A stretch of 64,000 nucleotides of DNA from Herbiconiux solani NBRC 106740 (lineage in GTDB: Bacteria > Actinomycetota > Actinomycetes > Actinomycetales > Microbacteriaceae), in NCBI RefSeq assembly GCF_001571005.1, contig NZ_BCST01000003.1, positions 248,001 through 312,000 of the forward strand. Direction: 5' to 3'. The position numbers were made by a program, and so were the translations under genes. Of the stretch, positions 1 through 64,000 are shown piece after piece. The first letter of the stretch is position 1. Every line of letters starts with the position of its first letter. The notes below the pieces were generated by a model that ran no database searches, had not been told where the DNA came from, and saw only the letters and a list, made by a program, of their open reading frames with translations.

Positions 1-270
1 GAGGTTCGCGGGGAGCGTCCCGTTGTGCTCGGGGGTGACGACGAGCACGGCGTCGGCGTCGGAGATCGCCTGACGGTAGGCGACGACGGATTCGGGCAGC
101 GCGCCCTCGACGTCGACGTCCTCGTTGTAGAGGGGCAGCTCGGAGTGTCCGCCGTAGAGCGAGAGCGCCAGGCCCTCGGGGGCGAGTTCGGCGGCGGCCT
201 CGGCGAGCTGGCGGTTGGTCGAGCCGGAGCGCAGGCTTCCGACGAGCACGAGCACGTTCTTCTCGGTCAT
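1..270 (-). CDS. NAD(P)H-dependent FMN reductase family protein, partial
   Basis: The first 90 codons are inside the window; the gene continues past base 1. It is a cytoplasmic flavodoxin-fold reductase of the NADPH-dependent FMN reductase family, which reduces FMN, quinones or oxyanions with NAD(P)H. After a hydrophobic first strand the protein shows the phosphate-binding loop GSLRSGSTNRQLAEA (from about residue 11), and PEHNGTLPANL near residue 80 matches the conserved flavin-binding segment of the family. AAGGAG lies 4 nt before the ATG. The gene is divergent from a TetR gene at 428, and a strong palindrome at 330-351 lies between them, so TetR repression is likely. The exact substrate cannot be told. 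Confidence 0.85.
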   Translation of the reverse strand, partial: MTEKNVLVLVGSLRSGSTNRQLAEAAAELAPEGLALSLYGGHSELPLYNEDVDVEGALPESVVAYRQAISDADAVLVVTPEHNGTLPANL

Positions 271-329
271 GGTTCTCCTTGTTGGGGATGAGGGTGGGCG
301 CGGCGCTGTCGACCGGCATCCACTTCGTT

Positions 330-351
330 TAACCGGACCGCGGTCCGTTTA
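330..351. promoter_or_regulatory. Palindromic TetR-type operator
   Basis: A 22-bp inverted repeat with one mismatched pair; its core at 334-347 reads CGGACCGCGGTCCG. It sits between the divergent flavin reductase and TetR genes, which is typical for a TetR autoregulatory operator. The same CGGAC-N4-GTCCG core, also followed by NTTA, occurs at 26240-26253 before the nitroreductase gene. Confidence 0.7.
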
Positions 352-415
352 TTCCCCAACTCTTCGATCGCTCCCACCCCCCCGTCCGCCGACCCGGCCG
401 CTGGAACCCCCGTGG

Positions 416-421
416 TACTGT
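416..421 (+). promoter_or_regulatory. -10 box, probable leaderless promoter of TetR gene
   Basis: TACTGT ends exactly 6 nt before the ATG at 428 and no Shine-Dalgarno sequence is present, so transcription probably begins at or next to the start codon. Confidence 0.55.
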
Positions 422-427
422 CCCTGC

Positions 428-1048
428 ATGGACAGGTCCGGCCTCAGCCCCCTCGTCCCGCTCCTCGGCCCGCCGCCCGAACCCCTCACCCCGGAGCGCG
501 CCGACGCCGCGCGCAACCGCGCCCGCCTGCTCGACGCGGCCCGGCGCATCCTGGATCAGGACGGCCCGGACGCCCTGACGATGGATCGGCTCGCGACCGA
601 GAGCGGGGTGGGCAAGGGCACGATCTTCCGCCGGTTCGGGTCGCGCGCCGGACTGTTCGAGGCGCTGCTGGACGAGTCGGAGCGGGCGTTCCAGCTGCGG
701 TTCCTGAGCGGGCCGCCGCCGCTCGGGCCGGGTGCGCCGGCCGTCGAGCGGCTGGTCGCGTTCGGTCGCGAGCGCCTGGCGACCTACTCGGTGGTGGCCG
801 AGGTCATGCGGGCGGCCGAGCGTCCGGTCACCGAGCGGGCGGCGATCCCCGTGCGCCGGGTCGTCGAGGTGCACATCGCGCTGCTCGTGCGCGAGGCGGG
901 GTACCCGGCCGACGTGCCCGTGCTGGCGTTCAACCTGATGGCGGTGCTGGATGCGATCGTGCAGCTTCCCGGCGACGAGATCACGCGCATGCTCCCGCGG
1001 TTGAGCGACGGGTGGGAGGAGCTGGTGCGGCGGGTGCTGCGAGGGTGA
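428..1048 (+). CDS. TetR/AcrR family transcriptional regulator
   Basis: A 206-residue DNA-binding repressor. After a Pro-rich N-terminal stretch, residues about 28-75 form the TetR helix-turn-helix: ARNRARLLDAARRIL, then LTMDRLATESGVGKGTIFRRF. The remainder is the helical ligand-binding and dimerisation domain, with no recognisable ligand signature. The ATG at 428 is chosen because TACTGT ends 6 nt before it; a longer in-frame start at 215 would run into the divergent gene and across the operator. It probably represses itself and the flavin reductase on the other strand through 330-351, and perhaps the nitroreductase at 26308. Confidence 0.9.
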   Translation: MDRSGLSPLVPLLGPPPEPLTPERADAARNRARLLDAARRILDQDGPDALTMDRLATESGVGKGTIFRRFGSRAGLFEALLDESERAFQLRFLSGPPPLGPGAPAVERLVAFGRERLATYSVVAEVMRAAERPVTERAAIPVRRVVEVHIALLVREAGYPADVPVLAFNLMAVLDAIVQLPGDEITRMLPRLSDGWEELVRRVLRG

Positions 1049-1135
1049 CACGGCGGATGCGGGTGCGGGCCGCCGCGTGTGCCGGTGCCGCGCTGCCGAT
1101 CGCTGGAGACCATGTTGCCCGTGGCCACATCGACG

Positions 1136-1141
1136 TACGCT
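1136..1141 (+). promoter_or_regulatory. -10 box, probable leaderless promoter of second TetR gene
   Basis: TACGCT ends exactly 6 nt before the ATG at 1148. No ribosome binding site is visible in between. Confidence 0.5.
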
Positions 1142-1147
1142 CGGGCC

Positions 1148-1855
1148 ATGAGCGGTTCCGCACCTACGCCCTACCACCACGGTAACCTGCGCACGGCGCT
1201 GCTCGAGCGGGCGGGCGAGACGCTCGCCGCCGAGGGAGCCGACGCCCTGACCCTGCGGCGCCTCGCCCGCGAGCTCGGCGTGAGTCACGCGGCGCCGGGC
1301 CGGCACTTCCGTGATCGGCGGGCACTGCTCGACGCGCTCGCCCTCGAGGGGTACGCGGCGCTGAACGCGCGGCTCGAGGCGTCAACGGATGCGGCGGGCC
1401 CGGTCGACCCGCACGGTGCGTCGCGGTTCTCCGCCGTCGCGCGGGCCTACCTCGGTTTCGCCGGTGAGCACGGGCCGCTGATGGAGGTGATGTCGCGGTC
1501 GGTCTTGTCGCCGTCGGTTTCGTCGCCGTCGGTCTCCTCCCCTTCGGTCTCGGGGTCGGGCACCGCCGAGGCCGATGGGGCCGACGCGGCCGCTCGGCTC
1601 GCTGCGGCACGACGCCGCGGTCTCGAACTGACGGCGTCGTCGATGCGCGAGGACTCCGGCCCCGTCGACCCCCGGCGCGGGCTGATCGCGTTCGCACTGA
1701 TCCACGGTCTCGCGCAACTCGCCGCCGAGGACCTCCTCGAGGGCCACCCGCTCGACGACCTCGTCGATCTGGCGGTGGACACGGTCTGGAGAGGACTCGA
1801 GACCGACGCCGGCCGAGGCACCAAGGCCGACGGCGATTCCGGGGTCGACGCATGA
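1148..1855 (+). CDS. TetR/AcrR regulator with WHG-type C-terminal domain
   Basis: A 235-residue TetR regulator. It starts with PYHHGNLRTALLERAGETL, the N-terminus typical of the TetR subfamily with a WHG C-terminal domain, and the HTH covers about residues 25-58 (LTLRRLARELGVSHAAPGRHF). The ligand-binding domain is interrupted near residues 117-140 by a Ser-Pro-Val low-complexity insertion made of repeated SPSVS units encoded by a short direct repeat at about 1502-1557. The last codon overlaps the gluconokinase start (ATGA), so the two are translationally coupled. Its ligand and targets are unknown; control of gluconate use is a guess from position only. Confidence 0.88.
   Translation: MSGSAPTPYHHGNLRTALLERAGETLAAEGADALTLRRLARELGVSHAAPGRHFRDRRALLDALALEGYAALNARLEASTDAAGPVDPHGASRFSAVARAYLGFAGEHGPLMEVMSRSVLSPSVSSPSVSSPSVSGSGTAEADGADAAARLAAARRRGLELTASSMREDSGPVDPRRGLIAFALIHGLAQLAAEDLLEGHPLDDLVDLAVDTVWRGLETDAGRGTKADGDSGVDA
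1502..1557 (+). repeat. Short in-frame tandem repeat in TetR gene
   Basis: Three to four copies of a 12-15 bp unit related to TCGCCGTCGGTTTC encode repeated SPSVS in the ligand-binding domain. It looks like a replication-slippage tract and may vary in length between strains. Confidence 0.6.
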
Positions 1856-2463
1856 CCGGCGTGACGCGGGCGGTCTTCGTCACGGGCGTCTCGGGGTCGG
1901 GCAAGTCGACGATCGGCTCGCTGCTCGCCGCCCGCCTGGGGTGGTCGTTCGTGGATGCCGACGACCTGCATCCGGCCGCCAACGTCGCGAAGATGGCCGG
2001 CGGCATCCCCCTCGCCGACGACGACCGCTGGCCCTGGCTCCGTGCGGTCGGAGCCGAGGCCGAACGCCTCTCGGCCACCGCCGCCGGTCCCGAACCCGCT
2101 CACCCGCTCGCCCGCGAGGAGGCGGGCGCGGCGGAGGCGGGCGCGGCGGGCGACGTCGCGCATCCCACCGGGGTCGTCGTCGCGTGTTCGGCCCTGCGGC
2201 GGGTGTACCGCGACCTCTTGCGCGAGGAGTGCCCGGGGGCGGTGTTCGTGCAACTGATCGGAGCCTCGGGCCTGATCGCCGCCCGCCTCTCGGCCCGGGT
2301 CGACCACTTCATGCCACCGTCGCTGCTCGACTCGCAGCTCGCCGCGCTCGAGCCGCTCGCCACCGGCGAGGCCGGCGTCGCGGTCACCGTCGGAGCCACC
2401 CCCACCACCGTGGTCGACGCCATCGTCGAAGCCCTGCACCTCACCCCGCCGCCCGCATCCTGA
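1852..2463 (+). CDS. gntK: Gluconokinase
   Basis: A 203-residue carbohydrate kinase that phosphorylates D-gluconate with ATP to 6-phosphogluconate, feeding the pentose phosphate pathway. The P-loop GVSGSGKST is at residues 12-20, followed by the GntK signatures DADDLHP, MAGGIPLADDDRWPWL, CSALRRVYRD and HFMPPSLLDSQ in the expected order. An Ala/Glu-rich loop near residues 85-105 is longer than usual. It overlaps the upstream TetR gene by 4 nt (ATGA), so the two are probably one transcript. No gluconate permease lies next to it. Confidence 0.93.
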   Translation: MTGVTRAVFVTGVSGSGKSTIGSLLAARLGWSFVDADDLHPAANVAKMAGGIPLADDDRWPWLRAVGAEAERLSATAAGPEPAHPLAREEAGAAEAGAAGDVAHPTGVVVACSALRRVYRDLLREECPGAVFVQLIGASGLIAARLSARVDHFMPPSLLDSQLAALEPLATGEAGVAVTVGATPTTVVDAIVEALHLTPPPAS

Positions 2464-2529
2464 CCGCCGCGCGCGTGAACCGCGCAGCAGCCACGAAGGC
2501 GGCAACGACAGCGCAGCTACAGCCGCGCG

Positions 2530-3036
2530 TCAGAGCTCGATCAAACGCACATCGCGCAGCACGCCCGCATCCGCCGTCGCCGTCATGAAGGTGCGGTGGG
2601 GCTGGCGGCGGCGATCCGTCGGGGAACCGGGGTTCAGCAGCAGCATCCCCGCCGGCGACGTCGTCTGCCAGGGGATGTGGCTGTGGCCGAAGACCAGCAC
2701 GTCGGTGTCGGGGAAGAGCGCATCCATCCGCCGCTCCCGCCCGGTCGCCGCCCCCGTCTCGTGGATCATCGCGACCCTCAGCCCCTCCACCTCCACCCGC
2801 GCCACCTCGGGCAGGCGCGCCCGCAGCCCGGGCCCATCGTTGTTGCCCCACACGCCCACCAGCCGCGCTGACCGCTGCTCGAGCGCATCGAGCGTGGCCT
2901 CGTCGACCCAGTCGCCGGCGTGGAAGACGAGGTCGGCCGCATCCGCCGCCCGCCAGACCTCGTCGGGCAGCACCTTGGCGCGCTTGGGCAGGTGGGTGTC
3001 GGCGAGCAGCACGATCGAGGTGACCATGCCCCACAT
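2530..3036 (-). CDS. YfcE/MJ0936-type metallophosphoesterase
   Basis: A small (168-residue) calcineurin-like phosphodiesterase. Metal ligands are visible in order: ADTHLP (D and H), HAGDWVD (D), WGNNDG (N and D), MIHETG (H) and FGHSHIP (two H), which is the complete two-metal motif set of the family. Such proteins hydrolyse phosphodiesters in vitro, but their in vivo substrates are mostly unknown. ATG at 3036 or at 3027 are both possible starts; neither has a strong ribosome binding site. It is divergent from the coiled-coil gene at 3103 and convergent with gntK. Confidence 0.88.
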   Translation of the reverse strand: MWGMVTSIVLLADTHLPKRAKVLPDEVWRAADAADLVFHAGDWVDEATLDALEQRSARLVGVWGNNDGPGLRARLPEVARVEVEGLRVAMIHETGAATGRERRMDALFPDTDVLVFGHSHIPWQTTSPAGMLLLNPGSPTDRRRQPHRTFMTATADAGVLRDVRLIEL

Positions 3037-3102
3037 CGTGCCACCGCTTCGGCCGGGCCACCCCTAGGCTCGAACGCGGGAACCCTGAGCGGAGGTGGGG
3101 CG

Positions 3103-4191
3103 ATGGCCGGCGGCGAAGGCGGCAAGAGCGGTGAGCGCGGCGACGAGCTGCGCGCCGCAGCCTGGGAGCTCTACGGCCTCCCCCCGTCGGATTTCATCGC
3201 CGCCCGCAACGCCCGCGCTTCGGCGGCGACGAAGAGCGGCGATCGCGCGCTGGCCGCCCGCATCCGCTCTCTCGTCAAGCCCACGGTCGCCGTCTGGGCG
3301 GTCGGTGCCCTCGTGCGCCATCGCGCCGACGACATCGACGCGCTCCTCGACCTCGGGGAGCGGATGCGCGAGGCCAGCGACCCCGACACCGGCGTCGATC
3401 GCGACGCCCTCCGCACCCTCGGTCGCGACCGTCAGCGGATGCTCGCCCACCTCGCCGACGAAGCCCGCACCCTGGGTGGCGAACTCGGCGCCGCCGTCTC
3501 GCCCAGCGCGGCCCTCGATGTCGAGCAGACCCTGCAGGCCGCCCTCGGCGATCCGCGCGCCGCGGCCGTGGTGCGCAGCGGACTCCTCACCCGCACCCTC
3601 GCCCCCGCCGGCTTCGGCGAGGTCGACCTCGAGGGCGCGCTCCCCGACGCGCTCGACGCCCAGGTGCTCGACGGGCTGCCGGAGCATTCCGCCGACCGCC
3701 CCCTCCGCGCGGTGCCCCGTCCGGCCGCCGAGGGCGCGACGACGGGGTCCGGGCCGGGGAAGAGCCGATCGACCAAGGACGGTCTGGCCAAGGACGGTCT
3801 TGCCAAGGACGGTCTTGCCAAGGACGGATCGGCAGACGCCGGGCCTACCAAGGCCGACCGGGCCGCCGCCGATCGCGCGGCCCGCCGGGAGCGCGAGCGC
3901 GCCGAGGCCGCCCGCGACGCCGAGGAGACCCGGCAGGACGCGGAGGATGCCGCGAACGAGGTCGCCGCGCTCGACCTCCGCGCGGACGAGCTCCGCGACC
4001 GCCGCGAGCACCTGGCCGACGAGCTCCGCGAGCTGAAGCAGCGCATCGAGGAGCTCACCGACCAACTCGGCGACACCACCTCCGAGGCGGCGTTCCTCCG
4101 CCGCAAGCGTGCCGCGGCCCAGCGCACCGCCGACGCCGCCCGTCGAGCGGCCGACCGCGCCCGAGCCCGCCTAGACCGCCTCGACGACTGA
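3103..4191 (+). CDS. Hypothetical coiled-coil protein
   Basis: I do not recognise a named family. The 362-residue protein has a helical N-terminal half (about residues 10-200) with the phrase LYGLPPSDFIAARNARA, a linker with the repeated pentad KDGLA (about residues 225-245), and a long charged coiled coil to the C-terminus rich in Arg, Glu and Ala (DELRDRREHLADELRELKQR and similar). No signal peptide or membrane segment is seen, so it is probably cytoplasmic. The ATG at 3103 has GGAGGTGG 5 nt before it and a TAGGCT -10 box at 3065-3070. A structural or nucleoid-associated role is possible but not shown. Confidence 0.8.
   Translation: MAGGEGGKSGERGDELRAAAWELYGLPPSDFIAARNARASAATKSGDRALAARIRSLVKPTVAVWAVGALVRHRADDIDALLDLGERMREASDPDTGVDRDALRTLGRDRQRMLAHLADEARTLGGELGAAVSPSAALDVEQTLQAALGDPRAAAVVRSGLLTRTLAPAGFGEVDLEGALPDALDAQVLDGLPEHSADRPLRAVPRPAAEGATTGSGPGKSRSTKDGLAKDGLAKDGLAKDGSADAGPTKADRAAADRAARRERERAEAARDAEETRQDAEDAANEVAALDLRADELRDRREHLADELRELKQRIEELTDQLGDTTSEAAFLRRKRAAAQRTADAARRAADRARARLDRLDD
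3776..3830 (+). repeat. 15-bp tandem repeat encoding KDGLA
   Basis: Nearly identical 15-bp units (AAGGACGGTCTTGCC) occur three and a half times in frame in the linker of the coiled-coil gene. Near-identity at the DNA level points to recent expansion. Confidence 0.8.
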
Positions 4192-4266
4192 CCGCCCCGC
4201 CCGGCCCCACCGCTCCGACGGCCTACCACCTAGGCCGCCCACCCCAGAAACGCCCGACCTCACTCC

Positions 4267-4335
4267 CGAACGGAATGAGAATCCCACCCCTCATCGACGT
4301 AGTGCAGCCGAACCCCCACTTTTTCATTCCGTTCG
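4267..4335. repeat. Hairpin unit A of a tandem palindromic element
   Basis: A perfect 12-bp stem: CGAACGGAATGA at 4267-4278 pairs with TCATTCCGTTCG at 4324-4335 across a 45-nt loop. The loop contains CTCATCGACGTAGTGCAGCC, closely matching the loop of unit B. It lies between two convergent genes, so it could act as a bidirectional terminator, but it lacks the compact loop and T-run expected for that. Confidence 0.75.
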
Positions 4336-4350
4336 AATGGGCACCCCTCC

Positions 4351-4417
4351 CGAACGGGCTGAAGATCGCACTCATATCGACGTGGTGCACGCCTGAACGC
4401 GATCTTCAGCCCATTCG
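4351..4417. repeat. Hairpin unit B of a tandem palindromic element
   Basis: A 19-bp stem with one mismatch: 4351-4369 (beginning CGAACGGGCTGAAGATC) pairs with 4399-4417. The 29-nt loop has CTCATATCGACGTGGTGCA. The stem middle differs from unit A, yet is self-complementary, while the loop and the CGAACGG stem base are conserved between units. Confidence 0.75.
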
Positions 4418-4449
4418 AACAGCACGAGCCACCCGCCAACCTCACGCCC

Positions 4450-5370
4450 CTACGCCAAGAACGCCGCAACCCCCACGAGCACCGGCACCGACCCCAGCGT
4501 CGTCAGCAGCACCGTGTCCCGCGCCACCCGCACCCCGCGCTGGTACCGGGCCGCGAAGTTGTAGATGTTCTGGGCCGTCGGCAGCGCCGACAGCGTCACC
4601 ACCGCGAACACCTGCTCGGGCGCGAGCCCGAACACGAACCGCGCCGCCACGAATGCGACCGCCGGCATCACCACGAGCTTCAGCACGCTCGCGACCACGA
4701 TCTCCGCCCGCCCCGCCCCGGGCTCGAGCGGCTTCTGCCCCACCAGCGACATCCCGAACGCGATCAGCACCACGGGCACCGCAGCCCCGCCGATGAGGTC
4801 GAACGGCGCCATCACCGCATCCGGCAGCACCACGCCGCAGAGCGCCAGCACCAGCCCGACCAGCGACGCGATGATCATCGGGTTCCGGAGCGGCTGCGTC
4901 AGGATGCTCCCCACCGACACCCGCCCCCGCGTCGAGATGTCGAGCACGGTCAGCACGATCGGAGCCAGCACGATCAGCTGCAGCAGCAGCACCGGCGCGA
5001 CCAGCTGCGCGCTCCCCAGCACGTAGCTCGCCACCGGCAGCCCGATGTTGTTCGCGTTGACGTACGCCGATCCCGCCGCCCCCACCGTCGTCTCCGCGAC
5101 CGGACGCCGGAACCAGATCCGCGACGCGACCACGAACAGCCCCGCCGACACGACCACGGCGATCACCGTCACGAGCAGCGAGGCCGAGAACACGGTGGCC
5201 GGATGCGAGCGGGCCAGCACCGCGAACAGCAACGCCGGCGTGGCCACGAAGAAGGCGAACCGGTTGAGCACCGCCTCCGAGCCCGAGGGCAGCACGCCGC
5301 TGCGCTGCACCACGTACCCGACCAGGATGACGAAGCCGATGATGCCGAAACCGGTCAGCACTCCGAGCAT
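4450..5370 (-). CDS. AEC family (auxin efflux carrier-like) transporter
   Basis: A 306-residue integral membrane protein with about ten hydrophobic segments in two repeats of five, as in the auxin efflux carrier family of small-organic-anion transporters. Family features are the Asn-rich NANNIGLPVASYVLG around residue 105 and the C-terminal half segment LSALPTAQNIYNFAARY. The substrate cannot be inferred; bacterial relatives include malate and malonate carriers. It is convergent with the coiled-coil gene, separated from it by the two hairpins, and downstream of the acyltransferase gene on the same strand. Confidence 0.88.
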   Translation of the reverse strand: MLGVLTGFGIIGFVILVGYVVQRSGVLPSGSEAVLNRFAFFVATPALLFAVLARSHPATVFSASLLVTVIAVVVSAGLFVVASRIWFRRPVAETTVGAAGSAYVNANNIGLPVASYVLGSAQLVAPVLLLQLIVLAPIVLTVLDISTRGRVSVGSILTQPLRNPMIIASLVGLVLALCGVVLPDAVMAPFDLIGGAAVPVVLIAFGMSLVGQKPLEPGAGRAEIVVASVLKLVVMPAVAFVAARFVFGLAPEQVFAVVTLSALPTAQNIYNFAARYQRGVRVARDTVLLTTLGSVPVLVGVAAFLA

Positions 5371-5407
5371 CGTCCGTCCCCTCCGAGTCCGACTCAGGTC
5401 TCAGTCG

Positions 5408-7663
5408 TCAGCGCGCGAGCGCCGACGCCATGGCCTTCTGCAGGAACGGCTCGAGCGTGAACGCGAAGGTCCGCGTGAGGTGGTCCGGGTCGCGGTAGAC
5501 GTTCGCCCCGCCGATCACGGCCGCGCACTCCTCGGCCGTGCAGTAGGTGTCGCTGAAGTCGAGCAGAGTCACGTCCTGCCCCTGGGCCACGGCTCCCCGC
5601 GCGGCGACCGCGATCGGGTCGAAGGCGGCGAGGCCGTCCTCGCGCGGCTCCGCGCACGAGGACTCGGACTCGGTGCGCAGGCACTTGTTCGGGTCGTCCT
5701 CCCAGGCGGGGTTGTCGACCACGGTGACGATCGGAGTGCCCTGGCCGAGTACCTGCTGCCACGCCTCGCCGTACCCGGCGACCGCCGCCTGGCCCTGCGG
5801 CGAGGCAGCAGACCCGTCGGCATCCGCCGCGTCGATCAGGCCGGTGGTCGCCTCTTCGTCGGCCGAGAGCGCACGGTCGGTCAGCGCCGCCGTGAACACC
5901 GCGTCGAACGGTGTGTGCGCCGCGAGCTGCGCGGTCAGCACGCCCCGCCAGTCGTCGCACGAGCGGGCGAAGGCGTCGCTGCCGCCGAGCGGGGTCGTCG
6001 ACCACGGGCATCCGCCCTTGAGGTACGTCGTGAGGCGCCAGCCGTTCTGCTCCGCCATCTGGATGAACGGGTCCATCAGGGCGTAGGCGTGGCTGTCGCC
6101 GATCAGCGCGATCTGCGGCGCATCCGTTGCCTCGCTGCCGAAGGTGCAGTCGCGCACGCTCGCGTCGTTGAGGGTGCTGAGGCACTCGGGGTGCTCGGGC
6201 CGGTCGGCGTTGCCGAAGCCGGGGCTCGGGATGATCTGTCCCGCCAGTTCGGGGTTCACGCAGAGCGGGTCGATCGGCGCGACGCCGTCGGTGGGGCCGG
6301 ATGCGGCGCCGAAGCAGGCGGGCGGGTTGGCGAGCGTCTCGGCCAGCTGGGTCGCCTCGGTGTCGTACTTGGGCTGCTGCACGGCCCAGGCGCTGCCGAC
6401 GAAGAGGCTCGAGACGGCCATCGCGGCGACCACGCCGATCAGGGTCACGCGCGGGCGGCGGGTGGTGAAGAAGCGCCACTTCCGCGCCGGGTCTTCGATG
6501 AAGCGCTTGGTCAGCCAGGCGATCACGAAGCAGAAGAGGAACAGCGCGATGCGGTTGAGGGTGCTGAGCCCCCAGCCCGGGATGTAGGGCGCGATGATGA
6601 TCAGCGGCCAGTGCCAGAGGTACAGCGAGTACGAGATGTCGCCGATGAAGCTGACGGGGCGGAAGCTCAGCACGCGACCGGCGTCCCAGGGCTTCTCGCG
6701 GTGGTGCGCCACGATGATCGCCGCGGTGCCGAGCACCGGGATCGCGGCCATGTAGCCCGGGAACGGCGTCGACGCGGTGAAGAAGTAGCCGCAGCCGAGC
6801 ACGACGGCGATGCCGCCCCAGCCCAGGATGTTCGACTGCCAGGCCTTCGTGGGCCGCAGCCTCGGCAGCAGCGCGAGCGCGCCACCGACCGCGAACTCCC
6901 ACACCCGCGTGTACGTGACGAAGTAGGCCCCCGCCGGGTCGGTCGCGGTGACGAACACCGAGAGCGCGAACGAGACGACTCCGACCACGGCGAGCACGGC
7001 GATGAGGCCGACCCACTTGCGGCGGCCGAGCACCTTGACGGCGAACACGGATGCTCCGAGCAGCAGCACGGGCCAGAACAGGTAGAACTGCTCCTCGAGC
7101 GACAGCGACCAGTAGTGCTGCACGAGGCTGGCCTCGTTCGCGGCCGCCAGGTAGTCGACGGAGTTGGCCGCGAGGACCCAGTTCTCCACATAGAAGGTCG
7201 AGGCGAGGATCTCGCGGACGTTCTCGGTCAGACTCGACAGCGGCATGATGAACAGCGTCGCGAGGCTCGCGAAGACGAGCACCGTGATGGCGGCCGGGAG
7301 GAGTCGGCGGGCCCGCTTGGCGTAGAAGCTCGGCAGCGCGATGCGGTCGGTGCGCTCGAGCTGGCGGGAGAGCTGCTGGGTGATGAGGAAGCCGGAGATG
7401 ACGAAGAAGACGTCGACGCCGATGTACCCGCCGGTGAGCCGGCCGGGCCAGAAGTGGTAGACCACCACGAGCAGCACGGCGATCGCGCGCAGGCCCTGGA
7501 TGTGCGGGAGGAAGTGGGCGGGCGTCGGGGCGCCCGCCTTGCGGGCCGCATCGGCGGTGGCGGCGTTCGCGCCGGCGGCGTTCGCACGTTCGCGCTGCGC
7601 TCTCGAAGACCGGCGGCTGCTCGGGGCGGGGTTCGCCGCGGGCGCGGGCGTCTGGTTCTCCAT
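5408..7663 (-). CDS. Membrane acyltransferase of the OafA type with SGNH domain
   Basis: A 751-residue two-domain protein. After an Ala-rich cytoplasmic tail, residues about 50-400 form an acyltransferase-3 domain with about ten membrane segments, starting with PHIQGLRAIAVLLVVVYHF (the catalytic RxxxV...H region) and GGYIGVDVFFVISGFLI. Residues about 430-751 form an extracytoplasmic SGNH hydrolase-like domain with IALIGDSHAY (nucleophile block) and DPDHLTRTF (Asp-His block). Such proteins move acyl, usually acetyl, groups from inside onto cell-envelope glycans. The target polymer is unknown, and no polysaccharide cluster is adjacent. The ATG at 7663 gives the natural length. Confidence 0.92.
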   Translation of the reverse strand: MENQTPAPAANPAPSSRRSSRAQRERANAAGANAATADAARKAGAPTPAHFLPHIQGLRAIAVLLVVVYHFWPGRLTGGYIGVDVFFVISGFLITQQLSRQLERTDRIALPSFYAKRARRLLPAAITVLVFASLATLFIMPLSSLTENVREILASTFYVENWVLAANSVDYLAAANEASLVQHYWSLSLEEQFYLFWPVLLLGASVFAVKVLGRRKWVGLIAVLAVVGVVSFALSVFVTATDPAGAYFVTYTRVWEFAVGGALALLPRLRPTKAWQSNILGWGGIAVVLGCGYFFTASTPFPGYMAAIPVLGTAAIIVAHHREKPWDAGRVLSFRPVSFIGDISYSLYLWHWPLIIIAPYIPGWGLSTLNRIALFLFCFVIAWLTKRFIEDPARKWRFFTTRRPRVTLIGVVAAMAVSSLFVGSAWAVQQPKYDTEATQLAETLANPPACFGAASGPTDGVAPIDPLCVNPELAGQIIPSPGFGNADRPEHPECLSTLNDASVRDCTFGSEATDAPQIALIGDSHAYALMDPFIQMAEQNGWRLTTYLKGGCPWSTTPLGGSDAFARSCDDWRGVLTAQLAAHTPFDAVFTAALTDRALSADEEATTGLIDAADADGSAASPQGQAAVAGYGEAWQQVLGQGTPIVTVVDNPAWEDDPNKCLRTESESSCAEPREDGLAAFDPIAVAARGAVAQGQDVTLLDFSDTYCTAEECAAVIGGANVYRDPDHLTRTFAFTLEPFLQKAMASALAR

Positions 7664-7715
7664 CGCGTCTCATGCTACGCGAGGGGTACCTGAGTGCCCG
7701 GGAGACCCCGCCGGG

Positions 7716-9260
7716 TCACGCCGCGAGGAACCGGTCGGCTGTCCGCAGCCCCATGGCCATGATCGTGATCGCCGGATTCGCGATCAGCGAGCTCGGGAAG
7801 ACGGAGTTGTCCGAGACGAAGAGATTCGGCACATCGTGTGACCGGCCGTCCGGATCGACCACCGAGCGATCCGGATCCGTTCCCATCCGACAGGTTCCCA
7901 CGGTGTGCGCCGTGCGCGCCAGCACCCGGGTCGACCGCGCGCCGGCGGCTTCGACGATGGCCGTCATCGTGGCGATCGCGTGCTCGTCGATCGCCGTCTC
8001 GTTGGCGCCCGCCGAGAACGAGATCCGTGCCTTGGGGATGCCGTGCTCGTCGAGCTCACCGGTCAGCTCGAGCCGGTTCCCGTCGGCCGGCAGGCATTCG
8101 GCGTTGATCCCGACCCCGGCCATGAAGGGGTAGTCGTCGATCGCCTCGAGGAGCTCCCGCCCCCACAGCCCCGCCCCGCGCACGAGCGACGTGGCGAAGG
8201 TGAGCGGCATGACACCGAGACTCTGCATCAGGTAGCCGCCCGCGAAGTCCACGCCCGCGGGCCGCACCATGTCCTCGCTGATGATGGATGACGGGTAGCC
8301 GCGGTAGCCGCGCATCTCGGTGTCGAATCGCCCCCACACCTGCGTCGCGCCGTGCACCATGAAGTTGCGGCCGACCTGGCCGCTGCTGTTGCCGACTCCG
8401 GTGTGCAGGAGCAGTCGTGCGCTCTCCACGCCCCCGGCGCACAGGAAGACGTTCGCGCAGCGCTGTCGGTGGTCGCGACCGTTCTGGCGGTAGACGACGG
8501 CGGTGATCCGGCCCACCGCATCCCGCTCGAAGCCGTGCACCATGGCCTCGGCCCGGATCTCTGCGCCGGACGAGACCGCGGCCGGCAGATAGGTCGTGTC
8601 CATACTGGCCTTCGAGGCCGTCCGGCAGCCCTGGTGACAGGCGCCGCACGAGATGCACGCCTGACGCAGGCCGTACCGATCCTGATCGTGGTCGCGGGTC
8701 AGTACCGCGGCCGGTGCATCCGTCGCTCTGATGCCGATGGCCTCGCAGCCGCGCACCATCATGTCCGAGGACGCGTTCCGCGCGGTGGCCGGGTAGGCGT
8801 ATCGCCGCGATGGGTCCCACGGGTAGTCGGCGGGGCCGGAGACACCGATGACGCGCTCGACCTTCTGCAGGTAGGAGGTGAGCTCGTCGAAGTCGACCGG
8901 CCAGTCCTCCCCCACGCCCGAGTCCGAGCGCAGGCGGATGTCGGCCCGGGTGGGCCTCGGAGCGAAGGCGCCCCAGTGCAGCGTGGAGCCCCCGACGCCA
9001 CGGCCGCTGTTGTTCTGGCCGAACGCGGTCGGGTCCTCGCCTCCGCTCAGACGCTCCGACATCCAGTTGATCTCGACGGCCTCGGTCTCATCCGTCGTGT
9101 AGCCGTTCGGCTCGAAGTTCGGGCCGGCCTCGAGCGCCACGACACTGAGCCCGCGTGCCGCCAGAGCGGCGATGATCGGCGCCCCGCCCGCTCCCGTGCC
9201 GATGACCACCGCGTCGACGACGGTCTCGCTCGAATGGATGCGCATCGCAGTCAGGTTCAT
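7716..9260 (-). CDS. GMC-family FAD oxidoreductase with four-Cys motif
   Basis: A 514-residue flavin-dependent alcohol or sugar dehydrogenase. The FAD dinucleotide-binding loop GTGAGGAP is at residues 21-28, GRGVGGSTLHWGAF near 87-99 is the GMC signature, and HTVGTCRMG near residue 455 carries the catalytic His. CISCGACHQGC at residues 202-212 has Cys spacing 2-2-3, as in iron-sulfur ligand sets, and resembles the Cys segment of FAD-dependent gluconate/glucose dehydrogenase large subunits. It has no signal peptide. Its ATG overlaps the stop of the upstream gene by 4 nt, and that gene carries a gluconate 2-dehydrogenase subunit 3-like domain, so the two probably form one enzyme. The substrate is unknown. 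Confidence 0.9.
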   Translation of the reverse strand: MNLTAMRIHSSETVVDAVVIGTGAGGAPIIAALAARGLSVVALEAGPNFEPNGYTTDETEAVEINWMSERLSGGEDPTAFGQNNSGRGVGGSTLHWGAFAPRPTRADIRLRSDSGVGEDWPVDFDELTSYLQKVERVIGVSGPADYPWDPSRRYAYPATARNASSDMMVRGCEAIGIRATDAPAAVLTRDHDQDRYGLRQACISCGACHQGCRTASKASMDTTYLPAAVSSGAEIRAEAMVHGFERDAVGRITAVVYRQNGRDHRQRCANVFLCAGGVESARLLLHTGVGNSSGQVGRNFMVHGATQVWGRFDTEMRGYRGYPSSIISEDMVRPAGVDFAGGYLMQSLGVMPLTFATSLVRGAGLWGRELLEAIDDYPFMAGVGINAECLPADGNRLELTGELDEHGIPKARISFSAGANETAIDEHAIATMTAIVEAAGARSTRVLARTAHTVGTCRMGTDPDRSVVDPDGRSHDVPNLFVSDNSVFPSSLIANPAITIMAMGLRTADRFLAA

Positions 9261-10381
9261 GCTCGCCCTCCCGGGGTGTCGAGGAGATCGAATCGCGGTT
9301 CCCAGCTCTCCCGCTCTCCGGCGGAGAGGACCCGGAAGCCGAGCTTGCGCGGGGCGTCGCCCCCCGTCGCGAACCCGTCGAAGCCGACGCGCGCGAGCGA
9401 GGCGGGATGGGCCAGCCAGAGCCGCGTCAGATCGGCGCAGGCGTCTTCGAACCACGTGCCGAGCTGCGCCGCCGTCAGTTCCGCACCGGGAGGCGAATAC
9501 TCGGATGCGGCGACCGCCTGCAGCCGGGCGTCCTGATCCGCGGGGGTCTGGTCCTGCAGTCCGCCGAGAGCGGTGAGGGCGAGCGAGTATGCCTCCGGAT
9601 CGGTCGGGAGCTCCGCGCTCCGCCAGCCGTCACCCTCGCCGCGTGCGAGCTGGGCGTCGAGCCTTGCGGCGAGGTCGATGGCTCGGCCCTCCTGCGGCAC
9701 GACTCGATCGGCCACGGCGCGCAGCGTCACGAGCTGGTCGGGCGTGAGGCACGTCGGGCGGTAGGACGCGTCGTCGGCGAGCAGCCGCCGGGCGAGGATG
9801 CCCCGAGTGCGCGAGCTCGTCCGCGGCGACGCGATGACCCTCGCGAAGTCGGCCGGCACCTCGGGTCCGGCGAAGGCCGCGCCCTCGGCGAACGCGGCGA
9901 TGAGTGCGGCCAGGGCGGCCACGCCGCCGCGGGGCACGAGGTTCGCGGGCGCCCCGGGCGCCTCGAAGGATGCACGGGGAACGGCAGTCTCGTGTCGCTC
10001 CGGGAGGCCCGCGGTCTCGCGCACCGGTGACGGCGAGGCGAGCTCCACCGCGCCGGCCAGGCCGAACACGGAAGCCGTGCCGTCGAGCACGCGAGTTACG
10101 ACGGCCGAGACGATCTCGCCGTAGCCGGAGCGTGCGCAGATCAACCAGCGCGACAGCGCCTGCTCCGAGATACCCCGGAGCACGTGGTCGGCGGCCTCGT
10201 CGACCGCCGCCGGGGCGGATCCGTCCGCGCCGACGACACCGGGAACGTCGATCGAGAGGATGCCGAAGCCGGCCGACAGCTCGTCGACCAGGCCGTCGAT
10301 CGCCCGATCGGTCGCACCGGTCGCACGCAGGAACACCAGTGTCCGCCGCGAGGGGAGTTGTGCTCCTGCTGCGTCCGCCAC
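9257..10381 (-). CDS. Fusion of a degenerate hydrolase-like domain and a gluconate 2-dehydrogenase subunit 3-like domain
   Basis: A 374-residue protein with a GTG start. Residues 1 to about 175 look like a reduced alpha/beta-hydrolase fold (TLVFLRATGATDRAIDGLVD, SIDVPG, WLICARSGYGEIVSAVV) in which the nucleophile-elbow glycines are altered, so catalysis is doubtful. Residues about 190-374 match the small gluconate 2-dehydrogenase subunit 3 family (LTPDQLVTLRAVADRVVPQ, then SLALTALGGLQ and a C-terminal Trp-rich part), normally a Tat-exported partner of a GMC dehydrogenase. No Tat signal is present. It starts 1 nt after the stop of a 39-codon ORF and overlaps the GMC gene by 4 nt. Most likely the accessory subunit of that oxidoreductase. 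Confidence 0.75.
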   Translation of the reverse strand: MADAAGAQLPSRRTLVFLRATGATDRAIDGLVDELSAGFGILSIDVPGVVGADGSAPAAVDEAADHVLRGISEQALSRWLICARSGYGEIVSAVVTRVLDGTASVFGLAGAVELASPSPVRETAGLPERHETAVPRASFEAPGAPANLVPRGGVAALAALIAAFAEGAAFAGPEVPADFARVIASPRTSSRTRGILARRLLADDASYRPTCLTPDQLVTLRAVADRVVPQEGRAIDLAARLDAQLARGEGDGWRSAELPTDPEAYSLALTALGGLQDQTPADQDARLQAVAASEYSPPGAELTAAQLGTWFEDACADLTRLWLAHPASLARVGFDGFATGGDAPRKLGFRVLSAGERESWEPRFDLLDTPGGRA

Positions 10382-10382
10382 G

Positions 10383-10502
10383 TCAGGCGGCGTCGAGGCT
10401 GTCGAGGATGAGGTCCTGTTCGGTGTATCCGAACCGGGCCTTGACGTAGTCGAGAACGTCGGGGTGGACGAGGGTGGTGATGGTCGGGATGGTGTCGTTC
10501 AC
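10383..10502 (-). CDS. Small 39-residue protein leading the GMC operon
   Basis: A short ORF with GTG start preceded by GAGGAG at a 6-nt spacing, the best ribosome binding site of this operon. It encodes VNDTIPTITTLVHPDVLDY followed by VKARFGYTEQDLILDSLDAA, an acidic, probably helical peptide with no Cys, no signal peptide and no membrane segment. Its stop lies 1 nt before the GTG of the fusion gene, which has no good ribosome binding site, so translation of the second gene is probably coupled to it. I do not recognise the family. It may be a stabilising micro-subunit, a peptide substrate, or just a leader that couples translation. Confidence 0.6.
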   Translation of the reverse strand: MNDTIPTITTLVHPDVLDYVKARFGYTEQDLILDSLDAA

Positions 10503-10546
10503 GAGAGGCTCCTCGGAGTGCGTGGCCCGGTTATCGGGTCGGTCGG

Positions 10547-10585
10547 ATTATGTGCCTAGTTGAACTAGACATTAGACAGACTAAT
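10547..10585 (-). promoter_or_regulatory. Promoter and double palindromic operator of the GMC operon
   Basis: Reading on the minus strand, CATAAT (10547-10552) is a good -10 box. The perfect 13-bp palindrome CTAGTTGAACTAG (10556-10568) falls just upstream, in the spacer, and a second palindrome, ATTAG-N5-CTAAT (10571-10585), lies over the -35 position. This is a repressor-type arrangement; the regulator is not next door. Confidence 0.6.
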
Positions 10586-10609
10586 AATAAAATCGACGAA
10601 CGCATCCCA

Positions 10610-10638
10610 TTGACATCGTGCCCGGTAGCCGATATGAG
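10610..10638 (+). promoter_or_regulatory. Sigma-70-like promoter, plus strand
   Basis: TTGACA (10610-10615), a 17-bp spacer and TATGAG (10633-10638) form a near-consensus promoter pointing to the DUF6421-like gene 147 bp downstream. A second -10-like box, TAGGCT, is at 10750-10755, closer to that gene. Confidence 0.45.
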
Positions 10639-10784
10639 TCGGGTGCGGAATGGTTGGCACGCTCCCGCCCTGGCGATAATCCGCGCGTCAGCCGCGCGGG
10701 CGCGCAAAGAAGCCGCGTCAGGGTCAAAGAAGCCCGGATGCGTTGCACCTAGGCTCGGTAGGACGACCGATCGGAGGTTCAATC

Positions 10785-12227
10785 ATGTCCGCACATCCCG
10801 CCGCTCCCGCATCCGCCGCAGCCGAGTCCATCATCGGAGAACCCGAGGTCGTCGAGGACGAGACCAGCACGGCTGCCGAGCTCGTCTCCTCCCCCTACTG
10901 GCTCGCCCTGAAGGACGCGGTCGCCCGCGTGCAGCCCCTCCAGGCGAAGGACGGCTCGGTCCCCGACCCGGTCGACCACGCCGAGGCCCGCGAGCTCGTC
11001 GCCCAGATCGTCGAGGGCATCGCCGGGCTCGCTCCGCGCTTCCCGCACGACGACGAGTACCTGCGAGCGGTCCGCGCCGACTTCGCCGCCTGGGCCGAGG
11101 CCGGCTTCGGGGTGCCCGACTTCCTCAGCTCGCTGGTGGCGTTCCGGCCCGAACGGCACCGCGTCGACGGCGCCCGCCACCTCGTCGTGTTCCCGATGTA
11201 CACGCAGAACGGCAGCACCGACCGTCACGTCGAGGCCGTGCTCGTCGAGGTGCTCTGGCCCGATTTCATCGCCGACCTCGAGGCCGGCGACTACTCGAAC
11301 GCGCTTTTCGTGCCCATCCGCTTCCTCGACTTCACCGCCGGGTACGACACGAACTCGGCCGTGCTCTTCCCTGAGTCGGTCGCCACCTCGAGCATCCCCA
11401 CGTACACCTGGGGTGCGATCTTCGCCGACCGCGAGGCCGCGCGGTTCCGTCGGGTGGTGCGGGAGGCGGCATCCGTCACCCGGCTCGACCTGCCCGAGGA
11501 TGCCGAGCGCCTGCTCGGCGACCAGCAGCTGGCCGAGCGCACCTTCGTGATGTGGGACCTCATCCACGACCGCACCCACATGCGCGGCGACCTTCCGTTC
11601 GACCCGTTCATGATCAAGCAGCGGATGCCGTTCTTCCTCTACTCGCTCGAGGAGCTGCGGTGCGACCTCGCGGCGTTCCGCGAGGCGGTGCGCATCGAGC
11701 GGCGCCTGGCGGCCGAGGGCTCGCCGCTCGGCGATGCGGATGCCGAGCTCCTCGACCACGCGAAGCTGGTGCAGTACGCGGTGCTGTTCGACCGCATCTT
11801 CCGCTTCGCGATCACGGGCTCGCGGGTGCGCAACTACGACGGTCTCGGCGGGCAACTGCTGTTCGCGTGGCTGCACCAGCGCGGGGTGCTGCACTGGACC
11901 GACACCCGCCTCACGATCGACTGGCCCGAGGTCGCCGACGCCGTGACCGCGCTCGGCGACGCGATCGACGAGCTCTACTGGCGCTCGATCGACCGCCCGA
12001 AGACGGCGCACTGGCTCGCGGCCTACGCGCTGATCACCTCGACGCTCACGCCGAACCCCGCGTCGGTCTGGGCGCGGGGTCCGCAGGCGCTGCCGCTCGA
12101 CGGGCCGCCGCGGGGGCTCACGGATGCCGTGCTCGACGACGAGTTCCCGCTCTCGATGTTCTACGAGGCGCTCGACAAGAAGATGCGCACCGTGATCGAG
12201 TCGACCGCGGGCATCACGGGAGCCTGA
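10785..12227 (+). CDS. DUF6421-like protein of unknown function
   Basis: A 480-residue soluble protein that I recognise only as the actinobacterial DUF6421 type, commonly found next to an SDR oxidoreductase, as here. Visible features are an acidic N-terminal tail, HLVVFPMYTQNGSTDRHVEAV near residue 145, and several conserved His/Asp-rich stretches such as WDLIHDRTHMRGDLPFDPFM near residue 265 and GGQLLFAWLHQRGVLHWTD near residue 365. No signal peptide or cofactor motif is clear. The start is set by GGAGG 7 nt before the ATG at 10785. It is followed by a palindromic repeat and then the SDR gene on the same strand. Confidence 0.8.
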   Translation: MSAHPAAPASAAAESIIGEPEVVEDETSTAAELVSSPYWLALKDAVARVQPLQAKDGSVPDPVDHAEARELVAQIVEGIAGLAPRFPHDDEYLRAVRADFAAWAEAGFGVPDFLSSLVAFRPERHRVDGARHLVVFPMYTQNGSTDRHVEAVLVEVLWPDFIADLEAGDYSNALFVPIRFLDFTAGYDTNSAVLFPESVATSSIPTYTWGAIFADREAARFRRVVREAASVTRLDLPEDAERLLGDQQLAERTFVMWDLIHDRTHMRGDLPFDPFMIKQRMPFFLYSLEELRCDLAAFREAVRIERRLAAEGSPLGDADAELLDHAKLVQYAVLFDRIFRFAITGSRVRNYDGLGGQLLFAWLHQRGVLHWTDTRLTIDWPEVADAVTALGDAIDELYWRSIDRPKTAHWLAAYALITSTLTPNPASVWARGPQALPLDGPPRGLTDAVLDDEFPLSMFYEALDKKMRTVIESTAGITGA

Positions 12228-12236
12228 CGCGTCGTC

Positions 12237-12290
12237 GAGAAGTCACTTTTACGTCTACCCACACGGTTTTGGACGTGAAAGTGACTTCTC
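12237..12290. repeat. Dispersed palindromic repeat, copy 1
   Basis: Left arm GAGAAGTCACTTTTACGTC (12237-12255) pairs with GACGTGAAAGTGACTTCTC (12272-12290), 19 bp with one G-T pair, across a 16-nt loop that contains CGGTTTTG. It is followed by GGCGA. Copies 2 and 3 at 50419 and 50544 share arms, loop length and flank; the loop here is in reverse orientation relative to them. It lies between two genes that are probably co-transcribed. Confidence 0.9.
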
Positions 12291-12317
12291 GGCGAGGGTT
12301 CGAGGAGGATGGGGGCC

Positions 12318-13067
12318 ATGAGCGAAGAGACCAACGGGGTGCGCGGGCGACGGGTCGTCGTGGCCGGCGCGACCAGCGCATCCGGAACCGCCGTCTGCAC
12401 GGCCCTCACCGCGGCGGGCGCGACCGTGATCGCGGTGGGCACCTCGGCCGAGAAGCTCGACGCCCTGCGCGACCGGGTGCCCGGAGTCCGCACCGAGGTG
12501 TGCGACCTGGGCGACAGCGCCGCGGTCGACGCCCTCGCGGCGCGCCTCATGGGCGACAGGGCGGGCGCGGCCGTCGGCGGCGTCGACGGCCTCATCCACC
12601 TCGTCGGCGGCTGGGTCGGGGGCAAAGGCATACCCGGCCAGACCGACGAGGCGTGGGAGGCCATGGAGCGCGGCTTCCGCACCCTCCGCAATACGACCCG
12701 GGCGTTCTACCCGGCACTGCTGGCCTCCGACGCGGGCCGCGTCGCGTTCGTCTCGTCGACGACCGTGAGCGCCCCGACCGCATCCGGTGCCTCGTACACC
12801 GCCTCGAAGGCGGCGGGCGAATCGTGGATGCGGTCGGTCGCCGACGGCTTCCGTCGCGATGCCGCCTCGCGCACCGCAGAACTCACCACGGCCGCCACGA
12901 TCTTCGTCGTGAAGGCGCTCGTCGACGACGGCATGCGGGCGGCCGACCCGTCGAAGACGTTCCCCGGCTTCACCGACGTGGCGGCGCTGGCCGACGCGAT
13001 CGTCGCCCTGTGGACGAGCCCGGCTTCCGAACTCAACGGCGAACGCATCCCGCTCACCGGCGACTGA
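12318..13067 (+). CDS. SDR family oxidoreductase
   Basis: A 249-residue short-chain dehydrogenase. The nucleotide-binding motif is VVVAGATSASGTAV, a variant of TGxxxGxG in which the second and third Gly are Ser and Ala. The active-site residues are Ser (VSSTTVS) and the YTASK pair of Tyr and Lys near residue 160. I start at the ATG at 12318 because GAGGAGG (12301-12307) is 10 nt away; the ATG at 12309 is too close to it. It pairs with the DUF6421-like gene upstream, from which it is separated by a palindromic repeat. The substrate is unknown. Confidence 0.85.
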   Translation: MSEETNGVRGRRVVVAGATSASGTAVCTALTAAGATVIAVGTSAEKLDALRDRVPGVRTEVCDLGDSAAVDALAARLMGDRAGAAVGGVDGLIHLVGGWVGGKGIPGQTDEAWEAMERGFRTLRNTTRAFYPALLASDAGRVAFVSSTTVSAPTASGASYTASKAAGESWMRSVADGFRRDAASRTAELTTAATIFVVKALVDDGMRAADPSKTFPGFTDVAALADAIVALWTSPASELNGERIPLTGD

Positions 13068-13110
13068 CCGGGCCCGGACACCCTGGTCCGTGGCCCGGCC
13101 GGCGCCCGCG

Positions 13111-13866
13111 TCACTGGGCCGCGTAGCCCCCGTCGACCAGGTGGTAGCTGCCCGTCACGAACGAGGCGGCGTCGCTGGCGAGGAACGCGACGAGCCCCGC
13201 GACCTCCTCCGGCGTGCCGAGCCGCCCGAGGGCGTGCTTGGCGGCGAGCGCCTCCTGGGCTTCGGCCGACAGGTTCGCGTCGACGAGCGGGGTGTGGATG
13301 AAGCCGGGCCCGACCGCGTTGACGCGCACCTTCTGCGCACCGTACTCGAGCGCCGCGTTCTGGGTCAGGCCGGTCAGCCCGTGCTTGGCCGTGACGTAGG
13401 CCGACGACATCGGGATGCCGACGGTCCCGAGCACCGAGGCCATGTTCACGATCGAGCCGCCGCCGTTCGCGGCCATCGCGGGCAGCTGGGCCTTGAGGCC
13501 GTAGAAGACCGCGTTGAGGTTGATCTCGATCACCTTGCGCCAGCTGTCGAGCGAGTAGTCGCCGATGGTCGCGGCCTCGCCGCCGATGCCGGCGTTGTTG
13601 ACCGCGATGCCGAGGGGCGCCAGCTTCTCGGCCGCCGCCACGCTCTGCACCGCGAACTCGGGGTCGGTGACGTCGCCCACGAGGGCCTCCGCCGTTCCGC
13701 CGGCCGCGCGGATCTCGTCGACGACCGCCCGGGCGGTCTCCTCCCGCAGGTCGGTGACGAGCACGGCGGCACCGCTCTTCGCCAGTTCGAGCGAGACGGC
13801 CCGGCCGATGCCGGATCCGCCTCCGGTCACGATCGCGGATCGTCCTGCGACGTCGTAGACAGCCAT
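13111..13866 (-). CDS. SDR family NAD(P)-dependent oxidoreductase
   Basis: A 251-residue classical short-chain dehydrogenase of the FabG-like group. It shows TGGGSGIGRA (cofactor loop, about residue 14), the NNAG motif (AVNNAGIGG), the catalytic Ser in NMASVLG, and YVTAKHG with Tyr and Lys. LVTDLREE after the second strand places Asp at the adenosine-ribose position, favouring NAD+. The ATG at 13866 has a weak AGGAAG upstream. A 7-bp inverted repeat at 13887-13907 lies in its leader. It stands alone, divergent from the histidine kinase gene; the substrate cannot be assigned. Confidence 0.9.
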   Translation of the reverse strand: MAVYDVAGRSAIVTGGGSGIGRAVSLELAKSGAAVLVTDLREETARAVVDEIRAAGGTAEALVGDVTDPEFAVQSVAAAEKLAPLGIAVNNAGIGGEAATIGDYSLDSWRKVIEINLNAVFYGLKAQLPAMAANGGGSIVNMASVLGTVGIPMSSAYVTAKHGLTGLTQNAALEYGAQKVRVNAVGPGFIHTPLVDANLSAEAQEALAAKHALGRLGTPEEVAGLVAFLASDAASFVTGSYHLVDGGYAAQ

Positions 13867-13886
13867 GGGATGCTTCTTCCTGTCGG

Positions 13887-13907
13887 GCTCCCGGCTCCGT
13901 CGGGAGC
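13887..13907. promoter_or_regulatory. Inverted repeat upstream of SDR gene
   Basis: GCTCCCG-N7-CGGGAGC lies 21 nt before the SDR start in a 188-bp divergent gap. It may be an operator or a leader hairpin. Confidence 0.35.
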
Positions 13908-14042
13908 GATCATCGTCGATTACCTGCACACCGTAGTCCCGTCGGCTCCGTTTCCCCTCCGTCTCGGAGTGCAAGATCCGGCCTGCACGTCGACCTCGGC
14001 TTCCTCCCCCTCGAGACGGATGTGGCTGTCGGAGGCCCTCGC

Positions 14043-14048
14043 TACCGT
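14043..14048 (+). promoter_or_regulatory. -10 box, probable leaderless promoter of the two-component operon
   Basis: TACCGT ends exactly 6 nt before the ATG at 14055, without a ribosome binding site between them. Confidence 0.55.
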
Positions 14049-14054
14049 TGAGTC

Positions 14055-15638
14055 ATGTCCGCACCCACCGCACCGCGCCCCCGTGGCGAATGGATGCGGC
14101 GCGGCGACTGGGTGCGGCCGCGCCCGTCCGCATCCGGGTACCGTCGTGACGCGGTGGTCGCCGGGGTGCTCGCGGTCGCCGCCTGGGTGAGCTCGTTGCT
14201 CTACCTCGGGGCGGTCGATCAGCCGCACGCCCCGCCCTGGGCCACCGCGATCTGGGCGGTGGTGATCGCCGGCTCGCTGGCGTTCCGGCGGCGGATGCCT
14301 GAACTCGTGGCCCTCGTCGTCTCGGTCACCTTCGTGACCGGGCAGTACAACGGCGTCTACGAGCAGCTTTTCGCCAACATCTGCCTCTTCCTCGCCATCT
14401 ATTCGGTGGGGGCCTGGGGCCACAACCGGATGCTCGCGACCGCCGTCCGCGTCGTGATCACCACCGGCATGGTGCTCTGGCTCGTCGGCGTGCTGGTCTA
14501 TCAGGCGATCACACCCGACTCGATGCCGGGCGTCTCGCACGACGGCGTCACCTCGCAGTTCCTGGCCATCGGGCTGATCCAGATCATCACCAACCTGCTC
14601 TACTTCGGGGCCGCGATCGTCTTCGGCAACGCGGCCTACTCCGCGGCCGAGGAGCGCGAGGCCCTCACCGAGCGCACCGCCGAGCTCGAGCGCGAGCGCG
14701 AGGTCAGCAGCCGCCAGGCCGTGGCGCTCGAACGGGTGCGGATCGCGCAGGAGCTGCACGACGTCGTCGCCCACCACGTCTCGGTCATGGGTCTGCAGGC
14801 GGGGGCGGCCCGGCGCATCCTGAGCAAGGGTGCCTCGGCGGTGGCGGGCTCGGCGGCATCGGGCTCGGGGGTGACGGGCTCGGCGGTGGCGGGTTCAGAG
14901 CCGGCAACGGGCGTACGGACTGACCCGAACCCGGACCCGCGGGTGATCGAGGCACTCGGCGTGATCGAGTCGAACGGGCGCGAGGCGGTCGACGAACTGC
15001 ACCGGATGCTCGGGGCGCTGCGGCAGGAGGAGCCCGGCCCCGAGGGCGGGCCAGGCGGTTCCGGTCGAGACGCGTCGGGTCTGCCCTCGGCGAGCCGCTC
15101 CACGTCGACCCGGGGCGTCGAGCAGTTGCCCGAACTGATCCGGGAGGCGGAGGCGACGGGCCTGCCGATCGAGTGGACGACGATCGGCGAAGCCCAGCCC
15201 GTTCCTCCCGCCATCGGGCTCACGCTGTACCGGATCGCGCAGGAGTCGCTCACGAACGTACGGAAGCACGCCGGGCCACGAGCGACCGTCGACCTGCGCC
15301 TCCGCTACCTGCCCGGGGCGGTCGAGCTCGAGATCAGCGACACCGGCGCGGGAGTCGCGGCGGCCGGCGGCGCCGGCCGAACGGCTGCGAGTGCGGGCGG
15401 GGCGAATGCGAGCGGCACGGGTGCACTCGGTACGGGTGCACCCGGTGCTGGTGCGGGTGGTGGTTCGGCGTCCGGCGCGCTCGGCGCTGCATCCCGGCGC
15501 GGTCTCGGGCAGATCGGCATGCGCGAACGCGTGAACGCCGCGGGCGGAGAGCTCGAACTCGGCCCACGGTCGCGCGGCGGCTACCGGGTGCGTGCGCGGC
15601 TGCCGCTCGGCGCGCCCCGAAGGGAGGATCTGGGATGA
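14055..15638 (+). CDS. NarL-type sensor histidine kinase
   Basis: A 527-residue membrane sensor kinase. Residues about 32-190 hold four to six transmembrane helices with very short loops, so it probably senses the membrane or an intramembrane signal. A coiled segment leads to the HisKA_3 dimerisation motif ERVRIAQELHDVVAHHVSVM with phospho-acceptor His235. The ATPase domain shows LYRIAQESLTNVRKHAG (N box), DTGAGV (G1) and GLGQIGMRERV (G2). Two Ala/Gly/Ser low-complexity insertions, near residues 260-300 and 435-475, interrupt the kinase core. Its stop overlaps the response regulator start (ATGA), so they are a pair. Confidence 0.93.
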   Translation: MSAPTAPRPRGEWMRRGDWVRPRPSASGYRRDAVVAGVLAVAAWVSSLLYLGAVDQPHAPPWATAIWAVVIAGSLAFRRRMPELVALVVSVTFVTGQYNGVYEQLFANICLFLAIYSVGAWGHNRMLATAVRVVITTGMVLWLVGVLVYQAITPDSMPGVSHDGVTSQFLAIGLIQIITNLLYFGAAIVFGNAAYSAAEEREALTERTAELEREREVSSRQAVALERVRIAQELHDVVAHHVSVMGLQAGAARRILSKGASAVAGSAASGSGVTGSAVAGSEPATGVRTDPNPDPRVIEALGVIESNGREAVDELHRMLGALRQEEPGPEGGPGGSGRDASGLPSASRSTSTRGVEQLPELIREAEATGLPIEWTTIGEAQPVPPAIGLTLYRIAQESLTNVRKHAGPRATVDLRLRYLPGAVELEISDTGAGVAAAGGAGRTAASAGGANASGTGALGTGAPGAGAGGGSASGALGAASRRGLGQIGMRERVNAAGGELELGPRSRGGYRVRARLPLGAPRREDLG

Positions 15639-16429
15639 CGGATGAGATCGCCGGACCGATCCGGGTCGTGCTCGCCGACGATCAGGATCTGGTGCGGGTG
15701 GGGCTGCGCATGATCCTCGAGTCGGAGGACGGCATCGAGGTCGTCGGCGAGGCGCGCAACGGTGTCGAGGCGATCGAGGTCGTCACGGCGCTCGCGCCCG
15801 ACGTGGTCTGCATGGACGTGCAGATGCCCGAGCTCGACGGGCTCGCAGCGACACGGGCGCTCATCGCGGCCGGGAGCCCGACGGGCGTGCTCGTGCTCAC
15901 GACCTTCAACCGCGACGACTACCTCTTCGAGGCGCTCGAGGCCGGGGCGAGCGGGTTCGTGCTGAAGAACTCCTCGCCCGAGGAGCTCGTCGCGGCCGTG
16001 CAGGTCGTGGCCCGCGGGGATGCGCTGCTGTCTCCGGACGTGACCCGGCGCGTGATCGAGACGTTCACCCGCACCGGGCCGGCTGCCGGCGGCCGCGACT
16101 CGGCGAGCGCTTCGGCTGGCCCGGCTGCTTCAGCCGCTCAGGCTGCTCCGGCATCCCATCCCCCGCACGAACTCGCGGCGACATCGTCGGCGACGGCCGA
16201 GCATCCGCGGCTGTCCGAGCTCACCGACCGCGAGCGGGAGGTGCTCGAGCTGATCGCGCTGGGGCTGTCGAACGCCGAGATCGCGGCGCGCCTGTACCTC
16301 GGCGAGGCGACGATCAAGACGCACGTGTCGAAGGTGCTGCAGAAGCTGGGCCTCCGCGACCGCATCCAGGCCGTCGTCTTCGCCTACGAGAACGGTGTGA
16401 CGGTACCCGGGGGCGACCCGGCGCCCTGA
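15635..16429 (+). CDS. NarL/LuxR-type response regulator
   Basis: A 264-residue two-component regulator. The receiver domain (about 9-125) has the acidic pair ADDQ, phospho-acceptor Asp61 in CMDVQMPELDG, the Thr of LTTF and the Lys of FVLKNSS. A roughly 55-residue Ala/Ser-rich linker follows, then the LuxR HTH (about 190-255: LSELTDREREVLELIALGLS, AEIAARLYLGEATIKTHVSK). It overlaps the histidine kinase gene by 4 nt. A small opposite-strand gene separates the pair from the ABC exporter genes at 16854; control of that exporter is plausible because NarL-type systems often regulate adjacent ABC exporters. Confidence 0.94.
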   Translation: MTDEIAGPIRVVLADDQDLVRVGLRMILESEDGIEVVGEARNGVEAIEVVTALAPDVVCMDVQMPELDGLAATRALIAAGSPTGVLVLTTFNRDDYLFEALEAGASGFVLKNSSPEELVAAVQVVARGDALLSPDVTRRVIETFTRTGPAAGGRDSASASAGPAASAAQAAPASHPPHELAATSSATAEHPRLSELTDREREVLELIALGLSNAEIAARLYLGEATIKTHVSKVLQKLGLRDRIQAVVFAYENGVTVPGGDPAP

Positions 16430-16486
16430 GTCACGGCCACCCGAGGGCGTCGCCGGGGCCCGAGGGGGTACCCGCGCTCGAAAGGG

Positions 16487-16627
16487 CTACTTCTTCTTGT
16501 TGGCGTTCGAGACGACGTCGGCCGAGTGATCCTGGCGGTCGCCCTTGGCCTTCTTGTCGGCGCGCTTCTCTTTGAGCGAGCGAGCGGCGGGTTTGGCGAC
16601 GGCCTTGCGTGCGGATTTCTCAGCCAT
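16487..16627 (-). CDS. Small basic protein, 46 residues
   Basis: A Lys/Arg/Ala-rich protein beginning MAEKSARKAVAKPAARSLKE and ending VSNANKKK. GGAAG lies 4-9 nt before the ATG at 16627. It has no membrane segment or Cys and is probably cytoplasmic, perhaps nucleic-acid-bound because of its charge. I know of no assigned function. It is encoded against the flanking operons. Confidence 0.7.
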   Translation of the reverse strand: MAEKSARKAVAKPAARSLKEKRADKKAKGDRQDHSADVVSNANKKK

Positions 16628-16741
16628 GATGCTTCCTTCGTCGGAGCACGATGGCTCGGTACCCGAAGGGTATGCCCCCGGGGCCCCGCCGTCCGACCAT
16701 CCCCCGCATTGCCAGCCGATCCCCACCCCGCCCGCGTCCCT

Positions 16742-16788
16742 CATCCTCCCGGCGGAGCCAACATCCCCACGCCCATCCTCCCGGCGGA
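16742..16788. repeat. 15-bp direct repeat before the ABC exporter
   Basis: CATCCTCCCGGCGGA occurs at 16742-16756 and 16774-16788, a 32-bp period (about three helical turns). It lies 66-112 bp upstream of the ABC ATPase start and may be a pair of activator sites, for example for the response regulator at 15635. Alternatively it is an accident of the abundant GGATGC/GCATCC words. Confidence 0.4.
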
Positions 16789-16853
16789 TGCCCCCGATCA
16801 CCCCGCTCCGTAGCGTGGATCGTGCAGGACGACCCTCCACGGAAGGAGCCCCC

Positions 16854-17780
16854 ATGCTCGAGATCGACGACGTCTCCCGCAGCTTCGGCACCAGGAAAGT
16901 GCTCGACCGCGTGAGCTTCACCGTCGGCGACGGCCGGATGACCGGCTTCGTCGGCGGCAACGGTGCCGGCAAGACCACGACGATGCGCATCATCCTCGGC
17001 GTGCTCTCGAGCGACACCGGCACGGTCACGCTCGACGGCGTGCGCCTGACCCCCGCCGACCGCGCACTCTTCGGCTACATGCCCGAGGAGCGCGGGCTCT
17101 ACCCGAAGATGAAGGTCGCCGAGCAGATCGTCTACTTGGGCCGACTGCACGGGATGAGCGACAAGGCCGCCCGCGCCAGCACCGACGGCCTGCTCGACCG
17201 CCTCGGCCTCGGCGAGCGCGGCGGCGAGACCGTCGAGAGCCTCTCGCTCGGAAACCAGCAGCGCGCCCAGATCGCCGCCGCGCTCGTGCACGACCCCGAC
17301 GTACTGGTGCTCGACGAGCCCTTCTCGGGCCTCGACCCGATCGCAGTCGAGACCGTGCAGGCGGTGCTCTCCGAGCGGGCGGCGGCCGGTGTGCCGGTTC
17401 TCTTCTCCTCCCACCAGCTCGACATCGTCGAACGTCTCTGCGACGACCTGGTGGTGATCGCGGGCGGCACGATCCGGGCCAGCGGGTCCCGGGAGCAGCT
17501 CCGCGACGAGCACTCCTCGCCCCGCTACGAGATCGAGGTCTCGGGTGATGCGGGATGGATCCGCGACGTCCCCGGCGTCCGCGTGATCGAGCTCGACGGC
17601 GCCTACGCGCAGTTCGAGGTCGCAGCGACGGCGGCCCACGCCGAACCCGCCGTCGCTGCGACCGCGACCTCGCTCGCCGCGCAGGCCGTCCTCGCGCGCG
17701 CCGTCTCGACCGGTGCCGTCGCCCGGTTCGCCCCCATCCGCCCCACCCTCGCGCAGATCTTCAAGGAGGTCGTGAAATGA
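16854..17780 (+). CDS. ABC exporter ATP-binding protein, NatA-like
   Basis: A 308-residue ABC ATPase. Walker A is GGNGAGKTT (residues 34-42), the signature is LSLGNQQRAQIAAAL, Walker B is VLVLDEPFSGLDP, and the switch His is in FSSHQLD. The Ser-Leu-Gly-Asn form of the signature and the roughly 90-residue C-terminal extension are typical of the NatA-type subfamily. AAGGAG lies 6 nt before the ATG at 16854. The stop overlaps the permease start (ATGA). Together they form an ABC-2 exporter of unknown substrate; sodium or peptide efflux are family precedents only. Confidence 0.92.
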   Translation: MLEIDDVSRSFGTRKVLDRVSFTVGDGRMTGFVGGNGAGKTTTMRIILGVLSSDTGTVTLDGVRLTPADRALFGYMPEERGLYPKMKVAEQIVYLGRLHGMSDKAARASTDGLLDRLGLGERGGETVESLSLGNQQRAQIAAALVHDPDVLVLDEPFSGLDPIAVETVQAVLSERAAAGVPVLFSSHQLDIVERLCDDLVVIAGGTIRASGSREQLRDEHSSPRYEIEVSGDAGWIRDVPGVRVIELDGAYAQFEVAATAAHAEPAVAATATSLAAQAVLARAVSTGAVARFAPIRPTLAQIFKEVVK

Positions 17781-18955
17781 GCACCCTCTCCCCCACCGCA
17801 GGTCCGACGCCGCCCACTCGCGCCGGCCGCGCCGGCCGCCCCGACCGCCCGTCGAGCCCCGGCGTCGTGCAGGCCACCTGGCTCGTCGCCCAGCGCGAGA
17901 TCACGATGCGGCTGCGCAGCAAGGCCTTCCTCATCTCGACGGCGGTGCTGCTGCTCGCCATCCTCGCCTCCATCGTGGTGAGCGGATTCCTCGGCGCCTC
18001 CGCCGCATCCTCGGCCACGAAGGTCGCGACCGTCGGCCAGACCTCCGCGGTCGTCGAGGGCGTGCAGGGACTCGAGGTCACCCAGGCCGACTCGGTCGAA
18101 GCCGCCGAGCAGCTCGTGCGCGACGGCACCGTCGATGCCGCGATCGTGCCCGCCGAGGGCGACGCGGGAGCGGCATCCTCCCTCCCCTATGAGGTGGTCG
18201 CCCTCGACTCCACCCCCACCGGAGTCGTCTCCCTGCTGAGCGTCACCCCGACGGTGCAGCTGCTCGAGCCGTCCGACGACAGTGACGGCCCCCTGGCCTA
18301 CATCATCGGCATCGCGTTCGGCATCGTGTTCTTCATGTCGGCCGTGACCTTCGGCTCGACCATCGCGCAGAGCGTGGTCGAGGAGAAGCAGACGCGGGTC
18401 GTCGAGATCCTGCTCTCCACGATCTCGGCGCGCGAACTGATGGCCGGAAAGGTGGTCGGCAACAGCATCCTGGCCTTCGGGCAGATCGCCCTGATCGCGG
18501 TGATGGCCGTACTCGGGCTCACGATCACGGGTCAATCCGCGCTGCTCGGACTGCTCGGCCCCGCCATCGCCTGGTTCGTCGTCTTCTTCGTCTTCGGCTT
18601 CGTGCTGATCGCGGCGCTCTACGCGGCGACGGCGGCCCTCGTCTCGCGGCAGGAGGAGGTCGCCTCGGTCACCTCCCCCGTCACGACGCTCGTGATGATC
18701 CCGTACTTCCTCGTCATCTTCTTCAACTCGAACGAGACCGTGATGGCGATCATGTCGTACGTGCCCTTCTCCGCCCCGATCGGGATGCCGCTTCGGCTGT
18801 TCCTGGGCGACGCCGCGTGGTGGGAGCCGCTCGTCTCGCTCGTGATCCTCGTCGCGACGACGGCGCTCGTGATCGCGCTCGGCTCGCGGATCTACTCGAA
18901 CTCGCTGCTCCGCACCGGGGCGCGGGTGAGCCTGAAGGACGCCCTGCGCGGCTGA
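17777..18955 (+). CDS. ABC-2 type permease, NatB-like
   Basis: A 392-residue permease with a Pro-rich cytoplasmic N-terminus, one transmembrane helix near residues 55-80, a large extracytoplasmic domain (about 85-175), and then five to six helices. VEEKQTRVVEILLSTISARE is the conserved cytoplasmic loop of the NatB/ABC-2 family that contacts the ATPase. It partners with the ATPase at 16854 by a 4-nt overlap. Confidence 0.9.
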   Translation: MSTLSPTAGPTPPTRAGRAGRPDRPSSPGVVQATWLVAQREITMRLRSKAFLISTAVLLLAILASIVVSGFLGASAASSATKVATVGQTSAVVEGVQGLEVTQADSVEAAEQLVRDGTVDAAIVPAEGDAGAASSLPYEVVALDSTPTGVVSLLSVTPTVQLLEPSDDSDGPLAYIIGIAFGIVFFMSAVTFGSTIAQSVVEEKQTRVVEILLSTISARELMAGKVVGNSILAFGQIALIAVMAVLGLTITGQSALLGLLGPAIAWFVVFFVFGFVLIAALYAATAALVSRQEEVASVTSPVTTLVMIPYFLVIFFNSNETVMAIMSYVPFSAPIGMPLRLFLGDAAWWEPLVSLVILVATTALVIALGSRIYSNSLLRTGARVSLKDALRG

Positions 18956-18994
18956 CCGGACGCCGGTGTCGGCGGGGTTTGAGACACTGGAGGG

Positions 18995-20068
18995 GTGACC
19001 GACTCCTCAACTCAGCCCCTGCACGACACCGGCTACCGCGGCTTCGCCTCCGACAACTACGCCGGAGTGCATCCCGAGGTGCTCGAGGCCATCGCCCGCG
19101 CCAACGGCGGGCACCAGATCGCGTACGGCGAAGACGTCTACACGGCCGAACTGCAGAACGTCATCCGTCGGCAGTTCGGCGACGAGGCCGAGGCCTTCCC
19201 GGTCTTCAACGGCACCGGCGCCAACGTCGTCGGTCTGCAGTCGATGCTGCCCCGCTGGGGTGCCGTGGTCTGCTCGACGACGGCACACATCCACACCGAC
19301 GAGAACGCGGCGCCCGAGCGGGTGGCAGGCCTCAAGCTGCTCACCGTGCCGACGCCCGACGGCAAGCTCACGCCCGAGCTGATCGACGTCGAGGCCTGGG
19401 GCTGGGGCGACGAGCACCGCGCCCAGCCGCTGACGGTCTCGATCACGCAGACCACCGAGCTCGGCACCGCCTACTCGGTCGAGGAGGTGGCGGCGATCGC
19501 CGACCACGTGCACGCCCGCGGCATGACCCTCCACCTCGACGGCTCGCGCATCTCGAACGCGGCGGCCTCACTCGGCGTGCCGCTTCGCGCGTTCACGACG
19601 GATGCGGGGGTCGACGTGCTCTCGCTCGGCGGCACCAAGAACGGCCTGCTCTACGGCGAGGCCGTCGTGGTGCTGAACCGGGCGGCGGTCGACGGCATCC
19701 CGTTCCTGCGCAAGCTCGACATGCAGCTGGCCTCGAAGATGCGGTTCGTCTCGGCGCAGCTGATCGAGCTCTACGGCACCGATCTCTGGCTGCGGTCGGC
19801 CTCGCACGCGAACGCCATGGCGGCACGCCTGCGGGCGGCGGTGTCGGGGCTGCCGGGGGTCACCCTGACGCAGGAGACGCAGTCGAACGCGGTCTTCGCG
19901 ATCGTGCCGCCCGGGGTGGCCGACCGCCTGCGCCAGTCGTTCCGGTTCTACGACTGGAACCCGGCGACCGGGGAAGTGCGCTGGATGTGCGCCTTCGACA
20001 CCACCCCCGCCGACATCGACGCCTTCGCGGCGGCCCTGGCCCGCGAGCTCGAGGCCCCCGCCGCCTGA
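18995..20068 (+). CDS. Low-specificity L-threonine aldolase-type PLP enzyme
   Basis: A 357-residue fold-type I PLP enzyme of the beta-eliminating lyase/threonine aldolase family, which cleaves L-threonine or L-allo-threonine to glycine and acetaldehyde. It opens with RGFASDNYAGVHPEVLEAI; FNGTGANVVGL holds the cofactor phosphate, HLDGSRISNAA carries the PLP-pyridine Asp, and LSLGGTKNG contains the Schiff-base Lys. The start is GTG at 18995 with GGAGGG directly before it; the ACACT box 6 nt upstream would also allow a leaderless start. It is a single gene. The N-terminus ASDNYAGVHP differs from canonical SDTVTxP, so related lyase activity is possible. Confidence 0.85.
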   Translation: MTDSSTQPLHDTGYRGFASDNYAGVHPEVLEAIARANGGHQIAYGEDVYTAELQNVIRRQFGDEAEAFPVFNGTGANVVGLQSMLPRWGAVVCSTTAHIHTDENAAPERVAGLKLLTVPTPDGKLTPELIDVEAWGWGDEHRAQPLTVSITQTTELGTAYSVEEVAAIADHVHARGMTLHLDGSRISNAAASLGVPLRAFTTDAGVDVLSLGGTKNGLLYGEAVVVLNRAAVDGIPFLRKLDMQLASKMRFVSAQLIELYGTDLWLRSASHANAMAARLRAAVSGLPGVTLTQETQSNAVFAIVPPGVADRLRQSFRFYDWNPATGEVRWMCAFDTTPADIDAFAAALARELEAPAA

Positions 20069-20085
20069 CCCGCCTCGCTGGGGCG

Positions 20086-20490
20086 TCAGGCCTGGCTGAT
20101 GCGCAGGAGGTTGCCCGCGGGGTCGCGGAAGGCCGCATCCCGAACGCCCCAGAACTGATCGGCCGGCTCCTGGATGATCTCGGCGGTCCCGGCGGCCCGC
20201 ACCTGCTCGAACGTCGCATCCAAGTCGTCCGTGCGGAACAGGATGCCCGGCAGCTCGCCCTTCGCGAGCATGGCGGCGATCGCGTCGCCGTCCTCCTGCG
20301 AGCGCCCGGCGTGCGGCTGCGAGAGCACGATCTCGATCTCGGGCTGGGATGCGGTGGCCAGGGTGATCCAGCGGAAGCCGTCGTTGGCGACCTCGTTGCG
20401 CACCTCGAGGCCCAGGGCGTCACGGTAGAAGGCGAGTGCCTCGTCGGGGTCGTCGACGAAGACGTGGACATGGCTGAGAGAAACGGTCAT
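20086..20490 (-). CDS. VOC (glyoxalase/bleomycin resistance-like) family protein
   Basis: A 134-residue vicinal-oxygen-chelate protein with two beta-alpha-beta modules: VHVFVDDPDEALAFYRDALGL in the first, LFRTDDLDATFEQVRAAG in the second, and FRDPAGNLLRI at the end. Metal-ligand candidates are His8 and the Glu residues of the beta strands. It lies 10 nt downstream of an AraC regulator on the same strand, a frequent regulator/VOC pairing. The substrate is not evident. Confidence 0.88.
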   Translation of the reverse strand: MTVSLSHVHVFVDDPDEALAFYRDALGLEVRNEVANDGFRWITLATASQPEIEIVLSQPHAGRSQEDGDAIAAMLAKGELPGILFRTDDLDATFEQVRAAGTAEIIQEPADQFWGVRDAAFRDPAGNLLRISQA

Positions 20491-20500
20491 GCCGCCGACG

Positions 20501-21019
20501 TTAGCGGGCGGCGATGGCCGGGGCTTCTCCGATCCTGCTCGATGCGGGTGCGGCATCGGATGCGTCGGCCGGTGAGGATGCGGCAACCGATGTGGCAATC
20601 GATGCGGCCGCCGGCTCGCGACGCGGCCGCCCCAGCACCATCGCCGCGCAGAGCGGTACCACCTCGCTCGCCCCGTGCTCCCGGGCCCGGTACGCGCTCG
20701 GGGTCTCGCCGACGATCTCGGTGAAGCGCGAGCTGAAGGATCCGAGGCTGGTGCAGCCGACCGCGAAGCAGGCGTCGCTGACGCTCACGTCGCCGCGCCG
20801 GAGCAGGGCCATCGCCCGCTCGATCCGCCGGGTCATCAGGTGCGAGTAGGGCGTCTCGCCGTAGACCTCGCGGAACCGGCGGCTGAAGTGCGCGGCCGAC
20901 ATCAGCGCGGTGCGAGCCAGCGCCGGAACGTCGAGCGGTTGAGCGAACTCCCGGTCCATCCGGTCGCGGGCGCGACGCAGGCGGCGGAGCTCGTCGAGGT
21001 CGAGGGCTGCGGCGCTCAT
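20501..21019 (-). CDS. AraC family regulator, HTH domain plus tail
   Basis: A 172-residue regulator in which the two AraC helix-turn-helix motifs are at the N-terminus (residues about 12-110: LDVPALARTALMSAAHFSRR and VSVSDACFAVGCTSLGSFSS). An Ala/Ser-rich tail without a sensory domain follows. The ATG at 21019 gives the usual MSAAA start; an in-frame GTG at 21034 is less likely. It leads the VOC gene, 10 nt away, and probably regulates it. The divergent copper operon begins 49 bp away, so their promoters may interfere. Confidence 0.87.
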   Translation of the reverse strand: MSAAALDLDELRRLRRARDRMDREFAQPLDVPALARTALMSAAHFSRRFREVYGETPYSHLMTRRIERAMALLRRGDVSVSDACFAVGCTSLGSFSSRFTEIVGETPSAYRAREHGASEVVPLCAAMVLGRPRREPAAASIATSVAASSPADASDAAPASSRIGEAPAIAAR

Positions 21020-21041
21020 CCTCACATCATGCACCTATGGT

Positions 21042-21056
21042 TACCCCAGGGGGGTA
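21042..21056. promoter_or_regulatory. CsoR-type copper operator
   Basis: TACCCCAGGGGGGTA, an A/T-bordered G/C inverted repeat typical of CsoR sites, overlaps the TATATT -10 box at 21055-21060. The operon it precedes ends with a csoR gene. Confidence 0.8.
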
Positions 21057-21060
21057 TATT
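21055..21060 (+). promoter_or_regulatory. -10 box of the copper ATPase operon
   Basis: TATATT ends 7 nt before the ATG at 21068 with no ribosome binding site, so the message is probably leaderless. It overlaps the CsoR operator, so bound repressor would block RNA polymerase. Confidence 0.6.
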
Positions 21061-21067
21061 TGGATGC

Positions 21068-23455
21068 ATGAGTACCGAGTCGCACCGCCCCGCCTCCGAC
21101 ACCCCCGAGCCCGCCGCATCCGCCGGCGAGGTCGTCGAACCTGGCCACGAGCACGCCGGTCACGACCACTCGGTTCACGAGTCTCACGACCACTCCGGCC
21201 ATGCCGACCACAACCACTCCGCCCACGATCACATGGGCCACTCCGGCCACGGAGATCACGCGGGCCACTCCGGCCACGACCACTCCGGCCACGTCGCCAT
21301 GTTCCGCCGCCTGTTCTGGGTGATGCTCGTCGTCGCGGTGCCCGTCGTGGTCTTCAGCCCGATGTTCGCGATGATCCTCGGCTACGACCTCCCCGCCGAC
21401 GGCCCCCTGACCTGGATCTCCCCCATCCTCGGCACCGTCATGTTCGTGCTCGGCGGTCGCCCGTTCCTCACCGGCGGCGTCGACGAGCTCCGCGCGAAGC
21501 AGCCCGGAATGATGCTCCTGATCGCCCTCGCGATCACCGTCGCCTTCGTCGCCTCCTGGGGCGCGACCCTCGGCCTCCTCGACCACGAGCTCGACTTCTG
21601 GTGGGAGCTCGCCCTCCTCATCGTGATCATGCTGCTCGGCCACTGGATCGAGATGCGCTCCCTCGCCCAGACCACCTCGGCCCTCGACTCGCTCGCCGCG
21701 CTCCTGCCCGACGAGGCCGAGCGCATCGACGCCGACGGCTCCACCACCCCTGTCCCGCCCGCCGACCTCGCTCCCGGCGACCTCGTCATCGTGCGCCCGG
21801 GCGGCCGCGTGCCGGCCGACGGCGAGGTCACCGAGGGCTCGGCCGCGGTCGACGAGTCGATGATCACCGGCGAATCGGATGCGGTGCGTCGCGGCCCCGG
21901 CGACCACGTCGTCGCCGGGACGGTCGCGACCGACTCGGTGCTGCGCATCCGTGTCACGGCGGTCGGCGACGACACCGCACTGGCCGGCATCCAGCGGCTG
22001 GTCACCGAGGCGCAGAGCTCGAGCTCGCGGGCGCAGCGCATCGCCGACCGGGCCGCGGGCTGGCTGTTCTGGTTCGCGCTCGGCTCGGGGGTCATCACCG
22101 CAATCGTCTGGACCCTCGTCGGCAGCCCCGACGACGCGGTCGTCCGCACGATCACCGTGCTCGTCATCGCCTGCCCGCACGCGCTCGGTCTCGCCATCCC
22201 GCTCGTCGTCTCGATCGCGACCGAGCGCGCCGCGAAGGCCGGCATCCTGGTCAAGGACCGCCTGGCGCTCGAGACCATGCGCACGGTCGACACGGTGCTC
22301 TTCGACAAGACCGGAACCCTGACCGTCGGGGCCCCCGTCGTGACCGACGTCGTGGTCTCCGCGACGGCCGGCTCCTCGACCACCGCCGCCAGCCGCTCCT
22401 CCGACCCGTCCACCGCCGGACCCACCTCCGCCGTCACGCCCGACGAGCTGCTCGCGCTGGCCGCCGCCGCGGAGGCCGACAGCGAGCATCCGCTGGCCCG
22501 CGCCATCGTCAGGGCGGCCCGGGAGCGCGGGCTCGACGTGCCGGCGGCGAGCGGATTCGAGGCCTCTCCTGCCGTCGGCGTCTCGGCGACCGTCGACGGT
22601 GCGCTCGTGCGCGTCGGCGGACCCCGCCTGCTGGCCGCGACGATCGGCCGGCAGGGCCGCGACGGCCGGAATGACGAGAGCGTCGGCACCGACAGCTCCG
22701 GCCACGCCGCAGGCGGCAGCACCGGCCGGGCCGCGGTCGACGCCACCACCGACACCGGCCACGCCGCCCACACCGACGACACCGCCGCCGCCCACCCCGG
22801 TCACACCGTGCTGCACGTCGTGCGCGACGGCGAGGTGCTCGGCCGGATCGCCCTGGCCGACGAGATCCGCCCCGAGTCGCGGCAGGCCGTCGACGAGCTG
22901 CGGCAACGGGGAATCGAGGTCGTCATGATCACCGGCGACGCCCCCTCGGTCGCCGACGCCGTCGCCCGCGAGCTCGGCATCACCCGCGTCTTCGCCGGCG
23001 TCCGGCCCGAGGACAAGTCGGCGAAGGTCGCCGAACTGCAGTCCGAGGGGCGCAAGGTCGCCATGGTCGGCGACGGCGTGAACGACGCCCCGGCCCTCGC
23101 CCGGGCCGATGTCGGCATCGCGATCGGCGCCGGAACCGACGTCGCCATCGCCTCGGCCGGCGTCATCCTGATCAGCGACGACCCCCGCTCGGTGGTCTCG
23201 GTGATCACGCTGTCGAAGGCGGGCTACCGCAAGATGACGCAGAACCTCTGGTGGGCCGCCGGCTACAACCTGCTGTCGGTGCCGCTGGCCGCCGGGGTGC
23301 TCGCGCCGATCGGTTTCGTGCTGCCGATGTCGGTGGGGGCGGTGCTGATGTCGCTCTCGACGATCATCGTGGCGCTCAACGCGCAACTCCTCCGTCGCCT
23401 CGACCTGCGACCGGATGCACGCCCCACCTCCCGCACGACCCCGAACGGACGCTGA
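21068..23455 (+). CDS. copB: P1B-type heavy-metal ATPase, CopB-like (CPH motif)
   Basis: A 795-residue metal-exporting P-type ATPase. The N-terminal 26-75 residues are a His-rich metal-binding tail with repeated HSGHDH-like units, replacing the usual CxxC domain. The transmembrane metal site reads ACPHAL, the CPH form of the P1B-3 (CopB) subgroup that exports copper. Phosphorylation motif DKTGTLT, TGES and [10 protein letters not shown] are intact. A second His-containing insertion ([16 protein letters not shown]) sits in the nucleotide-binding domain. The ATG is next to a CsoR operator, and csoR follows 1 nt after the stop. Copper is favoured over silver or zinc by this context. Confidence 0.93.
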
Positions 23456-23456
23456 C

Positions 23457-23813
23457 ATGCCTGACCACACCCCCACCCCAGACGGCGCAACCCACGACGC
23501 CACTTTCGACGACGGCTCCGGCGCACCGCACCACCACGGCTACATCGGCAACAAGGATGCCTACCTCAAGCGTCTGCGCCGCATCGAGGGCCAGGCCCGC
23601 GGACTGCAGAACATGGTGGCCGACGAGAAGTACTGCATCGACATCCTGACCCAGATCTCGGCGATGACGAGCGCGCTCGAGTCGGTGGCGTTGGGGCTGC
23701 TCGACGAGCACCTCAACCACTGCGTCGTCGAGGCCGTGGCCGAGGGCGGTCCGGTCGCCGAGGAGAAACTCCGCGAGGCTTCGGCCGCCATCGCCCGCCT
23801 CGTGCGCTCCTGA
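23457..23813 (+). CDS. csoR: CsoR family copper-sensing repressor
   Basis: A 118-residue all-helical repressor of the CsoR/RcnR family. After a His/Asp-rich N-terminal tail, the core has AYLKRLRRIEGQARGLQNMV, the first Cu(I) ligand in KYCIDILTQI, and the His and second Cys in HLNHCVVEAV, the complete Cys-His-Cys site. It binds DNA without Cu(I) and releases it when metal-bound. It starts 1 nt after the ATPase stop, so it is co-transcribed and autoregulated through the operator at 21042-21056. Confidence 0.93.
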   Translation: MPDHTPTPDGATHDATFDDGSGAPHHHGYIGNKDAYLKRLRRIEGQARGLQNMVADEKYCIDILTQISAMTSALESVALGLLDEHLNHCVVEAVAEGGPVAEEKLREASAAIARLVRS

Positions 23814-23895
23814 CCGGCGCGTCCACCGCATCCACTGGGCGTCTCAGCCCGCCGCCCCGCCCGCACCCACTGAGCGTCTGCGGAGGAATGATGCC

Positions 23896-23901
23896 TAGGC
23901 T
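23896..23901 (+). promoter_or_regulatory. -10 box, probable leaderless promoter of the DedA gene
   Basis: TAGGCT ends exactly 6 nt before the ATG at 23908; no ribosome binding site is seen. Confidence 0.55.
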
Positions 23902-23907
23902 GAACGC

Positions 23908-24780
23908 ATGAGCCTGGCCTTCGCCGACCCGTACCTCCTGACCGTCTCGACGGCCTCGGACGCCCCGAGCCTCGCGCCGACCACCGGAATCACGGACGCT
24001 GCGGCCAGCGCCACGACCGCCACCAGCGCCACCAGCACCTCCGGTTCCACGAGCGCCTCCGCCGCAGCCGGCCCCGCGAGCTCGGCCGACGGCGAAGGCG
24101 CCACCGACACCGGCCTCGGCGTGATCGGCGACTGGGTCGTCGGCCTGATGGAGACCCTTGGCGCCCCGGGCGCGGGCCTCGCCGTCGCGATCGAGAACCT
24201 GTTCCCGCCCATCCCGAGCGAGGTCATCCTGCCCCTCGCCGGGTTCGCCGCCAGCCGAGGCGACCTGAACCTCGTCGCGGCCATCGTCTTCACCACCCTC
24301 GGTTCACTGATCGGGGCGCTGGCGCTCTACGGCATCGGCGCCTGGCTCGGCCGCGACCGGATGCGCGCGATCGCCCGCAAGCTCCCCCTCGTCGACGTGC
24401 ACGACGTCGATCGCACGGAGGCGTGGTTCCAGCGGCACGGCTCGAAGGCGGTCTTCTTCGGGCGGATGATCCCGATCTTCCGCAGCCTGATCTCGATCCC
24501 GGCGGGCATCGAGCGGATGCCGGTGTGGAAGTTCGCCCTCCTCACCACTACGGGCAGCCTGATCTGGAACTCGGTCTTCATCCTCGCCGGGTTCTGGCTC
24601 GGCGAGCAGTGGCACGTGGTCGAGCAGTACGCCGACATCCTGAAGTACGTCGTGATCGCCGGCGTCGTCGGGGCGGTCGCCTGGTTCGTGATCGGCCGGG
24701 TGCGCAAGCACCGCCGGGGCCACACCGACTCCGCGGCGGCCCGTGCCGACCGCACCTCGCGCGAGCCGCAGGGGGAATGA
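23908..24780 (+). CDS. DedA family membrane protein
   Basis: A 290-residue DedA/VTT-domain protein. The first about 70 residues are an Ala/Thr/Ser-rich extension unusual for the family. Then come ENLFPPIPSEVILPLAGFAA (the family re-entrant segment), GALALYGIGAWLGRD, and FFGRMIPIFRSLISIPAGIERM with the conserved Arg residues. Some DedA proteins flip lipid carriers or affect membrane potential; the role here is not shown. The stop overlaps the ATG of the next membrane protein (ATGA). Confidence 0.9.
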   Translation: MSLAFADPYLLTVSTASDAPSLAPTTGITDAAASATTATSATSTSGSTSASAAAGPASSADGEGATDTGLGVIGDWVVGLMETLGAPGAGLAVAIENLFPPIPSEVILPLAGFAASRGDLNLVAAIVFTTLGSLIGALALYGIGAWLGRDRMRAIARKLPLVDVHDVDRTEAWFQRHGSKAVFFGRMIPIFRSLISIPAGIERMPVWKFALLTTTGSLIWNSVFILAGFWLGEQWHVVEQYADILKYVVIAGVVGAVAWFVIGRVRKHRRGHTDSAAARADRTSREPQGE

Positions 24781-26210
24781 CCACCCCCGCGCCGGGCCCG
24801 TCCGACCCGCACGCAGCCGCGTCGTCCGACCCGCATGCTGGCGAGCCGCTCGCACCGAGCCGCACCGCGCATCCCGAGCCCGAACCCCCGGCCGTGACCC
24901 CGCGCACCGACCGGATCATCGGCCTCGACCTCGCCCGCTTCATCGCCCTCGCCGGCATGACGGCGACCCACGTCTGGCTCTCGGCCGGCCTCGGAACCGA
25001 CGAGGTCATCTGGGGTTCGAGCCTGTTCGAGGGCCGCGCCTCCGCCCTCTTCGCGGTGCTCGCCGGCGCCGGAACCGTCCTCGCCACCCGCGCACCCCTC
25101 CGCGACGGCCGCCGCGCCGCCGCCCGCCTGATGCTCCTCGGCCGCGGCACCGCGGTCATCGTCATCGGACTCACCCTGACGGCCCTGGTCGACCCGCCGA
25201 TCCTCGTCATCCTCGTCTACTACGGCATGCTGTTCTGGATGCTCGCGCTCGTCATCACCTGGCCCCGCTGGGCCCTCGTCGTCTCGGCTCTCGTCGTCGC
25301 GGTCGGGGCACCGATCGCGTCGGTCGCGGTGGCGGACGCCTTCGGGGTCACCGGGCGGGAGGCGGCGAACCCCTCGTGGACCGCCTTCGCCGATCCGCTC
25401 GAGCTGGCCCGCGGCATCCTGTTCACAGGGTCGTATCCCAGCCTGATCTGGCTCGCGTACGGCCTCACCGGTGTGCTCGTCGGTCGCGCGCTCCTGCGGG
25501 CCGTCGGCAGCGACACAGCCGGCGGCGTAGGTGCTGGCACCTCCAGTCGATCGAGAGAGGGAGCAGCGCAACCGACGGCGCTCCGGATGCTCGGGGTGCG
25601 GCTGGTCGCGATCGGTGCCGCGATCTGGCTGGCCGGCATCGCCGCCGCGGCTCTCGTCCAGGGCCCCCTGGGCGGTGTGCCGGCGGTCGCGCGCGATCTC
25701 GGAGTGAGCGACGCCGAGGCGCTCGAGCTCCTGCAAGTCGGCGGCGGAAGCCGACCCGCGTCGGGCAGCCCGTGGCTGCTCGCGGCGGTCGGCCCGCACA
25801 GCGGAACCACCCTCGACCTGGCCGTCACCGCCGGCTTCGCCCTGACCGTGATCGGCCTCTGCGTGCTGCTCGGCACCGTGCTGGGCCCACTCGCCCGCCG
25901 CATCCTGAGGCCGGTCACCGCGGCGGGTGCCGCACCGTTGACGGTCTACACGGCACACGTGCTGCTGGTCGGCATCGTCGTCGAGGCCGCGCTCGGCCGG
26001 CCGTACAGCACGCTGACCTATCAGGAGTACATCGCGCTCGACACCCCGTGGTACCTCTCCAGCGGCGGTTTCTACCTGGCGAATCTGCTGCTCGCCCTCG
26101 CGATCGGGGCGGCGCTCGCGGCTCTGCGGAAACGTGGACCGCTCGAGACGCTCGTCACCTGGACGGGTCGTCGAGGGGCCGCCCTCGCACGTCGCAGCTC
26201 GCGGGAATAG
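24777..26210 (+). CDS. DUF1624/DUF418-like membrane protein (HGSNAT-like)
   Basis: A 477-residue integral membrane protein with about ten helices. RIIGLDLARFIALAGMTATHVW at residues 43-64 is the first-helix motif of the heparan-alpha-glucosaminide N-acetyltransferase-like group, where an Asp-Arg and later His act in acetyl transfer. APLTVYTAHVLLVGIVVEAAL and a C-terminal DUF418-like region support this. It overlaps the DedA gene by 4 nt. The acceptor is unknown; a cell-envelope glycan is likely from the family. Confidence 0.82.
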   Translation: MTTPAPGPSDPHAAASSDPHAGEPLAPSRTAHPEPEPPAVTPRTDRIIGLDLARFIALAGMTATHVWLSAGLGTDEVIWGSSLFEGRASALFAVLAGAGTVLATRAPLRDGRRAAARLMLLGRGTAVIVIGLTLTALVDPPILVILVYYGMLFWMLALVITWPRWALVVSALVVAVGAPIASVAVADAFGVTGREAANPSWTAFADPLELARGILFTGSYPSLIWLAYGLTGVLVGRALLRAVGSDTAGGVGAGTSSRSREGAAQPTALRMLGVRLVAIGAAIWLAGIAAAALVQGPLGGVPAVARDLGVSDAEALELLQVGGGSRPASGSPWLLAAVGPHSGTTLDLAVTAGFALTVIGLCVLLGTVLGPLARRILRPVTAAGAAPLTVYTAHVLLVGIVVEAALGRPYSTLTYQEYIALDTPWYLSSGGFYLANLLLALAIGAALAALRKRGPLETLVTWTGRRGAALARRSSRE

Positions 26211-26238
26211 CGCACCCCCGGCTATCGTTGTAGGCGAT

Positions 26239-26254
26239 GCGGACCACAGTCCGC
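26239..26254. promoter_or_regulatory. Palindromic operator upstream of nitroreductase
   Basis: GCGGACCACAGTCCGC, a perfect 6-bp inverted repeat around CACA, directly abuts a TACTGT -10 box at 26256-26261. The CGGAC-N4-GTCCG core plus NTTA is the same as in the TetR operator at 330-351. Confidence 0.6.
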
Positions 26255-26307
26255 TTACTGTCCAACGGCGTGCAGCATCCTGCCTCTTCACCCTAAGGAC
26301 TCTTCCC

Positions 26308-26922
26308 ATGACGACCGAAACCCTCACGAACTCGCCCTCCGCCATTCCGGCGAAGACCGCCGAGACCAGCGCCCCCATCCACCCCACCCTCGCCGAGCGC
26401 TGGAGCCCCCGTTCCTTCGAGGCCGCCCAGCCCATCGACGAGGCGAAGCTGACCGCCGCGCTCGAGGCCGCCCGCTGGGCTCCCTCGGCCGCGAACTCGC
26501 AGCCCGCCCGATTCATCGTGGCCCGCCGCGGCTCGGACGCTTTCGCCACGATCGCCGCCTCCCTGATGGGCTTCAACGCCGTCTGGGCCGGCTCGGCCTC
26601 CGTGTTCGTCGTCGGTGTCGCCGAAGTGGCAGATGCCGACGGCAAGCCCCGCCGCTGGGCCGAGTACGACCTCGGCCAGGCGCTCGCGCACCTCTCCGTT
26701 CAGGCGCACCACGACGGCCTGCACGTGCACCAGATGGGCGGCTTCGACGTCGACGCGATCCGCACCGGATTCTCGCTTCCCGAGAGCCTCGTTCCCGTGA
26801 CGATCACCGCCCTCGGCACCGCGGCCTCGCCCGACGCCCTCCCCGACGACACCCTCCGCACCCGCGAGCTCGCCCCCCGCACCCGCCTCCCCCTGGCCGA
26901 CCTCCTCCTCACCAACGAGTAG
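26308..26922 (+). CDS. Nitroreductase family protein
   Basis: A 204-residue FMN-dependent nitroreductase-fold protein that uses NAD(P)H to reduce nitro compounds or quinones. RWSPRSFEAAQPID near residue 31 and EAARWAPSAANSQPARFIV near 53 are the FMN-phosphate motifs; YDLGQALAHLSVQAHHDGL and HQMGGFD near 115-145 form the dimer-interface flavin contacts. AAGGA lies 9 nt before the ATG. A palindrome matching the TetR operator at 330 precedes it, so it may be in that regulon. Confidence 0.9.
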   Translation: MTTETLTNSPSAIPAKTAETSAPIHPTLAERWSPRSFEAAQPIDEAKLTAALEAARWAPSAANSQPARFIVARRGSDAFATIAASLMGFNAVWAGSASVFVVGVAEVADADGKPRRWAEYDLGQALAHLSVQAHHDGLHVHQMGGFDVDAIRTGFSLPESLVPVTITALGTAASPDALPDDTLRTRELAPRTRLPLADLLLTNE

Positions 26923-27012
26923 CAGGTACCACCCCCACCACGAACGGGAGCGGGAGCCGACTCGCATTTGTCCGTCTCGAGCTCAGGAGGCGACGAGTCG
27001 TACTTGGAGTCT

Positions 27013-28932
27013 TTAGCCGCAGGTATTGAGGGAAGCGACTTGTTCACCGAGTGTGAGCGGGCCGCCCGAGAGAATCACTCTGTCCATGCCGGAGGAAGCA
27101 AACTTACTGAGAGTGGCTTCCGGCACACAGGTCGGCTGGACGAGAAAAAGAGGTGTGCCAAACGCAGCTCCGTAGGTGCCGCCCGCGAGGGCGTCAGAAA
27201 ACGAACCACCATTTGCGACGAGGGCCTGACCGAATTCGCCGAACGCATCCTCGTTGATCGTGCGCGAGACAGAGTAACGGTCAGGGCCACCCAGCCGACG
27301 CACAATGGCATCTCGGCCGATGTCTGCCTCGATGGCAGCACTGACGGAGACGGGACCGCCAACTATCTTGACCGTCTTCCCGGACCCGCTGTATCGCCGC
27401 ATCAGGTCGCGCTCTCCAGCCGACAACGCGGACTGTGAGCCGTCCACCAGGAGAATCCCAGCCCCACCGTGCCCAGCTGCCGCGCTGGCGGACAACGCAT
27501 CCGGATAGTTCCGCCCATCTGCGACATAGATGACCTTGCTCGCAGCAGGCGCGTAAACGCTGGTCAAGAGGGCGCGCGACACGGCGTATCGATCGACCCC
27601 GTCTATCCGTTCCACCGACGCTTTCGGAAGCGCCAGCTGAATGCGGCCGATGACCGTCGCGCTCACGGTCGCCGGACCTCCCACGATCACCACCCGGCTG
27701 GGCTCCAAAGCTCGCAGTCGATTCTCGACGACTACGGGAAGCGTGTCTCTTGCCGTGAGTAGCAGAGGTGCGTTGTTCCATCCCGCAATTGGCCCGGCGC
27801 TAAGCGCATCAGCGAACTTTTCTCCGCTGACAAGGAACACGGTGGAGGCGCTCGTCCATTCATTCGAGATGGCGACCGCCGTTTCGTATCGATCGGCCCC
27901 ATGGAGGCGATATGACGAGATTGAGGCCAACGAGTCCAGTCGTGCCAGCTTTCCGGCCCGTTTCTCCAGTGTCCAGACGAAGCGACCCTCCGTGAGCGCG
28001 AGCCCGGTGAGATCTCTCCGTGCCGACGGGAGATGAACGGATCCGTTCTGGCGAGGGTTGTCCCACCCGAGAGAATCCGTCGCGGCGTCCGCATACCACG
28101 TCCGATTCGGCGACGAGGCGAACCCAACGAGCTCGTCACGACCCGTGACGAGAATTTCACTCCCCGCGTTACCGGTGCTCAAATCGCAGGTCACATCCAT
28201 GATCTTCGCTCGCGTCTGCATAGCAACAGTGACGTGCGATGCCGTCGAGCGAATAAGGGCGACCTCCGTTGCGCCGGCAACATGACACTCTCGCACCAGC
28301 GTCCCAGATCGTTCCATCACCCAGATAGCCGACGAATCCGCGATAAGGACATGATCATCGCTTCCGCTAAGCGACGAAAGTGACTCCGCCCCGGGCACAG
28401 GCCACTCGTCGACGCCCCACGTCGACTCCGTGAGGCGCCCGAGCTGCCCGGTGCCCGACTCGGTGAAGTAGACCTGGTCGCCACCGTCCCAGATGTCGGC
28501 CGGGAAACTGTTGGGCGTGGGGATCCGTCGCTCCAAGGCGCGATGATCGTCCGTGAGGTGCACCACGTAGTTGGCCGTGAGCTGCACGCCCCAGACACCA
28601 CCCTCGTGGTCGGTCGTCATCTTCGTGACTGGGCCCGAGACCGGGATCGTCGCGAGCACCACGCCGTTGCGATCGAGGTGGAGCACGTTCCGCTCACCCA
28701 ACAACGAGACCCAGACCGTTCCATCGGCGCCTGCCACGATGTCGGTGGGCAGGCTCGACGTGTTCGGCAGGTCGAATTCGACGAGCCGCGTACCGGCGTC
28801 GATCGGGGGTGTGAGTTCTTCGGCGTGGACAGCACCATCACCGGGGTGCAGGCCTATTGCGAGCAATGAGGCTATGCCAGCGGCTGCGACGAGCGGCCAA
28901 CGAAACGAGAGGAGCGGGGTCCGGAGCATCAT
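27013..28932 (-). CDS. Secreted protein with N-terminal propeller-like domain and cell-wall-binding repeats
   Basis: A 639-residue exported protein. The signal peptide (about 1-35) ends near AVHAEEL. Residues about 40-330 look like a beta-propeller of the virginiamycin-B-lyase/NHL type (LPTDIVAGADGTVWVSLLGE, VTKMTTDHEGGVWGVQL). Residues about 345-639 contain three cell-wall-binding repeats (CWB2): YRLHGADRYETAVAISNEW, VERIDGVDRYAVSRAL and VRRLGGPDRYSVSRTINE, each followed by VFLVSGEKFADALSAG-like and VVIVGGPATVSA-like segments. CWB2 repeats anchor proteins to the wall. The DNA is visibly lower in GC than its neighbours, suggesting transfer. The start could also be ATG at 28929; it lies 46 bp downstream of clpB. 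Confidence 0.85.
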   Translation of the reverse strand: MMLRTPLLSFRWPLVAAAGIASLLAIGLHPGDGAVHAEELTPPIDAGTRLVEFDLPNTSSLPTDIVAGADGTVWVSLLGERNVLHLDRNGVVLATIPVSGPVTKMTTDHEGGVWGVQLTANYVVHLTDDHRALERRIPTPNSFPADIWDGGDQVYFTESGTGQLGRLTESTWGVDEWPVPGAESLSSLSGSDDHVLIADSSAIWVMERSGTLVRECHVAGATEVALIRSTASHVTVAMQTRAKIMDVTCDLSTGNAGSEILVTGRDELVGFASSPNRTWYADAATDSLGWDNPRQNGSVHLPSARRDLTGLALTEGRFVWTLEKRAGKLARLDSLASISSYRLHGADRYETAVAISNEWTSASTVFLVSGEKFADALSAGPIAGWNNAPLLLTARDTLPVVVENRLRALEPSRVVIVGGPATVSATVIGRIQLALPKASVERIDGVDRYAVSRALLTSVYAPAASKVIYVADGRNYPDALSASAAAGHGGAGILLVDGSQSALSAGERDLMRRYSGSGKTVKIVGGPVSVSAAIEADIGRDAIVRRLGGPDRYSVSRTINEDAFGEFGQALVANGGSFSDALAGGTYGAAFGTPLFLVQPTCVPEATLSKFASSGMDRVILSGGPLTLGEQVASLNTCG

Positions 28933-28978
28933 CCCTTCAGGATGCGCTCGGACCCCGCCCCTCCCGCGTGAGTACTTA

Positions 28979-31204
28979 CTACTCAGCCGAAACGTCAGGC
29001 GCATCTGCCGACGCAGGCGCATCGGGCGCCGCGGCAGCAGCCGCCGCCACCACCGTCAACCCCTCGCCATCCGAGGTCACGTCCACGAGCACCGTGTCCC
29101 CGTCCCGCACCGCACCCGACAGCAGCGACGTCGCGAGCCGGTCGTCGATCTCGTGCTGCATCAGGCGCCGCAACGGCCGCGCCCCGTAGATCGGGTCGTA
29201 GCCGCGCTCGGCGAGCCAGGTACGGGCCGACGGCGTCACCGCCAGCGAGAGCCGCCGCGACGACAGGCGCCGGTCGAGCCGGTCGACGTACAGCGAGACG
29301 ATCTGCGCCAGATCGGTCGACGACAGCGCCGAGAACACGACGATGTCGTCGAGCCGGTTCACGAACTCCGGCTTGAACGCGCGCCGAACCGCCTCGTGGA
29401 CCAGATCGGAAGCTGCAGCAGGCGACAGCGTCGGATCGACCAGATACTGCGACCCCAGGTTCGAGGTGAGGATCAGGATCGTGTTTCGGAAGTCGACCGT
29501 GCGACCCTGCCCATCGGTGAGCCGCCCGTCATCCAGCACCTGCAGCAGCACGTCGAAGACCTCGGGGTGCGCCTTCTCGACCTCGTCGAGCAGCACCACC
29601 GAGTACGGCCGGCGGCGCACGGCCTCGGTCAGCTGACCACCCTGCTCATAGCCGATGTACCCGGGAGGGGCACCGAGCAGCCGCGCCACCGAGTGCTTCT
29701 CGCCGTACTCCGACATGTCGATGCGCACGAGCGCCTTCTCGTCGTCGAAGAGGAATTCGGCGAGCGCCTTCGCGAGCTCGGTCTTGCCCACTCCGGTCGG
29801 CCCGAGGAAGAGGAATGACCCGGTCGGCCGGTTCTCGTCGGCGATGCCGGCCCGCGAGCGGCGCACCGCATCGGCGACCGCGCGCACGGCCTCCTTCTGG
29901 CCGATCAGCCGACGGCCGAGCTCGGCCTCGAGGTTGAGGAGCTTCTCGGTCTCGCCCTGGGTGAGCCGGTCGACGGGGATGCCCGTCCAGGCCGCGATCA
30001 CGGCCGCGATGTCGTCGCTGGTGACCCGGTCGTTGACCATCCGCTCGATCACCTCGCCGGATTCGGTGTCGGCCGTCTCGGCGGCCTCGGCGGCCGACAG
30101 GGAGCGCTCGAGCACGGGAATCTCGCCGTACAGCAGCCGCGAGGCCTGCTCGAGGTCGCCCTCGCGCTGGGCCCGCTCAGCGCGCATGCGCGCCTTGTCG
30201 AGCTTCTCCTTCAGCTCACCGACGGCGTTCAGAGCCGCACGCTCGCGGTCCCACCGCGCCTGGAGGTCGGCGAGGGTCGCGGTGCGCTGGGCCAGGGTCT
30301 CGCGCAGGGCGGCGAGCCTCTCGCGGGACGCCTCGTCCTTCTCCTTCTTGAGCGCCAGTTCTTCCAGGCGAAGACGGTCGACGCTGCGGCGCAGCTCGTC
30401 GATCTCGACCGGGGCCGAGTCGATCTCCATGCGCAGCCGCGAGGCGGCCTCGTCGATCAGGTCGATCGCCTTGTCCGGCAGCTGACGGCCCGGGATGTAG
30501 CGGCTCGACAGCGCGGCGGCGGCCACCAGCGCCGAGTCGGCGATGGCGACCTTGTGGTGCGCCTCGTAGCGCTCCTTGAGACCACGCAGGATGGCCACGG
30601 TGTCCTCGACCGAGGGCTCGCCGACGAAGACCTGCTGGAAGCGCCGCTCCATCGCCGCGTCGCGCTCGATGTACTCGCGGTACTCGTCGAGCGTGGTCGC
30701 GCCGATCAGTCGCAGCTCGCCGCGCGCGAGCATGGGCTTGAGCATGTTGGAAGCGGCGACAGAACCCTCCCCGCCGCCGGCGCCCATCAGCGTGTGGAGC
30801 TCGTCGATGAAGGTGATGATCTGACCGTCGGCCGCATTGATCTCGGCGAGGACGGCCTTCAGGCGCTCCTCGAACTCGCCGCGGTACTTCGCCCCCGCGA
30901 CCAGCGCCGCGAGGTCGAGCGAGACGAGCTGCTTGCCCTTCAGCGAGTCGGCGACGTCGCCGGCCACGATGCGCTGGGCGAGGCCTTCGACGACCGCGGT
31001 CTTGCCGACGCCGGGCTCGCCGATGAGCACGGGGTTGTTCTTGGTGCGGCGCGTGAGCACCTGGCTGACGCGGCGGATCTCGGCGTCACGGCCGATGACC
31101 GGGTCGAGCTTGCCGCTCGCCGCGATCTCGGTCAGGTTGACGCCGTACTGCTCGAGCGCGCTCTTCTGCTCATCGCCGCTCGGGTTTCCCTGGTTGGTTG
31201 GCAT
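28979..31204 (-). CDS. clpB: ATP-dependent disaggregase ClpB, short form without N-domain
   Basis: A 741-residue Hsp100 ATPase that, with DnaK, resolubilises aggregates. AAA-1 has Walker A GEPGVGKT and Walker [10 protein letters not shown]; a coiled middle domain follows ([20 protein letters not shown] to about residue 420); AAA-2 has GPTGVGKTE and [10 protein letters not shown]. The usual N-terminal double Clp-N domain (about 140 residues) is absent: the protein starts at [20 protein letters not shown]. The ATG at 31204 is chosen for the GAAGGAC 13 nt before it; ATG at 31234 would add ten residues. A perfect HAIR site upstream places it under HspR. Confidence 0.92.
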
Positions 31205-31273
31205 GGGTGGAATCGTGTCCTTCGTGAAATTCATGGTGTCGGATGCGCGCACTCGCACGGGCGCAGCATCAAA

Positions 31274-31294
31274 CTTGAGTTGACCTGACTCAAG
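31274..31294. promoter_or_regulatory. HAIR element (HspR site) of clpB
   Basis: CTTGAGT-N7-ACTCAAG, an exact match to the known HspR HAIR consensus, extended by AAA/TTT on both sides. It lies 70 bp before the clpB start, in a gap divergent from the mannosyltransferase gene. Confidence 0.92.
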
Positions 31295-31359
31295 TTTACC
31301 AGAGGTGACGATTTGATACCACTGGCAACCTATCCAGGCCGATGCCCATCTGATCGTGG

Positions 31360-31365
31360 TAAGAG
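31360..31365 (+). promoter_or_regulatory. Possible -10 box of the mannosyltransferase gene
   Basis: TAAGAG ends 6 nt before the GTG at 31372; a TTG at 31366 is the alternative start. The last base departs from TANNNT, so this is less certain than the other leaderless sites. Confidence 0.35.
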
Positions 31366-31371
31366 TTGAGG

Positions 31372-32910
31372 GTGCCTGTCCTTCCTCCGCGCATCCGTTT
31401 GCTGCTCGGGATCGCCGGCTCCCTCCTCATCGTCGTGGGCTCCCTCGGCGTCGGCTGGCTGGGCCCGGGTTCGATCCTGAGGGACTGGCTGTTCTTCTCG
31501 TTGCTCCGGAACTCCCGCTTCGCCGCCTCCGTGTGCGCGATCTTCGTCGTCGTCGGCGCCCTGCTGCTCCTGCTCGCCTGGATCTCGCTCGGCCTCTCGC
31601 TTCTCGCCACCGCCCGCTCCGCGAAGCGTGATCCGGATGCTGCGGCCCGCCGCTCGAGCACCGCCCTCTCGCAGGTGGTCACCTCCGCACTGGCCTGGGG
31701 TCTCCCCCTCATCCTGACCCTCCCGATGTTCAGCCGCGACATGTTCGCCTACGTCGGCCAGGGCCGCCTGATGGCCGCGGGCCTCAACCCCTACACGACC
31801 GGCATGGCCGACATCCCCGGCTGGTACGAGATCGGCGTCGACCCCACCTGGGCCGACTCGCAGACCCCCTACGGCCCCGTCTTCGTCTGGCTCGAAAAGG
31901 TCGCCATGATGGCGACGCACGCGATGCCGACCGAGGTCACGATCTTCCTGTTCCGCCTGATGGCCGTCGCCGGGCTCGCGATGCTGGCGTACTACGCCTG
32001 GCGCATCGCCAAGCACCGCGGTCTCAACGAGGCCGGAGTGCTCTGGATCGTCGCCGCCAGTCCGCTGGTGCTGATGAACTTCGTGATCGCGGGTCACAAC
32101 GACTCGCTCATGCTCGGCTTCATCGTCGGCGGCGTCTACTACGCCTTGAAAGACCGGCCGATCCTCGGCACGATCTTCGTGACCATCGCGATCGGCGTGA
32201 AGCCCATCGCCCTGGTGGCCCTGCCGATCATCGGGCTCATCTGGGCCGGTCAGGCCGCGGGCTGGGGTGCGGTCATCCGCCGCTGGCTCGCCGTCACCGG
32301 CATCTCGGTGGGCATTCTCGCCCTCATGGGCTGGGGCATCGGCGTCGGCTTCGGCTGGATCGGGGCGCTCTCGACGCCCACCGCCATCTCGTCCTGGTAC
32401 GCCCCCGCGAACATCCTCGGCATCAGCATCGGCGGCCTGTTCAACGTGGTCGGACTCGACGGCGGGCTCACGCAGACGATCGTCAAGCTCGCCCTGCTCG
32501 GGGTCGGCGCCTCGTTCACGACCTACTTGATGGTCAAGCGCCGCCAGGCCGACCCGTTGTGGCTCCTGGTCGGGGCCTTCGCGGGCATCGTGCTGCTGTC
32601 GCCCGTCATCCACCCCTGGTACGGGCTGTGGATGATCACGTTCATCGCGATCGCAGGAGTCCAGCGCCGCTGGCAGATTCGCACGGTCGTCTACGCCACC
32701 GTGTTCTTCATGCTGATCGGGCTGTCCGAGCCGCTCGACCTGATCCCGCGCATCCAGATCGACACCATGATCCCGGTCAGCGTGATCGGCCTCGCGATCA
32801 TCGGCGCGACCACGATCCTGATCGCCGCCGAGTACGCCTCACGGCGCCGGTTCACGGCGAGCGGGCTGGTGCTCGCCGCCGCACCGCTCAGCCGCGTCGA
32901 GCCCTCCTGA
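31372..32910 (+). CDS. mptB: Polyprenol-phosphomannose-dependent alpha-1,6-mannosyltransferase, MptB-like
   Basis: A 512-residue GT-C glycosyltransferase with about 12 to 14 membrane helices. The first external loop carries [20 protein letters not shown] and then [20 protein letters not shown], the acidic loop motif of actinobacterial MptA/MptB enzymes that use polyprenyl-phosphate mannose to extend lipomannan/lipoarabinomannan-type chains. [15 protein letters not shown] follows. GTG at 31372 is chosen because a -10-like TAAGAG ends 6 nt before it; TTG at 31366 would add two residues. The acceptor in this organism is unknown, probably a membrane lipoglycan. Confidence 0.87.
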
Positions 32911-32940
32911 GCCGAGGGCCCGGATCGGCCCCGAGAACAG

Positions 32941-33000
32941 AGCCGGGCCGAGCAGCACGGTACAGCGCAACACGGCACAGCGCAACGGCACAGTGCAGCG
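32941..33000. repeat. Short degenerate tandem repeat after mptB
   Basis: Three imperfect 15-bp units related to ACGGCACAGCGCAAC fill the short gap between two convergent genes. No further structure is seen. Confidence 0.45.
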
Positions 33001-33002
33001 AC

Positions 33003-34151
33003 TCAGCGCCGCGTCGACACCATCACGGTGAACTTGGTGTTGCGGTCGACCTGACGCGTCGGACCGACGGCCCGCTGCAGCGCCGCCCGGTACGACAGGT
33101 GCGAGTTGAAGACGGTCCACAGCTCACCCCCGGGCGCGAGCACTCGCCCCGCGGCCTCGAACAGCTTCAGCGCGATCCCGGCGTACACGGTCGACCCCAT
33201 GTGGAACGGCGGGTTCAGCACGATCAGGTCGGCGGAGGCGTCGTCGAAGCCCGAGAGGGCGTCGTCCCGCACCACCTCGACTCCGGCGAGGCCGTTGGCC
33301 GCGAGCGTCTCGCGCGTCGACGCGACGGCGGCCGCGGACTGATCGGTCGCGACCACCCGCAGTTCGGGCCGTGATCGGGCGAGGGCTGCCGCGAGCACGC
33401 CCGTGCCGCTGCCGAGGTCGATCGCCAGGGCGGAGCCGCCCCGTGCATCCGGTTTCATCGCGTCGAGATGAGGCAGCAGGAAGCGGGTGCCGATGTCGAT
33501 CTTGGTGCCGGCGAAGGCCCCGCCCGTCGCGCAGACCCAGAGCCCGAGGTCGTCGTGGAACTCGCGGTGGTGCAACGCGGCACCGATGCCCTCGCGGCGG
33601 CCGCGGGCGATGAGCACCCGCGACTTCTGGCGCGCCAGGGTGGCCGTGACGGAGTCGAACGCGCTCTCGAGCACCTCGTTCATCGCGGTCGTCATGTGCT
33701 TGAGCCGGCCTCCCGCGTAGACCTCGACCGCGGGATCGGCCCAGGCGGCGATCGCCCGGGCGAGGTCGTCGAGTTCGCCGAGGCTGCGCGGGAGGCGCAG
33801 GAGCACGACCTTCGCGCCCTGCAGCAGTTCGGGCCCGAGGGGCAGCGAGCGGAACCGGCGGCTGAGGTCGAGCCCGGGGAACCGCCGGGCGTTCTCAGCG
33901 AGAGCGAGCTCGCCCGAGAGTGAATCCTGGTGCACCCGGATGCCCCCGATCCCGAGCACCGCGGCGGCCCCCAGGGTCAGCGCCCCGTAGGCATCGCCGA
34001 TGACGACGACCGTGCCGGGTTCGTCGATCGTGGCCTCGAGCGCCGCGGATGCCTCGTCGAGGAGCAGGCGGTCGGCGGCGTCGACGGCGAAGAGGTTCTC
34101 GGCCTCGACATCGGGGTGACGCCGAAGGGCGTCGAAGGAGAACTCGGTCAC
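33003..34151 (-). CDS. RsmC/RlmG-like class I methyltransferase
   Basis: A 382-residue SAM-dependent methyltransferase with the duplicated architecture of RsmC/RlmG: a degenerate N-terminal half (VVVIGDAYGALTLGAAAVLG) and an active C-terminal half (AIDLGSGTGVLAAALARSRP for SAM binding, LIVLNPPFHMG with the NPPF motif for base methylation). Homologues methylate guanine N2 in rRNA. Start is GTG at 34151, 6 nt after TACGGT on the minus strand. Convergent with mptB. Confidence 0.88.
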   Translation of the reverse strand: MTEFSFDALRRHPDVEAENLFAVDAADRLLLDEASAALEATIDEPGTVVVIGDAYGALTLGAAAVLGIGGIRVHQDSLSGELALAENARRFPGLDLSRRFRSLPLGPELLQGAKVVLLRLPRSLGELDDLARAIAAWADPAVEVYAGGRLKHMTTAMNEVLESAFDSVTATLARQKSRVLIARGRREGIGAALHHREFHDDLGLWVCATGGAFAGTKIDIGTRFLLPHLDAMKPDARGGSALAIDLGSGTGVLAAALARSRPELRVVATDQSAAAVASTRETLAANGLAGVEVVRDDALSGFDDASADLIVLNPPFHMGSTVYAGIALKLFEAAGRVLAPGGELWTVFNSHLSYRAALQRAVGPTRQVDRNTKFTVMVSTRR

Positions 34152-34157
34152 CCCTCA

Positions 34158-34163
34158 ACCGTA
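34158..34163 (-). promoter_or_regulatory. -10 box, probable leaderless promoter of the methyltransferase
   Basis: On the minus strand TACGGT ends exactly 6 nt before the GTG at 34151. Confidence 0.5.
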
Positions 34164-34186
34164 CGCGCTCGCCCGTCGGTCAGCGG

Positions 34187-34686
34187 TTACACCCGGATGG
34201 GCGACGGTTCGGCAGGTGAAGGCCGCACTCGAGCCGGCCGGTTCGCGAAAGCGGTCGCGTAGATGATGCCGCTCGCGACCGCGACCGGCAGGGTCAGCAC
34301 GGCCACGGCGATCGCCGAGATCGTGGTCAGCGGGGCGACGTAGTCGCCCGTCCAGAGGAACGCGATGGTCAGCAGACCGATGAGCCCGGCGACGAGCCCG
34401 ATGATCAGCGTCGTGGCCGCGGCGACGAGCACCGTCGTCCCGAGGCACAGCCACGCGACCAGCTGCGGGCGAGGCGAACGCCATCGGCGCAGGATCGCGA
34501 ACGCGCTCACCCAGCCGCCGGCGAGCAGCAGGATGCCGACCACCCCGACCACGGCCACCCCGAGCTCGCCCCAGTAGTAGCCGTAGACGGCGTACCAGCC
34601 GAGAAGCGGCGCGCCGGCCACGACGGCGGCGCCGATGCAGAGGCCGGCGATCGTGCCGCCGGATGCCGGGTTATGAGGATTCGTCA
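34187..34686 (-). CDS. Hypothetical four-helix membrane protein
   Basis: A 166-residue integral membrane protein with four hydrophobic segments (about residues 12-32, 40-65, 75-100 and 120-150) and a short charged C-terminus ending in PSPIRV. I do not recognise the family. The GTG at 34686 gives MTNPHNPASGG and follows GATGCT by 6 nt; a start at 34693 would add RV but lacks support. It lies downstream of hspR on the same strand, 65 bp away, and may be read through from the chaperone operon. Confidence 0.7.
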
Positions 34687-34751
34687 CACGCACAGCATCG
34701 CGCGCGGCGACCTTCCTGTCAACGGCCGTGCCGGGTCGGCCGGGCGCGAGC

Positions 34752-35177
34752 TCAGTCGTCGCGGCCGGGCCGCCAGACGACGAGCTCGGTGCGCCGCTGC
34801 GTGCGGGTACCGTGCTTCAGCGAGATGACCTCGCCCTCGACGCCGGCCGCGAAGACGCGTCGGCCCGGGCGGTTGAGCACCTCTTCGGCGAGCGCGGTCT
34901 CGAGCTCGCGCACGCGGGCACTCAGCTCGGAGACCTGGTCTTCGAGCTGCAGGATGCGCGCGATGCCCTCGAGCGAGACCCCCTCCGACGACAGTCGGGC
35001 GATCTCGCGCAACTGCACGACGTCGCGCATGGAGTACCGCCGCGACTTGCCGGCGGTACGGGTGGGGCTGACGAGCCCCAGCCGGTCGTACTGACGGAGG
35101 GTCTGAGGATGCATCCCCGCCAGTTCGGCGGCGACGGCGATCGCGAACAGCGGCGACCGTTCATCCAGTTCAGCCAT
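34752..35177 (-). CDS. hspR: Heat-shock repressor HspR (MerR family)
   Basis: A 141-residue MerR-type repressor. The winged HTH begins with LFAIAVAAELAGMHPQTLRQ YDRLGLVSPTRTAGKSRRYS, followed by a coiled coil (LQLEDQVSELSARVRELETA). HspR binds HAIR sites together with DnaK and represses chaperone genes until DnaK is titrated. ATG at 35177 is supported by AAGGAGG about 8 nt before it; ATG at 35183 is too close. Last gene of the dnaK-grpE-dnaJ-hspR order, as in Streptomyces and Mycobacterium. Confidence 0.94.
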   Translation of the reverse strand: MAELDERSPLFAIAVAAELAGMHPQTLRQYDRLGLVSPTRTAGKSRRYSMRDVVQLREIARLSSEGVSLEGIARILQLEDQVSELSARVRELETALAEEVLNRPGRRVFAAGVEGEVISLKHGTRTQRRTELVVWRPGRDD

Positions 35178-35240
35178 CCTCATCCCCTCCTTCGGGGTAG
35201 ACATCACGGATCCCCCGCCCGAGGAGGGCGGGGGACACCG

Positions 35241-36233
35241 TCACTCGCGCGCCTTGGCGAGCAGTTCTGCCCGGGGGTTGTCGCCGGGCTCGACGGCGTG
35301 GAAGGCCTCGAGGGCCTCACGCTGTTCGGCGGACAGGTGCGAGGGCACCGCCACCTGCACGACGGCGAGCAGGTCGCCCTTGCCCTTGGAGGACTCGACG
35401 CCCCGCCCCTTGACGCGCAGCACGCGCCCCGAGGGGGTGCCGGCCGCGACCTTGAGCTTGACCGGCGAGCCGCCCAGGGTGGGCACCTCGATGGTCGCGC
35501 CCAGGGTGGCCTCGACGAAGGTGACCGGCACATTCACGCGCAGGTTGAGCCCGTCGCGCTCGAAGACAGGATGCTTCCGCACCGAGACCGTGAGCACGAT
35601 GTCTCCGGGCTCGCCGCCGTCGGGCGAGGGCTCGCCCTTGCCACGCAGCTTGATCTTCTGCTGGTCGGCGACGCCCGCAGGGATCTTCACCGTGATCGGC
35701 TTGCCATCCGCTGTCTGCAGCTTGATGGTGTCGCCCTTGACCGCGGTGATGAAGTCGATGGTCGTGCGCGCGGTGATGTCGCGGCCGCGGGTGGGACCGT
35801 AGGCCCCGCCGAAGCCGGCGCGCCCGCCGCCGCGGCCGAACATCCCGCCGAGGATGTCGTCGAAACCGCCGGGTGCCTGCTGGTAGCTGTAGCTCTGCCC
35901 GCGGGCACCGCCACCGCCGCCGCCACCGAACATCCCGCCGAAGACGTCCTCGAAGCCGCCGCCCTGGCCCCCGCCGCCCGCCGTGAAGCGAGCGCCGGAG
36001 CCCATGGCGCGGATCTGGTCGTACTCCTTGCGCTGCTCGGGGTCGGAGAGCACCGAGTAGGCCTCGCTGATCTCCTTGAACCGGGCCTCGGCCTTCGCGT
36101 CACCCTGATTCGAGTCGGGGTGGTACTGGCGTGCCAGCTTGCGATAGGCCTTCTTGAGGTCGGCCTCCGAGATGTCCTTCGACACCCCGAGCACTGCATA
36201 GAAGTCTTTGTCGAACCAGTCTTGGCTAGCCAT
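35241..36233 (-). CDS. dnaJ: DnaJ-family co-chaperone without zinc finger
   Basis: A 330-residue type II J-protein. The J domain (residues 9-75) has the HPD triad in RQYHPDSNQGD. A Gly/Phe-rich linker with FGGMFGGGG repeats follows (about 85-145), then the C-terminal substrate-binding beta domains (DITARTTIDFITAVKGDTIK to PSHLSAEQREALEAFH). The CxxCxGxG zinc-finger repeats of canonical DnaJ are absent. It stimulates the DnaK ATPase. It overlaps the grpE end by 8 nt and precedes hspR. Confidence 0.93.
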   Translation of the reverse strand: MASQDWFDKDFYAVLGVSKDISEADLKKAYRKLARQYHPDSNQGDAKAEARFKEISEAYSVLSDPEQRKEYDQIRAMGSGARFTAGGGGQGGGFEDVFGGMFGGGGGGGARGQSYSYQQAPGGFDDILGGMFGRGGGRAGFGGAYGPTRGRDITARTTIDFITAVKGDTIKLQTADGKPITVKIPAGVADQQKIKLRGKGEPSPDGGEPGDIVLTVSVRKHPVFERDGLNLRVNVPVTFVEATLGATIEVPTLGGSPVKLKVAAGTPSGRVLRVKGRGVESSKGKGDLLAVVQVAVPSHLSAEQREALEAFHAVEPGDNPRAELLAKARE

Positions 36234-36825
36234 TGGGCACCGCCACTACGACCTTGGCGGCGCGTAGCAGCGTTGAACCCAGGTAGTACCCGGATTCGAC
36301 GACGTCGGCGATCGTCGGCGTGGTCACCTCGTCGCTGGGCTGCTGGAAGATCGCCTCGTGGATCTGAGGGTCGAACTCCTCGCCGGCCGCCGCGAAGGGC
36401 TTGAGGCCCACCCGCTCGACGCCCGAACGCAGCTTCGCCGCGATCGCGGTGAACGGGCCGCCCTCGGCGAGATCGCCGTGCTTGGCGGCACGGTCGAGGT
36501 CGTCGAGAACGGGCAGCAGCACCTTGACGACGTCGCCGACGGCGCGGTCGCGCTCGATCTCACGGTTCGCCTCGGTGCGCTTGCGGTAGTTGGCGTACTC
36601 GGCCGTGACCCGCTGGAGGTCGGCGAGCCGCTCCGCAGCGAGCTCGCCGGCCGAGGTCTGGCCGGAGAGGAACGAGAGGTCGGCGTCGCTCAGCGAGGTC
36701 TCGACATCCGGTCCTTCAGCCTGAATCGGTCCTTCACCAGGGGTGAAGGGCGAGTCGGGGGTCCCCTCCTGGGAGGCCCCCGACTCGTCAGCAGGCTGAC
36801 GACCGTTCTGGTTGTCGTCAGTCAT
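36226..36825 (-). CDS. grpE: Nucleotide exchange factor GrpE
   Basis: A 199-residue co-chaperone that releases ADP from DnaK. After a disordered acidic N-terminus, the long helix RLADLQRVTAEYANYRKRTE and the C-terminal beta domain with DPQIHEAIFQQPSDEVTTPT and VVESGYYLGSTLLRAAKVVV match the family. It starts 3 nt after the dnaK stop and overlaps dnaJ. Confidence 0.95.
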   Translation of the reverse strand: MTDDNQNGRQPADESGASQEGTPDSPFTPGEGPIQAEGPDVETSLSDADLSFLSGQTSAGELAAERLADLQRVTAEYANYRKRTEANREIERDRAVGDVVKVLLPVLDDLDRAAKHGDLAEGGPFTAIAAKLRSGVERVGLKPFAAAGEEFDPQIHEAIFQQPSDEVTTPTIADVVESGYYLGSTLLRAAKVVVAVPNG

Positions 36826-36828
36826 GGA

Positions 36829-38700
36829 TTACTTGTCCTTCGGCTCGTCTTCGTCTTCGACGACCTCGGCGTCGACCACGTCGTCCTCGGGGTTCGAGGT
36901 CGACTCGGTGGGCTCGCCCTGGTCGCCCGCAGGAGCCGAGGCATCCGCCTGGGAAGAAGCATAGATTGCCTGCCCCAGCTTCTGCTGGCTCTCGTTGAGC
37001 TTGTCGAACGCGGTCTTCACCGCGGCGTCGTCGTCACCCGCGAGGGCGGACTTCAGCGCGTCGACATCGGCCTGCACGTCGGTCTTGACGTCGTCGGGCA
37101 GCTTGTCGCTGTTCTCCTTGATGAGCTTGTCGGTCGAGTACGCGAGCGTCTCGGCCTGGTTGCGCACCTCGGCGGCCTCGCGGCGCGCCTTGTCTTCGGC
37201 GGCGTGCTCCTCGGCCTCGCGCACCATGCGCTCGATGTCCTCCTTGGGCAGCGACGAGCCGCCGGTGATGGTCATCGACTGCTCCTTGCCGGTTCCCTTG
37301 TCCTTCGCCGACACGTGCACGATGCCGTTGGCGTCGATGTCGAAGGTCACCTCGACCTGCGGGATGCCGCGGGGCGCGGGGGCGATGCCGGTGAGCTCGA
37401 AGGTGCCCAGGTTCTTGTTGTCGCGGGTGAACTCGCGCTCGCCCTGGAACACCTGGATGGCCACGGAGGGCTGGTTGTCGTCAGCCGTGGTGAAGGTCTC
37501 CGAACGCTTGGTCGGGATGGCCGTGTTGCGCTCGATGAGCTTGGTCATGATGCCGCCCTTGGTCTCGATACCCAGAGACAGCGGGGTGACGTCGATGAGC
37601 AGCACGTCCTTGCGCTCGCCGCGCAGCACGCCGGCCTGCAGGGCGGCGCCGACGGCGACGACCTCATCCGGGTTGACGCCCTTGTTGGGCTCCTTGCCAC
37701 CGGTGAGCTTCTTGACGAGCTCGACCACCGCGGGCATACGCGTCGATCCACCGACGAGCACCACGTGGGCGATGTCGTTGACCGAGACGCCGGCCTCGGC
37801 GATGACGTCCTTGAAGGGCTTCTCGGTGCGGGCCAGCAGGTCGCTGGTCAGCTCCTCGAACTTGGCACGGCTGAGCGTGACGTCGAGGTTGGCCGGGCCG
37901 TTCTCGGTGAGCGAGAGGTAGGGCAGCGTGATGCTGGCCGACATGCCGGAGGAGAGCTCCTTCTTGGCCTGCTCGGCAGCCTCCTTGAGGCGCTGGAGGG
38001 CGATCTTGTCCTTCGAGACGTCGACACCGGTGGTGTCCTTGAAGTTCTTGATCAGGTAGTCGACGACCCGCTGGTCCCAGTCGTCTCCACCGAGGCGGTT
38101 GTCACCGGAGGTGGAACGCACCTGGATGGTGCTGAAGTCGTCGTCCTTGCCCACCTCGAGGAGGGAGACGTCGAAGGTACCGCCACCGAGGTCGAAGACG
38201 AGGATGAGCTCGTCCTCCTTGCCCTTGTCGAGGCCGTAGGCCAGGGCGGCCGCGGTGGGCTCGTTGATGATGCGGAGCACGTTGAGGCCCGCGATCTCGC
38301 CGGCCTCCTTGGTGGCCTGACGCTCGGAGTCGTTGAAGTACGCCGGGACGGTGATGACCGCGTCGGTGACCGTGTCGCCGAGGTAGCTCTCGGCATCCCT
38401 CTTCAGCTTGGCGAGGATGCGCGCCGAGATCTCCTGAGGGGTGTACTTCTTGCCGTCGATGTCGGCGGTCCAGGTCGTGCCGATGTGGCGCTTGACGCTG
38501 GAGATGGTGCGGTCGACGTTCGTGACGGCCTGCCGCTTGGCGGTCTCGCCGACGAGGACCTCTCCGTCCTTCGTGAATGCGACCACGGACGGTGTGGTGC
38601 GGAAGCCTTCCGCGTTCGCGATGACGGTGGGTTCTCCACCTTCGAGCACGGCGACCACCGAGTTGGTGGTTCCGAGGTCGATACCTACTGCACGAGCCAT
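36829..38700 (-). CDS. dnaK: Chaperone DnaK (Hsp70)
   Basis: A 623-residue Hsp70. It starts [20 protein letters not shown]; the ATPase domain has [25 protein letters not shown] and [13 protein letters not shown], and the substrate-binding domain has [20 protein letters not shown]. The C-terminus ends in an acidic tail ([16 protein letters not shown]) that contacts clients and co-chaperones. AAAAGGAG precedes the ATG. Two HAIR elements upstream place the operon under HspR; DnaK acts as HspR co-repressor in relatives. Confidence 0.98.
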
Positions 38701-38782
38701 AAGGGCTGCTCTCCTTTTGTTGTGATGCTGAGCCGGCGTGACGCCGAGTCGAGGAAGTCGTTCAAGGCAAGTCGTTCAAAGA

Positions 38783-38803
38783 CTTGAGCCTTGTGAGATC
38801 AAG
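38783..38803. promoter_or_regulatory. HAIR element 1 of the dnaK operon
   Basis: CTTGAGC-N7-GATCAAG, two deviations from the HspR consensus. It lies 83 bp before the dnaK ATG. Confidence 0.75.
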
Positions 38804-38845
38804 TTTTCCACTCCCCCGACCTGACGTCAAGTGGGGATCCGAAAA

Positions 38846-38866
38846 CTTGAGTCTGGATGGCTCAAC
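38846..38866. promoter_or_regulatory. HAIR element 2 of the dnaK operon
   Basis: CTTGAGT-N7-GCTCAAC, two deviations from the HspR consensus. Spacing from element 1 is 63 bp, six helical turns, which would place two HspR dimers on the same face. Confidence 0.75.
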
Positions 38867-38906
38867 TCTTGACGACCCCCAACTATTCCTCAGTTCAGTG
38901 AGGAGA

Positions 38907-40223
38907 TCAGGCGGCGGGGCCCTGGGCGAGGGTGACCGTGCCCGAGGCGGTGGTGCCGGCGGCGGTGGTCCAGGTCAGGGTCACGCTGTCGCCCGGCTCG
39001 AGTGCCGCGATCGCCGCCGAGAGGGCGTCGGCCGAGGTGATCGACCGGCCGTCGACGCTCGTGATGGTGTCGCCCGCCGCGAGTCCCGCATCCGCTGCCG
39101 GCCCGCCGTCGACGACGCCGGAGAGCAGGGCGCCCGATCCCGTGCGGGCCTCGGCGAGGCCGACGCCGAGGAAGCCGGGGTAGCCGATCTGCACGGTGTC
39201 GGTGTCGACTCCCTTCTGGATCTGCGCGACCACGTCGAGGGCATCGGCGATCGGGATGGCGAAGCCGGTCACCGTGGCGCTGCCGGAGGACGCGGCCGTG
39301 TCGATGCCGACGACGTCGCCGTCCGAGTCGAGCAGCGGCCCGCCCGAGTCGCCCGAGACGATGTCGGCGCTGACCTGGATCAGGTCGTTCAGCGTCTCGC
39401 CAGAGACGCCGGCCTCGCTCTGGGTGGTGATGGTCTGGCCGAGGGCGGTGACGGTTCCGGATGCGGCGACCAGGTCGCCGGTGCCCTCCGCGTTGCCCAC
39501 GGCCGTGACGGCGTCGCCGACGGCTGCCGCGTCGCCGGTCTCGAGGTCGGCGGTGGTCAGCCCGGACGCGCCCTTCAGCTGCAGCACGGCGATGTCGTGG
39601 GTGGCGTCGGTCCCGACGACCGCGGCCTGGTACTCGCGGCCGGTGAGCTCGTCCGTGACGGCGATCGAGGTCGAGCCCTCGACGACGTGGTTGTTGGTGA
39701 GGATGAGGCCGTCGGCGCTCAGCACGATCCCGGTGCCGGCCGATCGCGCACCCTGGTAGGTGAGTTCGGAGACGATCGTGACGACGCCCGCGGTCTGGTC
39801 CTGGGTCGCGGCGACCGCGGGGGTGTTGACGCCGGTGCCGGCGGTGCCGGAGCTGCCCGCGCCCGAGCCGCTGCCCAGGCTTCCGGACCCGGATCCCGGG
39901 TAGCCGTAGCCATACCCGTACCCGTTCGTGCCCGTGCCTGAGCCCGAGGAGCCTGATCCCGTGCCGAGGCCCGACCCGTAGGGCAGGGTGCCGGTGGAGC
40001 CCTGGGTGGGATCCTGCACGATCGAGCTGGTTCCGGATGCGTTCAGTTGCGTGCTCGCCTGACCCAGCGCGAACGCGCCTCCGCCGACACCGGCAAGGGC
40101 GAACAGCCCGGCGGCGGTGACGCCGGCGATCAGGGCGGCACGGCCACGGCGGTGACGGGGCGCGGGCGGCGCGGTGGTGATGAGCCACGGCGGCTGCGCC
40201 TGGAGGTTCTGGTCGTCGGTCAT
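38907..40223 (-). CDS. Membrane-anchored HtrA/DegP-like serine protease with PDZ domain
   Basis: A 438-residue envelope protease. A cytoplasmic Pro/Arg tail and one membrane helix (about 29-54) lead to a Gly/Ser/Tyr-rich linker, a trypsin-like domain with His (LTNNHVVEGS), Asp (THDIAVLQL) and Ser (VSGDSGGPLLDSDG), and a C-terminal PDZ domain (GFLGVGLAEARTGSGALLSG, TITSVDGRSIT). It probably degrades misfolded exported proteins. The ATG at 40223 has GAGGAC 7 nt upstream; earlier in-frame starts lack a site. It follows the dnaK region by position but is transcribed separately. Confidence 0.92.
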   Translation of the reverse strand: MTDDQNLQAQPPWLITTAPPAPRHRRGRAALIAGVTAAGLFALAGVGGGAFALGQASTQLNASGTSSIVQDPTQGSTGTLPYGSGLGTGSGSSGSGTGTNGYGYGYGYPGSGSGSLGSGSGAGSSGTAGTGVNTPAVAATQDQTAGVVTIVSELTYQGARSAGTGIVLSADGLILTNNHVVEGSTSIAVTDELTGREYQAAVVGTDATHDIAVLQLKGASGLTTADLETGDAAAVGDAVTAVGNAEGTGDLVAASGTVTALGQTITTQSEAGVSGETLNDLIQVSADIVSGDSGGPLLDSDGDVVGIDTAASSGSATVTGFAIPIADALDVVAQIQKGVDTDTVQIGYPGFLGVGLAEARTGSGALLSGVVDGGPAADAGLAAGDTITSVDGRSITSADALSAAIAALEPGDSVTLTWTTAAGTTASGTVTLAQGPAA

Positions 40224-40420
40224 GCTCTGGTCCTCGTGTCTGTGGGCCGTCCGGAGACGGGGAAGTCTGGGGTGATGCATCCATTTGAACCGGCCCACTC
40301 AAGCGCGCGCTGGGCACGGACTATGGGTTCCCTATGACGCCCGAAGAGGCACAGGCGAGGCACAGAAGAGGCACACAAGCCCCAACCCCGTGACATCCCC
40401 CTTTGTTCACCGCCGGCGGT

Positions 40421-40426
40421 TACTGT
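40421..40426 (+). promoter_or_regulatory. -10 box, probable leaderless promoter of the MFS gene
   Basis: TACTGT ends exactly 6 nt before the ATG at 40433, the same hexamer and spacing as at 416-421. Confidence 0.55.
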
Positions 40427-40432
40427 GACTGC

Positions 40433-41896
40433 ATGACCGACGGCATCCCGCCCCGCGACCCCTCCGGCGCGCACTCCTCTGCAGGCCTCCCCGCGCCGGC
40501 TTTCGCCACGACCGGGGCCCTGGCCGCCGTCGACGAGCGCTCGGGGGCCGTCGACCCGAAGCGCCGGCACGTGCTCGCGTGGGGCCTGTGGGACTGGGGA
40601 TCCGCATCCTTCAACGCCGTCATCACGACCTTCGTGTTCACCGTCTATCTCACGAGCGACTCCTTCGGCGACGAGACCGCAGTCTCGGCCCAGCTCGGCG
40701 TCGCCATGACCATCGCGGGCGTGCTCGTCGCCCTGCTCGCGCCCGTGACCGGGCAGCGCTCGGACCGCGGGGGCCGCCGCAAGTTCTGGCTCGCCGTGAA
40801 CACCTACATCGTGGTGCTGCTCTCGGCGGCCATGTTCTTCGTCGCGCCCGACCCTGGCTACCTCTGGCTCGGCCTCTTCCTTCTGGCCGCCGGCACGATC
40901 TTCTTCGAGTTCGCGAGCGTCAACTACAACGCGATGATCTGGCAGGTCTCGACGCCCAAGACGATCGGCAAGGTCTCCGGGTTCGGCTGGGGCATGGGCT
41001 ACGTGGGCGGCATCGTGCTGCTGCTCATCGTCTACTTCGGCTTCATCGAGCCGATCGGCGGCACGGCGCTGTTCGGCGTGCCGTCGACCGACGGGCTGCC
41101 CATTCGCGTCACCGTGCTCGTCTCGGCGATCTGGTTCGGCCTGTTCGCGCTGCCCGTCCTGCTGTCGGTGCCCGAGTACCGGTCGCCGAAGGCCGCGGGC
41201 TCGCTGGCCGAGCAGGAGGGGCTCGGCGCCCCGGGTGCGGTGCCGGCCAAGCGGATCGGGTTCTTCGCGTCGTACGGGGTGCTCCTGCGCGACATCCGCA
41301 CCCTCTTCCGGGAGAGCCGGCAGACGGTGTACTTCCTGATCGCGAGCGCGGTCTTCCGCGACGGGCTGACCGGCGTCTTCACCTTCGGCGGCGTGCTCGC
41401 GGCCGGGTCGTTCGGGTTCACCCCGGGACAGGTGATCATCTTCGCGATCGCGGCGAACATCGTCGCCGGCGCCTCGACGATCCTGGTGGGCCTGCTCGAC
41501 GACAAGTTCGGGGCGAAGCCCGTCATCATCACCTCGCTGGTCGGCCTGCTGGTCTGTGCGGCCTTCGTCTTCCTGCTGCACGACGGCGGGCAGACCGTGT
41601 TCTGGACCTTCGGCCTCGCCCTCTGCGCCTTCGTCGGCCCGGCGCAGTCGGCGAGCCGCTCGTTCCTCGCCCGGCGCATCCCCGAGGGCCGCGACGGCGA
41701 GATCTTCGGCCTCTACGCCACGACCGGCAAGGCGGCGACGTTCCTCTCGCCGCTGATGTTCACCGTGTTCATCGGCGTGGGGGCCGCGGTCTCAGGGCCG
41801 GATGCGAGCGTGCAGTACTGGGGCATCCTCGGCATCGCGCTGGTGCTGCTGGCGGGGCTGCTGCTGATGATCCCCGTGCGGAGCGCCCGGCGCTGA
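40433..41896 (+). CDS. MFS transporter, UMF1/Atg22-like family
   Basis: A 487-residue transporter with 12 predicted helices. The first helix motif WGLWDWGSASFNAVITTFVF is characteristic of the UMF1 family; TGQRSDRGGRRKFW is the MFS loop 2-3 motif, and STPKTIGKVSGFGWGMGYVG is also typical. Yeast Atg22 exports amino acids from the vacuole, but bacterial substrates are not known. Single gene, divergent from the protease. Confidence 0.9.
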   Translation: MTDGIPPRDPSGAHSSAGLPAPAFATTGALAAVDERSGAVDPKRRHVLAWGLWDWGSASFNAVITTFVFTVYLTSDSFGDETAVSAQLGVAMTIAGVLVALLAPVTGQRSDRGGRRKFWLAVNTYIVVLLSAAMFFVAPDPGYLWLGLFLLAAGTIFFEFASVNYNAMIWQVSTPKTIGKVSGFGWGMGYVGGIVLLLIVYFGFIEPIGGTALFGVPSTDGLPIRVTVLVSAIWFGLFALPVLLSVPEYRSPKAAGSLAEQEGLGAPGAVPAKRIGFFASYGVLLRDIRTLFRESRQTVYFLIASAVFRDGLTGVFTFGGVLAAGSFGFTPGQVIIFAIAANIVAGASTILVGLLDDKFGAKPVIITSLVGLLVCAAFVFLLHDGGQTVFWTFGLALCAFVGPAQSASRSFLARRIPEGRDGEIFGLYATTGKAATFLSPLMFTVFIGVGAAVSGPDASVQYWGILGIALVLLAGLLLMIPVRSARR

Positions 41897-41976
41897 GGTC
41901 GGTGGCGGGGTTCAGGGCTGACCTCGCGGGCTGAGCGCGGCGCCGGGCTCGGCAGCTGGGCTCGGGATGCGCCGGC

Positions 41977-42354
41977 TCAGGCCAGCGAGCCCAGCCACAG
42001 GCCGAGGGTCGCGACCGCGACGCTGGCCACGAGCATCCCGACCCCGTTGAGCAGGCCGGCCCCGACGCGGCCGGTCTGCAGCAGCCGCACCGTCTCGAAG
42101 CTCGCCGTGCTGAAGGTCGTGTAGCCGCCGAGGAATCCGGTGCCGAGCACGAGCAGCCACTCGTGCGAGAGCACCTGGCCGAGCGCGAGCCCGGTCAGCA
42201 GCCCGAGCAGGAACGAACCGCTCACGTTGATCACGGTCACGCCGATCGGGTAGCTCGAGCGGATGCGCGCCTTCACCACGCCGTCGACCAAAAAGCGGGT
42301 CGCGGCTCCGAGACCCCCGGCCAGCGACAAGGCGACGAAGAGGATCGGGGTCAT
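41977..42354 (-). CDS. crcB: Fluoride channel CrcB/Fluc, small subunit gene
   Basis: A 125-residue four-helix protein of the fluoride exporter family. GGLGAATRFLVDG, then GVTVINVSGSFLLGLLTGL with the pore Asn, and GFLGGYTTFSTASFETVRLL with the conserved Thr/Phe track are present. It protects cells by leaking fluoride out. Its ATG overlaps the stop of a second crcB by 4 nt; paired unequal copies usually form heterodimers with opposite topology. Confidence 0.94.
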   Translation of the reverse strand: MTPILFVALSLAGGLGAATRFLVDGVVKARIRSSYPIGVTVINVSGSFLLGLLTGLALGQVLSHEWLLVLGTGFLGGYTTFSTASFETVRLLQTGRVGAGLLNGVGMLVASVAVATLGLWLGSLA

Positions 42355-42995
42355 CGGGTGCCCTCCCCCGGCTGGCCGGTCTGCCCCGGCTGCCCCGAAG
42401 CCGGCGTGCTGTCACGCCCGCCGTCACGCGTGCCGAAACGAGAGCCGAGGGCGATGCCGAGCCAGCTGGCCAGTCCGCCCACGATCACCGTGGCGGCGCC
42501 GTAGATCAGGGCGATGCCGATGCCGCCCTCGCTGAGCAGCGTGGCGCTGTCGGCCGAGAGGGCGCTGTAGGTGGTGAATCCGCCGAGCACGCCCGTGCCG
42601 ACGAGCAGGCGGATGATGCGACGACTCCCGACGTCGGGCCCGCGCAGGGCCAGCGTCTGCAGCAGCAGCCCGAGCACGAACGCACCCACCACGTTGATGC
42701 CGAAGATCGCCGCCGGGAACTGCCCCACGGGGGCGATGACAAGTGAGGTCGCCGCGCGGAGCGCCGTGCCGACGGCTCCTCCCCCCGCCACCAGCGCCAG
42801 GTAGCCCAGGCGGAGGTGCGGGGGGAGGTCGTTCTCGACGGCGTCGGAGTCGAGCGGGAGTCCGGGTCGCGCGTCGGCACCCGACCGGCCATTCGGGCCA
42901 CCCTGGCCCGGACGGGCACCGGGGTCGGCACCCGAAGGGCCGAGCGCGTCGCCACGCCCGGCCCCGCGGTCGTCGTCGGGGGCGCCCTCGGTCAT
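42351..42995 (-). CDS. crcB: Fluoride channel CrcB/Fluc with N-terminal extension
   Basis: A 214-residue copy. The first about 65 residues are a Gly/Asp/Pro-rich cytoplasmic tail not found in the short copy. The four-helix core has GGGAVGTALRAATS, IFGINVVGAFVLGLLLQTL with the pore Asn, and GVLGGFTTYSALSADSATLL. It ends in another disordered tail that overlaps the next crcB. No fluoride riboswitch is recognisable before it. Confidence 0.92.
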   Translation of the reverse strand: MTEGAPDDDRGAGRGDALGPSGADPGARPGQGGPNGRSGADARPGLPLDSDAVENDLPPHLRLGYLALVAGGGAVGTALRAATSLVIAPVGQFPAAIFGINVVGAFVLGLLLQTLALRGPDVGSRRIIRLLVGTGVLGGFTTYSALSADSATLLSEGGIGIALIYGAATVIVGGLASWLGIALGSRFGTRDGGRDSTPASGQPGQTGQPGEGTR

Positions 42996-43037
42996 CCCAC
43001 TCCTCCGGTCGCCTCGCGAACTGATCGTGCTCGGAGA

Positions 43038-43805
43038 CTACCGCGCACGCCGCCGCAGACCGACGACGAGCACGATCGCCACGATGACGATCACTCCCCC
43101 GGCGGCCCCGAGCCCGATCAGCACGAACGGCACATGCATACCGCCCGAGCCGGAGGCCGACGCATCGTCCGAGCCCGAGCCTGAACCCGAACCGGCCGGC
43201 TCGCCGGAGCCCGCGGTCGCGGTGGGCGACCCGGCCGCCTGGCCCGAGCCGGATGCGGCGTCGCCCGCATCCTGACCGGCCGCCGGCGTAGACGCACCCG
43301 CGCCGGGAGCCGCCGCCCCCGACCCGCCCGCAGGGCCGGCGTAGGTGAAGGCGAAGTGCCCCGACACGGGATGCCCGTCGGCCGACACCGTCTGCCAGAG
43401 CACGGTGTAGTCGCCCTGGGCGGCCGGCGCGACCGCGATGCTGAGCGTGCTGTTGACGATCGACACCGGCCCGCTGGCGATGTTCGTGCCGCCGGCGTCG
43501 TGCACCTCGATCGCGATCGCCGTGCCCGACTGCGTCAGCGGCGGCTCGTTGAACGTGAGCGCCACCGTCGACAACGGCTCGGTCACGGTCGAGCCGTCGG
43601 CCGGGTTCGTCGAGACGAGGTAGTCGTGGGCGGATGCGGCTCCCGCCGATCCGAGCACGAGCGCCCCGCCGGCGAGCGCGGCGACGACCGCGCCGGCGAT
43701 CATCCCGCTGACCGTGCGGCGCGCCGAGCCGAGGCCCCGGGCACGAGCACGAGCGTGAGCATGAGCACGAGGCAGCCGGGCAGTCCCGATCCTCGTACGG
43801 GTCAT
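43038..43805 (-). CDS. CopC-domain copper-binding membrane protein
   Basis: A 255-residue exported protein. An Arg/His-rich N-terminus and signal helix end at ASAHDYLV, which leaves His at or near the mature N-terminus as a Cu(II) ligand. The CopC fold follows: YLVSTNPADGSTVTEPLSTV, VALTFNEPPLTQSG, YTVLWQTVSADGHPVSGHFA with the second copper His and Asp. A Ser/Gly/Glu-rich spacer and one C-terminal helix with RRRAR anchor it. It overlaps the YcnI gene by 4 nt, so the two act together in copper handling. Confidence 0.92.
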   Translation of the reverse strand: MTRTRIGTARLPRAHAHARARARGLGSARRTVSGMIAGAVVAALAGGALVLGSAGAASAHDYLVSTNPADGSTVTEPLSTVALTFNEPPLTQSGTAIAIEVHDAGGTNIASGPVSIVNSTLSIAVAPAAQGDYTVLWQTVSADGHPVSGHFAFTYAGPAGGSGAAAPGAGASTPAAGQDAGDAASGSGQAAGSPTATAGSGEPAGSGSGSGSDDASASGSGGMHVPFVLIGLGAAGGVIVIVAIVLVVGLRRRAR

Positions 43806-44581
43806 CGGCCGGCCTCACGCGACGCCGGGCGACGCAGCAGCGCCACCGCGGCCACCACGAGAGCGATCGCCCCGAGGGCGAACCCGCCGATCCCGAGCCC
43901 GACCGCCAGAGAGGCCGAGGTCGAGGCGTCGGCGGCAGCGGTCGCGGCGTCGGAGTCCGAGGCCGAAGCGACAGTCATCTCGGCACCCGAACCCGAGCCG
44001 GCGGCCATCCCCGCGTCCTCCGACGCCGGCGGCGCATCCTCGATGTACAGGGTCGGTGCCGGGTGCTCCGGCTCCTCCCCCGACGCCGGGGTGGCCTCGG
44101 CCCAGTCGACGACCGTGCCGTCGGAGTAGCTCTGGTGCGCCGGCAGCTCGACGCTGCCGGTCTCGGGGACGGGCCCGGCCGAGATCGGGAACTCCTGGAA
44201 CTGCCCGTCCGTGATCCCGACTCCGTCGACCGCGGTCCAGGTCACCGACACGGGAGCCTCGGTGATCGTGGCGTCACCGACCGTCACCTGCGCGGGCAGA
44301 GCGGCCGTGGTGACCGTCGTGGTCCACCCCGGAACGGGGAGGTAGCTGACGCTGGTGAACGGGGTGTCGGTCGGCAGGTCGACGGTCACCGAGGTGGTGC
44401 TCGCCGTCGCCGACTCGTTGGGCACCTTGAAGGTGAGGGTCGTGTAGCTGCCCGCCGAGGCCTGGCCGGGCTCGACGTGCACGTGGGCGCTGGCGGCGAG
44501 GGGTGCGGCCAGGGTGAGCGCGGCCGTCGCGAGCAGGGCGCCGGAGACGGCGGTGGCCCGCCGGGTGAGAGAGGTGGTCAT
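43802..44581 (-). CDS. YcnI-like (DUF1775) copper-binding membrane protein
   Basis: A 259-residue exported protein. The signal peptide ends at ASAHVHVEPG; the mature N-terminal HVHVEP is the YcnI histidine-brace-like copper site. The beta-sandwich continues with TLTFKVPNESATASTTSVTV, YLPVPGWTTTV and PVSVTWTAVDGVGI to about residue 185, then a disordered linker and a C-terminal membrane helix with RRPASREAGR. GGAAGG lies before the ATG at 44581. It is translated with the CopC gene by a 4-nt overlap. Confidence 0.92.
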   Translation of the reverse strand: MTTSLTRRATAVSGALLATAALTLAAPLAASAHVHVEPGQASAGSYTTLTFKVPNESATASTTSVTVDLPTDTPFTSVSYLPVPGWTTTVTTAALPAQVTVGDATITEAPVSVTWTAVDGVGITDGQFQEFPISAGPVPETGSVELPAHQSYSDGTVVDWAEATPASGEEPEHPAPTLYIEDAPPASEDAGMAAGSGSGAEMTVASASDSDAATAAADASTSASLAVGLGIGGFALGAIALVVAAVALLRRPASREAGR

Positions 44582-44692
44582 GGTGAAGCCTTCCGTGGTG
44601 GATCGCGGCGAGGCGCCGTCGATCGATCGCCCGGGAACGCGGCCCCGGGCATCCGTCACCCACGCACGAACGCCCGACCGGCGTACGACCGA

Positions 44693-45394
44693 TCAGACCG
44701 GGAGGTGCGTGAGCGCCACGTGCGGCGGCCCGCGGTGCCGCAGGGAGCCGAGCACGACCCCGAGGTCGCGCAGCCGGTCCGGCACGGGCAGTCCGACCGC
44801 CCGGTCCAGGATGCGCGGGGCGGCCGGGCGGAGCCCCGTCGTCCCCGAGACGGCGCGTACCAGAGCGCGCACGGCCGCGGTGACGAGTTCGCGTCGCGCC
44901 GCGACGGCATGGCCGAGCGCGAGCAGGCGCCGGAGCACCAGCTCCCCGTTCCGCAATGCGACGACCGTGATCACGCCGGCGAGCACGTGGGCCAGCCACA
45001 TCGTCGAGGAGTCGTGCGCGTGTGAGCCGGCCACCGCATCCACGGTGTGCAGCGGGTCGGGCACGAGCGTGCTGACCGTCAGCCCGTGGTGCTCGTGGCT
45101 CGCGACGACCAGACCGGAACCGTCGCCGGCCCCCACCCCGAAGAGGAGGTGGAAGACCACCTGGCTGAGGGCGACCGAGAGCGTGAGAAGAGGGAGGGAG
45201 AGGGAGCGTCGGGTGAGCAGCACGCAGACCACGGCCGAGAAGGCGATCGAGAGCGCGAGCCCCGCTGTGCCGGGAGCGGCGCCTCCGCCGGCTGCGACGT
45301 GCGAGAAGGCGGCGACGAAGGTGGCCAGAGCGGCGGCGGCGAGACCGCGGGCGACGCGGGTCACCCGCTCGGTCGTCGCGCTGTTCCTCTCCAC
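44693..45394 (-). CDS. Membrane protein of the copper cluster, function unknown
   Basis: A 233-residue membrane protein with five or six hydrophobic segments. A periplasmic-looking loop near residues 95-135 is His-rich (VVASHEHHGLTVSTL and GSHAHDSSTMWLAHV), which could bind copper. It leads the YcnI-CopC genes on the same strand, 111 nt before YcnI. I do not recognise a named family, although similar proteins accompany ycnI/copC in actinobacteria. GTG at 45394 is chosen because TAGAAT ends 6 nt before it. Confidence 0.75.
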   Translation of the reverse strand: MERNSATTERVTRVARGLAAAALATFVAAFSHVAAGGGAAPGTAGLALSIAFSAVVCVLLTRRSLSLPLLTLSVALSQVVFHLLFGVGAGDGSGLVVASHEHHGLTVSTLVPDPLHTVDAVAGSHAHDSSTMWLAHVLAGVITVVALRNGELVLRRLLALGHAVAARRELVTAAVRALVRAVSGTTGLRPAAPRILDRAVGLPVPDRLRDLGVVLGSLRHRGPPHVALTHLPV

Positions 45395-45400
45395 TCCTTG

Positions 45401-45406
45401 ATTCTA
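45401..45406 (-). promoter_or_regulatory. -10 box, probable leaderless promoter of the copper cluster
   Basis: On the minus strand TAGAAT ends exactly 6 nt before the GTG at 45394. Confidence 0.55.
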
Positions 45407-45456
45407 GAGGCCCGCATCTGAGGGCTGAAAATCGATGCACTGGGTAAACAAGTTGT

Positions 45457-45467
45457 TAGATAATCTA
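45457..45467. promoter_or_regulatory. Palindrome in the copper cluster/sigma factor gap
   Basis: TAGATAATCTA is palindromic around its central base, in an AT-rich island (45425-45480) unusual for this genome. It could be an operator or a promoter element for either flanking gene. Confidence 0.4.
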
Positions 45468-45497
45468 GCCATTAGTCCTCTGAAAGGCCGCTTGTCA

Positions 45498-45540
45498 AGC
45501 CCCCCGTACCCCATTTCGGGGGACGCCCCTTGCGGGGCTA
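45498..45540 (+). promoter_or_regulatory. Two GC hairpins in the leader of the sigma factor gene
   Basis: CCCC-N5-CCCC-ATTT-CGGGG and GCCCC-TTGC-GGGGC follow one another 60-100 nt before the sigma factor start. They may form an attenuator or simply end upstream transcription; no T-run follows. Confidence 0.35.
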
Positions 45541-45601
45541 ACCTGCCGATACGACCGGGATAGTCGAAGAAGAAGTAGTCGAAGTAGTAACGGAGATGAA
45601 C

Positions 45602-46606
<1,005 letters not shown>

Positions 46607-46668
46607 GGCCCTGAGGGTCCGGCGCCTGCGCCCGGCCCTCCGCGCGTCTCTTCGACGATCTCCCTGAG

Positions 46669-46699
46669 AAATGCCCGCCCTGGTGGCGGGCATTTTTCG
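46669..46699 (+). terminator. Intrinsic terminator of the sigma factor gene
   Basis: AAATGCCCGCC pairs perfectly with GGCGGGCATTT across a 5-nt loop and is followed by TT, giving a five-T run. It is 62 nt after the stop. Confidence 0.9.
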
Positions 46700-46740
46700 T
46701 TGCCCGGAGGTGCTGCCTTTGGGCCTGTGCGCGCTGGCCG

Positions 46741-46763
46741 GTCTAGGTAGTCGTCTAGGTAGT
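46741..46763. repeat. Direct repeat GTCTAGGTAGT upstream of the surface-protein locus
   Basis: Two 11-bp copies at 46741-46751 and 46753-46763 (12-bp period) are followed by TTCTACT, partly complementary to GGTAG. A G-box-like palindrome GACACGTGTC lies at 46807-46816. These may be regulator sites for the genes at 46875 and 48171. Confidence 0.5.
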
Positions 46764-46806
46764 TTCTACTGATCCTCCACGGGTCGGGCGCAGCATCCGT
46801 TGACAG

Positions 46807-46816
46807 GACACGTGTC
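46807..46816. promoter_or_regulatory. GACACGTGTC palindrome
   Basis: A perfect 10-bp palindrome immediately after a TTGACA hexamer (46800-46805), 59 bp before the GTG at 46875. Likely an operator near the -35 region, though no clear -10 at 17 bp is seen. Confidence 0.4.
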
Positions 46817-46874
46817 GAGGAGTGGTGTTGGGTCTATCTAGCTTCTGCGATCTGTGTCCGGGAGGTGATTCATC

Positions 46875-48074
46875 GTGGAGAGTACGGCTTCTGTGCCGGC
46901 GGCCCGCTTGTCGGGCGCCTCGGGCGCGGCTTCGGTCTCGCGGTGGATCGAGCGCCGGTGGGTCCGGATCGGGCTGGGTGCCGCAGGAGTCGCTGCGGGG
47001 TTCGTCGTGGCGGGTGCGCTGATGGGGGCGTCCTCGGCATCGGCGGATGAAGCTCCCACGACGGGGCCGGTCGCCGGCCTCCTCGGGTCGGTCGGCTCGG
47101 CCGTCGGGGGGCTGGGCGACGTGGTCGCGCCGGTCACCGGTGCGGTCGGCGACGTGGTGTCCGGGGTCTCCGACCAGGTCGTCGCACCGGTCGTGACGGA
47201 GGTCGTGACGCCCGTCGTCGAGGTTCTTCCCGCCCCGGTCTCCGAGCCGGTGGCGGATGTCGTCGCGGTCGTCCCCGCGGTGACCGACACGGTCGCCGAC
47301 GTGGTCGACGCGGGCCCGGTCTCGGGCATCGTCGACCCGGTCGTCGGTGTCGTGGACGGCGTCGTCGCGCAGGTTCCCGTGGTCTCGGATGTGCTCGGAT
47401 CGGCCCCGGTCGGGTCGGTCACGGCCCCGGTCACGGGTGTCGTCGATGGGGTTCTCACGGATGTCGTCTCCGGCACCGTCGCACCCGTCGTGCACGACGT
47501 CGCCGACCCGATCGTCGAGGCCGGCGGCGGCACGCAGGTGCTGCCCGGTCTCCCTGGTCTTCCCGGAGTTCCCAGTGTTCCCGGGCTTCCCGGGGTGCTG
47601 AACCCGGGTTCGGAGTCGCCGTCGGTGCCGGTTCTCGGCCCGGTCGCGGCTCTTCCCGGCGCCTTCGTCGGCGGCCCTTCGGCCGGGCTTGGCGGTGCTG
47701 GTCTTGGTGCCGGAGCCGGTGGGCTCGCGGGTGTGGGCGGCGGGTTCGCCGCATCCGCTTCTGGTTCTTCTGCGTCGGCTGCTGACGGCTCTTCGGACGC
47801 CTCTGCGGCTGCTCTCTCGGGGTCTGTGGGTTCGCCTGCCACCCCGCTCTCGCCCGCTCTTCCGGGCGCGCCCTACGGCCCTGCTGCCCCGTCCGGCCAG
47901 ACGTCGGGTGCCGCGGGCGGTTCGTCCGGCCCCGGTGGGGCGGGCGCAGGCTTCGGAGCCGACGTGGTGGGTGCGGGCGTGTTCCCGGCTCTCTTCGGCG
48001 CTCTGACGGGCACCGCGGTCGACGAGGACATCCCCTCGTCCCCGGTGCACGAGACCGACACTTCTCCTGACTGA
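46875..48074 (+). CDS. Secreted low-complexity Val/Pro/Gly-rich protein
   Basis: A 399-residue protein with a GTG start behind GGGAGGTG. An N-terminal segment with RWVRIGLGAAGVAAGFVVAG ends in ASSASADEA, a probable signal peptide cut after ADA-like residues near 59. The mature part is a run of VVxPVVxxV and VTGVVDGVV units (about residues 65-235), then PGLPGLPGVPSVPGLPGV, and a Gly/Ala/Ser-rich tail. It has no Cys, no sorting signal and no known domain. It precedes the chaplin-like gene by 96 bp on the same strand, so it may be a matrix or surface partner. No function is assigned. Confidence 0.75.
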   Translation: MESTASVPAARLSGASGAASVSRWIERRWVRIGLGAAGVAAGFVVAGALMGASSASADEAPTTGPVAGLLGSVGSAVGGLGDVVAPVTGAVGDVVSGVSDQVVAPVVTEVVTPVVEVLPAPVSEPVADVVAVVPAVTDTVADVVDAGPVSGIVDPVVGVVDGVVAQVPVVSDVLGSAPVGSVTAPVTGVVDGVLTDVVSGTVAPVVHDVADPIVEAGGGTQVLPGLPGLPGVPSVPGLPGVLNPGSESPSVPVLGPVAALPGAFVGGPSAGLGGAGLGAGAGGLAGVGGGFAASASGSSASAADGSSDASAAALSGSVGSPATPLSPALPGAPYGPAAPSGQTSGAAGGSSGPGGAGAGFGADVVGAGVFPALFGALTGTAVDEDIPSSPVHETDTSPD

Positions 48075-48084
48075 CCGAACCCTC

Positions 48085-48105
48085 GCCCCGTGGATGCTCC
48101 GGGGC
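48085..48105 (+). terminator. GC hairpin between the two surface-protein genes
   Basis: GCCCCG-N9-CGGGGC (one perfect 6-bp stem) lies 11 nt after the first stop. There is no T-run, so it is a weak terminator or mRNA-end stabiliser. Confidence 0.35.
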
Positions 48106-48170
48106 TGATGGGTTCTGACGCGGCATGTCCGTGTCCTGTTCGGTCAATCAATTTTTGGAGAAGTGTACTC

Positions 48171-50339
48171 ATGAACAAGTTCGTCTCGCGGGGACTGTGG
48201 ACAGTCCTCATCACCGGTGGGCTGTGCGCCCTCGGTGCGGGAGTCGCGAACGCTGCCACGACGGATGGCAGCGACTCGATCGGCTCCGGAAACCAAGCGG
48301 TCGTGCAGATCAACCTGCCGATCGATCTCTCCGGCAACGGTGTCGCCGTACTGGGCGACAGCAGCTCGTCGGGTTCGACGGTTTCGTCGGATGCCGCTCC
48401 GGCTCCGGCTCCGGCTCCGGCTCCCGTGGAACTCTCCACCAGCGGCCTCGACGGGGTGCTCTCGGGCACTCAGGCGATCGTCGACGTGAACGTCCCGATC
48501 ACGGTCTCGGGCAACGCGATCTCCGGTGTCGGCGACGCGGCCACCGAGGACGCCACCGTCGAGGCTCCGGCCCAGGCGGCCCCGGCGGCGGATGCTCCCG
48601 TCGCGGACTCGTCGTCGGCGGGCTCCACCTCGGGTAACGACAGCATCCTCGGCGGCACCCAGGCGCCGATCGACGTCGCGGTCCCGATCACGGTCAGCGG
48701 CAACAGCGTCTCGGTCATCGGGGACTCCTCCTCGACCGGCTCGAGCGCCACGACCGGCACTGCTGGCACCGGCACCGCGCCGGCGGCCGGGACCACCACC
48801 GGAGAGGACAGCATCCTCGGCGGCACCCAGCTGCCGATCGATGTGGCGCTCCCCGTCACCATCGGCGGCAACGGCATCTCGGTCATCGGCGACTCCTCGT
48901 CGACCGGCTCCGACGTCGGAACCTCCACCGGCAACACCGGCAGCGGCACCACCTCCGGCATCGGCACCACCACCGGCGAGGAGAGCGTCGCAGGCGGCAA
49001 CCAGGTGAACCCCGTCGTCACCGCCCCGGTCACGGTCGGCGGCAACGGCATCTCGGTCATCGGCGACTCCTCGTCGACCGGCTCCGACCTCGCCACCACC
49101 ACCGGCAACACCGGTAGCGGAACCGGCACCGGCACCACCTCGGGCACCGGCACCACGACCGGCGAGGACAGCGTCGCAGGCGGCAACCAGGTGAACCCGG
49201 TCGTCACCGCCCCCGTCACCATCGGCGGCAACGGCATCTCGGTGATCGGGGACTCCTCCTCCACCGGCTCGGACGTCACCACCACCGGTAGCACCCCCGC
49301 CACGGGCACCGGCACCACCTCGGGCTCCGGCACCACGACCGGCGACGACAGCGTCGCGGGCGGCAACCAGGTGACCCCGGTCGTCACCGCCCCCGTCACC
49401 ATCGGCGGCAACGGCATCTCGGTCATCGGAGACTCCTCCTCGACCGGCTCTGACGTCGGAACCACCACCGGCACCACCGGTAACGGGACCGGCACTGGCA
49501 CCACCGGCGGAGCCACCACCGACGGCAACGACAGCGTCGCCGGCGGCAACCAGATCAACCCCGACGTCACCGCCCCCGTCACCATCGGCGGCAACGGCAT
49601 CTCGGTCATCGGAGACTCCTCCTCGACCGGCTCGGACGTCACCACCAACACGGGCAACACCGGCACCACCGGCGGAGCCACCACCGACGGCAACGACAGC
49701 GTCGCTGGCGGCAACCAGGTGATCCCGGTGATCGGGCTCCCCGTCACGGTCGGCGGCAACGGCGTCTCCGTGATCGGCGACTCCTCCTCCACCGGCTCGA
49801 CGGTGACCACCCCCACCGGTGGCACCCTGGGCAACCCGGCCACGAACGGTGACGGATCGATCGGAGGCGGCAACCAGATCATCCCGATCCTGGACCTCCC
49901 CATCACGATCGGCGGGAACGCCGCCTGCGTCATCGGCGACTGCACCACCGGCGGATCCACGGTGACCCCGACGGACCCCACCGATCCGACCGATCCCACG
50001 GACCCGACGGACCCGACCGATCCGACCGATCCCACGGACCCCACCGGCCCGACGGACCCGGGGACCCCGACCGACCCGGGCACCCCGGTGACGCCTGAGC
50101 AGCCCACCAGCCCCGCCACCCCGGCGGCTCCGGTGACGCCTGCCACGGTCGTCCCGGCCGGGTTCACCACCACCCCCGTCGCCTCCGCGGCGATGGGAAC
50201 CGGTGCCGGAGCCGACACCGGCAGCCTGGCCCTCACGGGAGGCAACCCCTTCCCGCTGATCGGCGGACTGGCCCTGCTGCTCCTGCTCGGCACCACCCTC
50301 CTGGCCGCCACCCGCCGCAAGACGGGCACCCAGGAGTAG
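48171..50339 (+). CDS. Ten-repeat chaplin-like surface protein with LALTG sorting signal
   Basis: A 722-residue exported protein. The signal peptide (1-28) ends GAGVANA. Residues 35-598 hold ten repeats of about 36 residues with consensus DSVAGGNQVNPVVTAPVTIG then GNGISVIGDSSSTGSD, matching the chaplin pattern (GNxxxxPxxxPVxxxGNxxxVIG), separated by Thr/Gly linkers. Only the last repeat has Cys, in NAACVIGDC. A (TDP)n spacer (about 601-626) precedes LALTG (686-690), a hydrophobic helix and RRKTGTQE, a sortase E-type LAXTG anchor. Streptomyces long chaplins have two repeats and the same anchor. Probably a wall-linked, amyloid-prone surface coat protein. GGAG precedes the ATG by 10 nt. Confidence 0.85.
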   Translation: MNKFVSRGLWTVLITGGLCALGAGVANAATTDGSDSIGSGNQAVVQINLPIDLSGNGVAVLGDSSSSGSTVSSDAAPAPAPAPAPVELSTSGLDGVLSGTQAIVDVNVPITVSGNAISGVGDAATEDATVEAPAQAAPAADAPVADSSSAGSTSGNDSILGGTQAPIDVAVPITVSGNSVSVIGDSSSTGSSATTGTAGTGTAPAAGTTTGEDSILGGTQLPIDVALPVTIGGNGISVIGDSSSTGSDVGTSTGNTGSGTTSGIGTTTGEESVAGGNQVNPVVTAPVTVGGNGISVIGDSSSTGSDLATTTGNTGSGTGTGTTSGTGTTTGEDSVAGGNQVNPVVTAPVTIGGNGISVIGDSSSTGSDVTTTGSTPATGTGTTSGSGTTTGDDSVAGGNQVTPVVTAPVTIGGNGISVIGDSSSTGSDVGTTTGTTGNGTGTGTTGGATTDGNDSVAGGNQINPDVTAPVTIGGNGISVIGDSSSTGSDVTTNTGNTGTTGGATTDGNDSVAGGNQVIPVIGLPVTVGGNGVSVIGDSSSTGSTVTTPTGGTLGNPATNGDGSIGGGNQIIPILDLPITIGGNAACVIGDCTTGGSTVTPTDPTDPTDPTDPTDPTDPTDPTDPTGPTDPGTPTDPGTPVTPEQPTSPATPAAPVTPATVVPAGFTTTPVASAAMGTGAGADTGSLALTGGNPFPLIGGLALLLLLGTTLLAATRRKTGTQE
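48273..49965 (+). repeat. Tandem coding repeats of the chaplin-like gene
   Basis: Units of roughly 110-185 bp encode the ten chaplin-like domains. The shared stretch GGCGGCAACGGCATCTCGG recurs near 48863, 49038, 49223, 49403 and 49584. Units 4 to 8 are the most alike, so they probably arose by recent duplication; copy number may vary. Confidence 0.85.
49972..50050 (+). repeat. 9-bp tandem repeat encoding (TDP)n
   Basis: ACCGATCCG/ACGGACCCG units encode eight TDP triplets that form the wall-spanning spacer before the sorting signal. Confidence 0.85.
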
Positions 50340-50356
50340 CCCCTCAGCACCACCTC

Positions 50357-50385
50357 GCGGGGGCGCCCACCCAGGGCGCCCCCGC
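50357..50385 (+). terminator. GC-rich terminator hairpin after the chaplin-like gene
   Basis: GCGGGGGCGCCC pairs perfectly with GGGCGCCCCCGC over a 5-nt loop, 17 nt after the stop. The T-run is weak. Confidence 0.7.
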
Positions 50386-50418
50386 TTCACCCTGCCCGCC
50401 GAAACCTAGCGTCTCCCC

Positions 50419-50472
50419 GAGAAGTCACTTTCACGTCCAAAACGCCCTGGGAAGACGTAAAAGTGACCCCTC
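50419..50472. repeat. Dispersed palindromic repeat, copy 2
   Basis: Left arm GAGAAGTCACTTTCACGTC and right arm GACGTAAAAGTGACCCCTC around a 16-nt loop beginning CAAAAC, followed by GGCGAAGTG. Two arm positions are unpaired. Same element as at 12237 and 50544. Confidence 0.9.
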
Positions 50473-50543
50473 GGCGAAGTGAGTGGATGCACGGGGACGC
50501 GCGGGATGGGTGAGGACGCGAGCAAGTCACGCGATGGGCCCTC

Positions 50544-50597
50544 GAGAAGTCACTTTTACGCCCAAAACCACGCGGGAAGACGTAAAAGTGACTTCTC
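50544..50597. repeat. Dispersed palindromic repeat, copy 3
   Basis: Left arm GAGAAGTCACTTTTACGCC and right arm GACGTAAAAGTGACTTCTC around a 16-nt loop CAAAACCACGCGGGAA, followed by GGCGAAGTG. It lies 125 bp from copy 2 in the same orientation, between convergent genes. Confidence 0.9.
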
Positions 50598-50631
50598 GGC
50601 GAAGTGGGGAGGGGGCGACGACGGGTGCGCG

Positions 50632-52032
50632 TCAGCGGGAGGGCGTGCGGGCGCGGGGGCGGGAGCGCGCGAGGCCGCGGAGGAGGGCGCCGAGCGCCAG
50701 GACCGCCACGCCGACCGCGATCGACAGGGGCGGGAGCGTCACCACCAGCACCACGCACCCCACCGCACCCAACACCTGCAGCGCCCGCGGGTAGCGGCGG
50801 TGCTCCCGGGGCTGCGTGAACGCCGCCAAGTTCGCCACGAAGTAGTACAGCAGCACGCCGAACGACGAGAAGCCGATGGCTCCCCGCAGGTCGACCGAGA
50901 GCACGAGCACGATGACCACGGCGCCGACGACCAGCTCCGCCCTCCGCGGCACCGAGCGTCGCGGGTCGACGACGGCGAGCGCGCGGGGCAGGTCGCCCTC
51001 CCGTGCCATGGCGAGCGAGGTACGCCCGATCCCCGTGATCAGCGCCAGCAGCGCCCCGAGGCTCGCGAGCGCCGCCCCGAGCCGCACGATCGGCGTCGCC
51101 CACGCCCACCCGTCGGCTTCGACGGCGGCGGCGATCGGATCCGTCGACGCCGCCAGCCCGCCCGCCCCCAACGCCCCGAGGGTCACCACGGCGATCGCCG
51201 CGTACACGACCACCGCCACCGCGAAGGCGATGACGATCGCCCGCGGGATCGTGCGCGCCGGGTCGCGCACCTCCTCCCCCATGGTCGCGATCCGCGCGTA
51301 GCCGGCGAACGCGAAGAACAGCAGGCCCCCCGCCTGCAGGATGCCGTAGACCCCCAGCCCCCCGAGCACCCCCGCGGGCCCGCCCCCGACGACCCCGTCG
51401 ACCCCCTCGACCCCCGGCGTTCCCGCGTCTGCCCCAGAGGAGCCCACGGCCGCCACGACCCCGGATGCGACGACCAGGGCCAGGATCGCCAGCACCACCA
51501 CCACGATCCCCCGCGCCAGCCGCGCGGTGCGCGTGACCCCGAACAGGTTCACGGTGACCAGGGCCGCCACGGCGAGCGCCGCGACCGGTCTCGCCGCCCA
51601 GCCCCAGGCATCCGGGATCGTGTACAGCGCGAAAGTCAGCGCCATTGCGGCACAGCTCGCGGTCTTGCCGATCACGAAGCTCCAGCCCGCGGCGAAGCCC
51701 CACCACTCCCCCAGCCGCTCGCGACCGTAGACGTAGGTGCCGCCGGATGCCGGGTAGACCGCCGCCAGCTGCGCCGACGAGGTCGCGTTGCAGAAGGCGA
51801 TGACGGCCGCGACGGCGAGTCCGATCAGCAGCCCGGCACCCGAGCCCGCGGCCCCCGCGGCGGGCGCGAAGGCCGAGAAGATCCCGGCCCCGATCATCGC
51901 CCCCAGCCCGATGAACACGGCATCGCCGAGCCCGAGCTTGCGCGCCAGCCGTCCGCCGCCGACAGCCGCGCCACCGCCGATCGCAGCGCCCCCACCGCTC
52001 GCACCAGCAGGGTTCATCCCGGGCTCCGTCAT
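50632..52032 (-). CDS. APC family amino acid permease
   Basis: A 466-residue transporter with about 12 helices. After a Gly/Ala-rich N-terminus come LGLGDAVFIGLGAMIGAGIF (helix 1 with the GxG break), YPASGGTYVYGRERLGEWWG, the helix 6 region FFAFAGYARIATMGEEVRDP and the loop GRTSLAMAREGDLPRALAVV, all APC-superfamily hallmarks. The substrate is not predictable, probably an amino acid or amine. The ATG at 52032 is used. It lies 49 bp after the SGNH gene on the same strand. Confidence 0.9.
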   Translation of the reverse strand: MTEPGMNPAGASGGGAAIGGGAAVGGGRLARKLGLGDAVFIGLGAMIGAGIFSAFAPAAGAAGSGAGLLIGLAVAAVIAFCNATSSAQLAAVYPASGGTYVYGRERLGEWWGFAAGWSFVIGKTASCAAMALTFALYTIPDAWGWAARPVAALAVAALVTVNLFGVTRTARLARGIVVVVLAILALVVASGVVAAVGSSGADAGTPGVEGVDGVVGGGPAGVLGGLGVYGILQAGGLLFFAFAGYARIATMGEEVRDPARTIPRAIVIAFAVAVVVYAAIAVVTLGALGAGGLAASTDPIAAAVEADGWAWATPIVRLGAALASLGALLALITGIGRTSLAMAREGDLPRALAVVDPRRSVPRRAELVVGAVVIVLVLSVDLRGAIGFSSFGVLLYYFVANLAAFTQPREHRRYPRALQVLGAVGCVVLVVTLPPLSIAVGVAVLALGALLRGLARSRPRARTPSR

Positions 52033-52081
52033 GCCGCGCAGAATACCGGCCCGACGTGAACGGCGATGCCCGCGCCGAAGA

Positions 52082-53464
52082 TCAGCCCGACGCTTCCCCC
52101 GTCGCTCCCCCGCCCACCGGCGGCAGCGCCGGCACCGCATCCGCGATCAACGCGTGCCCCGCCTCGTTCACGTGCACCCCGTCGGCGTCGTACAGCGGGT
52201 CGAGGTGCGTCGGATCGGCCTGCCCGCGCAACAGCGCATCCGCGTCGATCACCCCGGAGAGCCCGTCCGGCACCGACCGCATCCACTCGTTCCACTCGAC
52301 ACGGGTCGCCTCCGACGACCCCGTGAGCCCGCGCGGCGGCTCGGTCATCGCGTAGACCGCGGCATCCGGCCACTGCGACTTCACCGTCGCCAGGATCTCG
52401 AGCCAGTTGCGCTGGACCTCATCGAAGGGATGCCCGTCCGAGAGATCGTTCGACGCGGCCCAGATCGTGACGATCTGCGGGTCGATGCCGGCGAACTGCT
52501 CCCACTTGGTCGAGTCGGCCCGGAAGTCGGTCGTCACCGCCCCCGACGACGCCATGTTCACGGCGATCGCGTCGTGCTCGGCGGCCCACTGCTGCGGCCA
52601 CGACGTGTTCTCGCCCCGGGTCGGGAAGAGCTTGCGCTTGCCGTTCACCGGTGTGTTGAGCGAGTGGCCGATGCTGACGAGCACGGGCGCATCGCTCGAG
52701 AAGCTGTACTCGAGCGAGATGTCGAAGTAGTTCATGGTCGTCGAGACGCCGACCGGAGCGATGGCCGAGACGACCGAGGATGCGGACGACCCCGCCCCGG
52801 TCGCCAGCCACGAGAGCCCCGGGTAGGTCGCGAGCGTGGCGCCGGCCGGAGCCGTCCAGCCCATCGACAGCAGGTACGGGATGCCGTCGCCGAGCGCGTA
52901 CTGGTCGGGCGTGATCCAGTCGGTGACGAAGCCGCCCGGGCCCACGTCGACAGGCCCGGCGAGCTCGACGGGGATGGAGGTGTAGGCGCCGGTGGGCCGC
53001 AGGATGCCGTCGGCCGGTGCACTCGCGGTGCCGTCCTCGGTCACCCCGCCGTCCCCAATCCACAGCCCCGTCAGCCGCACCCCGTCGTCGAAGGTCGTCT
53101 CGGCGTTGTACTGCCGGTTCTCGATCCGGATGCGGAAGGCGTCCGGCGCGACCGCGAGCTCGAAGGGCAGGCGCTGGCTCGCATCCATCTCGGCATCGGG
53201 GCTGGGCACCGTATTACCGACCGTGTGCCCGAACGAGAAGACGGCGTTCCGGGGCGCCCCGGCCACCGGAACGTCGTCGCCGGCCGTCGCGGTGCCGGGT
53301 GTGGGCGGCGAGAAGACGACGAGCAGCGCCACGACCGCCACCATCGCGAGGATGACGACGCCGAGCGCCCCGAGCACCGCGGTGAGCGTGCGCCGGCGCG
53401 CCGAACCCTCGGCGGCCGCCGCCACGGCGCCGCGGGAGCCGCGCGCGCCGCCGGCCCCGCTCAC
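52082..53464 (-). CDS. Membrane-anchored SGNH hydrolase, last gene of the carotenoid operon
   Basis: A 460-residue protein: a short cytoplasmic tail, one helix (about residues 27-50), a beta-rich region (about 75-245) and a C-terminal SGNH/GDSL domain. The blocks are VLVSIGHSLNTPV (Ser nucleophile, with His in place of the usual Asp of GDS), SSGAVTTDF, WAASNDLSDG (Asn block) and YDADGVHVNEAGH (Asp/His). The GTG start overlaps the stop of crtEb (GTGA), the same junction type as between other genes of the operon. It probably works outside the membrane as an esterase or acyltransferase. A role in carotenoid modification is only inferred from position. Confidence 0.82.
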   Translation of the reverse strand: MSGAGGARGSRGAVAAAAEGSARRRTLTAVLGALGVVILAMVAVVALLVVFSPPTPGTATAGDDVPVAGAPRNAVFSFGHTVGNTVPSPDAEMDASQRLPFELAVAPDAFRIRIENRQYNAETTFDDGVRLTGLWIGDGGVTEDGTASAPADGILRPTGAYTSIPVELAGPVDVGPGGFVTDWITPDQYALGDGIPYLLSMGWTAPAGATLATYPGLSWLATGAGSSASSVVSAIAPVGVSTTMNYFDISLEYSFSSDAPVLVSIGHSLNTPVNGKRKLFPTRGENTSWPQQWAAEHDAIAVNMASSGAVTTDFRADSTKWEQFAGIDPQIVTIWAASNDLSDGHPFDEVQRNWLEILATVKSQWPDAAVYAMTEPPRGLTGSSEATRVEWNEWMRSVPDGLSGVIDADALLRGQADPTHLDPLYDADGVHVNEAGHALIADAVPALPPVGGGATGEASG

Positions 53465-54318
53465 GAGATCACCCACGTCCAGATCAACAGCATCGTGATC
53501 AGGAACCCGGCGAAGAAGTTGAGCCAGAGGAACCGTCGCCACCCGGCGTTGGCGCTCTCGGCATCGGCGTCGCCCACCGACCAGAACGGCAGGATGCTCA
53601 CGGCGTACGGCAGCGCGAGCACCGCGGCGAGCGGCCCGGGCCACGGCGTGAACAGCAGCAGCACCCCGGCCAGGAGGTAGGCCGCGAACGAGATGCGCAC
53701 CGTCGTCGCTCCCCCGATCACGGTGGCGATCGAGCCGATCCCGCCCTCCCGGTCGGCGACGATGTCCTGCACCGCTCCGAAGGCGTGGCTCGCGACCCCC
53801 CAGAGGAAGAAGGCGGCCAGCACGGCCCACAGGCCCGGCGTGAAGACGGCCCCGGCGAGCACCAGGCCGAAGACGGCGGGGCTCACGAAGTGGGTCGAGG
53901 AGGTCAGCGAATCCAGGAACGGCCGCTCCTTGAACCGCAGCCCCGGCGCGCTGTAGGCGATCAGCGCGAACACGCTGACCGCGAGCACGGCCCAGGATGC
54001 CGGCGACCCGACCGCGACCAGATAGACCAAGAACGGCACGTTCGTGATCACGACCGCCCAGAGCGTGATGCGGTGCAGCGACCGGTCGAGCACGGCCCCC
54101 TCGACCCCGCCCTTCCGCGGGTTCCGCAGGTCGGACTCATAGTCGAAGACGTCGTTGATGCCGTACATCGCGAGGTTGTACGGGATGAGGAAGTAGATCG
54201 TGCCGAGCACGAACACCAGGTCGACCTCGCGGGTCGTCATCAGGTACCCCGCCGCGAACGGGAACGCGGTGTTCACCCACGACAGCGGGCGCGAGGAGAG
54301 CAGGAGCTGGCGGATCAC
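53461..54318 (-). CDS. crtEb: Lycopene elongase, UbiA-type prenyltransferase
   Basis: A 285-residue membrane prenyltransferase with about eight helices. The two Mg/diphosphate motifs are NDVFDYESDLRNPRK and QDIVADREGGIGS. It adds C5 units from DMAPP to both ends of lycopene to give C50 flavuxanthin-type products, as known for Corynebacterium CrtEb. GTG start overlaps the crtYf stop by 4 nt, and the SGNH gene follows with the same overlap. Homologues in heme or quinone synthesis are excluded by context. Confidence 0.92.
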   Translation of the reverse strand: MIRQLLLSSRPLSWVNTAFPFAAGYLMTTREVDLVFVLGTIYFLIPYNLAMYGINDVFDYESDLRNPRKGGVEGAVLDRSLHRITLWAVVITNVPFLVYLVAVGSPASWAVLAVSVFALIAYSAPGLRFKERPFLDSLTSSTHFVSPAVFGLVLAGAVFTPGLWAVLAAFFLWGVASHAFGAVQDIVADREGGIGSIATVIGGATTVRISFAAYLLAGVLLLFTPWPGPLAAVLALPYAVSILPFWSVGDADAESANAGWRRFLWLNFFAGFLITMLLIWTWVIS

Positions 54319-54689
54319 GAGCGGGGGCGCCTTTCCAGGAGGAGCCAGAGCGACGGCAGCAGCACGGCGGCGGCGATCGCGTAGGCGAAGTCCTCCAACG
54401 GTGCGATGCCGATGAAGGCGCCGGAGATGAGGTCGGGGTCGTAGCCGACCAGACCGATGCCGATCATGACGTTGTCGAAGACCGCGGTGAGCACGAGCAG
54501 CAGGGCGAGGGCGATGCCGAACGCGCCGAGGGTGCGGCCGGTCGTGCGGTGAGTCGTGCGGCCCTGGGCGCGGCGACGAGCATCCGGATGCACGGGGTCG
54601 TGCCCGACCCGGAGCGCACGGACGATCCCGACCACGGCGACGACCACCACGACGGCCAGGAAGATCGCGTTCAGAGCCCAGTAGCTCAT
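54315..54689 (-). CDS. crtYf: C50 carotenoid cyclase subunit, CrtYf-like
   Basis: A 124-residue protein with three membrane helices and lycopene-cyclase-domain features (TAVFDNVMIGIGLVGYD and the acidic FIGIAPLEDFAYAI motif). It pairs with CrtYe to form the heterodimeric cyclase that closes the C50 rings. The ATG at 54689 overlaps the crtYe stop by 4 nt. Confidence 0.9.
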   Translation of the reverse strand: MSYWALNAIFLAVVVVVAVVGIVRALRVGHDPVHPDARRRAQGRTTHRTTGRTLGAFGIALALLLVLTAVFDNVMIGIGLVGYDPDLISGAFIGIAPLEDFAYAIAAAVLLPSLWLLLERRPRS

Positions 54690-55018
54690 GCCCTCCCCCG
54701 TTCCGCCCGGTGCTCGAGCACCCTCTGCGCGCCCCGGAAGGCGTTCATCGTCAGGTAGCAGAGCAGGGTCAGGAAGAAGACCTCCTCGAGCGGCAGCTCG
54801 GGTGCGATCAGGATGCCGGTCATGAACGCCGTCTCGCCGCGGAAGAAGATGCCCAGCCCGATGCCGAACAGGTCCCACACCAGGAAGAACACGACCCCGG
54901 CCACGAGCACGACGGAGGCGCGGCCCGGGCTGTCGAAGAAGAACAGCTTCCAGCGCCGATCGAGCACCACCATGCCGCCGAGCGACACGAGGAGAGCAGC
55001 GAGGTACAGGATGCCCAT
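54686..55018 (-). CDS. crtYe: C50 carotenoid cyclase subunit, CrtYe-like
   Basis: A 110-residue three-helix membrane protein with the lycopene cyclase domain motif LIAPELPLEEVFFLTLLCYL (Pro-Leu-Glu-Glu) and DRRWKLFFF. It forms a heterodimer with CrtYf. It starts 13 nt after crtI ends; GGAGACCTTCC precedes the ATG. Ring type (epsilon, beta or gamma) cannot be told from the sequence. Confidence 0.9.
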   Translation of the reverse strand: MGILYLAALLVSLGGMVVLDRRWKLFFFDSPGRASVVLVAGVVFFLVWDLFGIGLGIFFRGETAFMTGILIAPELPLEEVFFLTLLCYLTMNAFRGAQRVLEHRAERGRA

Positions 55019-55031
55019 GGAAGGTCTCCGG

Positions 55032-56765
55032 TCAGGCGCCGAGCGGCTCGGGCAGGGCGGTGGTGCTCGTGTCGCCGTGCATCCGCTTGACCACGAGTTC
55101 GGCGCTGATCAGGCACATCGGCAGCCCGATCCCGGGCGTGGTCGAGCCGCCCGCGTAGTAGAGGCCGTCGACCTTCGCACTCACGTTCCGCGCTCGGAAC
55201 ATCGCGCTCTGCCGGAGGGTGTGCGCCGGCCCGAGGGCCGTGCCCTTCCACGAGTTGAGGTCGGTCGCGAAGTCCTGCGGCCCGACCGTGCGGCGCACGA
55301 CCACGCGCTCGGCGAGATCCGGGATGCCCGCCCACTCCGCGATCTGGGCGATGGCCTCGTCGGCGAGCGCCTCGATGCCCGGGTCGCCCGCGCCGTCCAC
55401 ACCGCCGGCGCCGATCTGCGGATCGGCGGGGATCGGCACCAGCACGAAGAGGTTCTCGTGCCCGGCCGGCGCGACGCCGTCGTCGGTCGCGCTGGGGCGG
55501 CAGACGTAGAGCGAGGCGGGCGACGGGATGCTGGGGCTCGACCCGAAGATCTGCCCGAAGTCGCCCTTCCAGTCCTTCGTGAAGAACAGCGTGTGGTGCT
55601 CGAGCTCGGGCAGCTCGCCCTCCACGCCGAGCAGCACCAGCAGGGCGCTCGGGCCCGCGGTCTTCTTCTCCCAGTACGCCTCGGGGTAGGTCTGCAGTTC
55701 GGGCAGCAGCAGCTGCGTCTCCGAGTGCCAGAGATCGGCGGTCGAGACGACGACCTCGGCGTCGAGCGAGTGCGCCCGCCCCGACTTGTCGGTGTAGTGC
55801 ACTCCCCCGACGGCGGGCTTGCCGGCCCCGGGCTCCTGAACGACGGGCTCGGGCCGCACGGCGGTCGACGCCTCCCCCGCCAGCACCCGCGCGAGCTCGT
55901 CCCGGTCGATCACGTTCGTGTCGAACTCGGTGGTCTCGTAGTCGTAGACGTCGACGGGCTCGGGCATGACGACCGAGGCGCCCTCCAGCTCCATGACGAT
56001 GCGCGTGGCCTCGGCCCCGGTGACGATCTCGACGCCCTCGGCCCGGGCCAGCCGCTCAATCGCGGTGATCACCGAGGCGATACCGCCCTGCGGGTAGAGC
56101 ACGCCCTCGGTGAGGTCGAGATGGCTCATCAGGTGATACATGCTCGGAGCGGCATATGGCGATGTGCCGAGGAATACAGCGGGGTATCCCAGCACCTGGG
56201 CCAGCTTCGGGTCCTTCACCGTGCGGTTCGCGAAGGTCGCCAGCGGCTCCGTCAGCAGCCGGACCAGACGGGGAAGACGCTTCAGAACCGGCGCGACGAA
56301 CAGCGGCGAGAACTTCTCGAAGGTCGAGTAGAGGAAGTGGTCCTTCGCGAGCTCGTAGGTCTCGGCGGCCGAGTCGAGGTATCCCGACATCCGCACGCCC
56401 GAACCCGGTTCGTAGGCATCGAACAGCTCGATGTTCGCCTCGCGGCTCGCGGCCAGGTCGAGCGGCTCGGTCTCGCCCTCGAAGTAGACCCGGTAGCCGG
56501 GGTCGAGCTTGACGAGGTCGAGCTGCTCCTCGGCGCTGGTGCCCAGGAGCTTGAAGAAGTGGTCGAAGACCTCGGGCATGAGGTACCACGACGGGCCGGT
56601 GTCGAACCGGAAGCCGTCCTTCTCCCAGATGCCGGCGCGGCCGCCGAGCTGGTCGTTCTTCTCCAGGAGGGTGACCGCCCAGCCGTCCCGGGCGAGCAGC
56701 GCGGCACTGGCCAGACCGCTGATCCCGCCGCCGATCACGATGGCCTTCTTCGCCGTCACGGTCAC
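55032..56765 (-). CDS. crtI: Phytoene desaturase
   Basis: A 577-residue FAD-dependent desaturase converting phytoene to lycopene. The N-terminal dinucleotide loop is AIVIGGGISGLASAALLARD, followed by EKNDQLGGRAGIWEKDGFRF, YPQGGIASVITAIERLA, and the C-terminal CrtI signature GLYYAGGSTTPGIGLPMCLI. GTG at 56765 overlaps the crtB stop by 4 nt, so it is preferred over GTG at 56759. Membrane-associated. The length is slightly above the usual roughly 500 residues because of an insertion near residues 245-290. Confidence 0.96.
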   Translation of the reverse strand: MTVTAKKAIVIGGGISGLASAALLARDGWAVTLLEKNDQLGGRAGIWEKDGFRFDTGPSWYLMPEVFDHFFKLLGTSAEEQLDLVKLDPGYRVYFEGETEPLDLAASREANIELFDAYEPGSGVRMSGYLDSAAETYELAKDHFLYSTFEKFSPLFVAPVLKRLPRLVRLLTEPLATFANRTVKDPKLAQVLGYPAVFLGTSPYAAPSMYHLMSHLDLTEGVLYPQGGIASVITAIERLARAEGVEIVTGAEATRIVMELEGASVVMPEPVDVYDYETTEFDTNVIDRDELARVLAGEASTAVRPEPVVQEPGAGKPAVGGVHYTDKSGRAHSLDAEVVVSTADLWHSETQLLLPELQTYPEAYWEKKTAGPSALLVLLGVEGELPELEHHTLFFTKDWKGDFGQIFGSSPSIPSPASLYVCRPSATDDGVAPAGHENLFVLVPIPADPQIGAGGVDGAGDPGIEALADEAIAQIAEWAGIPDLAERVVVRRTVGPQDFATDLNSWKGTALGPAHTLRQSAMFRARNVSAKVDGLYYAGGSTTPGIGLPMCLISAELVVKRMHGDTSTTALPEPLGA

Positions 56766-57721
56766 TGGGTCGTGTCTCCCTTTGTTGATCCTGTTGCTCT
56801 GGGCCCGCCCGGCGTGCCAGCGCGAGGCCGCGGAAGCCGCCCGATCGCGGCCTCCAGGGCTATTCTCGCCTTCACCGGCGACGGAACCCGGATGCGCGCC
56901 GTGGCGAGCACGGATGCGGGCGTGTCGCGCAGGCGGTCGGTGAGCTCCTCGAACAGCGCCTGGGCGAGGGCGACGGCCCGGCGGCTGGAGGCGGGGAGCC
57001 CCGGCAGGCAGGCCGCGGCGATCCGCAGGTCGACGTCGATGTCGGCGATGATCCGCGCCTTCTCCGCCTCGGTGAACGTGTTCACGTCGATGCCGGGGAA
57101 GTAGCTGCGGCCGAGCGTGCCGAAGTCGGCGGCGAGGTCGCGGAGGAAGTTGATCTTCTGGAAGGCCGCCCCCAGGTGCCGCGCGCCGTCGGTGAGGCGC
57201 TCGCGCTCGGCGGGAGAGGTGTCGACGCCGTCGAGGAAGGCCGCCAGGCACATCAGCCCGACGACCTCGGCCGAGCCGTAGACGTAGTCGTCGAAGCTCT
57301 CGGGCGTGTGCCGGGTGGCCGAGAGGTCGGCCTTCATGGAACGGAAGAAGGGGGCGGTCAGGTCTTCGCCGATACCCACGCGCCGCGCGGTCCAGCCGAA
57401 GGCGTGCACCACGAGGTTCGTGCTGTAGCCGCAGTCCATCGCCGAGCAGGTCTCGCGTTCGAGCGCATCGATCCGCTCGGCGATCTCGTCGGTCGCGAGA
57501 TCGGCCTCGGCGGCCACGCCGTCGACCACCTCGTCGGCCAGGCGCACGAGCGCGTAGATGTTCTCGACGTGCTGGCGCACCGGGGGAGCGAGCAGGCGCG
57601 ACGCCAGGCTGAACGAGGTCGAGTAGCGGCGGATGACGATGGACGCCGTCTCCATGGCGACCCGGTCGTACAGGCTGGGCTCCGCCCCCGACCCGGCCGG
57701 CCGCATCCGGGGCCGGCTCAT
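56762..57721 (-). CDS. crtB: Phytoene synthase
   Basis: A 319-residue squalene/phytoene synthase that condenses two GGPP to phytoene. Residues carry TSFSLASRLL, the first Asp-rich motif ADEVVDG, YVYGSAEVVGLMCL and the second Asp motif QKINFLRDLAADFGTLGRSY. The C-terminal tail is Arg/Pro-rich. The ATG overlaps the crtE stop and the stop overlaps the crtI start. Confidence 0.96.
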   Translation of the reverse strand: MSRPRMRPAGSGAEPSLYDRVAMETASIVIRRYSTSFSLASRLLAPPVRQHVENIYALVRLADEVVDGVAAEADLATDEIAERIDALERETCSAMDCGYSTNLVVHAFGWTARRVGIGEDLTAPFFRSMKADLSATRHTPESFDDYVYGSAEVVGLMCLAAFLDGVDTSPAERERLTDGARHLGAAFQKINFLRDLAADFGTLGRSYFPGIDVNTFTEAEKARIIADIDVDLRIAAACLPGLPASSRRAVALAQALFEELTDRLRDTPASVLATARIRVPSPVKARIALEAAIGRLPRPRAGTPGGPRATGSTKGDTTQ

Positions 57722-58788
57722 CGCACCCGTCCGAGCACCGAGGCCACGATCGGGCGGAACTCCTCGCGCACGGGATCGGGCAGCGACTCGTCGACCAGCG
57801 ACTTCCAGGCGCGGTTCGCGAAGTCGCGGGAGAGCGCCTCGGCGAAGCGGCGCGAGCCCGTCTTCTCGAGGACGCCGCGGATGCGGTCGCCCTCCTCGGC
57901 GGTGAGCGTCGGGGAACCGAAGAGGTCGGCGACCTCGGCCCACTCCGGCTGCGTGACGGCGTGGGCGAGCAGCACGGTGCGCTTGCCCTCGCGGAGGTCG
58001 CCGAGCGTCGTCTTGCCTGTGGCGCTCTCGTCGCCGAACACGCCGAGCAGGTCGTCGACGATCTGGTACGCGATGCCGATGTCGCGCCCGAAGTCGCCCA
58101 GCGCGTCGACGGCCGCTTGTTCGGCACCCGCGAGCACCGCGCCGGCCTGCAGCGGCCCCTCGAACGAGTAGCCGGCGGTCTTGAGGCGCTCCATGTCGAC
58201 GATCTCCTCGACCGACGGGGGAGTGGAGCGGATGGAGAAGTCGACGTCGTAGAGCTCGCCGGCGGCCGAGACGAACATCGCCTCGTCGAGGATGTCGTGC
58301 AGCCGCGTGCGCAGCAGACCGTCGACGCCCGAGCGGTCGATCAGCCGGTAGGCGTTGAAGAGGGCGAGGTCGCCGGCGATGATCGCGACCGACATGCCGC
58401 GGTGCTCGGCGGTGGGCAACGGGATGCCCGCGGTCGTCGCGATGTCCCGGTAGCTTCCCGAAACGTTCGGCCCGCCCCGGCGCACGAAGTCCCGGTCGAT
58501 GACGTCGTCGTGCACGATCAGGGCCGTGTGCAGCAGCTCGAAGGCGGCGCCCACGTGGGCAGCGGCGTCGAGGTCGGTTCCGCCGAGGGATTCGTAGGCC
58601 GCCATCACCATCCGGGGCCGGAAGCGCTTGCCGCCGGAGGCGTTCCGCTCGAGCGTCTCCCACAGCGCGGAGTAGGGGGCGCCGAGCGCACCCGCTCGAC
58701 GACGCGAGTCGCTGAAGAAGGCGGCCAGAACACGGTCGACGTGCTGTTGCCGGCGCTCCGACACCGCGACGAGATCGTGAGTGTCCAC
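57718..58788 (-). CDS. crtE: Geranylgeranyl diphosphate synthase
   Basis: A 356-residue trans-prenyltransferase. GGKRFRPRM binds IPP; the first Asp-rich motif is HDDVIDRD and the second QIVDDLLGVFGD. It supplies GGPP to CrtB and is the first gene of the carotenoid operon. Start is GTG at 58788; TAACGT ends 6 nt before it on the minus strand. Divergent from idi, which makes its DMAPP. Confidence 0.95.
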   Translation of the reverse strand: MDTHDLVAVSERRQQHVDRVLAAFFSDSRRRAGALGAPYSALWETLERNASGGKRFRPRMVMAAYESLGGTDLDAAAHVGAAFELLHTALIVHDDVIDRDFVRRGGPNVSGSYRDIATTAGIPLPTAEHRGMSVAIIAGDLALFNAYRLIDRSGVDGLLRTRLHDILDEAMFVSAAGELYDVDFSIRSTPPSVEEIVDMERLKTAGYSFEGPLQAGAVLAGAEQAAVDALGDFGRDIGIAYQIVDDLLGVFGDESATGKTTLGDLREGKRTVLLAHAVTQPEWAEVADLFGSPTLTAEEGDRIRGVLEKTGSRRFAEALSRDFANRAWKSLVDESLPDPVREEFRPIVASVLGRVR

Positions 58789-58794
58789 GGCATC

Positions 58795-58827
58795 ACGTTA
58801 CACGGCTACCTTGTTATAAAGGACAAT
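58795..58827. promoter_or_regulatory. Compact divergent promoter between crtE and idi
   Basis: Minus-strand TAACGT (58795-58800) ends 6 nt before crtE and plus-strand GACAAT (58822-58827) ends 6 nt before idi. An imperfect palindrome CCTTGTTATAAAGG lies between. Only 45 bp separate the start codons, so both promoters overlap and are likely co-regulated. Confidence 0.6.
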
Positions 58828-58833
58828 AGTGAA

Positions 58834-59358
58834 ATGACCGCCGCGACCGAACAGGTGATTCTGCTCTCCGACGAGGGAGCCCCGATCGGCGTCGCCGACA
58901 AGACCTCCGTGCACACGGACGACACCCCGCTGCATCTGGCCTTCTCCTGCCACGTCTTCGACGAGGCGGGCCGCATCCTGGTGACCCGGCGAGCGCTCGG
59001 CAAGCTCACCTGGCCGGGGGTCTGGACGAACTCGTTCTGCGGCCATCCGGCGCCGGGGGAGGACCTGGAGGACGCGGTGCGCCGCCGGGCCGCCACCGAG
59101 CTCGGCCTCGAGATCACCGGGCTCGAGCTCGTGCTGCCGGACTTCCGGTATCTCGCGATCGATGCATCCGGGATCGTGGAGAACGAGATCTGCCCGGTCT
59201 ACGTCGCCCGCGCGGCCGGAGCGATCGACGCCAACCCAGCCGAGGTCGCGGAGTGGCGCTGGGCCGAGGCCGCCGAGCTCGGTCTCGCCGTGTCGCTGAC
59301 CCCGTGGGCGTTCAGCCCCTGGCTGGCCCTGCAGCTGCCCCAGCTCGACCTGGCCTGA
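58834..59358 (+). CDS. idi: Isopentenyl-diphosphate delta-isomerase, type I
   Basis: A 174-residue Nudix-fold enzyme interconverting IPP and DMAPP. Active-site segments are VWTNSFCGHPAPGEDLEDAV (catalytic Cys, metal His) and IVENEICPVYVAR (catalytic Glu in ENE). It feeds CrtE and CrtEb; the latter needs two extra DMAPP per carotenoid. ATG at 58834. Confidence 0.95.
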   Translation: MTAATEQVILLSDEGAPIGVADKTSVHTDDTPLHLAFSCHVFDEAGRILVTRRALGKLTWPGVWTNSFCGHPAPGEDLEDAVRRRAATELGLEITGLELVLPDFRYLAIDASGIVENEICPVYVARAAGAIDANPAEVAEWRWAEAAELGLAVSLTPWAFSPWLALQLPQLDLA

Positions 59359-59387
59359 CGCCTCGGCGTTATGGAATGCTGATCCCC

Positions 59388-60818
59388 ATGGACGCCCACG
59401 AGATCCGCAACTCCTACCTCGCCTTTCTCGAGAAGAACGGCCACACCGTGATCGACCGGGCGCCCCTCGTGCCCCGTGGCGACACCAGCACGCTGTTCAA
59501 CGGCAGCGGGATGCAGTCGCTCCTGCCCTTCCTCCTCGGTGAGGAGCACCCCGCCGGCAAGCGCCTGGTCGACAGCCAGCCCTGCGTGCGCGCCCAGGAC
59601 ATCGACGACGTCGGCGACAACCGGCACACCACCTTCTTCGAGATGCTCGGCAACTGGTCGCTCGGCGACTACTTCAAGGAGACGCAGATCCGCCAGTTCT
59701 TCACCTTCCTGGTGGATGTGGTGGGCCTGGATCCTGAGAACGTCTACGTCACCTGCTTCATCGGCGACCCGGCGAACGGCATCCCCCGCGACGACGAGGC
59801 CGCCGGCATCTGGCAGCAGGTCTTCGCCGAGCGCGGCATCTCGAACGGCATCGCCGAGATCGGTTCGCAGGCCGACGGCGACGCCCGGGGCGTGAAGCCC
59901 GGCGAGCGCATCTTCTTCTACGACGGTGGCGAGAACTGGTGGTCGCGCGGCGGCTCCCTCGAGGGCACGCCGATCGGCGACCCCTGCGGCCCCGACAGCG
60001 AGGTCTTCTACGACTTCGGCGCCGACAAGCAGGATGCCTCGTACGGCCTCGCGCACCCGGCGAGCGACGGCGGCCAGTTCATGGAGATCGGCAACCAGGT
60101 CTTCATGCAGTACCGGCGCCTGGAGGACGGCTCCTTCGAGGAGCTCGCCCGGCGCAACGTCGACTTCGGCGGCGGGCTCGAGCGCATCGCGGCGGCCTCC
60201 CTCGGTTCGGACGACGTCTTCCGCATCTCCCTGCTCTGGCCGATCATCGAGTCGCTCCAGGCGCTGACGCGCCGGCGTTACGAGGACGAGACGGCGGCGA
60301 TGCGCATCATCGCCGACCACCTGCGCGGGGCCACCTTCCTCGCGGTCGACGGGGTGCGGCCCTCGAACAAGGAGCAGGGCTACGTGATGCGGCGGCTGCT
60401 GCGCCGCGCCATCCGCCTCGCGCTCTCGCTGGGCCTCAGCGAGAACTTCTTCTCGGTCGTGGTGCCGGTGATCGCCGACCTCTACGCCGACGACTACCCC
60501 GAGGTCGCCGCGCAGCGCGACGAGGTGATCGCCGTGCTGGTCAAGGAGGAGAACGCCTTCCGCCGCACCCTCGACGGCGGGCTGCAGACGCTCGCCGACT
60601 GGGAGGGCGAGATCATCACCGGCCAGGACGTGTTCCGGCTCTCGGACACCTACGGGTTCCCGAAGGAGCTCTCGGTCGAGGAGGCGCGCCGGCTCGGCAT
60701 CACCGTCTCGGACGACTGGGAGGACGCGTTCGCGGCCTCGCTCGAGGAGCAGCGCGCCCGCTCCCGCGGCGCGACGCGGCTCGGTGCCGCGGGCCTGCCG
60801 GGCGGCGGCGCCTCCTAA
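59388..60818 (+). CDS. Short alanyl-tRNA synthetase-like protein
   Basis: A 476-residue class II synthetase resembling only the first half of AlaRS. It starts [20 protein letters not shown]; motif 2 is [20 protein letters not shown], and the motif 3 region is [14 protein letters not shown]. The tRNA-recognition part ([17 protein letters not shown]) follows to residue about 450 and ends in a Gly-rich tail. The editing and C-Ala domains (about 400 residues) are missing without any frameshift visible. Full AlaRS is presumably encoded elsewhere. Its stop overlaps that of dcd by 3 bases. It may serve non-ribosomal aminoacylation or be a specialised paralogue. Confidence 0.8.
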
Positions 60819-61420
60819 CCCCCGAGCGCCCCTTCATCCACCGTCGACACGTCGGTGCGGTGGAAGTTGAGGTGCGAGCGGGAGGCCGTCGGCCCGCGCT
60901 GCCCCTGGTACCGCGAGCTGTAGGCGCTCGACCCGTAGGGCCGCTCGGTGGGGGAGGAGAGCTGGAAGAAGCACAGCTGACCGATCTTCATCCCCGGCCA
61001 GAGCTTGATCGGCAGGGTCGCGACGTTCGACAGCTCGAGCGTCACATGCCCCGTGAACCCGGGGTCGATGAACCCGGCGGTCGAGTGGGTCAACAGGCCC
61101 AGCCGGCCGAGCGAGCTCTTGCCCTCCAGCCGAGCGGCGATGTCGTCGGGCAGGCCCACCCGCTCGAAGGTCGCGCCGAGCACGAACTCGCCAGGGTGCA
61201 GGATGAACGGCTCGTCCGGCTTGGTCTCGATCAGCCGCGTGAGCTCGGGCTGGTCCTCGGCCGGATCGATGAACGGGTACTTGTGGTTGTCGAACAGCCG
61301 GAAGTAGCGGTCGAGCCGCACGTCGATCGACGACGGCTGCATCATGGCCGGCTCGTAGGGCTCGAGACTGACGCGGTTCTCACGGATCTGGGTGCGGATG
61401 TCGCGGTCGGAGAGGAGCAC
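60815..61420 (-). CDS. dcd: dCTP deaminase (possibly bifunctional with dUTPase)
   Basis: A 201-residue trimeric nucleotide enzyme. [12 protein letters not shown] opens the protein; [23 protein letters not shown] and [20 protein letters not shown] are the active-site motifs with catalytic Glu. Mycobacterial homologues produce dUMP directly from dCTP. It provides dUMP for thymidylate synthesis. Convergent with the AlaRS-like gene. Confidence 0.95.
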
Positions 61421-61468
61421 GGAGTCAGTGTAACGGCGCGCCTGCTATTCTCGTTCCTGCACCATTTC

Positions 61469-61542
61469 GCGGATGTAGTTCAATGGTAGAACTTCAGCTT
61501 CCCAAGCTGATAGCGCGGGTTCGATTCCCGTCATCCGCTCCA
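61469..61542 (+). tRNA. tRNA-Gly (anticodon CCC)
   Basis: Acceptor GCGGATG pairs with CATCCGC; D arm TAGTTCAATGGTAGA, anticodon stem TCAGC/GCTGA with loop TTCCCAA (anticodon CCC), and T arm GCGGGTTCGATTCCCG are all intact. The 3' CCA is encoded. Confidence 0.96.
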
Positions 61543-61561
61543 CGAGGTCCATCATGGGTGG

Positions 61562-61960
61562 ATGGCCGATTCGAAGAGTTCAGTTCCGCGCACGATCGCG
61601 CGCATCGCACTGGGATCCGTCCTGGTGTTCGCCGGGATCTCGCACCTCACGTTCGCGCGCAAGGACTTCCAGGCCCAGGTGCCGGATTTCGTGCCGCTGA
61701 ACGACGACACCGTCGTGCTCGTCTCGGGGCTCGCCGAGATCGCACTCGGCTCGGCCCTGGTAGCCCTGCCGGGCAAGAAGAAGAGCGTCGGGCTCGTCGC
61801 CGCCGCCTTCTTCACGGCGATCTTCCCCGGCAACGTCTCGCAGTGGATCCACGGCCGCGACGCCTTCGGGCTCGACACCGACCGCCGGCGCGCGGTGCGA
61901 TTGTTCTTCCAGCCGGTGCTCGTCGCCCTCGCGCTCTGGTCGACCCGCCCGAAGCGCTGA
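61562..61960 (+). CDS. DoxX-like membrane protein
   Basis: A 132-residue protein with four hydrophobic segments (about residues 12-30, 50-68, 75-95 and 108-125). IALGSVLVFAGISHLTFARK and LSGLAEIALGSALVALPGKK-like parts match the DoxX/MauE-type membrane family. The GNVSQWIHGRDAFGLDTDRR loop before the last helix is conserved in it. Function unknown; relatives take part in redox stress at the membrane. Confidence 0.82.
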   Translation: MADSKSSVPRTIARIALGSVLVFAGISHLTFARKDFQAQVPDFVPLNDDTVVLVSGLAEIALGSALVALPGKKKSVGLVAAAFFTAIFPGNVSQWIHGRDAFGLDTDRRRAVRLFFQPVLVALALWSTRPKR

Positions 61961-61985
61961 CCGCCGCGCACTGGCCGACGCCGGG

Positions 61986-61991
61986 TAGATT
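61986..61991 (+). promoter_or_regulatory. -10 box, probable leaderless promoter of the nucleoside hydrolase
   Basis: TAGATT ends exactly 6 nt before the GTG at 61998; this decides against the in-frame GTG at 61992. Confidence 0.55.
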
Positions 61992-61997
61992 GTGGTC

Positions 61998-63014
61998 GTG
62001 ACCCACCGCGTTCTGCTCGACGTCGACACCGGGATCGACGACGCCCTCGCCATCATGTTCGCCGTCGCGCATCCCGAGATCGAGCTTCTCGGCATCACAT
62101 GCGTCGCGGGGAATACGTCGCTCGAGAACGTCGTCGCCAACACCTTGAAGGTGCTCGACGTCGCAGAGGCCCCGTCGATCCCCGTCGCCGCAGGATCCCG
62201 CCGGCCCCTGATCGAACCCGCCCGGGCCTCACACGTGCACGGCGGAGACGGCCTCGGCGACGTGGGCCTGCCGGTCTCGGCCCGCGAGGTCGACCCGCGT
62301 CACGCCTCCGACTTCCTCCGCGACACCCTGCTGGCCCAGGACGAGCCGGTGACGATCGTCGCCCTCGCGCCCCAGACGAACCTCGCGCTGCTGCTCCGCC
62401 AGTACCCCGAGGTGGTGCCGAAGATCGAGCGCATCCTCTTCATGGGCGGATCGGCCAGCGGCGGCAACGCGACCGCGGTCGCCGAGTTCAACGTCTGGCA
62501 CGACCCCGAGGCGGCCGCGATCGTGATCGACTCCGGCGTGCCCACCTTCATGTACGGCCTCGACGTCTTCAACCAGGTCACGATCGACGAGCGCGACGCC
62601 GACGAGCTCCTGCTCGGCCCGTCGGCCTCGGGCCGGCTCGCCGGCGCCCTGCTGCACCACCAGATGGCCGACGACGCCGAGGGCGAACCGAACCCCGACG
62701 GCTACGCCGGGCACATCGGCGATGCGGGCGCCGTCTGCGCACTGGTCGATCCGGAAGCCCTGCACGTCGAGCGGCGGCCCGTCCGGGTCGAGCTCGCGGG
62801 CGCGAGCCGTGGTCAGACCGTGGTCGACCGCCGCCAGCGGGTGGGGGAGGACGCGGTGCACGGAGCGCACGCCGCCCCCGACCGCACCCCCACGGGCGCC
62901 GCGGGAGGAACCGCGGGTGCTCTGGCCGGGCCCCTCCCGGTGGATGTCGCCCTCGACGTCGACCGCCTCCGCTACGCCCGGCTCTTCCTCGACACGATCG
63001 CGCTGCTGCCCTGA
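61998..63014 (+). CDS. Inosine-uridine-type nucleoside hydrolase
   Basis: A 338-residue purine/pyrimidine nucleoside N-ribohydrolase. The calcium-binding DVDTGIDDALAI is at residues 7-18, VAGNTSLENVVANTLKVLD follows, and MGGSASGGNATAVAEFNVWHDPEAA and a C-terminal HIGDAGAVCAL complete the active site. It releases bases from nucleosides for salvage. A Gly/Ala/Pro-rich loop near residues 295-315 is extra. The stop overlaps the next start (TGATG). Confidence 0.92.
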   Translation: MTHRVLLDVDTGIDDALAIMFAVAHPEIELLGITCVAGNTSLENVVANTLKVLDVAEAPSIPVAAGSRRPLIEPARASHVHGGDGLGDVGLPVSAREVDPRHASDFLRDTLLAQDEPVTIVALAPQTNLALLLRQYPEVVPKIERILFMGGSASGGNATAVAEFNVWHDPEAAAIVIDSGVPTFMYGLDVFNQVTIDERDADELLLGPSASGRLAGALLHHQMADDAEGEPNPDGYAGHIGDAGAVCALVDPEALHVERRPVRVELAGASRGQTVVDRRQRVGEDAVHGAHAAPDRTPTGAAGGTAGALAGPLPVDVALDVDRLRYARLFLDTIALLP

Positions 63015-64000
63015 TGGCGGGCGGGATGCGCGCGGTCAGCGAGGCGGAACGCACTGCCGAGTCCGGCGGCGGCGGTCCGGCACCGGTTGCGCTCGTCCGC
63101 GAGGGCACCTGGCTGCTTCCGCAGCCGATGCCGTCCGAGCATCTCCCGAAGCACACGCTGAGCTACCTGCTGCAGGACTCCGAGGGCGACCTCCACGTCG
63201 TCGATCCGGGAGTCGACGACGACCACAACCTCGACCGGCTGTTCGGCCTCATCCGGTCGATCGGCTCCGAGCCGTCCCGGCTGCGCACGGTCGTCTCGAC
63301 CCATCTGCACCACGACCACCTCGGTCTGGCCGGGCGGCTCCGGCGCGAGACCGGGGCGCTCGTCGCGATCCACCGCGCCGAGCAGGAGGCGGTGCTCGCC
63401 CTCGCCGCAGCCGCTCCCACCCGGGTGGCCGACGACGCCGAGCGGGCCGAACGCTGGGGCGTTCCCGCAGCCCGCCGCGCCGAACTCGCCGACGTCGCCG
63501 TGCGCGCGGCCCACTCGGCGCCGTTCGAGGCCGACCTGCTGCTCGAGCACGACGACCTCCTGCCCGTGCCGGGGCGCCGCATCCGCGTGCTGCACACCCC
63601 CGGCCACACGCCGGGGCACCTCGCCCTCGTCGAGGAGAGGACGACGGAGACGGAGACCGGCACGGGGACGGGCACGGACACGGACGCGGACGCCCGCGGC
63701 CTCCTCTTCACCGGAGACCTCCTGCTACCCACGATCTACCCCGGCCTCGGGCTCGGCGGCCAGGCCACGGATCCGGTCGCAGACTACCTCGCCTCGCTCG
63801 ACTCCCTGGCCCCCTACGCCGACTTCGAGGTGCTCCCGGGCCACGGCTACCGCTTCATCGGGGCCGCCCAGCGGATCGAGGAGACCCGGCACCACCACCT
63901 CACCCGATCGGCCGAGATCGCGGCGCTGCTCCGCGCGGATCCGGCCGCCTCCGTCTGGCGGATCGCCTCCGGGGTCGCCTGGACGGCGGGCTTCGAGAAT
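63014..64000 (+). CDS. MBL-fold metallo-hydrolase, partial at window end
   Basis: The first 329 codons of a metallo-beta-lactamase-fold protein. Metal ligands are STHLHHDHLG (HxHxDH), TPGHTPGHLAL, FTGDLLLP and LPGHGYR. It resembles the glyoxalase II-like hydrolases with an N-terminal YLLQDSEGDLHVVDPG. A Thr/Glu/Asp repeat (TETETGTGTGTDTDADA) interrupts the domain near residue 215. ATG at 63014 overlaps the nucleoside hydrolase stop by one base; ATG at 63026 is possible. The C-terminus lies beyond the window. Confidence 0.88.
   Translation, partial: MAGGMRAVSEAERTAESGGGGPAPVALVREGTWLLPQPMPSEHLPKHTLSYLLQDSEGDLHVVDPGVDDDHNLDRLFGLIRSIGSEPSRLRTVVSTHLHHDHLGLAGRLRRETGALVAIHRAEQEAVLALAAAAPTRVADDAERAERWGVPAARRAELADVAVRAAHSAPFEADLLLEHDDLLPVPGRRIRVLHTPGHTPGHLALVEERTTETETGTGTGTDTDADARGLLFTGDLLLPTIYPGLGLGGQATDPVADYLASLDSLAPYADFEVLPGHGYRFIGAAQRIEETRHHHLTRSAEIAALLRADPAASVWRIASGVAWTAGFEN

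Follow-up and report, generated by a model that had tools for sequence, protein, structure and literature searches.

Work on chaplins has treated them as the proteins with which Streptomyces hyphae grow up into the air. The accounts given in parts of PMC5618241, PMC8166509 and PMC3079736 describe one or two chaplin domains per protein, and in passages of the last of these ChpE is reported to lack both conserved Cys residues. The sorting signal of class E sortases is given as LAXTG, and enzymes of this class anchor ChpC (excerpts of PMC5148588). In passages of a review it is suggested that surface attachment is possibly an older function of chaplins than aerial growth (PMC4255298).

We analysed a window of 64,000 nucleotides from Herbiconiux solani NBRC 106740 (NZ_BCST01000003.1, positions 248,001–312,000), in which an open reading frame at 48171–50339 encodes a multi-repeat chaplin-like surface protein of 722 residues with no internal stop. 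The frame with its parts, the intergenic leader and the partner gene upstream are on the + strand. We know of no aerial hyphae in Herbiconiux or other Microbacteriaceae, and of no spores in Herbiconiux. Among the matches listed for the open-licence PMC literature, in the parts of those papers available, there was no report of multi-repeat chaplins in Microbacteriaceae.

Architecture of the repeat protein and its relationship to chaplin domains

The protein begins with a signal peptide (MNKFVSRGLWTVLITGGLCALGAGVANAA; 48171–48257), the start of which is kept among relatives. One pattern fits ten repeats of 38–39 residues, which recur with a period of 53–63 residues and whose 24-residue cores all align without gaps. 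Repeats 1–5 span residues 30–68 (48258–48374), 90–127 (48438–48551), 153–190 (48627–48740), 208–246 (48792–48908) and 266–304 (48966–49082), and repeats 6–10 span residues 328–366 (49152–49268), 388–426 (49332–49448), 449–487 (49515–49631), 504–542 (49680–49796) and 558–595 (49842–49955). As the original prediction had it, the repeats follow a GN-PV-GN-VIG pattern and are strung on Thr/Gly linkers; Ala/Pro linkers occur as well, and the inter-core segments are 29–39 residues long. The same prediction placed Cys in the last repeat only, and the two Cys residues of the mature chain are indeed Cys586 and Cys591 of repeat 10, a C-x4-C pair at 49926–49943.

The C-terminus also agrees with the earlier description. 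A Pro/Thr/Asp spacer with (TDP)n (approximately 49968–50150) precedes the LALTG sorting signal (residues 686–690; 50226–50240), which is followed by a hydrophobic helix, predicted at residues 694–720, and a basic RRK tail (50250–50336). This layout fits that of class E sortase substrates. Leu686, Ala687 and Gly690 are invariant in 37 aligned sequences, a set chosen for having a sortase-type motif, and the NCBIfam LAVTG model scores the protein at 17 bits, short of the 27 that it requires. LALTG, which had been read as a class E signal, matches LAXTG as stated in the excerpts of PMC5148588, and the enzyme that this reading implies is present in the genome (NF033747, 243 bits, cut-off 160; locus L011). 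It is one of two sortases at E ≤ 0.01, and the second matches only the class F model, below cut-off. The class E sortase is in keeping with the anchoring model without being peculiar to it, since 108 of 120 family genomes carry one, including 32 of the 33 with repeats (the exception is G082).

The likeness to chaplins, proposed by eye, holds in a comparison with the Pfam ChpA–C profile (PF03777), which gives 57.3 bits (cut-off 21) over eight stretches. The top stretch covers residues 26–62, at repeat 1, and profile positions 9–45 of 57. We then scored the protein with an HMM built from 45 canonical chaplin domains (loci L179–L206, from genomes that we take to be Streptomyces). It reaches 73.4 bits, with nine of the ten repeats above 8 bits and the Cys-bearing repeat 10 at 3.7. 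Residue shuffles (n=200) gave at most 7.5 bits in total and 5.3 per domain, with no domain above 8; controls that applied the same permutation to every core and so kept the repetition (n=200) gave at most 4.4 bits in total and 8.7 per domain, with at most one domain above 8; and the reversed sequence has no domain above 8. In a profile–profile alignment, the repeats match the canonical chaplins with a probability of 97.2% and an E-value, for this single comparison, of 3.4e-11 over 32 gapless columns.

The repeats and the canonical domains have GN-x13-GN-x4-[IV]G in common, with a Pro ahead of the second strand. The first two GN motifs stand at canonical spacing (the first reads GT in three repeats), and the third is missing from all ten. 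In the gapless column comparison, Gly or Ser occupies the position of the first canonical Cys in ten of ten repeats. The canonical LLNPAFGNTC block, hydrophobic in its LLNPAF part, is replaced by D-S-S-S-T-G-S or similar, with Asp in all ten plus Ser, Thr and Gly. The 23-residue cores have a GRAVY of 0.78, against 0.67 for canonical domains; over 45-residue windows, the repeats range from −0.15 to 0.49 (mean about 0.18), against a canonical mean of 0.43. The original prediction suggested a hydrophobic, possibly amyloid surface layer. The cores are no less hydrophobic than canonical ones, but with the LLNPAF part lost and a strongly acidic mature chain such a layer is conjectural. Judged by sequence, the relationship to chaplins is real, and the repeats are chaplin domains cut short: the two GN strands have been kept, and neither the Cys pair nor the third GN has.

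Because the gapless register puts the Cys pair of repeat 10 at other positions, it is not the chaplin pair, and a canonical role for it is ruled out. Among 689 unique 39-residue repeats, Cys occurs in columns 29 and 34, the Cys columns of repeat 10 (10 each), in the canonical column 24 (7), in column 38 (6) and once each in three others. Cys-bearing repeats are also found in Nonomuraea, in most intact Herbiconiux proteins (not L046 or L112), in L096 and in an Agrococcus MAG (L113). In the Nonomuraea protein (L144), Cys stands at the canonical position in nine of the ten repeats (counted by eye), and this protein may represent a bridge between the repeat family and canonical chaplins.

We call the protein chaplin-derived and not a strict chaplin because it passes the Pfam test but lacks the Cys pair and the usual arrangement of domains. 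The two conserved Cys of each domain, which ChpE and one ChpB domain also lack, are not present in the ten repeats, and there are ten domains, whereas chaplins have one or two and occur in long as well as short forms. No other PF03777 match above the cut-off was found in the same genome; its three further matches at E ≤ 1 (C5, 16.1 bits; C8, 12.8; C4, 12.7) all fall below it. C5 was rejected as a further chaplin, being below cut-off and showing no chaplin ORF on inspection of its locus (L004).

AlphaFold2 models of the full-length protein have a pLDDT of 61.2 and a pTM of 0.55, with low confidence in parts of the inter-core segments. For five repeats (53 sequences) the best model reaches a pLDDT of 80.0 and a pTM of 0.73, the other four ranging in pLDDT from 68.4 to 50.3. 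The models show short beta strands within the repeats. Since AlphaFold 2 is reported, in excerpts of PMC11795689, to give confident yet unrealistic beta-solenoids for repeats, we take from these models only the prediction that the repeats are beta-rich. A Foldseek search gave no significant fold match (best E 0.04, TM-scores up to 0.13). Most of its weak matches, which we take from their names to be beta-helix or solenoid folds, were given no evidential weight. Sequence comparison with the PDB returned four matches, the best one to the Pro/Thr/Asp spacer, and neither CsgA nor FapC was among them.

The upstream partner gene and the distribution of the pair

Directly upstream of the repeat gene lies a conserved gene for a secreted partner, which the original prediction missed. 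The gene (46875–48074) encodes a Val/Pro-rich protein of 399 residues; an alignment of 27 sequences was made, and homologues lie upstream of repeat genes. The protein has a signal peptide ending SASA-DE, repeated PVxxVV segments, a Gly/Ser/Pro-rich region and a conserved C-terminal tail (DIPSSPVHETDTSPD). The tail is acidic, with the consensus DDxLPSSPVxDTDxSPD, and the window copy has IPSS in place of LPSS. No Pfam or NCBIfam model matches the partner protein.

A partner homologue is found upstream on the same strand at 103 of 109 loci, which include genomes counted twice and 57 loci on which the partner HMM was trained; the approximate gap is 64–161 nt (median 95). The six loci without one are those of Janibacter (L117) and Nonomuraea (L144), and L104, L107, L139 and L171, where the repeat gene starts fewer than 300 bases from the end of the available DNA. 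Within Herbiconiux, the partner is present in all ten genomes with repeats and in none of the six without. Among the 120 genomes of the family sample (E ≤ 1e-10), 30 have both genes, three repeats only (G021, G023 and G082), four partner only (G054, G063, G067 and G126) and 83 neither (Fisher p 1.3e-20, kinship among genomes ignored). By coordinates, the two genes adjoin in all 30. Of the repeats-only genomes, G021 shows a frame resembling the partner upstream (L081), G082 a weak candidate of 33 bits, and none was seen on inspection of G023. The order sample contains the partner in 19 of 297 genomes, 15 of them in the family, and all 13 family genomes with repeats have it. Outside the family, where at most seven partner candidates were scored per genome, no partner was detected in 25 of 29 genomes matching the repeat profile, and it adjoins the repeats in two (G600 and G786) of the remaining four.

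The intergenic leader (48075–48170) contains predicted hairpins and a GGAG ribosome-binding site. Compared with dinucleotide shuffles, the leaders of 37 loci fold with a median z of −2.5 (21 of 37 below −2; the window copy −1.79), and these energies are suggestive of a conserved RNA structure. The leader has no Rfam match, and RNAalifold predicted no consensus pairs on a MAFFT alignment.

The repeat protein is not confined to one genome and occurs across the Microbacteriaceae. Eleven of 16 Herbiconiux genomes match it, G012 through the Pro/Thr/Asp spacer only, which leaves ten with repeats. PF03777 matches 25 genomes of the family sample at E ≤ 0.001, in frames of 368–923 residues with no short frame among the matches listed, and the five-repeat profile matches 33 of the 120. 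A search of the named collection of 84,980 genomes gave 271 stretches coding for a relative. We take the best 80 of the 271 to be from Microbacteriaceae, with the exception of Janibacter, Phycicoccus, Nonomuraea and a MAG labelled Fulvimarina. At the named loci of these 80 stretches there are 82 related ORFs, of which 73 end in LAXTG and one in LVXTG; these 74 have 5–10 repeats, bar one fragment with two. The other eight have no such motif, several being visibly truncated, masked or frameshifted. Twenty loci of the family sample divide into 15 with LAXTG, three with LPXTG and two with neither, and L096 has 13 repeats. The repeat profile matches 42 of the 297 genomes of the order sample, spread over five families, with the weaker matches (E about 1e-12) counted on score alone. 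PF03777 occurs in 15 of 396 genomes of the phylum sample, with 16 candidates scored per genome; 11 of these are in f5, where at most two PF03777 domains per frame were seen.

The repeat and partner genes behave as a cassette. Where the pair is missing, in six Herbiconiux genomes, the neighbouring sigma factor gene (45596–46606 in the window) is always kept, and in five of them so are the neighbours on both sides. At the empty sites L250 and L251, only 236 and 283 nt separate the sigma factor match from the permease match. At L247–L249 the pair's place is taken by a frame recognised by eye as UvrA-like, and transport genes lie near the sixth site, L252. We do not count the sigma factor in the unit, because it is kept in genomes without the pair and because, among the loci compared, a homologue adjoins the pair only in Herbiconiux and one other family genome (L096).

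Possible roles at the cell surface

The model that we favour, with confidence about evenly balanced, is that of a wall-anchored, multivalent relative of the long chaplins, whose modules stack into a beta-rich coat with the partner as a soluble co-component. The repeat protein would be exported via its signal peptide, LALTG would most likely be joined to peptidoglycan by the class E sortase of the genome, and the (TDP)n spacer would span the wall. Ten chaplin-derived beta modules, Cys-less bar the last, would be presented outside on flexible acidic linkers and would stack upon one another, in the same chain and across chains, forming a coat that may serve in attachment or in coping with drying surfaces. 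The secreted partner would be part of this coat without being anchored. Such a division of labour would be like that of long and short chaplins, but with many modules on the anchor and no short chaplin.

This model is supported by the chaplin relationship, the Nonomuraea protein, the sortase, the LAXTG motif in 73 of 82 ORFs (best 80 of 271 stretches), the partner linkage, the short beta strands modelled in the repeats and the finding of no further PF03777 match above cut-off in the genome. Against it stand the very acidic chain with near-zero mean hydropathy (57 Asp/Glu, no Lys/Arg and a GRAVY of −0.03 in the mature chain), the Foldseek search without a significant match, the lower confidence of the other four five-repeat models together with the reported tendency of AlphaFold 2 towards unrealistic solenoids, and the 25 of 29 out-of-family genomes with the repeat profile in which no partner was detected among at most seven candidates scored per genome. 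According to passages of PMC3079736, Cys is dispensable for fibrils in vitro, where ChpE without both residues and reduced chaplins assemble, which speaks for the model; removal of Cys from ChpH compromised aerial growth in vivo, which counts against the model.

The same chain could be a flexible acidic stalk or adhesin, in which independent beta beads bind a ligand (glycan, plant surface or metal ions) without self-assembly and the number of repeats sets reach and avidity. The inter-core segments, rich in Thr/Gly or Ala/Pro and modelled with low confidence in parts, would suit such a stalk, as would the 57 acidic against no basic residues and the variable repeat number, mostly 5–10 in the best 80 of 271 stretches. 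However, the repeats are related to self-assembling chaplins, and their Gly, Asn, Gln, Pro and Asp positions, which hardly vary, seem to point to a structural role and not to the binding of a particular ligand. We regard a stalk as possible, if somewhat unlikely.

A different division of roles would make the partner the main subunit of a layer and the repeat protein merely its anchor or nucleator on the wall, the type of repeat being secondary. The linkage of the partner in the loci, the genus and the family sample points this way, as do three of the partner-only genomes (G054, G063 and G067, the last with two loci), where the partner is followed by a secreted acidic repeat protein of a different kind. 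In the fourth, G126, the contig ends at this place. The alternative clients are Val/Asp-rich, have a similar signal peptide with a start resembling [MV]N...R[AG]L...GG, and carry LAYTG, LPQTG, LASTG and LAMTG tails. None of them matched the repeat HMM, and the three scored with the canonical HMM gave a best domain of 2.4 bits or none. Repeat proteins in other families of the order, where no partner was detected among at most seven candidates scored per genome, argue against an anchoring role of this kind, which we consider distinctly doubtful.

A chance or low-complexity likeness to chaplins with no common origin is highly improbable: the composition is biased, the best Pfam stretch covers profile positions 9–45 of 57 and per-repeat scores are weak, but the gapless common spacing is backed by the shuffle and permutation controls, the profile–profile E-value is 3.4e-11 (single comparison) and the Nonomuraea protein has Cys-bearing repeats. 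We give just as little credence to a variable surface decoy, for instance against phage or predators, with diversity kept by repeat gain and loss; repeats 5–8, at 87–94% DNA identity, look recently duplicated, and the pair is present or absent within Herbiconiux, yet from genus to genus the repeats show strong conservation of sequence and not diversification.

Returning to the favoured model of a stacked coat, we put forward more tentatively that the Microbacteriaceae have a two-gene surface coat, in which a secreted Val/Pro-rich partner is combined with a sortase-anchored multi-repeat client. The client would usually consist of Cys-free chaplin modules and could be swapped, at the same position, for an acidic protein of unrelated Val/Asp repeats, with signal-peptide type and anchor kept. 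If this is true, chaplin modules are one interchangeable building block of the coat, unrelated to aerial growth. The same gene pair is found in many relatives, and it may build a surface coat without earlier description.

Comparison with known systems

The amyloids FapC and CsgA have several imperfect beta repeats per secreted chain, as does the repeat protein. FapC was ranked second by Foldseek (E 0.091) and CsgA fourteenth (E 6.5), neither significantly; both differ from the repeat protein in that they are not among its four PDB sequence matches and show no significant fold match. CwpA and CwpB of Actinoplanes missouriensis are likewise class E sortase substrates and are believed by the authors to lend hyphae a hydrophobic surface in the manner of long chaplins; the same authors conclude that chaplin domains are missing from both (excerpts of PMC13251363). 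A chaplin-like gene in a non-sporulating actinobacterium is described for Arthrobacter chlorophenolicus in PMC4255298, whose passages on chaplin-like proteins outside Streptomyces mention no multi-repeat protein, Microbacteriaceae or partner.

The short chaplin ChpE resembles the Herbiconiux repeats in being without the two conserved Cys (passages of PMC3079736), but it has a single domain, is unanchored and belongs to Streptomyces development. The long chaplins ChpA–C (PF03777) share with the Herbiconiux protein the signal peptide, the GN-x13-GN-x4-[IV]G beta core, a hydrophilic spacer, an LAXTG-type anchor and a class E sortase. They have two modules, whereas there are ten here, and here the canonical Cys and the third GN block are missing, Asp follows VIG and the protein is very acidic. 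The Herbiconiux genome further differs in that no short chaplin was found in it and in its partner gene without a Pfam match. A many-module chaplin derivative in Microbacteriaceae, in a genome in which the search found no short chaplins and with a linked new partner, makes the question of whether attachment came first testable in simpler bacteria.

The partner gene and its neighbourhood

The gene directly upstream of the repeat gene (46875-48074) is conserved and encodes a Val/Pro-rich protein with a conserved acidic C-terminal tail; its product has no match in Pfam or NCBIfam. This partner gene was absent from the original prediction, which was made from sequence only. Strong hairpins are predicted in the leader between the two genes (48075-48170), and predicted folding of this leader gives z < -2 in 21 of 37 loci.

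Upstream of the pair lies a gene for a sigma-70 factor of the SigA/SigB type (45596-46606), which is retained in Herbiconiux genomes both with and without the pair. In three Herbiconiux genomes that lack the pair (L247, L248 and L249), the sigma factor and permease genes flank a gene that looks UvrA-like by eye.

A palindromic element, composed of CGAGAAGTCACTTTTACG with 0-2 mismatches and its inverse 20 bases further on, occurs in three copies (12236-12291, 50418-50473 and 50543-50598). Its exact core is present in 5 of 252 loci; all five come from the same genome as the window and overlap.

Repeat proteins in other genomes

At four loci, the partner gene is followed by a gene for an acidic Val/Asp-rich repeat surface protein with a sortase-type tail (L207:2376-4019, L208:2176-3504 and L210:2417-6976 on the plus strand; L209:5255-7210 on the minus strand), and no chaplin-type protein was found in this place.

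The Nonomuraea ten-repeat protein (L144:5806-8226) has Cys at the canonical chaplin position in nine of its ten repeats, as counted by eye. It may represent a bridge from chaplins to the Cys-free repeats.
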